Below are positions 1-51,513 of a stretch of 51,513 nt of DNA, in pieces. Each line of letters starts with the position of its first letter. Within the stretch, counting starts at the first letter, position 1. This stretch comes from Mesorhizobium sp. (lineage in GTDB: Bacteria; Pseudomonadota; Alphaproteobacteria; Rhizobiales; Rhizobiaceae): NCBI GenBank assembly GCA_022833215.1, contig JAIPUZ010000054.1, positions 1-51,513 of the forward strand. Reading direction: 5' to 3'. Made by a program: the position numbers and the translations under genes. Below the pieces are notes generated by a model. It saw nothing but the letters and a program-made list of their open reading frames with translations, was not told the origin of the DNA and ran no database searches.

Positions 1-73
1 CGAGACCGGATATGCCGTCTTCACCAATGCCGACGATGGTGAGCCACGGGCGGGAAGGAGCCTCAGCCGACAT
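1..73 (-). CDS. cobL: CobL, precorrin-6Y C5,15-methyltransferase (N-terminal fragment, cut by window edge)
   Basis: Reading leftward from an ATG at 73 gives an open frame with MSAEAPSRPWLTIVGIGEDG and then more in-frame residues to the window edge. This is the usual N-terminus of CobL, with the start of the SAM-binding GIGxDG loop of the tetrapyrrole methylase fold. CobL methylates C5 and C15 of precorrin-6Y and decarboxylates the C12 acetate. GAGG lies six bases before the ATG, inside the cobK coding region. The start codon overlaps the divergent cobK start by two bases in a CATG palindrome. Only about 24 codons are visible, so the identity rests on this motif and on its position after cobJ. 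Confidence 0.85.
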   Translation of the reverse strand, partial: MSAEAPSRPWLTIVGIGEDGISGL

Positions 74-833
74 GCGCATCCTCATTCTGGGCGGAACGAC
101 GGAAGCGCGGCAGGCGGCGGAACGGCTCGCAACCGTGCTGGAACTCGATGTCATGCTCTCGCTGGCCGGCCGCACCGGAAACCCGGTTCGCCAGCCGGTG
201 CCGGTGCGCGTTGGCGGCTTCGGCGGCGCGGACGGGCTGGCGCGTCACCTGGCGGAACAGCGGATCGACCTGCTGATCGATGCCACGCATCCCTATGCCG
301 CGCGCATTTCGGCCAATGCGGCAGAGGCGGCGCAACAGGCGGGTGTCGCGATACTGGCGCTGCGCCGTCCGGGCTGGGAACAGCGGGAGGGCGACAGCTG
401 GATGTTCGCGGACGATGTGGCGGGTGCTGTGCGAACCCTTGGGTCCCGGCCGCGCCGCGTGTTCCTGAGCATCGGCCGGCAGGAAGTGGGCATCTTCGCG
501 GCTGCCCCGCAGCATTTCTACCTCGTCCGCAGCGTCGATCCGGTCGATCCGCCGCTGGCGGTTCCCGATGCGCGCTATATTCTGGCGCGCGGGCCATTTG
601 CGGAGGAGGCGGAGCGCGCATTGCTGGCCGAAAACCGCATCGATGCCGTCGTCTCGAAGGACGGCGGCGGGGCGGCCAGCTATGGCAAGATCGCGGCGGC
701 AAGGGCGCTCGGCATCGAGGTGATCATGATCCGCCGGCCGGAACTGCCGCAGGTGCCGTCCGCCTCCACCGTCGGGGAACTGGCCGCGATGGCTTGCGCT
801 CATTTCGGCCTCGTCGCGGCGCGCGGCGTGTAG
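72..833 (+). CDS. cobK: CobK, precorrin-6A reductase
   Basis: Reduces precorrin-6A to precorrin-6Y with NADPH (cytosolic, aerobic corrin pathway). The protein is 253 residues, normal for the family. It begins MRILILGGTTEARQ, the nucleotide-binding GGTxE(A/G) loop of CobK/CbiJ, and later has DATHPYAA and SKDGGG, both family hallmarks. I chose the ATG at 72 rather than an in-frame ATG at 12, because homologues start at MRIL and AAGGAG precedes it at 55-60. It is the only cob gene here on the plus strand. Its start overlaps cobL and its last 34 bases overlap cobJ tail to tail, so its whole length is antisense to the cob operon. Its promoter must lie inside cobL. Confidence 0.96.
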   Translation: MRILILGGTTEARQAAERLATVLELDVMLSLAGRTGNPVRQPVPVRVGGFGGADGLARHLAEQRIDLLIDATHPYAARISANAAEAAQQAGVAILALRRPGWEQREGDSWMFADDVAGAVRTLGSRPRRVFLSIGRQEVGIFAAAPQHFYLVRSVDPVDPPLAVPDARYILARGPFAEEAERALLAENRIDAVVSKDGGGAASYGKIAAARALGIEVIMIRRPELPQVPSASTVGELAAMACAHFGLVAARGV

Positions 834-1561
834 ACCAGAGCGGGCTTTTCACCACGTTTTATGATGCGCGTCTCGGTAGAGCCGACGATGATGCAGGTGG
901 CCATGTCGGCCATCTCCGGCTTCGCATCGGCCAGCAGACAGATTTCGATGCGCTCGTCCGGCCGGCCGGCGGCGCGGCCGAACACCACCGGCACGGTGCC
1001 GGGCAGGATGGCGGACAGCGCCTCGAAGGCGCGGCCGAGTTGCCACGGGCGCGACCTGCTGATCGGGTTGTAGAGCGCGACGACGAAGCCCGCGCCGGCC
1101 GCCGCCAGCAGCCGCAGCTCGATCAGGTCCCATGGCTTCAGATTATCCGACAGCGAGATGGCGCAGAAATCATGGCCGAGGGGTGCGCCGATGCGCGCTG
1201 CCACTGCCAGCATGGCGGTGATGCCGGGCACGATCTCGATGTCGAGCGCCTTCCATGCCTCGGGGCCGGATTCGATCGCCTCGCACACGGCCGCCGCCAT
1301 GGCGAAGACGCCGGGATCGCCGCCCGACACGACGGCGACGCTGTGCCCTTCGACAGCCTTTTCCAGCGCTTCCTTGGCGCGCGCCAGTTCCTCGCGATTG
1401 TCGGAGGCGATGCGGGTCTGGTCGGGACGCAGGTCGAGCCGGTCGACATAGGGCTTGTAGCCGTAGAAGTAGGTTGCCTGTGCGACGGCACGGCTGGCTT
1501 CCGGCGTCATCTGCGCTTCATTGCCGGGGCCGAGCCCGATGATGGCGAGGCGGCCGATCAT
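800..1561 (-). CDS. cobJ: CobJ, precorrin-3B C17-methyltransferase
   Basis: Methylates C17 of precorrin-3B with ring contraction, giving precorrin-4. The 253-residue protein starts MIGRLAIIGLGPGNEAQMTP, the glycine-rich SAM loop of the tetrapyrrole methylase fold. It carries SGGDPGVFAMA and a VVALYNPISRSRPWQL segment typical of CobJ/CbiH. The start overlaps the cobI stop as ATGA, so translation is probably coupled. The last 34 bases overlap the convergent cobK end. It is single-domain, with no CobG or other fusion. Confidence 0.96.
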   Translation of the reverse strand: MIGRLAIIGLGPGNEAQMTPEASRAVAQATYFYGYKPYVDRLDLRPDQTRIASDNREELARAKEALEKAVEGHSVAVVSGGDPGVFAMAAAVCEAIESGPEAWKALDIEIVPGITAMLAVAARIGAPLGHDFCAISLSDNLKPWDLIELRLLAAAGAGFVVALYNPISRSRPWQLGRAFEALSAILPGTVPVVFGRAAGRPDERIEICLLADAKPEMADMATCIIVGSTETRIIKRGEKPALVYTPRAATRPK

Positions 1562-2325
1562 ACGATCACTCCCGAGGCGCGCTCGCCGGGCCGGTTTTCC
1601 CAGCCGGCGACGAGGATGATGCTGAAATAGGGGGCGGCATCGTCAAGCTTTTCGGCAAGGCGCATCGATGCGCCATTGGCCATCGTGCCGCGCTCGACAT
1701 AGATCGCCTTTTCCAGCCGGTTCGAGGCGGCCAGCGCGCGCCTGATCCTGGGCAGGTTGCGGCCAACCTTCATGATGACGGCAGCATCGGTATCCGCAAG
1801 GCGGCGGGCAAGCTCGGCCTCGCCCATGGTTCCGGGCAGCACGGTCAGCACGTCGTCGCCCTGCACGATGGGCTGCCCGGTGGCCGACCAGCAGCCCGAC
1901 ATGGCGGTGACGCCGGGGATGACTTCCGTGGGAAATCGGTGGGCGAGGCGAACATGCAGATGCATGTAGGAGCCGTAGAACAGCGGATCGCCCTCCGACA
2001 GCACGGCGACGGTGCGGCCAGCCGACAAGTGCTCTGCCACCTTTGCCGCCGATTCCTCGTAGAAGGCAAGGATCTGCGCCTTGTAGTCGGCATGATCCTT
2101 GTCGATCTCGGTGGTGACCGGATAGTGCAGCGGCAGTTCCACCGTGCCGGGCCTGATATGGCCCTCGACGATGGCGCGCGCATTGCCGTTGGAACTGCGC
2201 TTGGCGAAATGCGCCACGACATCGGCTCCTGCCAGCGCGCGCACCGCCTTCAGCGTCAGCAATTCGGGGTCGCCGGGGCCGGTGCCGACGCCGATCAGCC
2301 GGCCGGTGGTTGCTTGCGCGCTCAC
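1558..2325 (-). CDS. cobI: CobI, precorrin-2 C20-methyltransferase
   Basis: Adds the C20 methyl group to precorrin-2, the first committed corrin step. It has 255 residues. The N-terminal GVGTGPGDPELLTLKAVRAL is the signature of CobI/CbiL, and EGDPLFYGSYMHLH and VIPGVTAMSGCWSATGQP follow in the usual order. It overlaps cobH upstream and cobJ downstream by four bases each (ATGA). Confidence 0.96.
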   Translation of the reverse strand: MSAQATTGRLIGVGTGPGDPELLTLKAVRALAGADVVAHFAKRSSNGNARAIVEGHIRPGTVELPLHYPVTTEIDKDHADYKAQILAFYEESAAKVAEHLSAGRTVAVLSEGDPLFYGSYMHLHVRLAHRFPTEVIPGVTAMSGCWSATGQPIVQGDDVLTVLPGTMGEAELARRLADTDAAVIMKVGRNLPRIRRALAASNRLEKAIYVERGTMANGASMRLAEKLDDAAPYFSIILVAGWENRPGERASGVIV

Positions 2326-2954
2326 AGGCCGGGCCTCGCCAGCGCGTTGAGGGCGGCGGCGGTCATGGCGCTGCCGCCAAGCCTGCCACGCACGATGGCA
2401 AAGGGCACGCCATAGGAATTTTCAGCAAGCGCATCCTTGGATTCGGCCGCGCCGACGAAGCCGACCGGCATGCCGATGATGGCGGCCGGTTTCGGTGCGC
2501 CGTCGCGCAGTTTCTCCAGCAGGTAGAAGAGGGCGGTGGGCGCATTGCCGATGGCGACGACCGCGCCCGCCATACGCTCGCCCCACAGGTCGAGCGCGGC
2601 GGCGGAGCGGGTGTTGCCGATGGTTTCGGCGATTTCGGCCGTGTGGGGGTCGCGCAGCGTGCAGATCACCTCGTTGTCGGCAGGCAGGCGGGCGCGGGTG
2701 ACGCCACGCGCCACCATCTCGGCGTCGCAGAAGATGGGCGCGCCGGCCTGAAGTGCCGTCCGCGCGGCTTCCACGAAGCCGGGACCGAAGGCGAAATGCC
2801 CTGCCGCTTCGACATCGCCGCAGGCATGGATCATGCGGATGGCGATGTCCGCTTCCTGTGGTGAAAAGCGCAACAGGTCCGCCTCGGCGCGGATGATGGC
2901 GAAGGAGCGCTCATAGATGGCGTTGCCGTCGCGTATGTAGTCGTAGGCGGTCAT
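2322..2954 (-). CDS. cobH: CobH, precorrin-8X methylmutase
   Basis: Moves the C11 methyl group to C12, giving hydrogenobyrinic acid. The 210-residue length matches the family. Recognisable segments are YIRDGNAIYERSFAIIRAEA at the start, RMIHACGD with the catalytic-region histidine, GAPIFCDAEMVARGVTR, and IGMPVGFVGAAESK near the C-terminus. It sits between cobG and cobI with ATGA overlaps on both sides, within the riboswitch-led operon. Confidence 0.96.
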   Translation of the reverse strand: MTAYDYIRDGNAIYERSFAIIRAEADLLRFSPQEADIAIRMIHACGDVEAAGHFAFGPGFVEAARTALQAGAPIFCDAEMVARGVTRARLPADNEVICTLRDPHTAEIAETIGNTRSAAALDLWGERMAGAVVAIGNAPTALFYLLEKLRDGAPKPAAIIGMPVGFVGAAESKDALAENSYGVPFAIVRGRLGGSAMTAAALNALARPGL

Positions 2955-4339
2955 TCTCGTCCCTGCATGAAGGCGGTTGTCACGGTTGCAGCGCCCAGCC
3001 GGGAGAGGCAGGCGGCCACGGTTTCGCCGGATTGCCGGTTCCGGCGCGCCAGCGAAGCTATGCGGGCTACGCCGGCCTGTGCGTCGGAAATCACCGTGCC
3101 GGCTGCTTCCGGCGATCTGGCCGTAGCGTCTAGCGCGATTCCCGCGCCGTCGTCATGGGCATTGAGGTCATGGCCGACGAGGGTGAGGGCGGCCGGGGCA
3201 GGGTGGGCGCAGCCTTTGGCACAGCCTGAAACATGGAGCGTGAACGAGCCGTCGAGAAAGTCCGCATCATGCGCTGCGATGCGCTCGGCCAGAGCGCGCG
3301 TTGCAATCCGACCGGAAGTGCAGGCCGGGGACCCCGGACAGGCGGCGATGGACAGGCGCGGATCGGCGGCGTGTGTGATGAAGCCGAGAGAGGCGGCGGC
3401 ATCGCGAAGGTTGTCGCAGGCGTCGAGGCTCACGCCGGGAAACAGCAGCGTACGGGAGGGGGCGGGGCGGATTTCCGTTACGCCGACCGCAATCGCCCCT
3501 TGCGCCAGCGCGATGATGTTTTCGGCCGGCATCGAGCCGAAGGGCAGGGCGATGCCGAGGGCGAGCGTGCCATCTGCCAGTGAGAACATGGAGACGGGAG
3601 TGCCTGTTGGTCTGGCTTGAAGATTACCCCTCTCTGGCCTGCCGGCCATCTCCCGCACAAGGGGGGAGATGGCCGGCAGGCCAGAGAGGGGTATTTCCGT
3701 AACGACACGCTGCGCGTCCAGATCGCGCGCCCTTGCCTCGCGGCCAAGGGCGGCAATGGCTTCGAGAATGGTAATGGCGGCAGCGCAGGCTTGTGACTTT
3801 TCGACGACGCCAAGTTGCCGGGCACTCGCCGCAGTTCCACCTATGGCAAGGTGCCATGCTTTCGGGTTGCCGCAGGCGACAAGCCGCACATCGGCCAGCA
3901 CGGCATCCATCGGCAGGCGGCCGCCGCCATCCACCACCACGGAAACTTTTGGGCCGAGCCGCGCGCCAAGCCCGGCTTTTTCGATAGCGGCCCTGATTTC
4001 ATTTGCCAGCGGGCGCGGGTCGGCGATCTCCTCGGCGTCGATGCCGGCCAGCGCACCGGTTTCGACCGGCACGCCGCTGCGCACATCGATCTCCAGCGCA
4101 TCGACATCTCTGGCCAGCGCCTGCGCGGATGGCGGCGTGAGGCCCCGAATCTGGACCGAGCCGCGCGCCGTCACCTCGACGATGCCGTTGCCGTGGCGCA
4201 GCGCCGATTCGCAGAGTCCGATCAACGCCTTGGGCGACAAACCTCCAGCAACGGTGTGGAGGCGGGCGAGCAGGCCATCGCCGGTCTGCATGGGGGCGGA
4301 CAGGGCGGGGCACGCGCCGCGTCTGGCAAAGGCGCTCAT
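2951..4339 (-). CDS. cobG: CobG, precorrin-3B synthase (monooxygenase) with an in-frame palindromic insert
   Basis: Oxygen-dependent hydroxylation and lactonisation of precorrin-3A to precorrin-3B; a nitrite/sulfite-reductase-like [4Fe-4S] enzyme. The 462-residue start at 4339 (MSAFARRGACPALSAPM) was preferred over an upstream in-frame ATG because it gives the ATGA overlap with cobN and matches the family N-terminus. ARGSVQIRGL and the iron-sulfur segments CPGSPACTSG and SGCAKGCAHP are all present. Odd feature: residues 216-239 are encoded by a 69-bp perfect inverted repeat (3625-3693). In homologues I expect VVTEIPL to run almost directly into the TPVSMFSLADG part. The insert keeps the frame and the flanking domain motifs are intact, so the enzyme is probably functional. 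Confidence 0.93.
   Translation of the reverse strand: MSAFARRGACPALSAPMQTGDGLLARLHTVAGGLSPKALIGLCESALRHGNGIVEVTARGSVQIRGLTPPSAQALARDVDALEIDVRSGVPVETGALAGIDAEEIADPRPLANEIRAAIEKAGLGARLGPKVSVVVDGGGRLPMDAVLADVRLVACGNPKAWHLAIGGTAASARQLGVVEKSQACAAAITILEAIAALGREARARDLDAQRVVTEIPLSGLPAISPLVREMAGRPERGNLQARPTGTPVSMFSLADGTLALGIALPFGSMPAENIIALAQGAIAVGVTEIRPAPSRTLLFPGVSLDACDNLRDAAASLGFITHAADPRLSIAACPGSPACTSGRIATRALAERIAAHDADFLDGSFTLHVSGCAKGCAHPAPAALTLVGHDLNAHDDGAGIALDATARSPEAAGTVISDAQAGVARIASLARRNRQSGETVAACLSRLGAATVTTAFMQGRE
3625..3693. repeat. Perfect 30-bp inverted repeat inserted in frame within cobG
   Basis: The arms at 3625-3654 and 3664-3693 are exact reverse complements around a 9-base loop. The total of 69 bases is a multiple of three. 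The sequence (CCCCTCTCTGGCCTGCCGGC... facing ...GCCGGCAGGCCAGAGAGGGG) resembles the dispersed palindromes usually found between genes in rhizobia. I recall that resemblance and could not search for it. Here it is translated as about 23 residues (PLSGLPAISPLVREMAGRPE...). Confidence 0.9.
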
Positions 4340-7300
4340 GCCGCCACCTGCCTTGCCTCGGCAATCAGCGCGGCGAGGTCGTCGTCCACGGCGTTGCGCA
4401 GCGGGTGCCACAGGCCGCGCCGCCGTGCGGACAGGAAGCGTTCGGCGATGAGCGCCGCCGCTTCGCGGTTTTCGCGCAGCAGGAAGGCGCGAACGTTTTC
4501 ATCGCCCAGATAGGCGTCGTGAACGGCCTCGATCAGCGCGCCCGGAATGGCGTGCGTGGTTTCGGCGAAGCCGACCAGCCGGTCCACGGTCTCGGCGAAT
4601 TCGGAAGCGCCACGCGGGCCGTGCCGCATCTGGCCGGCTATGAAGCGCGGATTGACGGCGCGGGCGCGCACCACGCGGGCGACCGCTTCCGACACCGAGC
4701 GCGGCTTCGGCTTTGCCGGGTCGGTGGTGTCGAGCACGATGACATCGGCGTTGCGGCCGAGTGCTGCAAGGGCGGCCGAAAAACCGCCGATGAAGGCCAC
4801 ATCGGCGGAGCCTTCGAGAATGTCGCGGCCGGGGTCGTCGCCGGTGTGGACCAGCAGATCGGCCTCCGACAGCCTGTCCGCGAACGCGCCGGGCGCGGCC
4901 ACGCCTTCGCCCTCCGCGCCACCATAGGCGTGCGAGGCGCTGTCCAGATAGGCGCGGCCGATCTCCTCGCGGCTTTCCCAGTCGCCGCTGGCAAGCAGGC
5001 TTTCGATGCCTGCACCGTAAGTGCCGGGCGATGAGCCGAAGATACGCGGGCCGATGCGGCCTTCTGCGCGGGCAAGGGCGGCCAGCGGGTTTTCGTCGTC
5101 GGTTTCGTCGCGGGCGGCGACGGCGCGCGCGGCGGCGTCGATCAGCGCGATCTGGGTCGGAAACATGTCGCGGAACAGGCCGGAAATGCGCCAGGTGACA
5201 TCGACGCGCGGACGGCCGAGCACGGCCGGCGGCAGCACCTCGATGCCGGTGACTCGGCCGGTGGCGGCGTCCCATTGCGGACGGCAGCCCATCAGCGCCA
5301 GCCCCTGCGCGATTTCCTCGCCGCCGGTGCGCAGCGAGGCCGAGCCCCACAGGTCGATGACCAGCGAACGCGGCCAATCGCCATGAGTCTGGAGATAGGT
5401 CGTCACCACCTCGCCAGCCGCCGCCTTGCCGAGATCGAAGGCGGTGGGCGTGGGCATGGTGCGCGGATCGGCGGTGAACAGGTTGCGACCGGTGGGCAGC
5501 ACATCGGTCCGGCCGCGCGCCGGGGCACCGGACGGGCCGGCGGTGACGTGGCGGCCGTCGAGCGCGGCGAGAAGGCCGGATTTTTCCGTTTCCACGCTTT
5601 GCAGCCGCAGCGGATCGTTTTCATCAGCCTGAGCGCGGCCATAGATGTGCAGACCGTCCTTGATGGCAAAATCCTTGAGGTCGCAAAGCCAGGCATCGAT
5701 GCGGCGCAGGGCTTCGTCGGGCGCGTCGGTGGTTGTCACACCGGCCTCCACGGCGAGGCCGGTCTCTGCGGCCGTTTCCACGATCAGCTTCGCCAGCCGG
5801 TCGCGGCGGCGACTGTCGAGGCCGTCGGCCTGCGCATATTCATCCACCAGCCGTTCGAGTTTCTGTTGGTGTTCATCCAGTTCGGCGCTGACCAGCGGCG
5901 GGGGCAGGTGGCCGAGCGTGACGGCTGAAATGCGCCGCTTGGCCTGTGCCGCCTCGCCGGGATTGGAGACGATGAACGGATAGACGACCGGCAGCGGGCC
6001 GGCGACGATCTCGGGGAAGCAGGTTTCGCTGAGCGCCACCGTCTTGCCCGGCAGCCATTCCAGCGTTCCGTGCGCGCCGACATGGACGATGGCATGCGCG
6101 CCCAGCACCTTCTGCATCCACAGGCCGAAGCCGACCAGTTCGTGGCGCGGGGGCAGGGTGGGATCGTGATAGTCGGCTCTCCGGTCCTCCGAGCGGCCAC
6201 GATCCGGGGCGAGCGCGACGGTGACGTTGCCGAAACTGGCAGCGCGGAAGGTGAAACGGCGTCCGGTGGGGTCGCCCCATGCGCCGAGGACGGCCTCGCG
6301 TGCTTCGGCGGGGAGTTCGCGGAAGCGGGCAATATAGTTGTCAGCGGCAAGGCCGTGGATGCCACCGTCTAGCATATCGAGCAGGGCGCGCGGCGATTGC
6401 GGAATCTCTTCAACGGCATATCCCGCCCGGCTCATGTCGTGCAGCATGGCGAGCACGCTGTTGGGTACATCGAGACCCACCGCATAACCGGTGCGGCCGG
6501 GCGCGCTCGGATAGTCGGGGATCAGGATGACGACGCGCCGTTCGGCTGGCGGCGTGGCACGCAGGCGCAGGAAAGCGGAAAGCCGCCTCGCCACCTGCGC
6601 GACGCGGTCTGGCACCGGCTGGTTGATCTGGGCGCGCAGGCCGAGCGCCGCATCGGCCTCCGCTTCCGCCTTGAAGGAGATGGCGCCTGCCATTATGCGC
6701 CCGTCGAGTTCGGGCAGCACGGCGTGCATGGCGAGGTCGGCGGGCGCGAGGCCGCGCTGGCCGCTTTGCCATGCCTCGCGTTTCGTCGTGGCGACGATAA
6801 CCTGAAACACCGGAATGCCGGTGCGGTCGAACAGCGTTTCCGCGCCCGGTTCGGCACCGGAGGCAAAAGCCGTGGCGGTAACGATGGCCGCCGGTTGCAG
6901 AGCCGCGATTGCCTGTTCGACGAAACCGAGCGAGGTGGCATCTTTCAGGCTGGAGACGAAGACAGGCACCGCCGCGATGCCTCTGCGGCGCAGTTCCGCC
7001 GTCAGTGCGTCGATGGGCGCGATGTCGCTCGCCAGCAGCATGGAGCGGTAGAAGAGGACCGGCACGACGGGTGCGGCGCTTTCGCCCGCCAACGGCGGTG
7101 TTTCGACCACGCCCGATCCGGGCTCGTAAAAGCCGGCTCTCGGCACGGGTTCGGGAGCCGGGGCCTCGGCCTCATGGCCGGCCAGCCTTGCCAGACGGCG
7201 CACCAGCGCCTGCATGTTGGCCGGGCCGCCCTCGCGAAAATAGCCGAGCAGCAGGTCGAGTTCCGCGCGCGGCAGGGTGGAAGCCTGCGCCAGCCGCTCG

Positions 7301-7665
7301 TCCTCGTCGCGGCATTCGCCGGGCAACAGCGCCAGCCTGATGCCTCTGGCGCGCGCCGTGGCGGCAAGCTGGTCGCAGCCATAGCGCCACCAGTCGTAGC
7401 CACCCAGAAGCCGCACCAGAATGACCTTTGCATGGCTCGCGACGCTGTCCACCCACAGATCGACCGACATGGGATGGCGCAGATCGCGCAGGGCCGCCAG
7501 CCGCATGGAGGGCAGGCGGTCCGCTTCGGCCTTCCAGGCGGAGGCCAGCGCCGCAAGGTCGCTGTCGGTGAAGGACAGCGCCACCACCTCGCCCGGCGTC
7601 TGGCGCAGGTCGACCGGCTCGACGACATCGTCGAGCGAGGCGGAAGTGGTGGTCAGGATGTGCAT
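4336..7665 (-). CDS. cobN: CobN, cobaltochelatase large subunit
   Basis: Catalytic subunit of the ATP-dependent CobNST chelatase that inserts cobalt into hydrogenobyrinic acid a,c-diamide; related to magnesium chelatase BchH/ChlH. The protein has 1109 residues, shorter than the roughly 1275 of the Pseudomonas denitrificans enzyme. The core motifs are present: VVILIPDYPSAPGRTGYAVG, then HVGAHGTLEWLPGK near residue 530, then VIDLWGSASLRTGGEEIAQG, and a C-terminal FIAGQMRHGPRGASEFAE segment. The start at 7665 has TCAGGATTG upstream. cobW ends 39 bases before it. CobS and CobT are not in the window; they are usually encoded elsewhere in this order. Confidence 0.95.
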   Translation of the reverse strand: MHILTTTSASLDDVVEPVDLRQTPGEVVALSFTDSDLAALASAWKAEADRLPSMRLAALRDLRHPMSVDLWVDSVASHAKVILVRLLGGYDWWRYGCDQLAATARARGIRLALLPGECRDEDERLAQASTLPRAELDLLLGYFREGGPANMQALVRRLARLAGHEAEAPAPEPVPRAGFYEPGSGVVETPPLAGESAAPVVPVLFYRSMLLASDIAPIDALTAELRRRGIAAVPVFVSSLKDATSLGFVEQAIAALQPAAIVTATAFASGAEPGAETLFDRTGIPVFQVIVATTKREAWQSGQRGLAPADLAMHAVLPELDGRIMAGAISFKAEAEADAALGLRAQINQPVPDRVAQVARRLSAFLRLRATPPAERRVVILIPDYPSAPGRTGYAVGLDVPNSVLAMLHDMSRAGYAVEEIPQSPRALLDMLDGGIHGLAADNYIARFRELPAEAREAVLGAWGDPTGRRFTFRAASFGNVTVALAPDRGRSEDRRADYHDPTLPPRHELVGFGLWMQKVLGAHAIVHVGAHGTLEWLPGKTVALSETCFPEIVAGPLPVVYPFIVSNPGEAAQAKRRISAVTLGHLPPPLVSAELDEHQQKLERLVDEYAQADGLDSRRRDRLAKLIVETAAETGLAVEAGVTTTDAPDEALRRIDAWLCDLKDFAIKDGLHIYGRAQADENDPLRLQSVETEKSGLLAALDGRHVTAGPSGAPARGRTDVLPTGRNLFTADPRTMPTPTAFDLGKAAAGEVVTTYLQTHGDWPRSLVIDLWGSASLRTGGEEIAQGLALMGCRPQWDAATGRVTGIEVLPPAVLGRPRVDVTWRISGLFRDMFPTQIALIDAAARAVAARDETDDENPLAALARAEGRIGPRIFGSSPGTYGAGIESLLASGDWESREEIGRAYLDSASHAYGGAEGEGVAAPGAFADRLSEADLLVHTGDDPGRDILEGSADVAFIGGFSAALAALGRNADVIVLDTTDPAKPKPRSVSEAVARVVRARAVNPRFIAGQMRHGPRGASEFAETVDRLVGFAETTHAIPGALIEAVHDAYLGDENVRAFLLRENREAAALIAERFLSARRRGLWHPLRNAVDDDLAALIAEARQVAA

Positions 7666-7704
7666 CGTTCAATCCTGATGAAAGCAAGGTGCGCCCTGTT
7701 GTGT

Positions 7705-8742
7705 TCAGCCTGCCAGCATCTTCTCGATTGCCGGCTGGTTGAGACCCTTGAGGCCAATGACGACCAGCCGCGAGCGGCGATCGTCCCCGGCTGTCCAGGC
7801 GCGATCATAATAATGATTGACGCGCGGACCGACAGCCTGAACCAGCAGGCGCATCGGCTTGCCGGAAACCTCCACGAAACCCTTCACGCGCAGCACGTCC
7901 TCCTGCTCGGCGGCGGCGGCGATGCGGCGGGCGAGGTCTTCGGGATCGGTGACGGAAGCGATGTCCACGATGAAGGTGTCGAAATCGTCGTGCTCGTGGT
8001 CGCCGACGCCGTCATGATGCGACTTGCGGTTCTCGATATCGTCCTCGACGGCGAGGCCGAGCCCGAGCAGGATCGACGGATCGACCCTGCCGTGCTCGGA
8101 CGGGACCACCTTCACCGCAGGCCCGATATGGGCGTCCACGATCTTGCGCGCGCGGCCGGCGGCGGCTTCATCGAGCAGGTCGTTCTTGGACAGGATGATG
8201 AGGTCGGCGCAGGCCACCTGATCCTCGAAGACCTCTTCGATCGGGTCGTCATGGTCGAGCGACTCGTCTTGCGCGCGCTGGGCGGCGAGCGCGTCCATGT
8301 CGGAGGCGACCTTGCCCTCGGCAAGGGCAGGGCCGTCGACCACGGCGATCACGCCGTCGACAGTGACGCGGCTTTTGACCGTCGGCCACTGGAATGCCTG
8401 CACCAGCGGCTTCGGCAGGGCGAGGCCGGAGGTCTCGATCAGGATGTGATCGACCTTCGGCGTGCGCGACAGGATCTGGTCGAGCGCCGGCACGAAATCG
8501 TCGGCCACCGTGCAGCAGATGCAGCCATTGGCCAGTTCGACGATGTTTTCATCGGGGCAGGTGTCGATGCCGCAACCCTTCAGGATTTCGCCATCGACGC
8601 CGACATCGCCGAACTCGTTGACGATGAGGGCGAGGCGCTTGCCTGCGGATTGTTCCAGCAGGTTGCGGATCAGCGTGGTCTTGCCGGCACCGAGGAAGCC
8701 GGTGACGACGGTGCAGGGCACGCGGGTGGCGTTTGCGGTCAT
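7705..8742 (-). CDS. cobW: CobW, G3E-family GTPase / metallochaperone of the cobalamin cluster
   Basis: A 345-residue G3E P-loop GTPase thought to deliver Co2+ to corrin synthesis. GFLGAGKTT (Walker A, residues 15-23) is followed by the metal-binding CxCC motif in ANGCICCTVADDF (Cys74, Cys76, Cys77). LSKNDLLDE is the base-specificity (NKxD-like) motif. A histidine- and acid-rich stretch (HHDGVGDHEHDDFD) precedes the CobW C-terminal domain. The start at 8742 (MTANATRVPC) was chosen over a much longer frame because it gives an ATGA overlap with the preceding DUF1636 gene. Confidence 0.95.
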   Translation of the reverse strand: MTANATRVPCTVVTGFLGAGKTTLIRNLLEQSAGKRLALIVNEFGDVGVDGEILKGCGIDTCPDENIVELANGCICCTVADDFVPALDQILSRTPKVDHILIETSGLALPKPLVQAFQWPTVKSRVTVDGVIAVVDGPALAEGKVASDMDALAAQRAQDESLDHDDPIEEVFEDQVACADLIILSKNDLLDEAAAGRARKIVDAHIGPAVKVVPSEHGRVDPSILLGLGLAVEDDIENRKSHHDGVGDHEHDDFDTFIVDIASVTDPEDLARRIAAAAEQEDVLRVKGFVEVSGKPMRLLVQAVGPRVNHYYDRAWTAGDDRRSRLVVIGLKGLNQPAIEKMLAG

Positions 8743-9158
8743 GATTGGTCCTTCAGAAGCGTGAGGGGAGGAATGCGCGCGACGAGGCCGCGCCTGAGCG
8801 AATCGGGACGGCCGCGCCATGGGATCTTGCCGTCCTCCGCGGTTGCGAGCAGGCTGGCGCCGGCAACCAGATCGGCGCCGCTGTCTTCGGCGAGATCGCC
8901 GAAGACATAGCTCCATGCGCCATCGTGCAGGATGGAGGCGCTGAGCCTGCGCTTGCAATTGCCGAGGCATTCGACGGTGCGCACCTCGACCGGCTGGCCG
9001 GCGGCGGCGCGGCGCGTATCCTCGGCCAGTCTTTCGCCGGCGCGTGGATGTGCATCGGAACCGCTGGCATCCCGGCACGAGATGCAGACGACGATTGTCG
9101 TGCCGGCTCCGGTTATGCTGGCGGCTGGTTCGGTCTGAGTGGCCGGGCCTGAATCCAA
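8739..9158 (-). CDS. DUF1636 family cysteine-containing protein, first gene of the cobalamin operon
   Basis: The 139-residue protein has four cysteines arranged C25-x2-C28 ... C64-x3-C68 (VVCISC, VECLGNCKR). This is the pattern of the DUF1636 family, predicted thioredoxin-like metal or [2Fe-2S] binders usually found beside cobW. No enzymatic role is known to me. The start is TTG at 9158, with AAGGAG six bases upstream. It is the first gene after the riboswitch and overlaps cobW by four bases, which suggests a job in cobalt handling with CobW. Confidence 0.85.
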   Translation of the reverse strand: MDSGPATQTEPAASITGAGTTIVVCISCRDASGSDAHPRAGERLAEDTRRAAAGQPVEVRTVECLGNCKRRLSASILHDGAWSYVFGDLAEDSGADLVAGASLLATAEDGKIPWRGRPDSLRRGLVARIPPLTLLKDQS

Positions 9159-9202
9159 TTTCTGCTCCTTGCCCGGGTCACCCGCCAGGCTTTCGGCTCG
9201 TT

Positions 9203-9384
9203 CCTTGCAGACGGCAGGTCTCCTGGCTCGCGGGTCGTCGCCCCGGCGCCGCCTTCCCGGGGTCTGACCCAGTGGCTGTCGGCTGAGGCTCGTCGCTTAC
9301 AGTTGCGGGGACAGCTGCGGAGTTGGGAAAAATCCCGCACCGCATTCCCTCTTAGCTCCCTTCCTTTGGAAAGAGAGACCGTCA
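9203..9384 (-). promoter_or_regulatory. Cobalamin riboswitch
   Basis: On the minus strand the leader carries the ordered blocks of the cobalamin aptamer: GGGAATGCGGTGCGGGA, then CAGCTGTCCCCGCAACTGTA, then GCGACGAGCC, then CAGCCACTGG, and finally CCAGGAGACCTGCCGTC. These are the conserved core of class-I B12 elements. It begins at the expected transcription start of the promoter at 9391-9419 and ends about 45 bases before the DUF1636 start codon. B12 binding is expected to repress DUF1636-cobW-cobN-cobGHIJ. The short distance to the ribosome binding site suggests translational control, which I infer because no clear terminator was seen. Confidence 0.95.
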
Positions 9385-9390
9385 TGGCGG

Positions 9391-9419
9391 ATTTAGGCTT
9401 GGGCAGGGTGCGCTGTCAA
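9391..9419 (-). promoter_or_regulatory. Sigma-70 type promoter of the cobalamin operon
   Basis: On the minus strand TTGACA (9419-9414) and CTAAAT (9396-9391) are separated by exactly 17 bases. The predicted start falls at about 9384, where the riboswitch fold begins. Seen directly in the sequence; the activity is inferred. Confidence 0.75.
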
Positions 9420-9426
9420 CGCGTGG

Positions 9427-10629
9427 CTACGACGCGCCCATGTCCGCCAGCGTCGGGCCGAGATCGCCGGCGGGCGTGACCTCGATGCGCTCGAGCCCCA
9501 GCCAGTCGCGCATCTGCGCCAGTTCCGCAAGGAGGGCCGCTGCGGTCCCGGCGGGCGCGCCCGGTTCGGCATAGGCGGCGTGGACCCGCAATACCCCGGC
9601 CGGGCGGTCGGCCCTGAGATCGACACGCGCGACGATCCTGTCGCCCAGCAGAAAGGGCAGGACATAGTAGCCGTACTGCCGTTTCTCTGCCGGCGTGTAG
9701 ATTTCGATGCGGTAGCGGAACCCGAACAGCTTTTCGGTGCGATCCCGCTCGAAGACCAGAGGGTCGAAAGGCGCAAGCAGGGCGCGGGCCCCGACCCTGC
9801 GGGGGAGGCGTGCGTCGCGATGCAGATAGGCCTGCCGCGCGCATCCCGCGACAGCAACGGGAATCAGTTCCCCTTCCTCGACAAGCTCGGCGATGCGGGC
9901 GGCTGTCTCGGTGGCCGGGAGCCGGAAATAATCGCGCAGGCAGGCGCCGGTTGCGATGCCGTGGGCTCGGGCGGAAATGCGCAGCAGTTCGCGCTGGGCA
10001 TCCTCCGTCGCGGGAACGGGCATGTCGAGGATGCCGCGCGGCAGCACGCGCTCCGGCAGGTCGTAGACACGCTCGAAGCCACGGCGGAAGGCGGTGGTGA
10101 TCCGTCCGGCCCAGAACAGCCATTCGAAGGCTGCCTTGGCGTCGCTCCAGCCCCACCAGCCACCCGACCCCTTGTGGCCATCCATGTCGGAAGCCGCCAG
10201 CGGCCCCCGGGCCTCGATTTCGCGGAAGATCTCCTCGATGAAGGCCGACCGTTCGCGGCCGAATCTTGCCAGCCCGCTGTACATCCCTTCGCCGCGTGCC
10301 GCCCTTTCCATGCGCCAGCGCAGCAGCGGCCATGTTTCCAGGGGCAGGAGCGATGCCTCATGCGCCCAGTATTCGAAAAACAGGCGCCTTGCCCCCGGAC
10401 GGGCAGCCTCATCCAGCAAAGACAAAGGGTAGGGGCCGAGGCGGGAATAAACAGGCATGTAGTGCGCGCGCACCACGGCGCTGACCGAGTCGATCTGCAA
10501 AAGCGCGGTGCGCGAGACGACGCGCGAGATATGTCGACGGCCCGGAGCACCTTTTGCGCGAGGGCCGCCGAACCCCTGCGCGGCCAGTGCGATGCGTCGT
10601 GCCAGAGCCGTCGAGAGGGTTTCCTTCAT
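9427..10629 (-). CDS. YcaQ/AlkX-type winged-helix DNA glycosylase (HTH_42 superfamily)
   Basis: Predicted DNA glycosylase of the AlkZ/AlkX (YcaQ) family, built of tandem winged-helix domains, which removes bulky or crosslinked alkyl bases. The 400-residue protein starts MKETLSTALARRIALAAQGF. The catalytic motif is Q45-I-D47 (TALLQIDSVSAVVRAHYMP). QxD is typical of the YcaQ/AlkX branch, while AlkZ has QxQ. Later family segments are EYWAHEASLLPL and LLAPFDPLVFERDRTEKLFG. I chose 10629 over the in-frame ATG at 10692 because homologues start close to ARRIALAAQ. The gene is not part of the B12 operon, whose promoter lies immediately after its stop codon. Confidence 0.85.
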   Translation of the reverse strand: MKETLSTALARRIALAAQGFGGPRAKGAPGRRHISRVVSRTALLQIDSVSAVVRAHYMPVYSRLGPYPLSLLDEAARPGARRLFFEYWAHEASLLPLETWPLLRWRMERAARGEGMYSGLARFGRERSAFIEEIFREIEARGPLAASDMDGHKGSGGWWGWSDAKAAFEWLFWAGRITTAFRRGFERVYDLPERVLPRGILDMPVPATEDAQRELLRISARAHGIATGACLRDYFRLPATETAARIAELVEEGELIPVAVAGCARQAYLHRDARLPRRVGARALLAPFDPLVFERDRTEKLFGFRYRIEIYTPAEKRQYGYYVLPFLLGDRIVARVDLRADRPAGVLRVHAAYAEPGAPAGTAAALLAELAQMRDWLGLERIEVTPAGDLGPTLADMGAS

Positions 10630-10945
10630 GCGATCCAGACCTATCTGCGGACATGGTTCACGAACACCCGATTCCGGCAGGCTAGCAGCCAAACTGCCGG
10701 AATAGTGTCAGGAGTAAAAGTGGAGTAAAAAGTGAAGGAAATCAAAGATGATCAGTTTTGTCGCAGATAGTGTGCGGTGCAGCGTTTTGATCAAGGTTTG
10801 ACTTGCTTCGGCAATCCGCCTGCGCTAACCCTCGCCGCGTTGCAGCATGGGGCCGAAAGGGTTCCGGGGCAAATCTGTCACGCTTCCGTAACAGGGCCGG
10901 CTGCGCTAGTTTCAGGCGGATCCGCCGCCAACGGAAAGTTGCAGC
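10630..10945. other. Spacer between the glycosylase gene and nuoA, with an inverted repeat
   Basis: These 316 bases separate divergent transcription units and must carry the nuo promoter. A perfect 10-bp inverted repeat, ATTCCGGCAG (10671-10680) and CTGCCGGAAT (10694-10703), lies just upstream of the glycosylase start, where an operator could sit. TTGACT at 10798 has no convincing -10 box at the right distance, so I do not assign the nuo promoter. No gene was seen. Confidence 0.5.
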
Positions 10946-11311
10946 ATGAACGAATTGCTGAGTTCGTATCTGCCGATCGTCATATTTATCGGCGTGGCAC
11001 TGGTGATCGGGCTGGCGCTCATCATAGCTCCCTTCCTGGTCGCCTACCGCGATCCGGATCCCGAGAAGCTGTCCGCCTACGAGTGCGGCTTCAACTCGTT
11101 CGACGATGCGCGCATGAAGTTCGACATCCGGTTCTATCTGGTGTCGATCCTGTTCATCATCTTCGATCTCGAGGTGGCTTTCCTGTTCCCGTGGGCCGTT
11201 TCGTTCGGCGACATCGGCATGCTCGGCTTCTGGTCGATGATGGTGTTCCTTGGCGTTCTCACCATCGGCTTCATATATGAGTGGAAGAAAGGGGCGCTGG
11301 AATGGGATTGA
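10946..11311 (+). CDS. nuoA: NuoA, NADH-quinone oxidoreductase subunit A
   Basis: Inner-membrane subunit of complex I (ND3 homologue), 121 residues with three membrane spans. [20 protein letters not shown] is the conserved ND3 loop carrying the cysteine that reports the active/deactive state. This is the first gene of the nuo operon. It ends ten bases inside nuoB (overlap 11302-11311), consistent with coupled translation. Confidence 0.97.
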
Positions 11312-11883
11312 TCGGCAATTCCGGCACGCTTGTCGCGCCGCAGCCAAAGGGCGTTCTCGATCCGCGCACCGGCAAGCCGGTGGGCTCGGACGACCCGTTC
11401 TTCATCGGCATCAATGACGAACTGGCCGACAAGGGATTCATCGTCACCTCGACCGAGGCGCTGATCACCTGGGCCCGTACCGGCTCGCTCATGTATATGA
11501 CGTTCGGGCTGGCCTGTTGCGCCGTGGAGATGATTCACTCGGCCATGCCGCGCTACGACAGCGAGCGCTTCGGCATTGCGCCGCGCGCCTCGCCGCGCCA
11601 GTCGGACGTCATGATCGTGGCCGGAACCCTGACCAACAAGATGGCGCCGGCGCTGCGCAAGGTCTACGACCAGATGCCGGAGCCGCGTTACGTGATCTCC
11701 ATGGGCTCGTGCGCCAATGGCGGCGGCTACTACCATTATTCCTATTCGGTGGTGCGCGGCTGCGACCGCGTCGTGCCCGTCGATATCTATGTGCCGGGTT
11801 GTCCGCCAAGCGCCGAGGCGCTGATGTACGGCCTTCTTCTGTTGCAGAAGAAAATCCGGCGTACCGGCACCATCGAGCGGTGA
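11302..11883 (+). CDS. nuoB: NuoB, NADH-quinone oxidoreductase subunit B
   Basis: Peripheral-arm subunit that binds cluster N2, the last iron-sulfur centre before quinone. It has 193 residues from the ATG at 11302, which overlaps nuoA. The N2 ligands are visible as adjacent Cys72-Cys73 ([11 protein letters not shown]), Cys137 ([11 protein letters not shown]) and Cys167 (VPGCPP). The N-terminal 25 residues form the usual flexible alphaproteobacterial tail. Confidence 0.97.
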
Positions 11884-11888
11884 CAAGA

Positions 11889-12491
11889 ATGAGTGAAGCA
11901 CTCACGGAACTGGCCGCCCATATCGAAGCGAATGGCGGTGTCGAGATTCTGCACAGCGAGCTGGCCTTCGGCGAACTGACGGTGACCGTCGCGCCTGCCG
12001 ATATCGTCACTCTGGCGCGCTTCGTGCGCGACGACGCCAGATGCCGGTTCGTGTCGATGATCGATGTTTCCGGCGCGGATTATCCGGAGCGGTTCGACCG
12101 TTTCGACGTTGTCTATCACCTGCTGTCGCCGACGAGGAACCTGCGCCTGCGCCTCAAGGTTCAGGCCGGCGAGGAGACGGTCGTTCCCTCCGTCACCGGT
12201 GTGTGGCCGGGCGCCGACTGGTTCGAGCGGGAAACCTACGACCTCTACGGCGTGCTGTTCTCCGGCCATCCGGACCTGCGCCGCATCCTGACCGACTACG
12301 GTTTCGAAGGTCATCCGCTGCGCAAGGACTTCCCGCTCACCGGCTTTGTCGAGGTGCGCTACGACGACGAGGCCAAGCGCGTCGTTTACGAGCCTGTCGA
12401 GCTGAAGCAGGAATTCCGCAATTTCGACTTCCTCTCGCCGTGGGAAGGCACCGACTACGTGCTGCCGGGCGATGAAAAGGTGAAGCAGTAA
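11889..12491 (+). CDS. nuoC: NuoC, NADH-quinone oxidoreductase subunit C (30 kDa)
   Basis: 200-residue peripheral-arm subunit, starting [17 protein letters not shown] at 11889, five bases after the nuoB stop. The hallmark segment [20 protein letters not shown] and the following [17 protein letters not shown] are both present. It is separate from NuoD, not the fused NuoCD of enterobacteria, and nuoD begins at the very next base. Confidence 0.97.
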
Positions 12492-13682
12492 ATGGCTGAA
12501 ACCTCCGTCCGCAATTTCAACATCAACTTCGGCCCGCAGCATCCGGCCGCGCACGGCGTGCTGCGCCTCGTGCTGGAGCTGGACGGCGAGGTGGTCGACC
12601 GCGTCGATCCGCATATCGGTCTGCTGCATCGCGGCACCGAGAAGCTGATGGAGGCCAAGACCTATCTTCAGGCCGTGCCTTATCTGGATCGGCTCGACTA
12701 TTGCTCGCCCATGAATCAGGAGCATGCCTACGCCCTGGCGGTCGAGCGCCTGCTGGGCATCGAGGTTCCGAAGCGCGGGCAGATCATCCGCGTGCTCTAT
12801 TCGGAAATCGGCCGCATCATGTCGCACATTCTCAATGTGACGACGCAGGCCATGGACGTCGGCGCGCTGACCCCGCCGCTGTGGGGGTTCGTCGAGCGCG
12901 AGAAGCTGATGGTCTTCTATGAGCGGGCTTCCGGTTCGCGCATGCATGCGGCCTATTTCCGCCCGGGCGGCGTGCATCAGGACCTGCCGCAGAAGCTGAT
13001 CGAAGACATCGGCAAGTGGATCGACCCGTTCCTCAGGACAATCGACGATCTCGATGCGCTGCTGACGCCCAACCGCATCTTCAAGCAGCGCAACGTCGAT
13101 ATCGGCGTGGTGTCGCTGGAAGACGCCTGGGCATGGGGTTTCTCGGGCGTGATGGTGCGCGGTTCGGGCGCGGCGTGGGATCTGCGCAAGTCGCAGCCCT
13201 ACGAGTGCTACTCCGAAATGGATTTCGACATTCCGATCGGCAAGAACGGCGACAATTTTGACCGCTACCTCATCCGCATGGAAGAGATGCGCCAGTCGGC
13301 GCGGATCATGCGCCAGTGCGTCGATCTTTTGCTCGGCAAGGAAAGCACAGGCCCCGTCTCTAACCTCGACGGCAAGGTGGTGCCGCCCAAGCGTGGCGAG
13401 ATGAAGCGCTCGATGGAAGCGCTGATCCATCACTTCAAGCTCTATACCGAGGGCTACAAGGTGCCGGCCGGCGAGGTTTATGCGGCCGTCGAAGCGCCGA
13501 AGGGCGAGTTCGGCGTCTATCTGGTGTCGGACGGAACCAACAAGCCGTATCGCTGCAAGCTGCGCGCGCCGGGCTTCGCCCATTTGCAGGCCATGGATTT
13601 CCTGTGCAAGGGCTACATGCTTGCGGACGTCGCAGCCATCCTCGGCTCCCTCGACATCGTCTTTGGTGAGGTCGACCGCTAA
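12492..13682 (+). CDS. nuoD: NuoD, NADH-quinone oxidoreductase subunit D (49 kDa)
   Basis: 396-residue subunit that lines the quinone pocket with NuoB. It starts directly after the nuoC stop. Present are [15 protein letters not shown] (quinone-site His loop), the [10 protein letters not shown] segment and the C-terminal [13 protein letters not shown], where the carboxyl end reaches the N2 and quinone site. Length is normal. Confidence 0.97.
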
Positions 13683-14806
13683 TGTCCGTTCGCCGTCTCG
13701 CAGATGCCAGCGTCCAGCCAGCAGCATTCTCCTTCAACGAGGAGTTCGCTTCGGCTGCGCAGAAGTGGATCGCAAAATATCCGGAAGGCCGCCAGCAATC
13801 GGCGATCATCCCGCTGCTCATGCTTGCTCAGGAGCAGGATGGCTGGGTGACCAAAGCAGCAATCGAGCAGATCTGCGACATGCTGGGCATGCCCTATATC
13901 CGCGGCCTCGAAGTCGCGACCTTCTACACGCAGTTCCAGCTGAAGCCGGTCGGCACGCGCGCCCACATCCAGGTCTGCGGCACGACGCCGTGCATGCTGC
14001 GCGGCGCGGGCGAACTGATGGATGTGTGCCGCTCCAAAATCCATCATGAGCAGTTCCACACCAACGAGGATGGAACGCTGTCGTGGGAAGAGGTCGAGTG
14101 CCAGGGCGCGTGCGTGAACGCGCCGATGGTCATGATCTTCAAGGATTCCTATGAAGACCTGACGCCCGAGCGTCTGGCCGAGATCATCGACGAGTTCGAG
14201 GCGGGCAGGGGCGATTCCGTGCCTACGGGGCCGCAGGTCGATCGCTTCTTCTCTGCGCCTGAAGGCGGGTTCACCGCGCTGACCGACGAGAAAGCCGTTC
14301 TGAAGTCGACCCGTGCCCGGGAGGCGAAGGCCGATGCGGCCGGGGCCGCCGCTGGCGCGGAGGTGCCCCCGTCCAATGCCGGCAAGCCGAAGACCGATGC
14401 GCCCGAGACCAGCCCGGCGCTGAAGACTCCGTCGAAGGTGAAAGCCGCACCGGAGGCCGAGAAGGCCGCAAGCGTTGCCGCGCCTGCTGCAAAGGCGCCT
14501 GCCAAGCCGGCAAAGCCGTCTCTTGACGACAAAAGTCGTCCGGCTGGCATTGCTCGTCCGGCCACGGTCGACGACCTCAAGCTGATTTCGGGCGTTGGCC
14601 CGAAGAACGAGAAGGTTCTGCACGAACTCGGCATTTTCACCTTTGCGCAGGTTGCATCTTGGAAGAAGGCCGAGCGCGAGTGGGTCGACGGCTATCTCAA
14701 TTTCCATGGCCGCATCGAGCGCGAGGACTGGGTCAAGCAGGCCAAGGCGCTCGCCAGAGGCGGCGTAGAGGAATATGTCCGCGTCTTCGGCAAGAAGCCG
14801 GTTTGA
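13682..14806 (+). CDS. nuoE: NuoE, 24-kDa [2Fe-2S] subunit with a long low-complexity linker and C-terminal helix-hairpin-helix domain
   Basis: Residues 1-205 are the thioredoxin-like NuoE domain with the [2Fe-2S] ligands Cys99, Cys104, Cys140 and Cys144 ([17 protein letters not shown]). After that the 374-residue protein is unusual. An Ala/Pro/Lys-rich linker runs through about residue 290, followed by a folded-looking tail ([20 protein letters not shown]...). The LISGVGPK loop is a helix-hairpin-helix signature. Canonical NuoE is about 165-240 residues. The tail is closely similar to the C-terminus of the protein at 16488-17033. The start overlaps the nuoD stop by one base (TAATG). Confidence 0.95.
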
Positions 14807-14816
14807 GGGAAGAACG

Positions 14817-16120
<1,304 letters not shown>

Positions 16121-16121
<1 letters not shown>

Positions 16122-16483
16122 TGAAACGATGCTGTTGGGATTACGCGATACACGGGCTTTTGTGGGCGGTGCTGGCCTTTCTGGCGCTGCACGTGAAAGC
16201 CGTGGCGCATGCTCCGATAGCGGTGATGTTTCTTCTGGCTTCTTTGCCCTACCTGCTGGTTACCAGTCTGGGAGGCGCCGAGCGAAGCGCGGGCATGACG
16301 TGGGCCTATCGGATTTATCAGCTTGCCGGGCTGGCAATTCTGATCGGCTGGCCTGTTGCTGGAATCTGGCGCTGGAGGCAGTCGCCATCAGTGCTTCTCA
16401 CCTATCCGCACTTGCTGATCGCTTTGGCGGGATGGTGGTGCACCCTGTTGGTCGGATCGATCAATTTTCCGTTTATGCTTTAG
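16121..16483 (+). CDS. Small hydrophobic membrane protein between nuoF and nuoG (unknown)
   Basis: The frame from a GTG at 16121, overlapping the nuoF stop by one base (TAGTG), encodes 120 residues. There are about four hydrophobic spans, around YAIHGLLWAVLAFLALHV, IAVMFLLASLPYLLVTSLGG, YQLAGLAILIGWPVAGIW and LLIALAGWWCTLLVGSINF. I do not recognise a family. A competing frame at 16129-16491 is rich in Arg and Gly with no pattern and looks like a shadow. The position inside the nuo operon suggests co-expression with complex I; a structural role is only a guess. Confidence 0.6.
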
Positions 16484-16487
16484 GCAA

Positions 16488-17033
16488 ATGACCCAGACCG
16501 GACGCAATCATAACGTGGTGCTGCCTGCCGAGCTTGCCAACTCGGTGAATCTGCTCGTCCATCCGGCAGCCGGAATGGCGGCCGCGTCGGCGCTTGGGTT
16601 CGGGCTGGCCAGTCAGGCGCTCGGTGTCTGGTTGGGCGCGCTGAACGGCGCCAGCGAAGCTTCGCAGAAGCTGTTCCAGACTTTTGGCGATGGGTCGGCG
16701 CAGGATGATCATGGGGCCGCCGACGCAGCAAAGCCCGCTGCCCGTACTGCGAGTGCGGCTGCCGCTAACGTTGCCGTGCAGCCGGAGGCGCATCGGCCGC
16801 AGGCGCTGGACAAGCCGTCCGCTCCGGACGACCTGAAGGCGATCTCCGGGATCGGCCCTAAGCTTGAGGCGGTTCTCAACGGCTATGGCATCTGGACCTG
16901 GCGCCAGATTGCGGAATGGACGGACGCCGAGATCGCATGGGTTGACGACACGCTCGGATTTCGCGGCCGCATCCGGCGCGACGACTGGGTCGGGCAGGCA
17001 GCGGCGCTGCAAGACGGGCAACGGGTAAAGTAA
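16488..17033 (+). CDS. Helix-hairpin-helix protein of the nuo operon, paralogous to the NuoE tail
   Basis: 181 residues. The N-terminus has a hydrophobic, Ala/Gly-rich stretch (about residues 20-55: HPAAGMAAASALGFGLASQA...). A low-complexity Ala-rich linker follows, then from about residue 112 a domain DDLKAISGIGPKLEAVLNGY with a matching ...RGRIRRDDWVGQA end. Block by block this mirrors the NuoE tail ([20 protein letters not shown] ... [13 protein letters not shown]). The same module is known to me as an extension of ribosomal protein L21 in rhizobia. It may dock the protein to NuoE/NuoF or to another partner. The function is unknown; co-transcription is clear from the five-base spacing. Confidence 0.8.
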   Translation: MTQTGRNHNVVLPAELANSVNLLVHPAAGMAAASALGFGLASQALGVWLGALNGASEASQKLFQTFGDGSAQDDHGAADAAKPAARTASAAAANVAVQPEAHRPQALDKPSAPDDLKAISGIGPKLEAVLNGYGIWTWRQIAEWTDAEIAWVDDTLGFRGRIRRDDWVGQAAALQDGQRVK

Positions 17034-17103
17034 AATCGGGCCTGGCGCGGCTTCGATGGCGCCAGCAATGAAGATCGCGGCACGGCTGCGGGGTTGAGGC
17101 GAA

Positions 17104-19185
17104 ATGGCAAAGCTCAAGGTCGACGGGAAAGAGATCGAGGTACCCGACCACTACACGCTGCTGCAGGCGGCGGAGGCGGCGGGCGCGGAAGTGCCGCGTT
17201 TCTGCTTCCATGAACGGCTGTCGATCGCCGGTAACTGCCGCATGTGCCTGGTCGAGGTGAAGGGCGGTCCGCCCAAGCCGCAGGCTTCCTGCGCCATGGG
17301 CGTGCGCGACCTGCGCCCCGGCCCGGAAGGCCAGCTTCCCGAGGTGTTCACCAACACGCCGATGGTCAAGAAGGCCCGTGAAGGCGTGATGGAGTTCCTG
17401 CTCATCAACCACCCGCTGGATTGCCCGATCTGCGATCAGGGCGGCGAGTGCGACCTGCAGGACCAGGCCATGGCCTTCGGCGTCGATTCCTCCCGCTTCC
17501 ACGAGAACAAGCGCGCCGTCGAGGACAAATATATCGGCCCGCTGGTCAAGACGATCATGACGCGCTGCATCCACTGCACGCGCTGCGTCCGCTTCACCAC
17601 GGAAGTGGCCGGCATTTCCGAGCTTGGCCTGATCGGCCGCGGCGAGGACGCCGAGATCACCACCTATCTCGAGCAGGCGATGACCTCTGAACTGCAGGGC
17701 AACGTCATCGACCTGTGTCCGGTCGGTGCGCTGACCGCAAGGCCATACGCTTTCCAGGCGCGCCCGTGGGAGCTGACAAAGACGGAATCCATCGACGTGA
17801 TGGATGCCGTGGGCTCCGCCATCCGCGTCGACACGCGCGGTCGCGAGGTCATGCGCATCCTGCCGCGCATCAACGATGCGGTGAACGAGGAGTGGATTTC
17901 CGACAAGACCCGTTTCATCTGGGACGGTCTGCGCACCCAGCGCCTCGACCGGCCTTATGTGCGGCGAGACGGCAAGCTCAGGCCGGCAAGCTGGGGTGAA
18001 GCCTTCGCCGCCATCCGCGATGCCGTTTCGGCGACCGCGCCCGACAGGATCGGCGCGATTGCCGGCGATCTGGCCGCCGTCGAGGAAATGTATGCGCTGA
18101 AGCGCCTCATCGCTTCGCTTGGCTCGACCAATATCGATTGCCGTCAGGATGGCGCCGCGCTCAACCCGGCGCTCGGTCGCGCGAGCTATATCTTCAACCC
18201 GACGATCGAGGGGATCGAGAATGCCGATGCCATCCTCATCGTCGGCGCCAATCCGCGTTTCGAGGCTTCGGTGCTCAATGCCCGTATCCGCAAGCGTTTC
18301 CGCGCCGGCCCGCTGCCGATCGGCGTGATCGGCGAGTTCGGCGATCTGCGCTACGACTATGAAGCCCTTGGCGCGGGACCGGAGACGCTGAAGGACATCG
18401 CCGGCGGCAACGGCACGTTCTTCGAGGCGCTGAAGAAGGCGGAGCGGCCGCTCATCATCGTCGGGCAGGGCGCCCTGGCGCGTGCCGACGGTGCCGCCGT
18501 TCTCGGCCTCGCAGCCAAACTCGCGATGGCTGTCGACGCCGTGGGGCCGGACTGGAACGGTTTTGCCGTTCTGCACAATGCGGCCGCCCGCGTCGGCGGT
18601 CTGGACATCGGCTTCGTGCCGGGGGAGGGCGGCAAGGATGCCGCCGCCATGCTCGAAGGCACCGACGTTCTGTTCCTGCTCGGCGCCGACGAGATCGACA
18701 TGGGCAAGGTCAAGAGCAGTTTCGTGGTCTATGTCGGCACGCATGGCGATGCCGGCGCCCACCGCGCCGACGTGATCCTGCCGGCTTCGGCCTACACCGA
18801 GAAGTCGGGAACCTATGTGAATACGGAAGGCCGCGTGCAGCAGACGAGCCGCGCCGGTTTCGCTCCCGGCGACGCCCGTGAGGACTGGGCGATCTTCCGC
18901 GCGCTCTCGGACGTTCTCGGCCACAGATTGCCGTTCGATTCGCTGGGGCAGCTTCGCAGGGAACTGTATGGCGAACATCCGCATCTGGCTCGTGTCGACC
19001 AGATCGAGGCCGGTTCCGCGGACGATGTTGCCGGGGCCGCCAGGATCGCCGGCCGTATCGAAAAGGCCGGCTTCGTGTCGCCGGTGCGCGACTTCTACCT
19101 GACCAACCCGATTGCGCGCGCATCGGCCGTGATGGCCGAGTGCTCGGCGCTGGCGCAGGGCGGCTTCAAGCAGGCGGCGGAATAG
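17104..19185 (+). CDS. nuoG: NuoG, NADH-quinone oxidoreductase subunit G (75 kDa)
   Basis: 693-residue iron-sulfur subunit of the peripheral arm. The N-terminal [2Fe-2S] domain contains [20 protein letters not shown]. The His/Cys-ligated N5 region is [18 protein letters not shown], and N4 ligands are in [16 protein letters not shown] with a later DLCPVGAL. The rest is a molybdopterin-oxidoreductase-like domain without cofactor motifs. The ATG at 17104 follows GTTGAGGCGAA. Confidence 0.97.
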
Positions 19186-19188
19186 GAC

Positions 19189-20235
19189 ATGGACGACAGC
19201 TTCTTCTCCTTCTACATCCTGCCGGCGCTGATCATTCTCGCGAAATCGCTCGCGCTGCTGGTCATCCTGCTGATCTTCGTGGCCTACATCCTGTATGCCG
19301 ACCGCAAGATCTGGGCTGCCGTGCAGATGCGCCGCGGCCCGAACGTGGTTGGTCCCTGGGGCCTGTTCCAGGCTTTCGCGGACCTGTTCAAGTTCGTGTT
19401 CAAGGAACCGGTGATCCCCTCCGGCGCCAACAAGGGCGTGTTCCTGCTGGCGCCGCTGGTGTCCTCGGTTCTGGCGATGGCCGCGTGGGCGGTCATCCCG
19501 GTGAACGAGGGCTGGGCCGTCGCCAACATCAATGTCGGCATTCTTTACGTTCTCGCCATCTCCTCGCTGGAGGTCTACGGCGTGATCATGGGCGGCTGGG
19601 CGTCGAACTCGAAATATCCGTTCCTCGGCGCGCTGCGCTCGGCGGCGCAGATGGTCTCCTACGAAGTCTCCATCGGCTTCGTCATCGTCACCGTGCTTCT
19701 GTGCGTCGGCTCGCTGAACCTCACCGATATCGTTCTGGCGCAGAAGGATGGAATCGGTACATGGGCCGGGATGCCCAACAGCTTCCTCGACTGGCACTGG
19801 CTCGGCCTGTTCCCGATGTTCGTCATCTTCATCATATCGGCGCTGGCTGAAACCAACCGTCCGCCTTTCGATCTCGTGGAAGCGGAATCGGAACTGGTCG
19901 CCGGCCACATGGTCGAATATTCGTCGACGGCGTTCCTGCTGTTCTTCCTCGGCGAATATGTCGCCATCGTCCTGATGTGCGCGCTGACCACGATCCTCTT
20001 CCTTGGAGGCTGGCTGCCGCCGTTCGACTTCGCGCCGTTCACCTGGGTTCCGGGCGTCATCTGGTTCGTGCTCAAGGTGTGCTTCGTGTTCTTCATCATC
20101 TCGATGGCCAAGGGCGTTCTTCCGCGCTACCGCTACGACCAGCTGATGCGGCTGGGCTGGAAAGTCTTCCTGCCGATCTCGCTGTTCATGGTCGTGGCCA
20201 CGGCCGCGTTCCTCAAGCTGACGGGGCTTGCCTGA
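19189..20235 (+). CDS. nuoH: NuoH, NADH-quinone oxidoreductase subunit H
   Basis: 348-residue membrane subunit (ND1 homologue) with eight or more hydrophobic spans. Hallmarks are [20 protein letters not shown] near the N-terminus and [19 protein letters not shown], the acidic quinone-chamber loop. It starts three bases after nuoG and its stop overlaps the nuoI start by one base. Confidence 0.97.
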
Positions 20236-20726
20236 TGTCTGCAATCGCTCAAGCGGCTAAGTCGCTGATCCTGAAAGATATCCTGGGTGGCTACTGGCTG
20301 GGCATCAAGAAGATGTTCCAGCCCAAGGAAACCATCAACTACCCGCATGAGAAGGGGCCGATCAGCCCTCGCTTCCGTGGCGAGCATGCGCTGCGCCGTT
20401 ATCCGAACGGCGAGGAGCGCTGCATCGCCTGCAAGCTGTGCGAGGCCATCTGCCCGGCCCAGGCCATCACCATCGAGGCCGGCCCGCGCCGCAACGATGG
20501 CACGCGCCGCACCGTGCGCTACGACATCGACATGGTGAAATGCATCTATTGCGGTTTCTGTCAGGAAGCCTGCCCGGTCGACGCCATCGTCGAGGGGCCG
20601 AACTTCGAGTTCGCGACCGAGACGCGCGAGGAGCTTTACTACGACAAGGACAAGCTTCTGGCGAACGGCGACCGCTGGGAGCGCGAAATCGCGCGCAACA
20701 TCGCGATGGATGCGCCTTATCGCTGA
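20235..20726 (+). CDS. nuoI: NuoI, 23-kDa 2x[4Fe-4S] subunit
   Basis: 163-residue ferredoxin-like subunit carrying clusters N6a and N6b. Two ligand sets are visible: [12 protein letters not shown] and [12 protein letters not shown]. The amphipathic N-terminal part ([12 protein letters not shown]) lies on the membrane. The start at 20235 overlaps the nuoH stop (TGATG). Confidence 0.97.
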
Positions 20727-20860
20727 ACGCGGATGCCGGACATGCGATCCGGACATCGGCATTTGACACATGGACGGGCCGCAACGGCTCGTCTAAGGAA
20801 CACGCGGTTTCGTGACCGGAGGCGGCACGGAATCAGGATTTGGAAACCCGGGGGATCCCC
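20727..20860 (+). other. 134-base spacer inside the nuo operon with a hairpin
   Basis: This is the largest gap within the operon. A hairpin, CCGGA (20736-20740) / TCCGG (20748-20752), lies within an outer ATGCCG/CGGCAT pair, with no T-run after it, so it is not a typical terminator. TTGACA at 20764-20769 could be part of a weak internal promoter but no good -10 was seen. It may be a processing point that lets nuoJKLMN be expressed at a different level. Confidence 0.35.
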
Positions 20861-21481
20861 ATGCTTGAAGGACTAGAGGCGGCTTTCTTCTACCTCTTCG
20901 CCCTCGTCGCGGTCGCGTCGGCCCTGATGGTCATCTCGTCGCGCAATCCCGTTCATTCGGTGCTGTTCCTGATCCTCGCCTTCTTCAACGCGGCGGGGCT
21001 GTTCCTGCTGGCGGGAGCCGAGTTCCTGGCGCTGATCCTGCTCATTGTCTATGTCGGCGCCGTCATGGTGCTGTTCCTGTTCGTGGTCATGATGCTCGAC
21101 GTCGATTTCGCCGAGTTCAAGCAGGGGGCGCTGCGCTATGCGCCGATCGGCGCGCTGGTCGGGCTGATCTTCGCCGCCGAGCTGATCATCGTCACCGGCG
21201 GCTATGTGCTGGCACCCGAACTGAGTTCGTCGGTGGCGCGGCCGATACCGGATCTGGCGGAGCGCACCAACACGGCCGCCCTCGGCGACATTCTCTACAC
21301 GGACTACATCCATTTCTTCCAGATGGCGGGCGTCGTGCTTCTGGTCGCCATGGTCGGCGCCATCGTTCTGACGCTGCGCCACAAGGAGGGCGTCAGGCGC
21401 CAGTCGATTTCCGAACAGGTGGGCCGCACGCCGGAAGCCTCCATCGAAGTACGCAAGGTCGAGACGGGGAAGGGCATCTGA
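20861..21481 (+). CDS. nuoJ: NuoJ, NADH-quinone oxidoreductase subunit J
   Basis: 206-residue membrane subunit (ND6 homologue) with about five spans. [20 protein letters not shown] and [20 protein letters not shown] are the conserved ND6 helices, the latter including the pi-bulge helix. ATG at 20861 was chosen over one at 20840 because GGGGGA precedes it and [12 protein letters not shown] is the usual family start. Confidence 0.96.
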
Positions 21482-21482
21482 C

Positions 21483-21791
21483 ATGACCGTCGGCATCGGA
21501 CATTATCTGACACTCTCGGCGATCCTGTTCACCATCGGCGTGTTCGGCATCTTCCTGAACCGCAAGAACGTCATCGTCATCATGATGTCGATCGAACTGC
21601 TGCTTCTGGCCGCCAACATCAATCTGGTCGCCTTCTCCTCGGTGCTCAACGATCTGGTGGGACAGGTCTTCGTGCTGTTCGTGCTGACGGTCGCGGCGGC
21701 CGAGGCGGCGATCGGCCTGTCCATCCTGGTGGTCTTCTTCCGCAACCGCGGCTCCATCGCGGTGGAAGACGTGAATATGATGAAGGGTTGA
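21483..21791 (+). CDS. nuoK: NuoK, NADH-quinone oxidoreductase subunit K
   Basis: 102-residue membrane subunit (ND4L homologue) with three spans. The two buried glutamates of the proton path are present, in [14 protein letters not shown] and in [12 protein letters not shown]. It begins one base after the nuoJ stop. Confidence 0.97.
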
Positions 21792-21801
21792 GGCGCGGAA
21801 C

Positions 21802-23775
21802 ATGTATCAGGCCATCGTCTTCCTGCCCCTCATCGGCTTCCTGATCGTCGGGCTGTTCGGCACCTCGCTCGGCGCCAAGGCTTCGGAATACATCACCTCC
21901 GGACTGGTGGTGGTTTCGGCAGCGCTTTCATGGGTCGCCTTCTTCTCTGTCGGCTTTTCCGACGTGGAAACTTTCACCGTTCCGCTGCTGCGCTGGCTCC
22001 AGACAGGCGGGCTCGACGCCGCCTGGGCGCTGCGCATCGATACGCTGACCGTCGTCATGCTGGTGGTGGTGAACACCGTCTCGGCGCTGGTCCACATCTA
22101 CTCCATCGGCTACATGCACCACGATCCGCACCGGCCGCGCTTCTTCGCCTATCTGTCGCTGTTCACCTTCGCCATGCTGATGCTGGTGACTTCCGACAAT
22201 CTGGTGCAGATGTTCTTCGGCTGGGAAGGCGTCGGCCTGGCCTCCTATCTGCTGATCGGCTTCTGGTACAAGAAGCCCTCGGCAAGTGCCGCGGCCATGA
22301 AGGCATTCATCGTCAACCGTGTCGGCGACTTCGGCTTCCTGCTCGGTCTGTTCGGTGTGTTCGTGCTGTTCGGCTCGGTCAATTTCTCGACCATTTTCGC
22401 GGGCGCGACCACCTATCTGCCGGCCGAGGGCGCCGCCGAGGCGGGTTCCGTGCTGACGTTCCTCGGCTATTCGCTCGACAGGACGGCGGCGATAACCGTG
22501 GTGTGCCTGCTGCTGTTCATGGGCGCGATGGGCAAGTCGGCCCAGGTGCCGCTGCACACCTGGCTGCCGGACGCCATGGAAGGCCCGACCCCGGTTTCGG
22601 CGCTGATCCACGCGGCGACCATGGTCACCGCCGGCGTGTTCATGCTGGCGCGCCTTTCGCCGCTGTTCGAACTGTCGCACAGCGCGCTCACCGTCGTCAC
22701 CTTCATCGGCGCAACCACCGCCTTCTTCGCGGCGACGGTCGGCCTCGTGCAGAACGACATCAAACGCGTCATCGCCTATTCGACCTGCTCGCAGCTCGGC
22801 TACATGTTCGTGGCGCTGGGCGTGGGGGCCTATGGCGCGGCGATATTCCACCTGTTCACGCACGCCTTCTTCAAGGCCCTGCTGTTCCTCGGCTCCGGCT
22901 CGGTCATCCATGCCATGTCGGACGAGCAGGACATGCGCAAGATGGGCGGTATCCGCAAGCTGATCCCGACCACCTACTGGATGATGATCATCGGCACCGT
23001 CGCGCTGACCGGTCTGGGCATCCCGGCCACTGTCATCGGCACGGCAGGCTTCTTCTCCAAGGACGCCATCGTCGAAAGCGCCTTCGTCGGCCACAATGCG
23101 GTCGCGGGCTTCGCCTTCGCGCTGCTGGTGATCGCCGCCTGCTTCACCTCCTTCTATTCCTGGCGCCTCATCTTCATGACGTTCCACGGCAAGTCGCGCG
23201 CCAGCGAGGAGGTTCTGCACCACGTCCATGAATCGCCGCCGGTGATGCTGGTGCCGCTTTACATTCTTGCGGTCGGCGCACTGTTCGCGGGCTTCGTGTT
23301 CCACGACCAGTTCATCGGCGATGCCTACGAGGCATTCTGGAAGACGGCGCTGTTCACCTCGGCCGACAACCATGTCCTGCACGAGATGCACAATGTGCCG
23401 ATGTGGGTGAAGATGTCGCCGTTCGTGGCGATGGTCGTCGGCTTCCTGCTGTCCTACCAGTTCTATATCCGCTCGCCGGAAACGCCGAAGCGCCTCGCCG
23501 CGCAGCATCGCGGCCTCTACCAGTTCCTGCTGAACAAGTGGTACTTCGACGAGCTGTTCGACTTCCTGTTCGTGCGCTCGGCCAAGGCGCTGGGTCGCTT
23601 CCTGTGGAAGACCGGCGATGGAAAGATCATTGACGGGCTTGGACCGGACGGCGTTTCGGCGCGCGTCGTCGACGTCACCCAGCGTGTCGTCAGGCTCCAG
23701 TCCGGCTATCTCTACCACTACGCATTCGCAATGCTGATCGGCGTTGCCGCACTTGCCACCTGGATGATGCTATGA
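21802..23775 (+). CDS. nuoL: NuoL, NADH-quinone oxidoreductase subunit L
   Basis: 657-residue antiporter-like proton-pumping subunit (ND5 homologue). Typical blocks are [39 protein letters not shown] and the lysine region [15 protein letters not shown]. The C-terminal third would form the long lateral helix that clamps NuoM and NuoN. Its end overlaps the nuoM start by four bases. Confidence 0.97.
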
Positions 23776-25277
23776 CCGACTGGCCCATTCTTTCTACGGT
23801 CACGTTCCTGCCGCTGGCCGGCGCACTTCTGGTGCTGCTGGTCAACGACGAAAGCGAGAACGGTCTCCGCAACATCCGCTCGATCACGCTGCTGACGACG
23901 GTCTTCACCTTCGTGGTGTCGCTGTTCGTCTGGATCGGCTTCGACAATTCGCAATCCGGCTTCCAGATGGTGGAGAAGGCGGAATGGCTGGATAGCGGCA
24001 TCTCCTATCAGATGGGTGTCGACGGCATTTCCATGCTGTTCGTCATTCTCACCACCTTCCTGATGCCGCTTTGCATCCTCGCTTCGTGGGAGGCGGTGCA
24101 GAAGCGCGTCAAGGCGTACATGATCGCCTTCCTGCTGCTCGAAACGCTGATGATCGGCGTGTTCTGCGCGCTGGACCTGGTGCTGTTCTACGTCTTCTTC
24201 GAGGCTGGCCTGATCCCGATGTTCATCATCATCGGCGTGTGGGGCGGCAAGCGGCGCGTCTACGCATCGTTCAAGTTCTTCCTCTACACGCTGCTGGGCT
24301 CGGTGCTGATGCTGCTGGCCATCATGGCTATGTACTGGAATGCAGGCACGACCGACATTCCCACGCTGCTCGCTCACGACTTCCCGGCCAGCATGCAGAC
24401 ATGGCTGTGGCTCGCCTTCTTCGCCTCCTTCGCGGTGAAGATGCCGATGTGGCCCGTTCACACCTGGCTGCCGGACGCGCACGTCGAGGCACCGACCGCA
24501 GGCTCGGTCATCCTCGCCGGCATCCTGCTGAAGATGGGCGGCTACGGTTTCCTGCGCTTCTCGCTGCCGATGTTCCCGCTCGCCTCGGATATGTTCCAGC
24601 CGTTCGTGTTCACCCTGTCGGTGATCGCCATCGTGTACACCTCTCTGGTCGCACTGATGCAGGAGGACATGAAAAAGCTGATCGCCTATTCGTCGGTCGC
24701 CCACATGGGCTACGTGACCATGGGCATCTTCGCCATGAACACCGAAGGCATCGACGGCGCCATCTTCCAGATGCTGTCGCACGGTCTGGTGTCTTCCGCG
24801 CTGTTCCTGTGCGTCGGCGTCATCTATGACCGCATGCACACCCGCGAGATCGACGCCTATGGCGGCCTTGTCAACAACATGCCGAAATATGCGGTGGTGT
24901 TCCTGATTTTCACCATGGCCAATGTCGGCCTGCCGGGCACCAGCGGTTTCGTCGGCGAATTCCTGACGCTGCTCGGCGTGTTCCGGGTCAACACCTGGGT
25001 GGCCCTGTTCGCCGCCACGGGCGTGATCCTGTCGGCCGGCTATGCGCTGTGGCTCTATCGCCGCGTGGTGTTCGGCGCGCTGACCAAGGACAGCCTCAAG
25101 GGGCTGCTCGACCTCTCCACCCGCGAGAAGGTCGTGATCTATCCGCTGGTGGTGCTGACGATCTTCTACGGCGTCTACCCCGCCCCGGTGCTGGACGTCA
25201 CCGCCGAGTCGGTAAAGGCGCTGGTGGAAAACGTCAACGCATCGATCAATGCCGCGCAGACCGCGGCCGTAAACTGA
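23772..25277 (+). CDS. nuoM: NuoM, NADH-quinone oxidoreductase subunit M
   Basis: 501-residue antiporter-like subunit (ND4 homologue). Seen are [20 protein letters not shown], with the conserved pumping glutamate, [19 protein letters not shown] and [19 protein letters not shown]. The start lies in an ATGA overlap with nuoL. Confidence 0.97.
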
Positions 25278-25295
25278 CCGGAGACCGAGGTAACA

Positions 25296-26732
25296 ATGAC
25301 GCCGGAACTCTCCACTAGTCTCGCGCTCGTCACGCCCGAGCTCATCATCGTCGCAGGCGCCATCGTGCTTCTGATGATCGGTGTGTTCTCAAGCGGCCGG
25401 CCGGGCGCATTGGTCACGACGCTTGCCGTGCTGGTCATGGCGGTTGCCGGCCTGTGGCTGGCATTCTTCACCGGTGAGGGCAGGGCGTTCGGCAATTCCT
25501 TCGTGGTCGATCCGTTCGCGCGCTTCATGAAGCTGCTGACGCTCGGCGGCTCGGCCGTGGCGCTGGTCATGTCGATCGGCTACAGCCGCGCGCACCGCTT
25601 CGACACTTTCGAATATCCCGTTCTGGTCATGCTTTCGACCGGCGGCATGCTGCTGATGGCGTCGGCCAACGACATGATCGCGCTCTATCTGAGCTTCGAG
25701 CTGCAGTCGCTGGCGCTCTACATCGTCGCGGCCATCAACCGCGACTCGCTGCGCTCCAGCGAGGCCGGCCTCAAATATTTCGTCCTCGGCGCGCTCGGCA
25801 CCGGCATGATGCTCTACGGCATCTCGCTGGTCTACGGTTACACCGGCTCCGTCGATTTCGAGGTCATCGCATCGGTGATTTCGGGACAGGGACGCCAGAT
25901 CGGCGTGCTGTTCGGCATCGTGTTCATCCTGTCCGGCCTCGTTTTCAAGATTTCCGCGGCGCCCTTCCACATGTGGACGCCGGACGTCTATGAGGGCGCG
26001 CCCACCCCGGTGACGGCGTTCTTCGCGGTGGCCCCGAAGGTCGCGACCATGGCGCTCATCCTGCGTATGGTGATGGAGACGTTCCAGCCGGCTGCTTCGG
26101 ACTGGCAGCAGATCGTCGTGTTCGTGTCCATCGCCTCGATGGCGCTCGGTTCCTTCGCGGCCATCGGCCAGCGCAACATCAAGCGCCTGATGGCCTATTC
26201 GTCCATCGGCCATATGGGCTTCGCGCTGGTCGGCCTTGCCGCCAACAGCGAGGCGGGCGTGCGCGGCGTGCTCATCTACATGATGATCTATGTCGCCATG
26301 ACGCTGGGTGTCTTCGCCTTCATCCTGTCCATGCGCCGCAACGACGAGAATGTGGAGGAGATCGGCGATCTGGCCGGCCTTTCCCAGACCAATCCGATCA
26401 TGGCCACCATCATGACCCTGATGCTGTTTTCGCTGGCGGGCATTCCCTGGCTGGCGGGGTTCTGGGCCAAGTGGTACGTTTTCCTCGCGGCCATTGACGC
26501 AGGCCTCTACGCCTTGGCCATTATCGGCGTTCTGACTTCGGTGGTGGCGGCGTTCTACTATCTGCGCATCATCAAGATCATGTGGTTCGATGAACCGGCA
26601 GGCGGCTTCCAGCCGATGTCGGCCGAAATGCGCATCATCCTCGGCCTGTCCGGCGCCTTCGTCACCTTCTATGTGCTGTTCGGCGCTCCGATCGGCGCGA
26701 TGGCGCAGGCAGCGGCCAAGACGTTCTTCTGA
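25296..26732 (+). CDS. nuoN: NuoN, NADH-quinone oxidoreductase subunit N
   Basis: 478-residue antiporter-like subunit (ND2 homologue), last complex I gene. [38 protein letters not shown] and [20 protein letters not shown] are the family landmarks. Its stop shares one base with the birA start, so birA is translated from the same message. Confidence 0.97.
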
Positions 26733-27568
26733 TGGCGTTTACGCTGGCGCCGACTGCGGCATCCGATGGCTATCGCCTTGAGGCGCTGGACACGGTCGGC
26801 TCCACCAATGCGCAGGCGCTCGATCATGCCCGCACCGGAGATTCCGGCAAGCTGTGGGTCGTGTCGAAGAACCAGCAGAGTGGGCGCGGAAGGCGCGGCC
26901 GTGCCTGGCAGTCGCCGCCGGGCAATCTCGCCGCGACCCTGCTCGTGGTCGCCGATTATGAGCTCAAGCTCGCCTCCACGCTCGGCTTCGTGGCCGGACT
27001 GGCGCTGGCCGATGCGCTGGATGCCGTTGCGCCGAAGGGCGGCATTTCCGTGGGTATCGACGGCGGCGGCAATTTCGGGAGGGCCGGCAGCAACCGGTTC
27101 GAGCTGAAATGGCCGAACGATGTACTGGCCTCCGGCGCCAAGCTTGCCGGCATCCTGCTGGAATCCGCCATGCTTGGCGAAAGCCGTTTCGCGGTGGCGG
27201 TCGGCATCGGCGTCAATGTGGTCGCTAATCCCGATGACCTGCCATATCCGGCGACATCGCTGAAAAGGCTCGGCGCGACCTGCGATGCCGAAACGCTGTT
27301 TCTGGCGCTGTCCGATGCCTGGGCGGTCAATGCGCGGCTGTGGGGCGAGGGGCGAGGTCTTGCCGCCATCCGCAACCGCTGGCTGGAGCGCGCGGCCGGC
27401 ATCGGCAGCGAGGTTGCCGTGCGCATCGACAACCGCGTGGTGCGCGGTATTTTCGAGACCATCGACGAGGACTGCCGTTTCGTCATCCGGGACCATGACG
27501 GGGGGACGGTGACGATTGCGGCGGGCGATGTGCATTTCGGCGCGGTGGCCAGCGCAGGCGCGATCTGA
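26732..27568 (+). CDS. birA: BirA, biotin-[acetyl-CoA-carboxylase] ligase
   Basis: Activates biotin with ATP and attaches it to the carboxyl carrier protein. The 278-residue protein has VGSTNAQALDHA, the biotinyl-AMP loop QQSGRGRRGRAWQSPPGNLA (GRGRRG core) and LKWPNDVLASGAKLAGILLE with the catalytic-lysine strand. There is no N-terminal winged helix, so it is a ligase only and not the bifunctional repressor. The gene is coupled to nuoN (TGATG), a common arrangement in this order. Confidence 0.94.
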   Translation: MAFTLAPTAASDGYRLEALDTVGSTNAQALDHARTGDSGKLWVVSKNQQSGRGRRGRAWQSPPGNLAATLLVVADYELKLASTLGFVAGLALADALDAVAPKGGISVGIDGGGNFGRAGSNRFELKWPNDVLASGAKLAGILLESAMLGESRFAVAVGIGVNVVANPDDLPYPATSLKRLGATCDAETLFLALSDAWAVNARLWGEGRGLAAIRNRWLERAAGIGSEVAVRIDNRVVRGIFETIDEDCRFVIRDHDGGTVTIAAGDVHFGAVASAGAI

Positions 27569-27667
27569 CAATTCCGTGGAAACAGCAACCGGTTCTCTTG
27601 TCTGCAATTGCGTCAGGCGCCGAGATATCTAGAGCGGAAATGAGTTCCGCATGATTTGGAGACGAGT

Positions 27668-29338
27668 ATGGCTGTGAAGGAAAATGCCGAGCTGGTGTTC
27701 GCGCCTCTGGGAGGCGTTGGCGAGATTGGCATGAACTTCGCCCTCTACGGCTACGGCCCGGCCAACGCCCGCGAGTGGCTGATCGTCGATGTCGGCGTGA
27801 CCTTTCCTGACGCCGCGCATCCCGGCGTCGACCTCATCCTGCCGGACACGCGTTTCATCGAGGACAAGCTCGACCGGCTGCGCGGCATCGTCATCACCCA
27901 TGCGCATGAGGATCACTACGGTGCGCTGCACGATATCTGGCCGCGCCTGAAGGCCCCGGTGTGGATGACGCCTTTCGCCGCCGGCCTGCTCGAAGCCAAG
28001 CGGCAGTCCGAGCAGGGCGCGCCGAAAATCCCGGTGACCATCTATCGCGCCGGCGAGAAGTTTACGGTCGGGCCCTTCGAGATCGAGGCCATTCCGGTGG
28101 CGCATTCCATTCCCGAGCCGATGTCGCTGGCCATCACCACACCGGCCGGTACGGTGATCCACACCGGCGACTGGAAGATAGACCCCGCCCCGACGCTCGG
28201 CCCCAAGACGGACGAGGCGCGCTTTCGCGCCTATGGCGACAAGGGCGTTCTGGCGCTGATCTGCGATTCCACCAATGCGCTCAGGGAAGGGGATTCGCCC
28301 TCGGAGGAGGAAGTTGGCGCCAGTCTCAAGACCCTCATCGAGCAGGAGAAGGGCCGCGTCGCCATCACCACCTTCTCCTCCAATGTCGGTCGGATCATCT
28401 CGATTGCCCGCGCTGCGCGGGATGCCGGACGCAAATGCCTCGTGCTCGGCCGCTCGCTGAAGCGCGTCATCGAGGTGGCAGACGAACTCGGCTATCTGGA
28501 CGGCCTGCCGGAATTCGTGGCGGAAGAAGATTACAACTTCATCGACAGACGCGAACTGGTCATCATCTGCACCGGCAGCCAGGGCGAACCGCTGGCGGCG
28601 CTCGCCAAGCTGTCGCGCGACGAGATGAGGACGGTCGCGCTCAATGCCGGCGATACCGTGATCTTCTCCTCGCGCACCATTCCCGGCAACGAGAAGGCCA
28701 TTCTGGAGATCAAGAACCGCCTGATCGATCTCGGCATCCGGATCATCGAGGACGGCGATGCGCTTGTGCATGTCTCCGGCCACCCGCGCCGCAGCGAACT
28801 GAAGCGCATGTATGAATGGGTGCGCCCGCAGATCGGCGTGCCCGTGCATGGTGAAGCCGCGCATCTGGTCGCTCAGGGTTCCCTGATGGCCATGGCCGGC
28901 ATCGGCCAGGTGGCGCAGGTGCGCGACGGCGACATGCTGCGCCTGTGGCCGGGAGCGGCCACGATCATCGATCAGGTGCCGTTCGGCCGCCTCTACAAGG
29001 ACGGCAAGCTGGTCGGCACCGACGAGACGATGGGTATCCGTGACCGCCGCAAGCTTTCCTATGCGGGACATGTCGTGGTCAATGTCGTGCTGGACGATCG
29101 CTACGAGCTTTCCGGTGATCCCGATCTGGTCGCGGTCGGCGTTGCGCAGGTCGATGCAGGCGGCGAGCCGCTGGAAGATCTGATGATCGATGCGGCAATA
29201 GGCGCGGTGGACTCCATCCCGCGACAGCGCCGAAAAGACCTCGATCTGGTACAGGAATCCGTGCGCCGTGCGGTGCGCGCCGCCGCCAATCAGGCGTGGG
29301 GCAAGAAGCCGCTGGTGACAGTGTTCGTGACCCGCTAG
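27668..29338 (+). CDS. rnj: Ribonuclease J
   Basis: 556-residue metallo-beta-lactamase/beta-CASP ribonuclease with 5'-to-3' exonuclease and endonuclease activity. Roles in 16S rRNA and mRNA 5'-end processing are known for alphaproteobacterial homologues. The metal site is THAHEDHYGAL, with VIHTGDWKIDP as motif 3. STNALREGDSPSE and the beta-CASP motifs GHPRRSELK and PVHGEAAHL follow. ATG at 27668 has GGAG seven bases upstream. A hairpin GCGGAA/TTCCGC lies just before it. The gap after birA is 99 bases, so it may have its own promoter. Confidence 0.94.
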   Translation: MAVKENAELVFAPLGGVGEIGMNFALYGYGPANAREWLIVDVGVTFPDAAHPGVDLILPDTRFIEDKLDRLRGIVITHAHEDHYGALHDIWPRLKAPVWMTPFAAGLLEAKRQSEQGAPKIPVTIYRAGEKFTVGPFEIEAIPVAHSIPEPMSLAITTPAGTVIHTGDWKIDPAPTLGPKTDEARFRAYGDKGVLALICDSTNALREGDSPSEEEVGASLKTLIEQEKGRVAITTFSSNVGRIISIARAARDAGRKCLVLGRSLKRVIEVADELGYLDGLPEFVAEEDYNFIDRRELVIICTGSQGEPLAALAKLSRDEMRTVALNAGDTVIFSSRTIPGNEKAILEIKNRLIDLGIRIIEDGDALVHVSGHPRRSELKRMYEWVRPQIGVPVHGEAAHLVAQGSLMAMAGIGQVAQVRDGDMLRLWPGAATIIDQVPFGRLYKDGKLVGTDETMGIRDRRKLSYAGHVVVNVVLDDRYELSGDPDLVAVGVAQVDAGGEPLEDLMIDAAIGAVDSIPRQRRKDLDLVQESVRRAVRAAANQAWGKKPLVTVFVTR

Positions 29339-29366
29339 GGCGGGCTTTCATTCGGGGAGTGAGGCA

Positions 29367-29774
29367 ATGAAGCTCGGACGTCTCAATCACGTTGCTATCG
29401 CCGTGCCGGACCTTGAAAAGGCAACCGCCATCTATCGCGACACGCTGGGGGGCGCCGTCACCGAGCCTCAGGCATTGCCCGAACATGGGGTGACGGTGGT
29501 GTTCGTTGATCTCGGCAACACCAAGGTGGAGCTTCTGGAGCCTCTGGGCGAGGGCTCGCCCATAGGCGCGTTCCTTGAAAAGAACCCGTCCGGCGGCATG
29601 CATCATGTCTGCTACGAGGTGGACGACATCATTGTGGCGCGCGACCGGCTGAAGGCCGGCGGCGCGCGCGTTCTGGGCGATGGCGAACCGAAGACGGGGG
29701 CCCACGGCAAACCCGTGCTGTTCCTGCATCCCAAGGATTTCTGCGGAACGCTGGTCGAGCTGGAACAGGCATGA
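29367..29774 (+). CDS. mce: Methylmalonyl-CoA epimerase (VOC superfamily)
   Basis: 135-residue vicinal-oxygen-chelate protein that interconverts (2R)- and (2S)-methylmalonyl-CoA in propionate metabolism, upstream of the B12-dependent mutase. The first metal histidine is in LNHVAIAVPDLEKA, the second in GGMHHVCYEVDDI, and the glutamate in GTLVELEQ. A good ribosome site (GGGGAGTGAGG) precedes it. Its stop overlaps the next gene as ATGA. Confidence 0.9.
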   Translation: MKLGRLNHVAIAVPDLEKATAIYRDTLGGAVTEPQALPEHGVTVVFVDLGNTKVELLEPLGEGSPIGAFLEKNPSGGMHHVCYEVDDIIVARDRLKAGGARVLGDGEPKTGAHGKPVLFLHPKDFCGTLVELEQA

Positions 29775-30040
29775 GCTGGGTTTCACTCGTCGCCATCTAT
29801 TTCGTGATGTGGTGGCTGGTTCTGTTCGCCATCCTGCCATTCGGCGTGAAGACGCAGGACGACGACGACAATGTCACGCTGGGCACCGTTTCCAGCGCGC
29901 CGCGCGGGCCGCATATGCTGCGCGCCGTGATCTGGACGACAATCGTCACCACGATCATCATGGGCATCTATGGTTGGCTGACACTGGGGCTCGGCTACAG
30001 CTTCGACGATATACCGCGCATGGTCCCGGGTTCGGACTGA
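29771..30040 (+). CDS. DUF1467 family small membrane protein
   Basis: 89 residues with two hydrophobic spans (about residues 5-25 and 50-75), an acidic QDDDDN loop between them, and a TVSSAPRGPHMLRA motif. This matches the DUF1467 family that follows mce in many alphaproteobacteria. The function is unknown. The ATGA overlap with mce implies coupled translation. Confidence 0.85.
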   Translation: MSWVSLVAIYFVMWWLVLFAILPFGVKTQDDDDNVTLGTVSSAPRGPHMLRAVIWTTIVTTIIMGIYGWLTLGLGYSFDDIPRMVPGSD

Positions 30041-30185
30041 ACGAAATTCCGGTGCCGGGTTGCCGAATGGCGGCTTTGCAGCCGCTGCCAGCCAGCACAA
30101 TGCCGATTGCGGACAAGGATTTCCTGTTTGAAGCGTGTCGCGATCTTTCAGATTCGCTCCTTACGCTTCAGCTTCCTGTTTCTAC

Positions 30186-30231
30186 GCATGTTCGCTGTCC
30201 CGAAACCGGTTCCCAGTTTCGGGCGACATGC
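30186..30231. repeat. Intergenic palindromic repeat (CGAAACCGGTTCCC type)
   Basis: GCATGT (30186-30191) pairs with ACATGC (30226-30231), and inside it CCCGAAAC (30199-30206) pairs with GTTTCGGG (30216-30223). The core CCCGAAACCGGTTCCCAG resembles the abundant AAACCGGTTCCCA palindromes of mesorhizobial intergenic DNA, which I recall but could not search for. Confidence 0.65.
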
Positions 30232-30367
30232 TTGAGAAAAACATGATAGCCGCCGCATGCCCGGAAACCGGAAGCTGTAGCCGGAACAACGGGTCCGGCT
30301 GCGACGTTGCCATGAAGATTCAACTCGTAATGGAACGGGCGAGGGCTGCGATGGCTGAAATCTACAC

Positions 30368-30396
30368 AAAAAAAATGCAAGGCTGGAGGCCTTGCA
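30368..30396 (-). terminator. Rho-independent terminator
   Basis: On the minus strand TGCAAGGC-CTCCA-GCCTTGCA is followed at once by eight T residues. The 8-bp stem is perfect. Confidence 0.85.
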
Positions 30397-30540
30397 AATT
30401 GAACGCGTCCGATCCGTTTCCGTATTCCGGCGGCAGCGAGTAACCGCGCCTGGATCGCATCCTCCCAAGACTTTGACCGCGTAGGAGAACAGATTTTCCT
30501 CTGCTCTCTCGATTATGCGTGGCACACTAGACCAATAAAG
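30368..30540 (-). ncRNA. Putative small RNA on the minus strand, ending at a strong terminator
   Basis: A perfect intrinsic terminator facing left needs a transcript, yet no recognisable gene lies upstream on that strand before proS. In the 140 bases before it is a stem GAGAGCAG ... CTGTTCTC (one G-U pair, about 30514-30491) and a GTGACTT...TCTAGT promoter-like pair near 30550-30525. I considered the 6S, SRP and alpha-r sRNA families and recognised none. A 32-codon frame (MRSRRGYSLPPEYG...) with GGGAGG almost touching its ATG runs into the terminator; it could be an incidental frame or a leader peptide. The 5' end is a guess. Confidence 0.35.
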
Positions 30541-30782
30541 CCGGCAAAGTCACTATAAATTTTACCCGGAAGTGAACTTAAATGTGCTGCAATGCACAAT
30601 AACGTGGCACGGCCTGCCTATGCGATGAACAAGCCCGACCAGCATGACTTTCAGCAAAGAAGCGCGACGAAACGTCGAATGTCGCTGCGGGTTTCCAATC
30701 TGCCATGAAATGGCTATGAAGCCGGAACAAACAGGCCTCGGTACGCCGATTCAGGTCGTGCCCTTTTCTCACGGATCAGCAT

Positions 30783-32111
30783 ATGCGTTTGTCGCGCTAT
30801 TTTTTGCCCATTCTCAAGGAAAACCCGCGCGAGGCCGAAATCGTCTCGCATCGGCTTATGCTGCGCGCCGGCATGATCCGCCAGCAGGGCGCGGGAAGCT
30901 TCTCGTGGCTGCCGCTGGGCAAGCGCGTTCTCGACAAGGTGTGCCGGATCATCCGTGAGGAGCAGGACCGCTCCGGGGCGCTGGAGATCATGATGCCGAC
31001 CATCCAGTCGGCCGACCTGTGGCGCGAGAGCGGACGCTACGACGCCTATGGCAAGGAGATGCTGCGCATCAAGGACCGCCATGAGCGCGACATGCTCTAC
31101 GGGCCGACCAACGAAGAGATGGTGACGGATATTTTTCGCGCCTATGTGAAGTCCTACAAGGATCTTCCGCTCAACCTCTACCACATCCAGTGGAAGTTCC
31201 GCGACGAGGTGCGCCCGCGTTTCGGCGTCATGCGCTCGCGCGAGTTCCTGATGAAGGACGCCTATTCCTTCGATCTCGATTTCGAGGCGGCGAAGGCCTC
31301 CTATCACCGCATGTTCGTGGCTTACCTGCGCACCTTCACCCGCATGGGCCTTCAGGCCATTCCGATGCGCGCCGATACCGGCCCGATCGGTGGCGACCTG
31401 AGCCACGAGTTCATCATTCTGGCGGAAACCGGCGAGAGCCAGGTCTATTGCCATCGCGACTATCTCGGCTTCGAGGTGCCGGGCGAGGATGTCGATTTCG
31501 GCAACGCCGCGGAGATCGCCGGCATCGTCGGGAAGTGGACGACGCCCTATGCGGCGACCGACGAAATGCATGACGAGGCCGCTTGGAGCGCCATTGCCGA
31601 AGACGACAAGGTTTCGGCGCGCGGCATCGAGGTCGGCCACATCTTCCACTTTGGCGAGAAATATTCGAAGCCCATGAATGCCAGTGTCACCGGACCGGAC
31701 GGCAAGGAGCATTTCGTCTCCATGGGGTCCTATGGCATCGGCCCCTCGCGGCTGATCGCTGCCATCATCGAAGCGAGCCATGACGAGAACGGCATCATCT
31801 GGCCGGAATCCATTTCGCCGTTCGATGTCGCGCTCATCAATATGAAGTCCGGCGATGCGGAATGCGACCGCGTTTGCAGCGAACTTGAGGCTGCCCTTTC
31901 CGCCGCGGGCAAGGATGTGCTTTACGACGACACCGACCAGCGGCCGGGCGCCAAATTCGCCACCGCCGACCTGATCGGACTGCCATGGCAGCTTATCGTC
32001 GGCCCGCGCGGCGTGGCGGCTGGCGAGGTCGAGCTGAAGAACCGCAAGACCGGCGAACGCGAGAACCTGTCCATAGCGGCGGCGATCGCGCGACTTGGTG
32101 GCATTGCATGA
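30783..32111 (+). CDS. proS: Prolyl-tRNA synthetase, short alphaproteobacterial type
   Basis: Charges tRNA-Pro. At 442 residues it is the short class-II ProRS that lacks the editing (INS) domain between motifs 2 and 3. Motif 1 is around [30 protein letters not shown] and [20 protein letters not shown] form motif 2, and [18 protein letters not shown] is motif 3. [19 protein letters not shown] is the anticodon-binding domain end. It heads proS-lolC-lolD, and lolC starts within its stop codon. Confidence 0.95.
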
Positions 32112-33391
32112 GCAAGGCGTCCGCGAAGCCGTCCGCCGCCGGGCCGTTCTCCGGTTTCGAGCGCATGGTGGCCTGGCGCTACCTGCGTTCGCGCCGCAAG
32201 GAAACGGTCATCTCGGTCATCGCGTCGATCTCGTTCCTCGGCATCATGCTGGGTGTGGCGACGCTGATCGTGGTGATGGCGGTGATGAACGGCTTCCGCG
32301 CCGAACTGCTCACCCGTATCCTCGGCGTCAACGGTCATCTGATCGTGACGCCGATCGACCTGCCGCTCGAGGACTATGAGCAGGTGGCGGACCGTATCAA
32401 CGGTGTGGGCGGCGTCAGGTACGCCCTGCCGCTGATTGACGGGCAGGTGCTGGCGCAGGGCAATGTCGGCTCCGGTACCGGCGCTCTGGTGCGCGGCATC
32501 AGGGGGGCGGACCTGTCCAAAGTGGAAATGGTCGCCGACAATATCCGCTTCGGCACGCTGGAGAATTTCGACCAGTCCGACGGCGTTGCGGTCGGCTCGC
32601 GCATGGCAGGCAATCTCGGGCTGGCGGTTGGCGACACCATCACCCTGACGTCTCCCGACGGGGACGTCACGCCGTTCGGCACCACGGCGAGAATCAAGGG
32701 TTATACGATTGTCGCCATCTTCGAGGTGGGCATGTCGGAATATGACAGCTCGATCGTCTACATGCCGCTGGCGGAGGCGCAGCTTTATTTCAACATGGAG
32801 GATCTCGTGCAAAGCATCGAGATCTATGTCGACAATCCGGATGCCGTGGACGCTATGAAGCCGAAGGTTGAGGAGGCGGCGCAGCGGCCGATCCTTCTGA
32901 GCGACTGGCGCCAGCGCAACCAGACCTTCTTCTCGGCCCTGCAGGTCGAGCGCAACGTCATGTTCATGATCCTGACGCTGATCGTGCTGGTGGCGGCGCT
33001 CAACATCATTTCCGGCCTCGTCATGCTGGTGAAGGACAAGGGCCACGACATCGCCATACTGCGCACCATGGGCGCGACACGGGGAGCGATCCTGCGCATC
33101 TTCCTGATGACGGGTGCGGCAATCGGGGTGGTGGGCACTCTGGCCGGCTTCGTGCTGGGGGTCGTGATTTGCCTCAATGTCGAGCACATACGCCAGTTCT
33201 TCTCGTGGATTTCAGGCACGGTGCTGTTCAACCCGGAACTCTATTTCCTCAGCCAGCTACCGGCCAGGATGGATGCGGGCGAAACGTTCTCGGTCATCCT
33301 GATGGCGCTCGTGCTGTCGTTCATCGCCACGCTGTTTCCTGCCTGGCGGGCGGCGCGGCTCGATCCTGTCGAAGCGCTGAGGTATGAGTGA
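32108..33391 (+). CDS. lolC: LolC/LolE (LolF-type) lipoprotein-releasing ABC permease
   Basis: 427-residue inner-membrane permease of the lipoprotein-sorting (Lol) exporter. It has an N-terminal span after [20 protein letters not shown], a large periplasmic MacB-like core domain, and three C-terminal spans (starting near [20 protein letters not shown]). Alphaproteobacteria usually carry one such gene rather than separate lolC and lolE, probably as a homodimer (LolF-type). The start at 32108 overlaps the proS stop (ATGA). Confidence 0.92.
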
Positions 33392-34071
33392 TGGCGAATG
33401 CCGTTCTCGAACTGAAGGGCGTCGAGCGCCATTATCAGCAGGGCGAGCGCAGGCTCACCATATTGAGCGGTACGGATTTCGTGCTGCGGTCCGGCGAGAT
33501 GGTGGCGCTGGTGGCGCCTTCCGGCACCGGCAAGTCGACCCTGCTGCATACGGCCGGGCTTCTGGAAAAGCCGGACGGCGGTGACGTCGTTCTGGCTGGA
33601 CGAAATTGCGGCAGGCTTTCGGACGATCAGCGTACGGCGATCCGCCGCAACGACATCGGTTTCGTCTATCAGTTCCATCATCTTCTGCCCGAGTTCTCCG
33701 CGCTGGAGAACGTGATGATGCCGCAGCTCATCAAGGGGCTGCCACCCGCGGAGGCGGCCGACAGGGCAGCGCAGTTGCTGGATTACATGCAGCTTGGAAA
33801 GCGCACCACGCACCGGCCGTCCGAATTGTCGGGCGGTGAGCAGCAGCGCGTGGCAATTGCGCGCGCCGTGGCCAACGCGCCGCTGGTGCTTCTGGCCGAC
33901 GAGCCGACCGGCAATCTCGATCCGGTCACCGCTTCCTACGTATTCCAGGCACTGTCGGCGCTGGTTCGGCAGTCGGGCCTCGCGGCGCTGATCGCCACGC
34001 ACAATCATGAGCTTGCCGCCCGCATGGACCGGCGCGTGACCCTTTCCGAAGGCAAGGTCGTTCCTCTCTGA
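33391..34071 (+). CDS. lolD: LolD, lipoprotein-releasing ABC ATPase
   Basis: 226-residue ATPase partner of the preceding permease. Walker A is [12 protein letters not shown], the signature [14 protein letters not shown], Walker [13 protein letters not shown], and the H-loop THNHELA. The ATG at 33391 overlaps the lolC stop by one base; a GTG three bases upstream is also possible. A hairpin without a T-run (34093-34112) follows the gene. Confidence 0.94.
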
Positions 34072-34448
34072 AGCTCCGTTGCTCGCCATAGCCCCGCATC
34101 ACCTGATGCGGGTACCCATACCGGGAGCGTTTTCCGACGACGGGAAGGGTCAGGCAGGGTCTTCTGCGATCCGGGTCGGGCAACGGCTGCGTGAACTGAC
34201 CGGATCAATGGACCACTCCCGATGTCCTGTTGGCCTGAATCTTCGTTACCCTGACATCGTGAGTACAATTCTCGGCATGTGAACGCGGGCGTTGCCGGTT
34301 GATCGCGTGCCTTCCCCGTCAGGCCCGGACACCAATCCTTAACCCCGAAAATCAGCCGAATCCGATTCGGATGAAGATGCAATTCTGTTCATTGACATTT
34401 GAACAGAATTAGAACAAAGTAAGAACATATAGAAAACAGGAGCAAGCC
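34072..34448. other. Intergenic region behind lolD containing a hairpin and the SOS-type control region
   Basis: CCCGCATCA (34093-34101) and TGATGCGGG (34104-34112) form a hairpin soon after lolD that could end its message, though no T-run follows. The middle part (34115-34380) shows no gene. The last 70 bases carry the LexA-type operator of the small gene at 34449. Confidence 0.5.
34381..34426 (+). promoter_or_regulatory. Triple LexA-type (SOS) operator with overlapping 10-bp inverted repeat
   Basis: GAAC occurs at 34401, 34412 and 34423, each separated by exactly seven bases. GAAC-N7-GAAC (read on the other strand as GTTC-N7-GTTC) is the established alphaproteobacterial SOS box, so two overlapping boxes are present. 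AATTCTGTTC (34381-34390) and GAACAGAATT (34401-34410) also form a perfect inverted repeat around TTGACA (34392-34397), a likely -35 box. The -10 box is uncertain. It lies 23 bases upstream of the 28-residue gene. Confidence 0.75.
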
Positions 34449-34535
34449 ATGACCGATCTCGTTCAGGATGTTGTCTCAATGGTGTGCATGGGAACCTTCC
34501 TTGTTTCCATGGCAATGTGGATAGGCGCACTCTGA
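34449..34535 (+). CDS. 28-residue single-span membrane peptide under an SOS-type operator (candidate SidA-like division inhibitor)
   Basis: Too short for ordinary gene calling. ATG at 34449 follows AGGAG with seven bases of spacing. The product begins MTDLVQDVVSMV and continues with a hydrophobic stretch, GTFLVSMAMWIGAL, to the stop at 34533-34535. It is one membrane span with a short polar, acidic N-terminus. It resembles in size and plan SidA of Caulobacter, a 29-residue SOS-induced inner-membrane peptide that blocks division through FtsW/FtsN. That comparison is by plan and regulation only; I cannot claim sequence homology. The TGA is followed by about 290 bases without a recognisable gene. 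Confidence 0.65.
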   Translation: MTDLVQDVVSMVCMGTFLVSMAMWIGAL

Positions 34536-34827
34536 TCGGGGCGACGATGAAGGATCCTGAACCGATCCGAGGCACCGTTTCCGGCCAGCGTCCCGATGGC
34601 GGGGCTCTCTGGTGAGGGAGGCTGCATTTGCCGTTATGGCCCCTGTGAAGATGGCAGGTTGTCTGCAAGGCAAGCTTTCGCCCCGGCGTTGTGGCGCTTG
34701 CGTCCTTTCGGATACACAAAAATGCCGCTCCAGCCATGCAGTTTCCCGTTACCGGTTTTCTGTCGCTGGAAATGAGAACCGCCGCAGACGTTCAGGCCGG
34801 GCGGCGGGGAGGGGCTGCTGGCCTCGT

Positions 34828-35598
34828 TCAGCAGGCAATGTGGGGCACAACCGGGTCGGGCACGGCTGACGACTCCGATTCGATCTTGGTCGCAACAGGG
34901 CCGAAAACGTCTTCGAAGGCGGCTTTCAGCGCGATATCCAGATCGGCCATAGTTACCGGCAGGCCGAGATCGACGAGGCTGGTGACGCCATGCTTCTGGA
35001 CGCCGCAGGGCACGATGCCTCCAAAATGGGTCAGGTCGGGCTCCACATTGATGGCGATGCCATGGAAGCTGACCCATTTGCGCATGCGGATGCCGATTGC
35101 GGCGATTTTGTCCTCGGCCATGGAGCCATCCGGCATCGGCGGGCGCTCCGGCCGCTGCACCCATACGCCGACGCGGTCCTCGCGGCGCTCTCCCCGGATG
35201 TTGAAGGCGTCCAGCGTGCGAATGATCCATTCTTCCAGCGCGGCCACAAAGGCGCGCACATCCTCTCGCCGGCGCTTGAGATCGAGCATGACATAGGCGA
35301 CGCGCTGGCCGGGGCCATGATAGGTGTATTCGCCGCCCCTGCCGGCGGCGTAGACGGGAAAACGCTCCGGATCGATGAGGTCCTCCGCCCGTGCGCTGGT
35401 GCCGGATGTGTAAAGGGGAGGGTGTTCGACGAGCCAGATCATTTCGCGGGCGTCCGCGCTGCGAATCGATTCTGCATAGGTCTCCATGAAGGCCAGCGCC
35501 TGGGGATAATCGAGGAGACCGGGCTCGACGCGCCACCCGACGGGTGCTGAGCCGGCTCTGGCAAAAAACGACGTGGCGATCTGGCTGCGTTCAGGCAT
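34828..35598 (-). CDS. lipB: LipB, octanoyl-[acyl-carrier-protein] transferase
   Basis: Transfers octanoyl groups from ACP to lipoyl domains. From the ATG at 35598 it has 256 residues. Family motifs are [17 protein letters not shown] and, further on, [20 protein letters not shown], where the lysine is catalytic, then [16 protein letters not shown] with the acyl-accepting cysteine. Start choice is uncertain: an in-frame ATG lies four codons upstream (35610). 35598 has GGA at good spacing and fits homologues, which start (M)xERxQIATSF. It faces lolD and the small SOS peptide gene. Confidence 0.93.
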
Positions 35599-35722
35599 GT
35601 GCTGGTCCATATTGCACCCGATCATATGGCGAGAAAAGCCCCGGAGGTCCAGCGGCGAGGGCATGGAGACAGGCGTGCGGGCAGGGCTGTGATTTAAAGC
35701 GCGATTATTCCTCCAGATACCC

Positions 35723-35750
35723 TTGTTTCGGGATAAGCGATTTGCTACAC
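35723..35750 (+). promoter_or_regulatory. Possible promoter of tRNA-Leu
   Basis: TTGTTT (35723-35728) and CTACAC (35745-35750) are spaced by 16 bases, about 35 bases upstream of the mature tRNA. The match is weak. Confidence 0.3.
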
Positions 35751-35784
35751 GCCGCGTGCCGAACATGTTTGGCTCCTACCACGG

Positions 35785-35869
35785 GCGGTCGTGGCGGAAT
35801 TGGTAGACGCGCAGCGTTGAGGTCGCTGTGGGGCAACCCGTGGAAGTTCGAGTCTTCTCGACCGCACCA
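35785..35869 (+). tRNA. tRNA-Leu (anticodon GAG)
   Basis: 85 bases with a full cloverleaf. The acceptor stem is GCGGTCG/CGACCGC and the anticodon arm is CAGCG-TTGAGGT-CGCTG with anticodon GAG. A long class-II variable arm (TGGGGCAACCCG) and the T-arm (GTTCGAGTC) follow, with CCA encoded at 35867-35869. A prophage integrase gene begins downstream and points back at it, so this gene is the probable phage attachment site. Confidence 0.95.
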
Positions 35870-35890
35870 TTCCCTTTCTGGGAACCCATA
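35836..35890. other. Probable prophage attachment site (left end of the prophage)
   Basis: The 3' half of tRNA-Leu is intact, including its CCA, and the integrase gene starts its stop-codon end 55 bases further on. This is the standard layout of a tyrosine-recombinase element in a tRNA gene. The matching right-hand copy is outside the window, so the exact core cannot be read. A TTCCC/GGGAA hairpin lies immediately after the CCA. Confidence 0.45.
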
Positions 35891-35924
35891 TGTTCTACGG
35901 GATACAGAGATATTGTGTCCCACG

Positions 35925-37007
35925 TCAGGACCATGCATGGGACATGTTGATCCTTTCCATAGCCTTCAGGGCCAGTTTCCAACGTTCTACGCGGCGCGTG
36001 TAAACCTCGCTCGTCTTTGCCTCTGAATGACCATGAATTGCCATGATCTCATACTGGCTACATCCGAGCTCAGCGAGCAATTCACCCAGCCCCTTGCGCA
36101 CGCCGTGTGCAGATAGGTGCGGCAAGCCAGCGCCAACGCACCAGTTCTTGAACATAGCTGATGCGCTGTCCCCGCTGGCATAGGGCTTCCCGCCTCGGCC
36201 GAGCAGATATGTCGCGCCTTGCACTTTCGGGGCTCTCGTTGCTTCCTTCAGTGGAGGGAGCATGGGGATAACCACCTCGGATGATCCCTTCTTGGATGGT
36301 TGCCAACGCAGCGCTTCGACCCCGTCGATCACGCATTCATTCGCGCGCCCAAGGATGGTGGTGTCCTCGATCCGGCACCCTGTCCACAACAGGATCGACA
36401 TTGCGACATGTGGCTTGGTCCCGAGTTTGTGCTTCGCAAAGAACTGTTTGACGTCCGCGGCTTTCCAGGGCGTCGCGCCTTCTCCTTTTTCATAAACCTT
36501 CTCGATCCCTCGCGCCGGATTTGAGCGGACGAACTTGCGCTTCATGGCCCAGTCGTACATCACGGCGACGGCCTCGATAAACGCATCGGCTTGGGCCGGC
36601 GTTGCCGCCATGCCGTCCTTCATCTCAATGAGCTTTTCTTGCGGAATTAGCATCACGCGGTCAGGATCGGAGATAATGCGATTGAGAAGGTTCTTCTTCT
36701 TTTTCAGGGTTTTCGCACTCGACGTTCCAGCTTTGACACGCTTCTCGAAGTGCTCGAAGTAGATGTTCACCAGCCACCCTATTGACCGGGGGACCGCATA
36801 TTCGGAGGCGATCTTTAACGGAGCTGGCTGGTCTCCCGCTCGTGCAACGAGATACTGGCGCTGAAAATCGTCATCGCCGGGAGCGCAAAAGATACGGATG
36901 CGTTTCTTCGGGTTCCCGCGCGGTCGAACCCGATACCGCACCTGGCCCGATGGCAGTTTCTCGATAAGCAAGCCCGGAAAATCAACTTTCATCGGCATAG
37001 TCACCAT
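35925..37007 (-). CDS. int: Prophage tyrosine recombinase (integrase)
   Basis: 360 residues. The N-terminal part (RVRPRGNPKKRIRIF) looks like the short beta-stranded arm-binding domain of phage integrases. The core-binding helices are at about 70-170. Catalytic residues of the C-terminal domain are Arg212 (TGCRIED), Lys240, His301 and Arg304 (SAHGVRKGLGE), His327 (IHGHSEA) and Tyr336 (SEVYTRR). All are present, so it may still be active. It is the last gene of the leftward phage operon and ends 55 bases from the tRNA. Confidence 0.93.
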   Translation of the reverse strand: MVTMPMKVDFPGLLIEKLPSGQVRYRVRPRGNPKKRIRIFCAPGDDDFQRQYLVARAGDQPAPLKIASEYAVPRSIGWLVNIYFEHFEKRVKAGTSSAKTLKKKKNLLNRIISDPDRVMLIPQEKLIEMKDGMAATPAQADAFIEAVAVMYDWAMKRKFVRSNPARGIEKVYEKGEGATPWKAADVKQFFAKHKLGTKPHVAMSILLWTGCRIEDTTILGRANECVIDGVEALRWQPSKKGSSEVVIPMLPPLKEATRAPKVQGATYLLGRGGKPYASGDSASAMFKNWCVGAGLPHLSAHGVRKGLGELLAELGCSQYEIMAIHGHSEAKTSEVYTRRVERWKLALKAMERINMSHAWS

Positions 37008-37198
37008 TGTTTCAGGCGACTATCATTTTCTGGCGGCCGTTCGCTCACAACCGACACGCAGTGGATTTCAATCTGGGCACCGGTCACGCACACCTTATCC
37101 ACAGACAGCCCGGCATCCTGAACAGCTTTCAGGGCGGCACGGATAGCCTTTTCGCTTGTGCGGATGCGGGACTGGCGATTGTCAGTCGAGTTCGACAT
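37001..37198 (-). CDS. Small prophage protein of unknown function
   Basis: 65 residues, helix-rich in the first part (TSEKAIRAALKAVQDAGLSV) then IEIHCVSV. Short proteins with an AxxAxxxAGLxVxxVxVxGxxIxI plan are common beside integrases of rhizobial prophages. The position just upstream of int would suit an excisionase but no winged-helix motif is visible, so I leave it unnamed. It overlaps int by seven bases and the next gene by 17. Confidence 0.6.
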   Translation of the reverse strand: MSNSTDNRQSRIRTSEKAIRAALKAVQDAGLSVDKVCVTGAQIEIHCVSVVSERPPENDSRLKQW

Positions 37199-37643
37199 CG
37201 TGACCCTCCAGCCACAGCCGGTACTTGCCGATTATGTCGTCCCAGATCGCGGCGGCGCGCTCGTCGTGGTCGAGCATCTTCCGCGTCGTGATCCTGCATC
37301 TCCGGCAGATGTCGGCCTTTGCTTCCCCTGCGCTGGAGACGCCAAGGAAAGTCCAGAAGCCGCGTTCGCTGCAGGTGATGGCCGCACGGCGGGCGAGGGC
37401 GCCGCCTTTCAGGTCGGGTTCAGGATCCTGCACGTCACTTTTTCCCGCCTCATTTGAGGCGAGCGACGTCAAATCGTCCATCGTCGGCGCGATGCCAGGC
37501 ACCGGCGCCACCACGTCGATCACAACCTCGTCGCCCTCGATGCGGATGCGCCAAGCCTCGCAGTCGCCGACGGCGTCGCCCAGCAGGGTTTCGATGGCCT
37601 CGCGGATCGGGAAAGCGTAGCGGTGGACGAGGGTCGGGGTCAT
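37182..37643 (-). CDS. Prophage hypothetical protein with zinc-ribbon-like cysteines
   Basis: 153 residues. The first half is acidic and beta-rich (EAWRIRIEGDEVVIDVVAPVP). The second half has CSERGFWTFLGVSSA and CRRCRITTRKMLDHDERAA, with cysteines that could bind metal. No family recognised. The ATG at 37643 overlaps by ATGA with the in-frame end of the upstream gene once its amber codon is read through. Confidence 0.6.
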   Translation of the reverse strand: MTPTLVHRYAFPIREAIETLLGDAVGDCEAWRIRIEGDEVVIDVVAPVPGIAPTMDDLTSLASNEAGKSDVQDPEPDLKGGALARRAAITCSERGFWTFLGVSSAGEAKADICRRCRITTRKMLDHDERAAAIWDDIIGKYRLWLEGHDVELD

Positions 37644-38143
37644 CCGGGATGTCCCCCGCTTTTGTCATCCTCACCGCAGCCGCGTCCAACCGTTTCGCCG
37701 TTGGGGCCGGCGGTAAAGATTCGCCAGTGGCGCCATCCCTGCGGGCAGTGGAAGCCCTATTCGCGGATGCGCGGTCCCGTGACGAACAATGTCCAGCACG
37801 GACCGTCGACAAGCTCGATCCTATGCGCTGACGCCGCGCCGCGGAATTTCAAATCGCCAGCGCGCCGCTCGGTTCGAACATTGACGCCGCCGGCGCTGAT
37901 CGTGTGCTCGACATACCGGCCGCGCAGCAAGATGGACAGATTCCACCACGGATGATCGTGCAGCGCGCGGTCATCGTCGGAGCGGAGAAAGTGATGCAGG
38001 TAGACATTGAACCAACGGTTACGTCGGATCAGCCACCAGCGGCGCATGTAGGGATTCTCACGGCCGCCGATTACGACATCGGGATCGCGGCGCTGCGACA
38101 GGGCGATCAGGCGTGGGGCAAGAGCGCGAAGGACGACTTTCAT
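37640..38143 (-). pseudogene. Phage cupin-like protein interrupted by an in-frame amber codon
   Basis: From the ATG at 38143 the frame runs MKVVLRALAPRLIALSQRRD ... RRWWLIRRNRWFNVYLHHFL ... DRALHDHPWWNLSILLRG ... GPCWTLFVTGPRIRE and then meets TAG at 37757-37759. The same frame continues GFHCPQGWRHWRIFTAGPNG ... to a TGA at 37640-37642 that overlaps the next gene start. Phage proteins of this type, as I recall them, read REWGFHCP at this point, so TAG replaces a TGG Trp codon. The HDHPW motif suggests a metal-binding cupin. The truncated product would have 128 residues, the full one 167 with the amber read. Confidence 0.8.
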
Positions 38144-38823
38144 GGCCGCACCTGATCGATGTTTCCGAGGATCGGCCGGAAGGTGTATGCGGCAACCCAC
38201 GGGTTCGCGTCCCAGCCGTAGCCGCGTGCGAAATTGAGATGATCCCAAAGCAGGTTGAAGCGACGGCGGTAGGACAGCGCTTCCCACTCATGGTACGGAT
38301 CACCATACCCATCACGGACGCCCTCGGCGCGGGAATCCACTTCGTCGATCTCCTGCAACCGCTGCACGCGGACATCGGTGACGATCAGCGTGATGCGGCT
38401 GGCCCAGCGGGGCATATGAATAGAGGGGATACTGTAGGGTGCTCCGCCACCCGGTCCTTCCGGATGCGGCCATGGCGCGTCAGGGTCGAGGCCGGGAAAG
38501 TGCAATGCCAGCCATGGATAGATTTCATTCCGGCCCGCTGCGAACCAGATGTGCTGGTCGCAGGTGCCTTTATCGAAGCGCGTGGCCCGCTCGCGAACCC
38601 ACAGGCGGTCGCCGGTGCGATAGCGGAGGCGCTGCTTACCGTACGTAAAACCTTTGGCAAACAATGCCTGACCGTCGCGCTCAAATCCGTGGAATCGCGC
38701 ACCGTCGACCGGCTGATCTGGCAGCACCCGCCGCGTCTGCGTCTTGCCGGTGCCGGGCTGCTCGATCTCGCGCAGGATGGCGCGGACCATGGGGGCGGAG
38801 AAGAGGATGGGGAGGTCAGCCAT
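38140..38823 (-). CDS. Phage ASCH-like protein
   Basis: 227 residues. PILFSAPMVRAIL...KTQTRRVL, GDRLWVRE, PSIHMPRWASRITLIVTDVR and ANPWVAAYTF follow one another as in a widespread phage and prophage protein with a PUA/ASCH-like beta-barrel, often presumed to bind RNA or modified bases. The biochemical role is not established. It overlaps the downstream (amber) gene by four bases and the upstream J-domain gene by eight. Confidence 0.8.
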   Translation of the reverse strand: MADLPILFSAPMVRAILREIEQPGTGKTQTRRVLPDQPVDGARFHGFERDGQALFAKGFTYGKQRLRYRTGDRLWVRERATRFDKGTCDQHIWFAAGRNEIYPWLALHFPGLDPDAPWPHPEGPGGGAPYSIPSIHMPRWASRITLIVTDVRVQRLQEIDEVDSRAEGVRDGYGDPYHEWEALSYRRRFNLLWDHLNFARGYGWDANPWVAAYTFRPILGNIDQVRP

Positions 38824-39397
38824 TGCCGATCTCCTTCAGAACTTCGGCCTTGGCGGCGTTCAGTTCGGCCATCGCCGCAGTGCTGCCCCCAGCGTCGGGA
38901 TGGGCCTTCTTGGCAGCCTGCCGATAGGCAGTCTCGACTTGCTCGCGGCTGACGGGACCCGAGTTGAATTGCAGCACATCACGCCACGGTTTCTTTCCGC
39001 CAGGCGAAGGTAGGGCGGCAAAGCCCGTGAAGGTCGCCCGGACGATGTGCAAGCCGCCGTGGCGCAACTCTGTGCGGCGGGCCTCGATGACGTGGTGGAT
39101 CGCCTGCAGGTTATCCTCGACCTTCGGGTATCTGTCCACGGCGATGCAAACCGACAAGCCATCCCATGTGAACCAGACGGCGACGCCCGGATCGGCTGGC
39201 TTCTGCTCGCCCAGCGTCACATTCGAGGAGATGACAAGTCCGTCAATCTTCTTCCCGCTATCACGCGAAAAGGCGAAGAGGCTGTCACGGACATTGTTGA
39301 GTGCACCGTTGAGGGATGTCCGGAACTGCGATTTCACCGGCGTTTTGGTGCGCGGCATCGTCGCCGGCCAAGTCAGGGGGAAGGCGGTCGGCTGCAT
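38816..39397 (-). CDS. Phage protein with C-terminal J-domain-like segment
   Basis: 193 residues from the ATG at 39397, which overlaps the helicase stop by one base. Residues 1-125 are an unrecognised domain. The C-terminus reads REQVETAYRQAAKKAHPDAG with the HPD tripeptide of J-domains at 166-168, followed by a helix IV-like segment. A J-domain could recruit host DnaK during phage replication, as I infer from the family. An upstream in-frame start at 39451 is less likely. Confidence 0.75.
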   Translation of the reverse strand: MQPTAFPLTWPATMPRTKTPVKSQFRTSLNGALNNVRDSLFAFSRDSGKKIDGLVISSNVTLGEQKPADPGVAVWFTWDGLSVCIAVDRYPKVEDNLQAIHHVIEARRTELRHGGLHIVRATFTGFAALPSPGGKKPWRDVLQFNSGPVSREQVETAYRQAAKKAHPDAGGSTAAMAELNAAKAEVLKEIGNG

Positions 39398-40527
39398 CAC
39401 ATCACCACCGTGATCTTTTCGGCCGCGCGGGTCAGGCCGGTGTAAAGCCACCGGGCGCGGTCGGATTGGAAGGAACCGGATTCATCGAAAAGGACGACGT
39501 TGTCCCACTGGCTGCCCTGCGCCTTGTGGACGGTCAGGGCATAGCCGTAATCAAACTGCTGGAGCCCGTTCAGTTCACGCCAAGGAACCTCATTCCCGCG
39601 ACCCTCGAAGAACTCCTTGCGCACGCACACCTCGACCGGCTCGGTCGATTCGAAATCGAGCGACGTGACGTGCATGCGAACGGTATGATCGTTGAGGTGG
39701 CCGCGTCGGCGCTTGAGCAATTCGGTGACGGTCCATAGCCCGCCGTTGAAAATTCCCTTGTTCCGGTCGTTCTTGAGGCAGACGAGAGTATCGTTGACCT
39801 CGGGCATGAGATCCTTGCGGCCGTGAAGCTGGCGCATGCGGGTGTTGTAAGCTGCCCGGGTGCAATTCAGGCCGACAAGGACCTGATCGGCGTTCATGAC
39901 TAGGTCAGAATTGACTTCGCCGCGCCGGATGATCTCGCTGTCGCCGTAGACGCCATAGTCGAGTTGACCGCCCTCGCGAATTGTCGTCGCCATTCGGACG
40001 ATAGGGCTTTCAGCTGCCTGCCGATGGATTTCCGTCAACATGACGTCAGGGTCAGCTTCGGTGAAGAAACCGCCACCTTTGACCGGCGGAAGCTGGGCCG
40101 GATCGCCCAACACAAGAACCGGAACGCCGAACGACAGGATATCCCGGCCGATTTCCTCATCAACCATGGAGCATTCGTCGATCACGAACAGGGCGGCGTC
40201 TGCGAGCTCGTCCACGTCTTTCAGGACGAACTTCTTGACGCCGGTCTCCGGGTTGAAATCTACGCTGTAGATTGTGGCGTGGATTGTCATCGCGCCCCGG
40301 CAGCCGTTCTTGCGCATGACCATCGCTGCCTTGCCGGTATAGGCCATGTAGAGCACGTAGCCCTTCAGACCGTCCGCGAAATGCCGGGCGAGGGTGGTTT
40401 TGCCGGTGCCGGCGTAGCCGAACACTCGGAAAACCTGCTTGCGGTCGAGGCCGCTGTTGTACCAGCGGTTGACGGCATCGAGCGCAGCGGCCTGCTGTGG
40501 CGACCATGTGCGGGTTTCAGTCGACAT
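39397..40527 (-). CDS. RecD/Dda-type superfamily 1B DNA helicase
   Basis: 376 residues. Walker A is FGYAGTGKTT (Lys43, Thr44), Walker B VIDECSMVDEE, motif III LGDPAQLPPV. The C-terminal UvrD_C_2 segment is YGYALTVHKAQGSQWDNVVL, with TGLTRAAEKITVV at the end. The layout is that of phage Dda-like 5'-to-3' helicases annotated as RecD or exonuclease V alpha homologues. It is probably a replication or recombination helicase of the prophage. Confidence 0.9.
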   Translation of the reverse strand: MSTETRTWSPQQAAALDAVNRWYNSGLDRKQVFRVFGYAGTGKTTLARHFADGLKGYVLYMAYTGKAAMVMRKNGCRGAMTIHATIYSVDFNPETGVKKFVLKDVDELADAALFVIDECSMVDEEIGRDILSFGVPVLVLGDPAQLPPVKGGGFFTEADPDVMLTEIHRQAAESPIVRMATTIREGGQLDYGVYGDSEIIRRGEVNSDLVMNADQVLVGLNCTRAAYNTRMRQLHGRKDLMPEVNDTLVCLKNDRNKGIFNGGLWTVTELLKRRRGHLNDHTVRMHVTSLDFESTEPVEVCVRKEFFEGRGNEVPWRELNGLQQFDYGYALTVHKAQGSQWDNVVLFDESGSFQSDRARWLYTGLTRAAEKITVVM

Positions 40528-41107
40528 CGCACGTCTCCGAATAGGTTGATGGGGCCACGATCCGATCGCGCATTGTCATGCCGTCGGTGCCTGGCACCGG
40601 CGCATCCAGCGAGACCGTCTTGAAATGATCGAACATGCGGTTGTGGGCGCGCAACGCATTGCGAACCGCGTCCGCCATCTTGTCGTGCGGCACTTGCCTC
40701 TCCAGCACCTGAAGGCAGACTGTGCCGGCCACATCGTCCCTTATGTGTGGCGGAAGACCGCGCGGCAGCAGCGCGACAATCTGCTGGTAGACCCTATCGG
40801 GGTTAACTCTGATTCGATCTTCACTGGTGAGTTTGCGCCTGTACAGCTTGTTGTACTCGCCCAGCCGCGCGGCGTTCCGCTTCTTGTAGTCAGCGTGCTT
40901 GGCGTTCCTGATGTCCCTGTTTTCGGCTCTGTACTCGGCCTGCCGCGTGTACTCCCTGCGCCTCCGTTCAGTGTAGGCTTCGGGGTCTTGCCGGAGCTTA
41001 TCCCGATACCTCTGCTCGCGTAACCGGGCTTTCTCGCGCGAGGTCATGCGGTCCCATTCGTGAGATGGGATGCCAAAGCTGTTTGGTGAGTTCTTGTAAC
41101 GGGACAT
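40517..41107 (-). CDS. Prophage hypothetical protein, highly basic N-terminus
   Basis: 196 residues from MSRYKNSPNSFGIP at 41107; a longer frame to 41320 runs through the neighbouring gene and lacks a ribosome site. Residues 20-95 are very rich in Arg, Lys and Tyr (REKARLREQRYRDKLRQDPE). The C-terminus has DDVAGTVCLQVLERQVPHDK and HFKTVSLDAPVPGTDGMTMR, loosely like sigma-factor region 2/3 phrasing. I would not call it a sigma factor without a profile search. Confidence 0.65.
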   Translation of the reverse strand: MSRYKNSPNSFGIPSHEWDRMTSREKARLREQRYRDKLRQDPEAYTERRRREYTRQAEYRAENRDIRNAKHADYKKRNAARLGEYNKLYRRKLTSEDRIRVNPDRVYQQIVALLPRGLPPHIRDDVAGTVCLQVLERQVPHDKMADAVRNALRAHNRMFDHFKTVSLDAPVPGTDGMTMRDRIVAPSTYSETCDVD

Positions 41108-41109
41108 CG

Positions 41110-41322
41110 TCACATCTCCCGCTTTGGCCGCATCAGGTAGCCCACGCCGGCCTCGCCATCGATAGTCAGGCCCTCGCGGCGGAGGTCTTCCACGTAGCGA
41201 TAGACGGTGCGCGACGAAACGCCGACCTTTCCGGCGATCTCGTCGGCGGTGACCAGACCCTTTTGCAGAAGGCTGACAATCTTCTGCATGCGGCGGTATC
41301 GGGTTTCGCAGCGCCTGCACAT
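41110..41322 (-). CDS. Small helix-turn-helix protein (HTH_11 type)
   Basis: 70 residues from MCRRCETRYRRMQKIVSLL at 41322 (TGATG overlap with the exonuclease). The HTH is TADEIAGKVGVSSRTVYRYV, followed by EDLRREGLTI and a wing GEAGVGYLM. This resembles the HTH_11 (DeoR/BirA-like) fold. It is probably a regulator of the phage early operon. CxxC at residues 2-5 may bind metal. Confidence 0.75.
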   Translation of the reverse strand: MCRRCETRYRRMQKIVSLLQKGLVTADEIAGKVGVSSRTVYRYVEDLRREGLTIDGEAGVGYLMRPKREM

Positions 41323-42026
41323 CACCGCGCCTCCCGCAAAGCAGCGACCGCGGAGAACTTCACGTCCTCTCCAAACTCGCTTTTGTCGATGACCCACTGG
41401 AGATAGCCGGGATCATTGCGGGCGATTTCGCTGAAGAACTTCCCGCGATGCTTGTTCCCGCCCGGGAAGCGCAGGAGCCGTATCGGGTTCGCGCTGATGT
41501 CGAGCAGTTGCTCGACCGTGTGGGTCTCCAGCAGCTTGAGCAGGATGTGCGCCGTCACCCACGTATCCGGGCCAGCTCGGTGGCTGGGTTGGGCGCGAGC
41601 ATCGTCTGCTGGAACAAGGCCGAGTTCGTACCGGATCGAGCCGTTCGAATGGCTCTGAAGGTCGGGCCACGCCACGCGCGCGGCCTTGAAGGTGCAGATG
41701 TACGGCAACTGCGTCCGCAAGAACCGGCTATCGAACGCCCAGTTGTGCGAGCATAGAATGTCGGCGCCCAGTGCCACGTCCTGCCTGATATCGTCCGGAT
41801 CGGCACCGTAGCGGCATTCGTCTTCGGTGATGTGATGGACGGCCATCGCCGGGAAGCTGATCGCCATGCCCGGATTGACGAGGACCGATTCCGGCCCGCG
41901 CTCGATTTGCCAGCCATTCGGGAACAGACGGACATCGGTCCAGCCGATCTCGACCATCTCGGCGGGATCGTCGATGCCGGTCGTTTCGGTGTCGATGACG
42001 CGAATGAGGGTGAAGGGGTCAGCCAT
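41322..42026 (-). CDS. DnaQ-like 3'-5' exonuclease (first of two)
   Basis: 234 residues from the ATG at 42026, which has GGAGGGAGG upstream. Exonuclease motif I is RVIDTETTGIDD (Asp12, Glu14), motif II lies in LCSHNWAFDSRFL, and the third acidic motif is near HRAGPDTWVTAHILLKLLE. DEDDh-type phage exonucleases of this size often read ...HRGKFFSEIARNDPGYLQWV at the C-terminus, as here. It overlaps the upstream gene by eight bases. Confidence 0.85.
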   Translation of the reverse strand: MADPFTLIRVIDTETTGIDDPAEMVEIGWTDVRLFPNGWQIERGPESVLVNPGMAISFPAMAVHHITEDECRYGADPDDIRQDVALGADILCSHNWAFDSRFLRTQLPYICTFKAARVAWPDLQSHSNGSIRYELGLVPADDARAQPSHRAGPDTWVTAHILLKLLETHTVEQLLDISANPIRLLRFPGGNKHRGKFFSEIARNDPGYLQWVIDKSEFGEDVKFSAVAALREAR

Positions 42027-42345
42027 GGTTGCCTCCCTCCGTGCGAAACCATGCCCTGTCAAAATCTAGCATGGCCTCAGCCGGGCTATGGCCGGTGCCG
42101 ACAACACCAGTAGGAAGATCGCCGTAGATTGCGAGCCATCCATTGCCGTCCTGCATGAGCGCCGGACGGTAAATGGTAGATGGTCGTTGCAACTCGGAGG
42201 CAATATTCAGAAATTCGGTCTTCACCGATTCGACCGACCAACCGATATCGAATGCCTGACGCGCCGCGTCGCTGACGGCCTGACCAATATCTCCGCCGGT
42301 GATCTTGCTGCGCACTGCGTCGTAGATTTCTTGGCTGTAGCTCAT
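42019..42345 (-). CDS. Prophage hypothetical protein
   Basis: 108 residues. The first half is helical (YSQEIYDAVRSKITGGDIGQ). The second half has GWLAIYGDLPTGVVGTGHSP and AEAMLDFDRAWF, a pattern seen in small phage proteins next to recombination genes. No function known to me. It lies between the two exonuclease genes, overlapping each by one to eight bases. Confidence 0.65.
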   Translation of the reverse strand: MSYSQEIYDAVRSKITGGDIGQAVSDAARQAFDIGWSVESVKTEFLNIASELQRPSTIYRPALMQDGNGWLAIYGDLPTGVVGTGHSPAEAMLDFDRAWFRTEGGNHG

Positions 42346-43022
42346 CAGAACCGCTCCGGCATCGCTGCTTCGGGGAGCGGATCGACCGAGGCGGGAGCCG
42401 TCGGCGGAACCTTGGCGAGATGAACGCGGGCTTCCGGCAGCGCGCCAACAGCGTGCAAGTGGCGGAATAGGGCCAGCGTGGCGCGCGTGTCACCCTTTGC
42501 CGAGTGCGCGTCATCGATGACAATGCCAAGGTGCGCGGCGCAGTCTGTCAGCTTCGGGAAGCCACGGCCGCCGCCCGCCTTCTTCACGCCCAGAGCCATC
42601 GCCGCGCGCATGACGCAGATGTTGGGCGTCTCATCGAAGAGGTCGGGCTGGCCGGCGCGCCTAAGCTCGCCGCGCATCATCTTGCAATCGAACTGCGCAT
42701 TGAAGGCGACCATGACGTAGCCGTCCTTGACGGTTCTACTGTAGGTGTCGAGAACCAGATCGACCGGCGTCCCGTTCTCTTCCAGAAATTGCGTTGTCAG
42801 GCCGTTCACCGCGCCGGCTTCGGCCGGCATCTCCCATCCGTCTGGCGTCACGTACAGATCGATTTCGTTCTCTTCCTTGAGGTCTTCATCAAGGAGGATC
42901 ATGTTGAGGTGAGCGAGACGCGGCTGACGTGGATCATCGGCGGGTATCGGTGCGCCGGTGTCAGGATCCTTGAATAGGAAGAGACCGGTAGTCTCGGTAT
43001 CGAAGATGCAATATTTCGGCAT
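42345..43022 (-). CDS. DnaQ-like 3'-5' exonuclease (second of two)
   Basis: 225 residues. Motif I is YCIFDTETTGLFLF (Asp8, Glu10), motif II FNAQFDCKMM, and motif III AHSAKGDTRATLALFRHL, with the His and Asp of the DEDDh class. It is different enough from the 41322-42026 protein that it is not a recent duplicate. Such enzymes in phages may supply proofreading or end-trimming. Confidence 0.88.
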   Translation of the reverse strand: MPKYCIFDTETTGLFLFKDPDTGAPIPADDPRQPRLAHLNMILLDEDLKEENEIDLYVTPDGWEMPAEAGAVNGLTTQFLEENGTPVDLVLDTYSRTVKDGYVMVAFNAQFDCKMMRGELRRAGQPDLFDETPNICVMRAAMALGVKKAGGGRGFPKLTDCAAHLGIVIDDAHSAKGDTRATLALFRHLHAVGALPEARVHLAKVPPTAPASVDPLPEAAMPERF

Positions 43023-43023
43023 T

Positions 43024-43164
43024 TCAGGCTCCTTTCAGGACCTTGATTTTGGAAATGAAGCCGCTGCCCTTTTTCTTCAGGGCGATCTCGCGCGCCGCAG
43101 TCGGGTTGGGGGCGGGGACGTCGATCACGTCCCCATCCGTGAAGTGGACGCGAAAGGTCGTCAT
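43024..43164 (-). CDS. 46-residue prophage protein
   Basis: A short gene with an ATGA overlap with the upstream gene (ATG at 43164) and a stop one base before the second exonuclease gene. The product begins MTTFRVHFTDGDVIDVPAPN and ends with a basic KKKGSGFISKIKVLKGA. A ribosome site for the next gene (AAAGGAGCC) lies at its end. Function unknown; it has a small beta-rich plan. Confidence 0.65.
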   Translation of the reverse strand: MTTFRVHFTDGDVIDVPAPNPTAAREIALKKKGSGFISKIKVLKGA

Positions 43165-43487
43165 GACCGGATCGCCTTGTGCTTCATGACGATTTTCGGC
43201 GTTTCGAGTTCGGGGACGGGCTCGACCTCAGCGAAATCCGGATCGCCAGCGACAAGGATCTGGTCGGCAGCCTCGAAGGCCTGAATGGCGACGCGCGTCT
43301 GGCGAAGCTGCTCGGTCTTGTCCTCGATGTCGGCCACCAAGGCGCGCTCGTCGGCGCGGAAGCGCTCGAGCATGTTCTCGACCGATGCACGGCCGCGATC
43401 GAGAAGGGATGCCGGGAAGTCGTCCGGCTGGATTTCCTCGGGCGACAGATCGACCCGCTGGCCGACGAGAGGCGAGAACCAAGCCAT
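43161..43487 (-). CDS. Prophage hypothetical protein, coiled-coil-like
   Basis: 108 residues. The middle (ENMLERFRADERALVADIED) and following helical segments suggest a coiled coil, and the C-terminus is basic. It lies between RecT and the 46-residue gene, with spacing of three bases to the RecT stop. No family recognised. Confidence 0.6.
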   Translation of the reverse strand: MAWFSPLVGQRVDLSPEEIQPDDFPASLLDRGRASVENMLERFRADERALVADIEDKTEQLRQTRVAIQAFEAADQILVAGDPDFAEVEPVPELETPKIVMKHKAIRS

Positions 43488-43490
43488 GGC

Positions 43491-44606
43491 CTATTCCTCC
43501 TCATCGGCGCCTGGCTCGCGGTCTTCCGCAACGCCAGTGTCGAAGCCATCGAGGAATGCGGCCATAAGGCGCTCGTCCTTGCGGAACTCGGCTGGCACAG
43601 CCTTGCGGCTCATGCCCTTGTCGCGGGCATCAGCACCGCGCCGTCGCGCCTCTGCGATAGGGTCGCCGTCATCCGACCGGGGGGCGGGATCGGATGACGG
43701 CTTGCTGGCGGCCTTGCCCTGAGGGGAGGCTTTGCCGCCTTCGGAACCGGCGGGGGAATCCTGCTCCGAATTCTGTTCGTGGTCGATGACCTCTCCGTTA
43801 TCTGGGTCGGCATCGATTGGGTCGTCTTCAGCGATCTGGTCGAGCCGGTCAGCAAGTGAGCGCGGACGGCGCTCCTGCGCCTCTTCCTTCGCGCCCTTCA
43901 TGTCGTATAGCTCGTCGTCGCGGCGGATCAGGTCATCGAGATCCGTGGACATGGGGAGCACCTTCGAATGGCGCTTGGCGACGGTTTTGCGCGCCATCTC
44001 GCCCCAATCCGTCGACCACGGTGTCGACTTGATGTAACCGGCCTTGAAAGCCTTCCAGCCATCCGAACGATCACGGATCGCGTTGATCTCGTCGGCGGAC
44101 ATGACCTCGTAGGATTTGGTCCCGTCTTTGAGGACACAGACGGAGTAGGCACCGACGGGCTCACCGCGCGGGGCTTTCAGATCGTAGGTATGGTTGATCT
44201 GCGGCGCGTCGCCCAATTGGAACTGGAAGAAGTCGTTCTCGAAAACGACATGGGCGTCCCACGTCGAAATCTCTCCGCTGTTGCGCGCCTTCTTCCGCAC
44301 GCCGGCGATCATCGGCTGCCAAGTGATCGAAAAGCCATTCTTCGATTTGCGAAGGACAAGCGCTCCCTCACGGCCGTCGGGCAGCAATCCGTCCTGTGCC
44401 GCTTTCATCGAAGCGTTGAACAATTCCTTGCGAGGGGCCTGCAAGAGTTGCGGGTTGTTCTGGATCGCGGTCATGACGACACGGGCGAACCGCTCGACCG
44501 GGATATGAGCTGGAAGGACGGCCTTGAACTGGTCGCCCATGCGCTCAAACTGGTCGCGAACGACCTCGATCTCGCGCGGGCCGTCGGATTTCGTCACTGC
44601 GTTCAT
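43491..44606 (-). CDS. recT: RecT-family single-strand annealing recombinase
   Basis: 371 residues. The RecT core spans about residues 20-250: LPAHIPVERFARVVMTAIQN, then GLLPDGREGALV, ITWQPMIAGVRKKARNSGEI and TPWSTDWGEMARKTVAKRHS. It ends in a long acidic, Ser/Asp-rich tail and a C-terminal helical segment (GMSRKAVPAEFRKDERLMAA). It should anneal complementary single strands in phage recombination. No RecE-type 5'-3' exonuclease is visible beside it, only the two DnaQ-like enzymes further along the operon. Confidence 0.93.
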   Translation of the reverse strand: MNAVTKSDGPREIEVVRDQFERMGDQFKAVLPAHIPVERFARVVMTAIQNNPQLLQAPRKELFNASMKAAQDGLLPDGREGALVLRKSKNGFSITWQPMIAGVRKKARNSGEISTWDAHVVFENDFFQFQLGDAPQINHTYDLKAPRGEPVGAYSVCVLKDGTKSYEVMSADEINAIRDRSDGWKAFKAGYIKSTPWSTDWGEMARKTVAKRHSKVLPMSTDLDDLIRRDDELYDMKGAKEEAQERRPRSLADRLDQIAEDDPIDADPDNGEVIDHEQNSEQDSPAGSEGGKASPQGKAASKPSSDPAPRSDDGDPIAEARRRGADARDKGMSRKAVPAEFRKDERLMAAFLDGFDTGVAEDREPGADEEE

Positions 44607-44634
44607 CGCAAATATCTCCTGTTGCCGCTGGCGA

Positions 44635-45288
44635 TCAGCGGAGCTGGGCCTTGGTGGATTGGAAGATTTCGACCCCGGTCAGCGGAACGGTGTCGCGGTT
44701 GGCGCGAACGTGTGCCCGGATGGCTTTCTCGATCACGTCGATGCCGATATGCGCGCGCAGCGGGCCGTTCAGATCGACCTGGCTGACATCGACGATGCGG
44801 AAGTCCCAAGACTTGCGCTCGCTGATCGTGCCGGCTTCGGTGCGCACCGGGCCAGCGCCGGCGCCGAGGGCCTGCGCTTCAAGGTGCTTGGCGCGATGCT
44901 CGGCCTTTTCGGCCTCCTGCAAGGCGACGTCGGCAATGATCTCGCTCTCGCTGGCGGCGGCTTCCTCAAGCTTTCGCTGGGCCTCCTGACGGGCAGCCTC
45001 GGCCTTGGCCGCAGCTTCCGCTGCCGCCTTGCGGCGCTGTTCCTCGGCATATGCGCCAGCCAAACTTTCGGCCGCGTTCTTGATGCGCAGGCAGCGAGCA
45101 TGGAGGCTTTCCGGATGAGGATTGGTGTTGACGCCAAACAGCCGGTTCCAGTCGTTGACTTCCTCACGGATCGGCGAAACGACCTCCTCGCGCCTATCGC
45201 AGACCTGCTTAGCGATCTTTTTCGACGCGAGCCCGATGGAAACCCACGTGTCGCGCTCGTTGTCGTTGGCAACCTTGCCGTCGGTCAT
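44635..45288 (-). CDS. Prophage coiled-coil protein at the head of the early operon
   Basis: 217 residues. ATG at 45288 is preceded by AAAGGACAGC. The centre (about residues 80-140) is Ala/Glu/Lys-rich coiled coil (EEQRRKAAAEAAAKAEAARQ). The C-terminal domain RKSWDFRIVDVSQVDLNG and HIGIDVIEKAIRAHVRANRD recurs in phage proteins encoded next to recT. It is the first leftward gene; the DNA upstream is a broken methyltransferase instead of a normal control region. Confidence 0.75.
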   Translation of the reverse strand: MTDGKVANDNERDTWVSIGLASKKIAKQVCDRREEVVSPIREEVNDWNRLFGVNTNPHPESLHARCLRIKNAAESLAGAYAEEQRRKAAAEAAAKAEAARQEAQRKLEEAAASESEIIADVALQEAEKAEHRAKHLEAQALGAGAGPVRTEAGTISERKSWDFRIVDVSQVDLNGPLRAHIGIDVIEKAIRAHVRANRDTVPLTGVEIFQSTKAQLR

Positions 45289-45970
45289 GCTGTCCTTTGC
45301 GGCGTTCGCGCGGGCAGCCAGCGCCTCGAAGGGCTATGCCGACGAGCGGGTAAGCAAGAGCCGCGAGGAATACAGCCTGGCGCGCTGGCAACTCGATGCT
45401 CACGCGCACTGGCGTTCCAGCGGCGACCGCCTGCTGACCCGCGAGGAATGGGCGCAGATACCGCCGCGCGCCGTGCCCAAGGCCTTTCGGGCCTACAGCG
45501 ATGCCACCGTCTACGATCACGAGGAAACCGTTGCGATTGGCGAGGTCCTGCAATCGAAGGACCGCCTGCCGACCGAATACATGGCGCTGGCGCCGGTCTC
45601 GCACTCCCCATGGATATGGTCGGACGTGGTACGGATGAAGACGCTCAACGGGAGCCAGTCGCGGCGCAACGTCGAGCTCCATATTTGCCCTCTCCAGATC
45701 GACATCGTGGACAGGCTGATCGACCGGTATTCGAACCCGGGCGATGTTGTCTACGACCCGTTCGGCGGGCTGATGACCGTGCCGTATCGCGCCATCGCCA
45801 AGGGCCGATTCGGAATGGCTTCAGAGTTGAACGCTACGTCGTTCAAGGACGGCCTCTACTACTGCCGCGAAGCCGAGGCGAAGCGGAACGTGCCGAGCCT
45901 ATTCGATCTGCTGGAAGCGCCTTCCATTGAGCCGAGCTTGGACGATCTGACCTCGGAGGCGGTGCGATGA
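45287..45970 (+). pseudogene. C-terminal remnant of a phage DNA methyltransferase
   Basis: The recognisable part begins near 45335 (GYADERVSKSREEYSLARWQ) and ends with ICPLQIDIVDRLIDRYSNPG, DVVYDPFGGLMTVPYRAI and VPSLFDLLEAP. DPFGG is the SAM-binding motif I of N6/N4 methyltransferases in the permuted phage order, where it lies near the C-terminus. The upstream catalytic DPPY/SPPW-type motif and the rest of the N-terminal half are missing. The frame can be opened by an ATG at 45287, which overlaps the divergent gene start but has no ribosome site. Probably a deletion remnant and inactive. Confidence 0.75.
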
Positions 45971-46254
45971 ACGAAGCACGCGTCCGCGCCGTCCCGGTTT
46001 TCAATGGCTGGGAAGGCCATTTCCGCAAGCTGCACAAGGCCGACTGGTTCCCGGTTGAGGTGAACGGCATCGCGCAACTCTTTGAAACGGAAGAGAAAGC
46101 GAAGATTGCGGCATACGAGGCGATGACGCGCCACCACTTTGGCGACGGCATCCTCAGCGAGGGCGAGCGCACCAGCGCGGCAAGGTCGAAGGCCGAAGAA
46201 CTCTTCGGCGCGATTTTCAGGCGTGGTCGCAAGATCGAGGTGGTGCGGCGCTAA
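45967..46254 (+). CDS. Prophage hypothetical protein
   Basis: 95 residues; starts within the methyltransferase stop (ATGA). It reads RAVPVFNGWEGHFRKLHKAD and LFETEEKAKIAAYEAMTRHH, a small mixed alpha/beta protein of unknown role that commonly follows phage methyltransferases. Intact as far as can be seen. Confidence 0.6.
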   Translation: MNEARVRAVPVFNGWEGHFRKLHKADWFPVEVNGIAQLFETEEKAKIAAYEAMTRHHFGDGILSEGERTSAARSKAEELFGAIFRRGRKIEVVRR

Positions 46255-46255
46255 C

Positions 46256-46363
46256 ATGTCATCCGATTTCAACGTCCCAATCGAACAGGTTGCCCTTCGT
46301 GTCCTGCCGGAATTCATGGGAGAGCCGAACAAGGCTCTCTCTTCGCGTTCGGAGCTGCGCTGA
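46256..46363 (+). pseudogene. N-terminal stub of a phage primase/DNA-replication protein
   Basis: ATG at 46256 gives only 35 residues: a helical start (FNVPIEQVALRVL) then GEPNKALSSRSELR and a TGA at 46361-46363. In phage primases and primase-helicases a segment of the form GEPNxxxSxxxELRFGxxGS opens the zinc-finger region, so the gene stops just where the ELR-FG motif should continue. The bases after the junction belong to a tail gene in another frame. This is an inference from motif memory. Confidence 0.55.
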
Positions 46364-46569
46364 CACCGGCATCGGTGACCATAGAGATGGTACTCGCCAG
46401 TTCCCCGCATGATGTCGAAATGGAGTTCCCCGACTTCGAATTGGCGTCTGCCGATGTGGATGCCGGCTCAGTAGTGCTGTCGCTGACTGTCGACACAATG
46501 GCATCGGAGCCGTTTCCGGCTGACAATTTCACACCCTCATCCTTCGGCGGGCTCTGGGCATCCACCTGA
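46364..46569 (+). pseudogene. C-terminal remnant of a phage tail protein (DUF1833-like)
   Basis: The frame read through the junction gives TPASVTIEMVLASSPHDVEM, then LASADVDAGSVVLSLTVDTM and ASEPFPADNFTPSSFGGLWA to the stop. The xxEPFPxxxFTPSxFGGLW ending is typical of the DUF1833-type protein encoded just before the NlpC/P60 gene in siphovirus tail modules. About the first two-thirds of such a protein is absent. A GTG at 46375 could start a 64-residue product but this looks accidental. Confidence 0.65.
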
Positions 46570-46570
46570 C

Positions 46571-46972
46571 ATGATCGATCTCAATCACTATGTTGGCCTG
46601 CCTTGGCGGGATCGCGGGCGCATGCGCAATGGCTGCGACTGCTGGGGGCTCCTGCGCCTTGTCTATGCCGGGGAGCTGGGCATTGGCCTGCCTGACCATT
46701 CGAATGGCTACGCCGACACGTCAGATCGGCCTGCTGTTGCCGGATTGATCGAGGCGGGGCTGGCAGACTGGATGCCCGTCGCTCCGGGATGTGAGCGTCC
46801 GCTCGATGCCATCCTGATCCGTCAGGCCCCGTGGCATGTCGGCATAATCGTCCGCAGGGGCCTGATGCTCCACATGCCCGAAAACCAATCCAGTTGCATC
46901 GAGCCATATGACACCGGCCGCTGGTCGCGTCGGGTCGAAGGTATTTATCGTCACAGGAGCGCAGCGCCATGA
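46571..46972 (+). CDS. NlpC/P60-family tail assembly peptidase (lambda gpK-like)
   Basis: 133 residues. The catalytic Cys lies in NGCDCWGLLRLVY (Cys24) and the His in APWHVGIIV (His89), with the WRDRGR N-terminal segment of the phage NlpC/P60 clan. It is a predicted cysteine endopeptidase acting in tail-tip assembly or on host peptidoglycan. Its stop overlaps the tail-tip gene start (ATGA). Confidence 0.85.
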   Translation: MIDLNHYVGLPWRDRGRMRNGCDCWGLLRLVYAGELGIGLPDHSNGYADTSDRPAVAGLIEAGLADWMPVAPGCERPLDAILIRQAPWHVGIIVRRGLMLHMPENQSSCIEPYDTGRWSRRVEGIYRHRSAAP

Positions 46973-49900
46973 ATGCACTTGTCCGCGCGCCTGTCTCTGG
47001 CGAGATCCTTGGGCCTGCTGACGTGATCACCGTCACGGCGGCGGTACATCCGCTGAAGCCCCATGCGGAAATCCTGATCCTGCCGGCGGGATTGTCGCTG
47101 GCAGAAATCGTAGACGAGGTTGCACGGCGCTGCCATGTCTCGCGACTTGCGCGTGGTGCCGATGTCTCTGTCTCGGGCCATGCAGTCGATCAGGCGCTAT
47201 GGCAGAGGGTGCGGGTTAAATCCGGCGCTCATGTCACAGTTCGCGCCCGTGCAGGAAAAGCCATCGGCGGCATCCTGAAATCTGTGCTCATGATCGCATT
47301 GTCGGTGGCTGCGTCCTTCATCGTGGGGCCGGCCGGCCTGGGTATCGCCGCAGCCATCGGTGGCACTGCCGGACAGGTCGTTGCTTCGCTCGCCGCCGGC
47401 GCGATCATGATGGTTGGCGGGCTTGCGATCAACGCTCTGTTCCCGCCCACTCAGACCAGATCCGAAGACAACAACCCCTCCTATTCTATTTCGGCTGGTC
47501 GAAACGGCGCATCGAAATGGGGTCCGATCCCTGTGGTGCTCGGCAAGATCCGTGCACTGCCGAAATATGCCGCGCTGCCCTACACCGAGTTCGAGGGCGA
47601 CGATCAGTATCTGCGGCTGCTGTTTGTCTGGGGCTATGGCCCTATGAAAATCGAGGACATCCGCATCGGTGACACATCCATTGCCGAGTTTGAAGGCGTC
47701 GAGATCGAGACGTTCGAGGGCTATGGAGATGACCCTGAACAGACGATCTATCCCTCCGAGGTGGTACAGGACGATCTGTCGATCGATCCCGCCTACAACG
47801 TTCCTGTCACCCGAACCTCGGCAGACGAAGCGGATGAGGTGGTTATCGATTTCGTCGCGCCTGCCGGCCTTTGTCATGTGAACAAGAAAGGGAAGCGGGA
47901 AGGCAAGAATGTCGATTTCAGGATCGAGATGAGTGTTGCCGGTGCCAATAGCTGGGTTGGCAAGGGCAATGTACGTCTCTCTGGCGCCACAAATGATCCG
48001 GTGCGACGGTCGTTTCGCTACAGGGTGGCCAAGGGCCGCTACGATATCCGGGTCACGCGTCTCAGCCCCGACGAGAACACGACGCGTGATTTTTCGGACG
48101 TGACATGGACTGCCATCAAGAGTTTCCGGGTCGATAACCCGCCGATCACATTCGGAAAGCCCCTCGCGATCACTGCACTGCGCATCAAAGCTTCCAAGCA
48201 GCTCAACGGTGTGGTCGACACGCTGAATGCGCTGGTGACGTCTGTCGGCAAAAGCTGGAATGGGGCGACGTGGCTGGATGCGCAGGAGACGCGCAATCCG
48301 GCCGATCTGATGCGGCTGGTGCTGCAAGGGCCGGCCAACGCACGGGCAGTCCCCGATAGTCGCCTCGATCTTTCCGGGCTTGCCGCCTTTGCCGACCATT
48401 GCCAAGCCAAAGGCTATACCTTCGACATGTATCGCGATTTCACCGCGTCGGTGCGTGACACGTTGCGTGACATCGCGGCAGCGGGGCGGGGTGTTCCTAC
48501 GTTCCGGGATGGGAAGTGGTCGGTAGCATGGGAGGAAGCGTCCGCTCCTGTCGTCCAGCATTTTACGCCGCGCAACAGCCGGGATTTCCGCTGGAGCCAG
48601 ACCTACAGGACATTGCCTCAGGGCCTGCGGTGCAAGTTCGTCAATGCCGAGAAGGACTATATCGAGGACGAACTGCTTTGCTTTGCGGACGGCTACAACA
48701 AGGATAACGCCAAGCTCTATGAGCAGGCAGAGTTTCCGGGCGTCACGTCGCGCGAGATCGTCTACAAGCATGGCCTGTACAGGCATGCCGATGCTAAAGA
48801 GCGTCCAGCCGTTTACACTTTCAGCGTCGATTTCGAGCATCTGGTTGCGCAACGTGGTGATCGCGTGGCGATGGCTTATGACGTTGTCCAGCAGGGCCTT
48901 GCTTCGGGACGCATCGTGGCTGTTTCCAACCAGCAATTGACGCTCGATGAACCCGCCATAATGGAGGCGGGCAAGTTCTACGGCATTCGTGTTCGGCTCA
49001 GAGACGGCACATCGGTTGTGCGGCAGGTGACGACAAATCCCGGCGCGCAAAGCGTCATCACGATATCGGGATCGCCACCCGAAGCCGGAGATCTGTACAC
49101 CTTCGGCATTCGCGATCAGGAAACCGGCATTTATCGCATCCTGCGTATCAGGCCCGGCAACGATCTCTCTGCGGAGGTCGATCTCGTTGACGATGGCCCG
49201 AATGTGCAAAACGGTGACAGCGCGACCGATATCCCTACAGGCACAGTTACGCCGCCACCGCTGATTTCGACTTTCACACCATTCGGCCTGAAGGCGGATA
49301 GCTTTGTTCGGGCCGGTGAAAACGGCAGCGTATATGTCGTGCGTCTTTACTGGCAGGCTGTTCTCGGCCCGGATTACACCTCGTTCGAGGTTGTGGCTCT
49401 TGGCGACAACGGCACGATCAGGCAGGTCGTAGACGGAACTGAGCAAGTCGCGGAGTTCCTGAACGTCCAGACCGGGATATGGCACTTCACTGTTCGGGGG
49501 TTGATGTCGGATGGCCGCTACACGCTGGCATCCTCGCCTCTCGCCGTGCCGGTCAATGTGCCATATGACGATCTCGGCATCGGGCTCGATGATTCAAAGC
49601 AAGACGTCTATCAAACGCTCCAGGCTCTCCGAGCCGATCAGGCCGAACTGCGCGACCGCCTCGAAATCCTCGCGGCTGGTACAGCCGATGCGACGGGTGC
49701 CAGCTCCGAGATGCACACCGTCACGCGGAAATTCCGCAACGCGACCGTAATCGCCCTGCGTGAGATGACGGCCAGCATAGAGGCGAAGACGCAGGTGTAC
49801 AGGCAGCCGACACCGCCGACCGGCGATCTGGTGGATGGCGACATCTGGATAGACACCAGCGCTGACAACTTCGTGCGGGTCTGGAACGCCACGCTTGGAC

Positions 49901-50877
49901 AATGGGAAGATGCCGGCGCCAAGGGCCTGCTGACGTTCGCCCAGCCGACAGCGCCCACGGCCAGCAACGTTGGCGATCTGTGGATCGATACCGATGACGA
50001 CAACAAGCTCTACCGCTGGAGCGGCACGGCGTGGGTGGACATCTCCGACGAGCGGATCACGGCGCAGGCATCCATCATCGATGCAGTGCAGGCACAGGTT
50101 GGCGAGATATCCGCCGATGGCCTGCGCAAGATCGAGGTGGTGGCCGGCACGGGCGATGTCGTGGCCCGGCTGGTGGATATGGTGCGGGCGTCGATCGCCG
50201 ACGATTGGGTTGAGGCCGGGACCGTCACTGAGGTCGGCTTTACCGGCGGAGACCCGGCGCAGCCGTTTTCGCGCAGGGTCCAATATGCTGATCAGCACGT
50301 CTTTGCCGATGCGAATGGTGAGTGGCCGCCTGTCGTCATCGACGAAACCGGCACAGGATGGTTCAACAGGCTGCGCATCAAGGATCTCGACGCCACCAAC
50401 ATTACGGCGGAAAAGCTCGACGCTGCCCAGATCCTTCAGGATGGCACGCTGATCACGGACCTGTTCGCGTTCGGGGCGGTCACACAGTTCGATGATGTCG
50501 GGCACTATTTCCAGCAGAACTTCGGGAATGGCTCCACTTATAGTGAGCCCGGCTGGACTGTCCATAAAACGGTGGTGGTCGATAATCCGACAGGAAATCC
50601 GATCATCGAGTTCGTCAGCCTGAAGGCGTCGGGCGTGTTGAGCGGTGCTGGGGGCGCTGACGCCTACATCAGGGTCACGCGCGACGGGGTCGATATCGGC
50701 AGCATTCGGTCCAATAATCAGGGCCTTCGTACCTTTTCGGCCACCACTTTCCTGAATGAAGGGAAGACCAGCTACACTTATGAAATCCTGACCTGGAACA
50801 CGGCGGTCACCGGAAATAACAGTACGGCTTCGCTCATGGTCGAATCCACCTCCGGCGCGCTGTTCTGGAAGGTGTAG
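46969..50877 (+). CDS. Tail-tip / host-specificity protein (lambda gpJ-like)
   Basis: 1302 residues. Residues 97-160 are hydrophobic (LKSVLMIALSVAASFIVGPA), the buried hub segment of gpJ-type proteins, and NGASKWGPIPVVLGKIRALP follows, as in this family. Two tandem beta repeats lie near 945-985 and 990-1030; both carry GDxWIDT and then a WxxxxxxW-type block (GDIWIDTSADNFVRVW; GDLWIDTDDDNKLYRW). The last 250 residues resemble the receptor-binding C-terminus. The gene is intact and ends in TAG, showing that TAG is a normal stop here. Confidence 0.88.
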   Translation: MNALVRAPVSGEILGPADVITVTAAVHPLKPHAEILILPAGLSLAEIVDEVARRCHVSRLARGADVSVSGHAVDQALWQRVRVKSGAHVTVRARAGKAIGGILKSVLMIALSVAASFIVGPAGLGIAAAIGGTAGQVVASLAAGAIMMVGGLAINALFPPTQTRSEDNNPSYSISAGRNGASKWGPIPVVLGKIRALPKYAALPYTEFEGDDQYLRLLFVWGYGPMKIEDIRIGDTSIAEFEGVEIETFEGYGDDPEQTIYPSEVVQDDLSIDPAYNVPVTRTSADEADEVVIDFVAPAGLCHVNKKGKREGKNVDFRIEMSVAGANSWVGKGNVRLSGATNDPVRRSFRYRVAKGRYDIRVTRLSPDENTTRDFSDVTWTAIKSFRVDNPPITFGKPLAITALRIKASKQLNGVVDTLNALVTSVGKSWNGATWLDAQETRNPADLMRLVLQGPANARAVPDSRLDLSGLAAFADHCQAKGYTFDMYRDFTASVRDTLRDIAAAGRGVPTFRDGKWSVAWEEASAPVVQHFTPRNSRDFRWSQTYRTLPQGLRCKFVNAEKDYIEDELLCFADGYNKDNAKLYEQAEFPGVTSREIVYKHGLYRHADAKERPAVYTFSVDFEHLVAQRGDRVAMAYDVVQQGLASGRIVAVSNQQLTLDEPAIMEAGKFYGIRVRLRDGTSVVRQVTTNPGAQSVITISGSPPEAGDLYTFGIRDQETGIYRILRIRPGNDLSAEVDLVDDGPNVQNGDSATDIPTGTVTPPPLISTFTPFGLKADSFVRAGENGSVYVVRLYWQAVLGPDYTSFEVVALGDNGTIRQVVDGTEQVAEFLNVQTGIWHFTVRGLMSDGRYTLASSPLAVPVNVPYDDLGIGLDDSKQDVYQTLQALRADQAELRDRLEILAAGTADATGASSEMHTVTRKFRNATVIALREMTASIEAKTQVYRQPTPPTGDLVDGDIWIDTSADNFVRVWNATLGQWEDAGAKGLLTFAQPTAPTASNVGDLWIDTDDDNKLYRWSGTAWVDISDERITAQASIIDAVQAQVGEISADGLRKIEVVAGTGDVVARLVDMVRASIADDWVEAGTVTEVGFTGGDPAQPFSRRVQYADQHVFADANGEWPPVVIDETGTGWFNRLRIKDLDATNITAEKLDAAQILQDGTLITDLFAFGAVTQFDDVGHYFQQNFGNGSTYSEPGWTVHKTVVVDNPTGNPIIEFVSLKASGVLSGAGGADAYIRVTRDGVDIGSIRSNNQGLRTFSATTFLNEGKTSYTYEILTWNTAVTGNNSTASLMVESTSGALFWKV

Positions 50878-50879
50878 CC

Positions 50880-51449
50880 ATGAGCAAGGTTGCCTACATC
50901 CTCGTGGATGAATCCACCGGACATGTGCTGACGGTCGGCTCCGTGCCTCAGCGGTTTTTCCCTCGGCCTGTCCCTGCCGGGCAGCGCATGGTGGTGCTGC
51001 TCGACGGCAAGGCCCCGTCAACCACGCAATTGCGTGTCGATCTGCGCAAGGCGCGCCAGCCACTGACGTTCGTCGAGCGGCTGGACGATGTGCTGACTTG
51101 CCGGCAATCGGTAATCCGGCAGCCAGATGCCGCGCTTGAAATCACCATGCGTCGCCTCGAAGCGCTCGACCTGGTCGAACGGGAGTTTGCGCAGCGACTG
51201 GCAGAGCTTACAGGACCGCTTGCCGCGCATCACGCCGAGAAGCGCAGACAGGCAGAGGCCGGCGGCGGGCCGCTGGTGGCCGATGAGGCCGACAGGGTTG
51301 CCATCCTCGACAACGCCGCCCGGCAGGATGCGGCCCTCGCGACGCTGGAAACGGCGCGGCGAGCCGCCAAGGCGGCGATCCGGGCGGCAAACACGCTGGC
51401 CGAACTCGATGCCATCCAGCTTTTTTCCGATGACAAGCCGATAGGATAG
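50880..51449 (+). CDS. Prophage tail-associated hypothetical protein
   Basis: 189 residues, two bases after the tail-tip gene. The first 70 residues are beta-rich (YILVDESTGHVLTVGSVPQR). The second half is a helical, Ala-rich segment (ETARRAAKAAIRAANTLAEL). It may be a tail-fibre or assembly accessory protein; no family recognised. Confidence 0.6.
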   Translation: MSKVAYILVDESTGHVLTVGSVPQRFFPRPVPAGQRMVVLLDGKAPSTTQLRVDLRKARQPLTFVERLDDVLTCRQSVIRQPDAALEITMRRLEALDLVEREFAQRLAELTGPLAAHHAEKRRQAEAGGGPLVADEADRVAILDNAARQDAALATLETARRAAKAAIRAANTLAELDAIQLFSDDKPIG

Positions 51450-51456
51450 CCAACCC

Positions 51457-51513
51457 ATGAACTCCCTGATCTACAACACCGGCACGGTGAGCGTGTCGGG
51501 CGGCTCCGCTATT
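51457..51513 (+). CDS. Start of a further tail protein (cut by window edge)
   Basis: Only the first 19 codons are visible: MNSLIYNTGTVSVSGGSAI. NTGTVSVSxGSxxVxGxGT is the usual opening of phage tail/fibre proteins placed after the tail-tip gene. Confidence 0.5.
   Translation, partial: MNSLIYNTGTVSVSGGSAI

Follow-up and report, generated by a model that had tools for sequence, protein, structure and literature searches.

Does the 28-codon open reading frame between lolD and lipB in this Mesorhizobium genome encode a division inhibitor of the SidA type, produced when the DNA is damaged? A reading of the window (the whole 51,513-nucleotide stretch of DNA that was analysed), made from the sequence alone, had proposed it as a candidate. 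The reference protein, SidA of Caulobacter, is described in PMC4211646 as a 29-residue inner-membrane SOS inhibitor that acts on FtsW. The features of the window on which the comparison depends are the following.

33388..34071, plus strand: lolD, upstream neighbour (best NCBIfam model LolD, TIGR02211, E 1.2e-76, with a score of 257 bits that lies under the model cut-off of 307.75)
34381..34410, no strand assigned: 11-bp perfect inverted repeat around TTGACATT (arms 34381-34391 and 34400-34410)
34392..34397, plus strand: TTGACA, probable -35 element, immediately 5' of the operator
34401..34426, plus strand: tandem LexA-type operator GAAC-N7-GAAC-N7-GAAC, two overlapping boxes that have the middle half-site in common
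34438..34442, plus strand: AGGAG ribosome-binding site, 6 nt 5' of the ATG, as read from the sequence
34449..34535, plus strand: candidate sidA orthologue, 28-codon ORF with ATG at 34449 and TGA at 34535; product MTDLVQDVVSMVCMGTFLVSMAMWIGAL (with stop)
34828..35766, minus strand: lipB, convergent downstream neighbour (NF010921, E 3.1e-113)

The frame and its AGGAG signal lie where the earlier reading had placed them, and motifs similar to AGGAG were recognized by eye upstream of the peptide gene in relatives. The product MTDLVQDVVSMVCMGTFLVSMAMWIGAL combines an acidic N-terminus with a single hydrophobic span at about residues 8-26, and its best 19-residue Kyte-Doolittle mean (1.88) starts at residue 8, in agreement with the predicted single membrane span behind a short acidic N-terminus. 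Scans of the 28-residue peptide against Pfam and NCBIfam did not return any family, and 0 sites were obtained when the region upstream of the gene was scanned with a sigma-70-type promoter consensus. Besides lolD, lolC/E is also encoded upstream on the same strand.

Three GAAC half-sites with an exact spacing of seven bases had been claimed for the upstream region and were read at 34401-34404, 34412-34415 and 34423-34426, that is, in an 11-base register. The operator indeed stands just upstream of the gene, but the last GAAC is separated from the ATG by 22 and not by 23 bases. The Caulobacter LexA consensus given in PMC12700426, GTTCN7GTTC, is the same motif on the opposite strand, and in the genome studied here lexA is preceded by a box of this kind (GAACACAACTGGAAC, separated from the ATG by 61 bases), in line with the assignment of GAAC-N7-GAAC to alphaproteobacterial LexA. 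Similarly, a box with one mismatch, GAACAAAAGGAGTAC, was found by eye for recA. A single box is weak evidence, because GAACN7GAAC occurs at 160 sites genome-wide versus 63 for a reversed control pattern, and it is conservation that carries the case for the operator. As a separate observation, the motif exceeds its reversed control 2.5-fold across this genome, so that a LexA regulon could be mapped by conservation.

Conservation was studied in a set of named loci comprising the best 80 of 143 relatives. An exact GAACN7GAAC was present within 75 nt upstream of the peptide gene in 80/80 of these loci and all three half-sites were present in 54/80, compared with an exact box in 1 of 5,924 other 75-nt windows on the same strand of the same loci. 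A TTGAC starts 8, 9 or 20 nt 5' of the first exact box in every one of the 80 loci, and the spacing of 20 nt would fit loci in which the first half-site is degenerate. The perfect 10-bp inverted repeat around TTGACA that the sequence-only reading had described does exist, and its arms of 11 bp are even longer than stated, but it is not conserved: among 77 distinct upstream regions from the named relatives, that of Aquamicrobium defluvii included, none has a perfect repeat of at least 8 bp. A role of the repeat as a second operator was therefore rejected, and it is private to this Mesorhizobium strain and probably incidental.

The closest named relative among the matches listed was that of A. 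defluvii, with 94.9% DNA identity over 4.4 kb, an identical peptide and two synonymous differences in the coding sequence. The 80 named loci hold 58 distinct coding sequences that specify 25 distinct peptides. For these 58 sequences the pooled pN/pS was 0.154 in the reading frame, compared with 1.25 and 9.47 when the frame was shifted, and the 28-codon gene is therefore under purifying selection as a protein. The conservation check that had been proposed with the candidate thus found both the peptide and the GAAC spacing conserved, with divergence rich in synonymous changes; loss of conservation, named beforehand as one refuting outcome, did not occur. No match to the 28-residue peptide was detected when plasmids were searched by tblastn.

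The wider family was searched in 151 genomes, of which 82 gave matches at E ≤ 10 and 69 gave none, and 90 of the matches were read as loci, two of which (L224 and L225) look like chance matches. At least 75 nt of upstream sequence was available for 89 of the 90 loci; lolD was found upstream in 53/89, dnaE downstream in 26/89 and lipB downstream in 21/89, and in 68 loci lolD, dnaE or lipB was placed as expected. An exact box within 110 nt upstream was present in 63 of these 68 syntenic loci (65 if one mismatch was allowed), leaving five without an exact box, and an exact triple half-site was present in 13. Control windows of the family loci contained an exact box in 4/2,193 and a box with one mismatch in 68/2,193 cases. 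The neighbours lolD and lipB named by the sequence-only reading were confirmed; as a correction to that reading, the lolD/lipB arrangement is a variant of the lolD/dnaE arrangement of other lineages. In the group to which the window belongs, dnaE is located elsewhere, but the peptide and its operator persist. In one lolD-dnaE locus of the family (L198), a relative with a longer N-terminus lacks a GAAC box, also when one mismatch is allowed; LexA control may have been lost there or another regulator may be employed.

Beyond lipB, a tRNA-Leu(gag) is located at 35785-35869, followed by a convergent ORF on the minus strand (35925-37007) that looks tyrosine-recombinase-like by eye. Homology to the A. 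defluvii locus (L091) ends at 35872 and an integrated element therefore probably begins near this position.

A profile of 28 family peptides (A1), run on 397 genomes of the order, gave strong matches within the own family, in ten genomes, and weak ones elsewhere. Among 20 weak matches that were read (L071-L090), 13 had a box, exact in 11 and altered in one half-site in two, followed by a peptide of 28-32 residues, and most of them a TTGAC-like or TTGCA-like element. Ten of the 13 boxed loci came from six other families, the remaining three being divergent loci of the own family. Each of the 13 precedes dnaE, and 11 also follow lolD. The other seven (L075, L077, L080, L084 and L088-L090) lacked a box and were set aside as chance matches. 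A search of the class with profile A2 gave 29 loci, of which 26 were read and three were too short. Three of them (L232, L233 and L234) showed an exact box near a short ORF, with dnaE nearby in each case; L232 and L234 belong to the same order as the query genome and L233 lies outside of it. The remaining loci of this search look like chance.

In a survey that was independent of the peptide, dnaE was searched for in 162 genomes across the class, yielding 83 matches at E ≤ 1e-40, and the upstream regions of 70 of them were read. An exact box was present in 15/70 regions and absent from 55; only exact boxes were counted, so that 15/70 is a lower bound. One of the 15 (L320) is far from dnaE and looks like chance, whereas in the other 14 no more than 530 nt separate the box from the dnaE match, and a short ORF, in which a hydrophobic stretch was recognized by eye, follows 28-60 nt after the box. 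These 14 cases come from 11 families. A combined profile recognized seven of the 14 peptides at E < 0.01 with the database size set to 100, and these seven include L299, L308 and L309, which closely resemble rows contained in it; the other seven are linked by position and operator alone. The slot before dnaE is thus common to part of the class.

In order to connect the peptide with SidA itself, a family (f115) was selected in which one member, G600, gave the best match (87%) to C. crescentus CtrA in a sample of the class. Among 60 genomes of f115, CtrA of member G950 is 100% and CtrA of G971, from the same genus, 97% identical to what we take to be the sequence of C. crescentus CtrA, and f115 therefore very probably represents the Caulobacteraceae. 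A profile without any f115 row (A4), run on these 60 genomes, gave matches at E ≤ 3 in 54 of them, with a best value of 4e-8. Thirty loci were read, and in 28 of them dnaE is directly downstream; the other two (L262 and L282) lack both a downstream dnaE and a box within 110 nt and were excluded from this count. Each of the 28 dnaE-linked loci has a box within 110 nt (18 exact, ten with one mismatch) followed by a peptide of 29-31 residues of the type MxRLARDxLALASVxGFVWMVCxxAxLVx, and in 8/28 lolD lies within the available flank.

Comparison of profiles with hhalign gave 95% probability and an E value of 3.8e-8 for A2 against a profile of f115 peptides (A5), and 70% and 4e-5 for the narrower A1 against A5, which is modest and extends over 18-22 aligned columns. 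On the A2 profile, 22 f115 peptides of A5 reached a median of 13.2 bits (lowest 8.8). For 1,100 shuffles the 95th percentile was 3.6 bits and the highest score 9.3, and for 100 column-permuted profiles the medians were at most 6.5; since a related profile had been used to find these peptides, there is an ascertainment bias, which shuffling does not remove completely. In G950, the interval between lolD and dnaE encodes a 29-residue peptide preceded by two boxes, one exact and one with a single mismatch (L383). Taken alone, this peptide scores 9.9 bits on A2 and 15.3 on A4, with an E value of 0.15 in the A4 search. The locus L383 strengthens the link to SidA by position, while its low single-sequence score weakens the link by sequence.

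Caulobacter sidA is listed as CCNA_02004 in PMC10769358 and dnaE as CC1926 in PMC1839093. Since the offset of 79 derived from recN (CC1983 = ccna_02062) turns CC1926 into CCNA_02005, we infer that dnaE adjoins sidA; the offset at uvrA (CC2590 = ccna_02673) is 83. From its size, its box, its position and the CtrA-based identification of the genomes, we take the f115 peptide, as in L383, to be SidA. Profile similarity, a LexA-type operator and the position before dnaE agree, and for this reason orthology with SidA is the best reading; the window peptide is very probably an orthologue of Caulobacter SidA. The analysis thus speaks for the proposal of a SidA-like candidate and extends the likeness to profile, operator and dnaE position, with LexA binding, induction by damage and division inhibition as the predicted parts.

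The window peptide and SidA have in common their size (28 versus 29 residues), one predicted span, a GAACN7GAAC (= GTTCN7GTTC) LexA-type operator and a locus with lolD upstream and, in lineages with that order, a position beside dnaE. With the f115 peptide at the sidA locus it also shares the N-terminal core [RQ][DE]xx[SA]LxSxxxF. In contrast, the downstream neighbour in the window is lipB, the N-terminus is acidic and lacks arginine, and the second half of the span diverges. The operator differs as well, being an overlapping double box, as in 54/80 close relatives and 13/68 loci of the wider family, whereas about 97% of Caulobacter SOS promoters have a single box according to PMC12700426. Another single-span inhibitor of the same late-divisome complex, DidA of Caulobacter (CCNA_03212), differs by its 71 residues, its SOS independence and its binding to FtsN, a comparison that is based on its description in PMC4211646.

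YneA of Bacillus subtilis, SosA of Staphylococcus aureus and SulA of E. coli are larger than the window peptide and have another layout, and are analogues by description. They resemble the proposed SidA orthologue as SOS-induced division inhibitors (PMC13396833 and PMC6851548, and PMC4211646 for SulA), and an interaction of YneA with FtsW is stated in the title of PMC13396833.

Some homologues occupy a different setting. Ten of the 90 family loci lacked lolD, dnaE and lipB within 3 kb as well as an exact box within 110 nt:

Box-less homologue loci: L200, L205, L206, L209, L211, L218, L222, L227, L229, L230

An exact box is present 403 nt upstream in L229. On A2, the ten homologues scored 12.9-49.4 bits, each above all of its own 300 shuffles. 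Nine of the ten, all except L205, were read with wider flanks (L290-L298), and for seven of them a total of ten selected neighbours was compared with PHROG. Matches comprised integrases (L290, L291), CI-type repressors (L290, L292 and, weakly, L291) and RecT (L292, L293, L296); the single neighbour from L294 had no match and that from L295 matched a family of unknown function. In the prophage-type homologues (L200, L206, L209, L218, L222, L229 and L230, the wider loci L290-L296 and L298, and L370-L382 from IMG/VR), the start codon often overlaps or abuts the stop of the preceding ORF. Locus L211 (L297 with wider flanks) has neighbours that look chromosomal, mutL-like and lpxK-like by eye, and may not be a prophage gene. 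We also noted that L205 and L211 encode longer relatives (at least 40 residues) with a common ...DNDF stretch, each closely behind an open frame of 76-78 codons.

Scans of IMG/VR with two small alignments detected relatives in 12 and 1 contigs, respectively (L370-L382), one of which (L370) has the same length (42,186) and the same peptide as a genome contig already in the set. None of these contigs carried an exact box within 300 nt of the relative. In L382, as judged by eye, the peptide gene is flanked by a repressor-like gene on one side and exonuclease-/RecT-like genes on the other. A scan of viral contigs with A1 gave no relative, and tblastn of one prophage peptide in a phage collection gave one unconvincing match (E 2). 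A broader account of this distribution, which we judge somewhat more likely than not, is that SidA would not be peculiar to Caulobacter but an ancient alphaproteobacterial checkpoint of the lolD-dnaE locus, captured by temperate phages of Hyphomicrobiales, uncoupled from LexA and placed in the early region, in several cases near CI-type repressors or RecT, where it would stop division of the host during phage induction. Lambda Kil, a small phage protein acting on host division, would be a parallel. A further parallel is DicB of prophage Qin, described in PMC10448788 as a small prophage protein that acts on host division; the prophage copies, likened to DicB and Kil by description, differ from both in being homologues of a host checkpoint peptide.

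For the gene in the window, we consider it likely that it is the local SidA orthologue, controlled by LexA and blocking the late divisome after DNA damage; LexA binding, induction by damage, membrane insertion and division inhibition via FtsW are the steps that we infer. LexA dimers on the overlapping GAACN7GAAC boxes, just 3' of TTGACA, would keep the promoter shut. After DNA damage, active RecA would lead to self-cleavage of LexA and the 28-residue peptide would be made and would insert as a single span into the inner membrane. There, as taken from SidA in PMC4211646, it would hold FtsW, together with FtsI/FtsN, in an inactive state, so that division over damaged chromosomes would not occur. 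We speculate that the overlapping double box might accommodate two LexA dimers one helical turn apart and provide tighter or graded repression. The proposed target is present, since the FtsW/RodA/SpoVE family has a single member in this genome, FtsW.

Four other explanations were weighed against this orthologue of SidA acting on FtsW. It is unlikely, though it deserves attention, that a peptide related to SidA by descent has acquired another target, for which FtsI, FtsN and a protein of polar growth in Hyphomicrobiales are examples. In its favour, the groups differ in the part of the span that follows F17 (a WIGAL end versus an FVWM core), and Rhizobiales lack a canonical Rod complex according to PMC8546619; however, the N-terminal core D/E7, S/A10, L11 and F17 is kept in both groups together with the operator, and FtsW was the only protein of its family found in the genome.

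TisB of E. coli is a 29-residue LexA-controlled peptide with an antisense RNA, IstR, and forms an amphipathic helix with charged residues. A TisB-like SOS toxin, which would depolarize the inner membrane and lead to dormancy with no block of the divisome, would be of the same size class and would share the single hydrophobic span and the LexA-type operator. Yet none of the 34 rows of A2 has D, E, K or R at positions 9-24, unlike the amphipathic helix of TisB, and position and sequence core are common to the f115 peptide at the sidA locus, which makes a toxin of this type quite improbable.

There is only a slight chance that the ORF is an inert leader, or marks a transcript start, through which dnaE would be placed under SOS control. 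The collinear order of box, peptide and dnaE in many of the lineages examined would fit, but in the window peptide and operator are kept where lipB is convergent and dnaE is not downstream; the best dnaE match of the own genome lies on another contig (C23), where the preceding 1.3 kb contain no exact box (L368). Selection on the amino-acid sequence, and prophage homologues that have neither a close box nor dnaE, argue in the same direction. An ordinary ORF behind an accidental GAAC repeat, suggested by the 160 sites in the genome, has next to no probability, being refuted by selection on the reading frame and by conservation of the operator relative to controls.

Among the matches listed, the literature searched, in which few subscription papers are covered, contained no report of SidA outside Caulobacter and none of an SOS peptide at lolD/dnaE in Hyphomicrobiales. 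The main texts of a Sinorhizobium small-proteome paper (PMC10117765) and of an sRNA survey (PMC2245857) do not mention lolD, lipB or LexA. A peptide of the SidA type is known, whereas its wide distribution and the phage branch look new. For rhizobia and their relatives, no agent that stops division after DNA damage was named among the matches listed in the literature searched, and genes of 28 codons are easily missed. If the gene encodes SidA, a single small deletion would make the SOS division block directly testable in a large part of the Alphaproteobacteria, and the important residues of SidA would be indicated by the spread of sequences. From the prophage copies it would follow that phages borrow a checkpoint peptide of their host.
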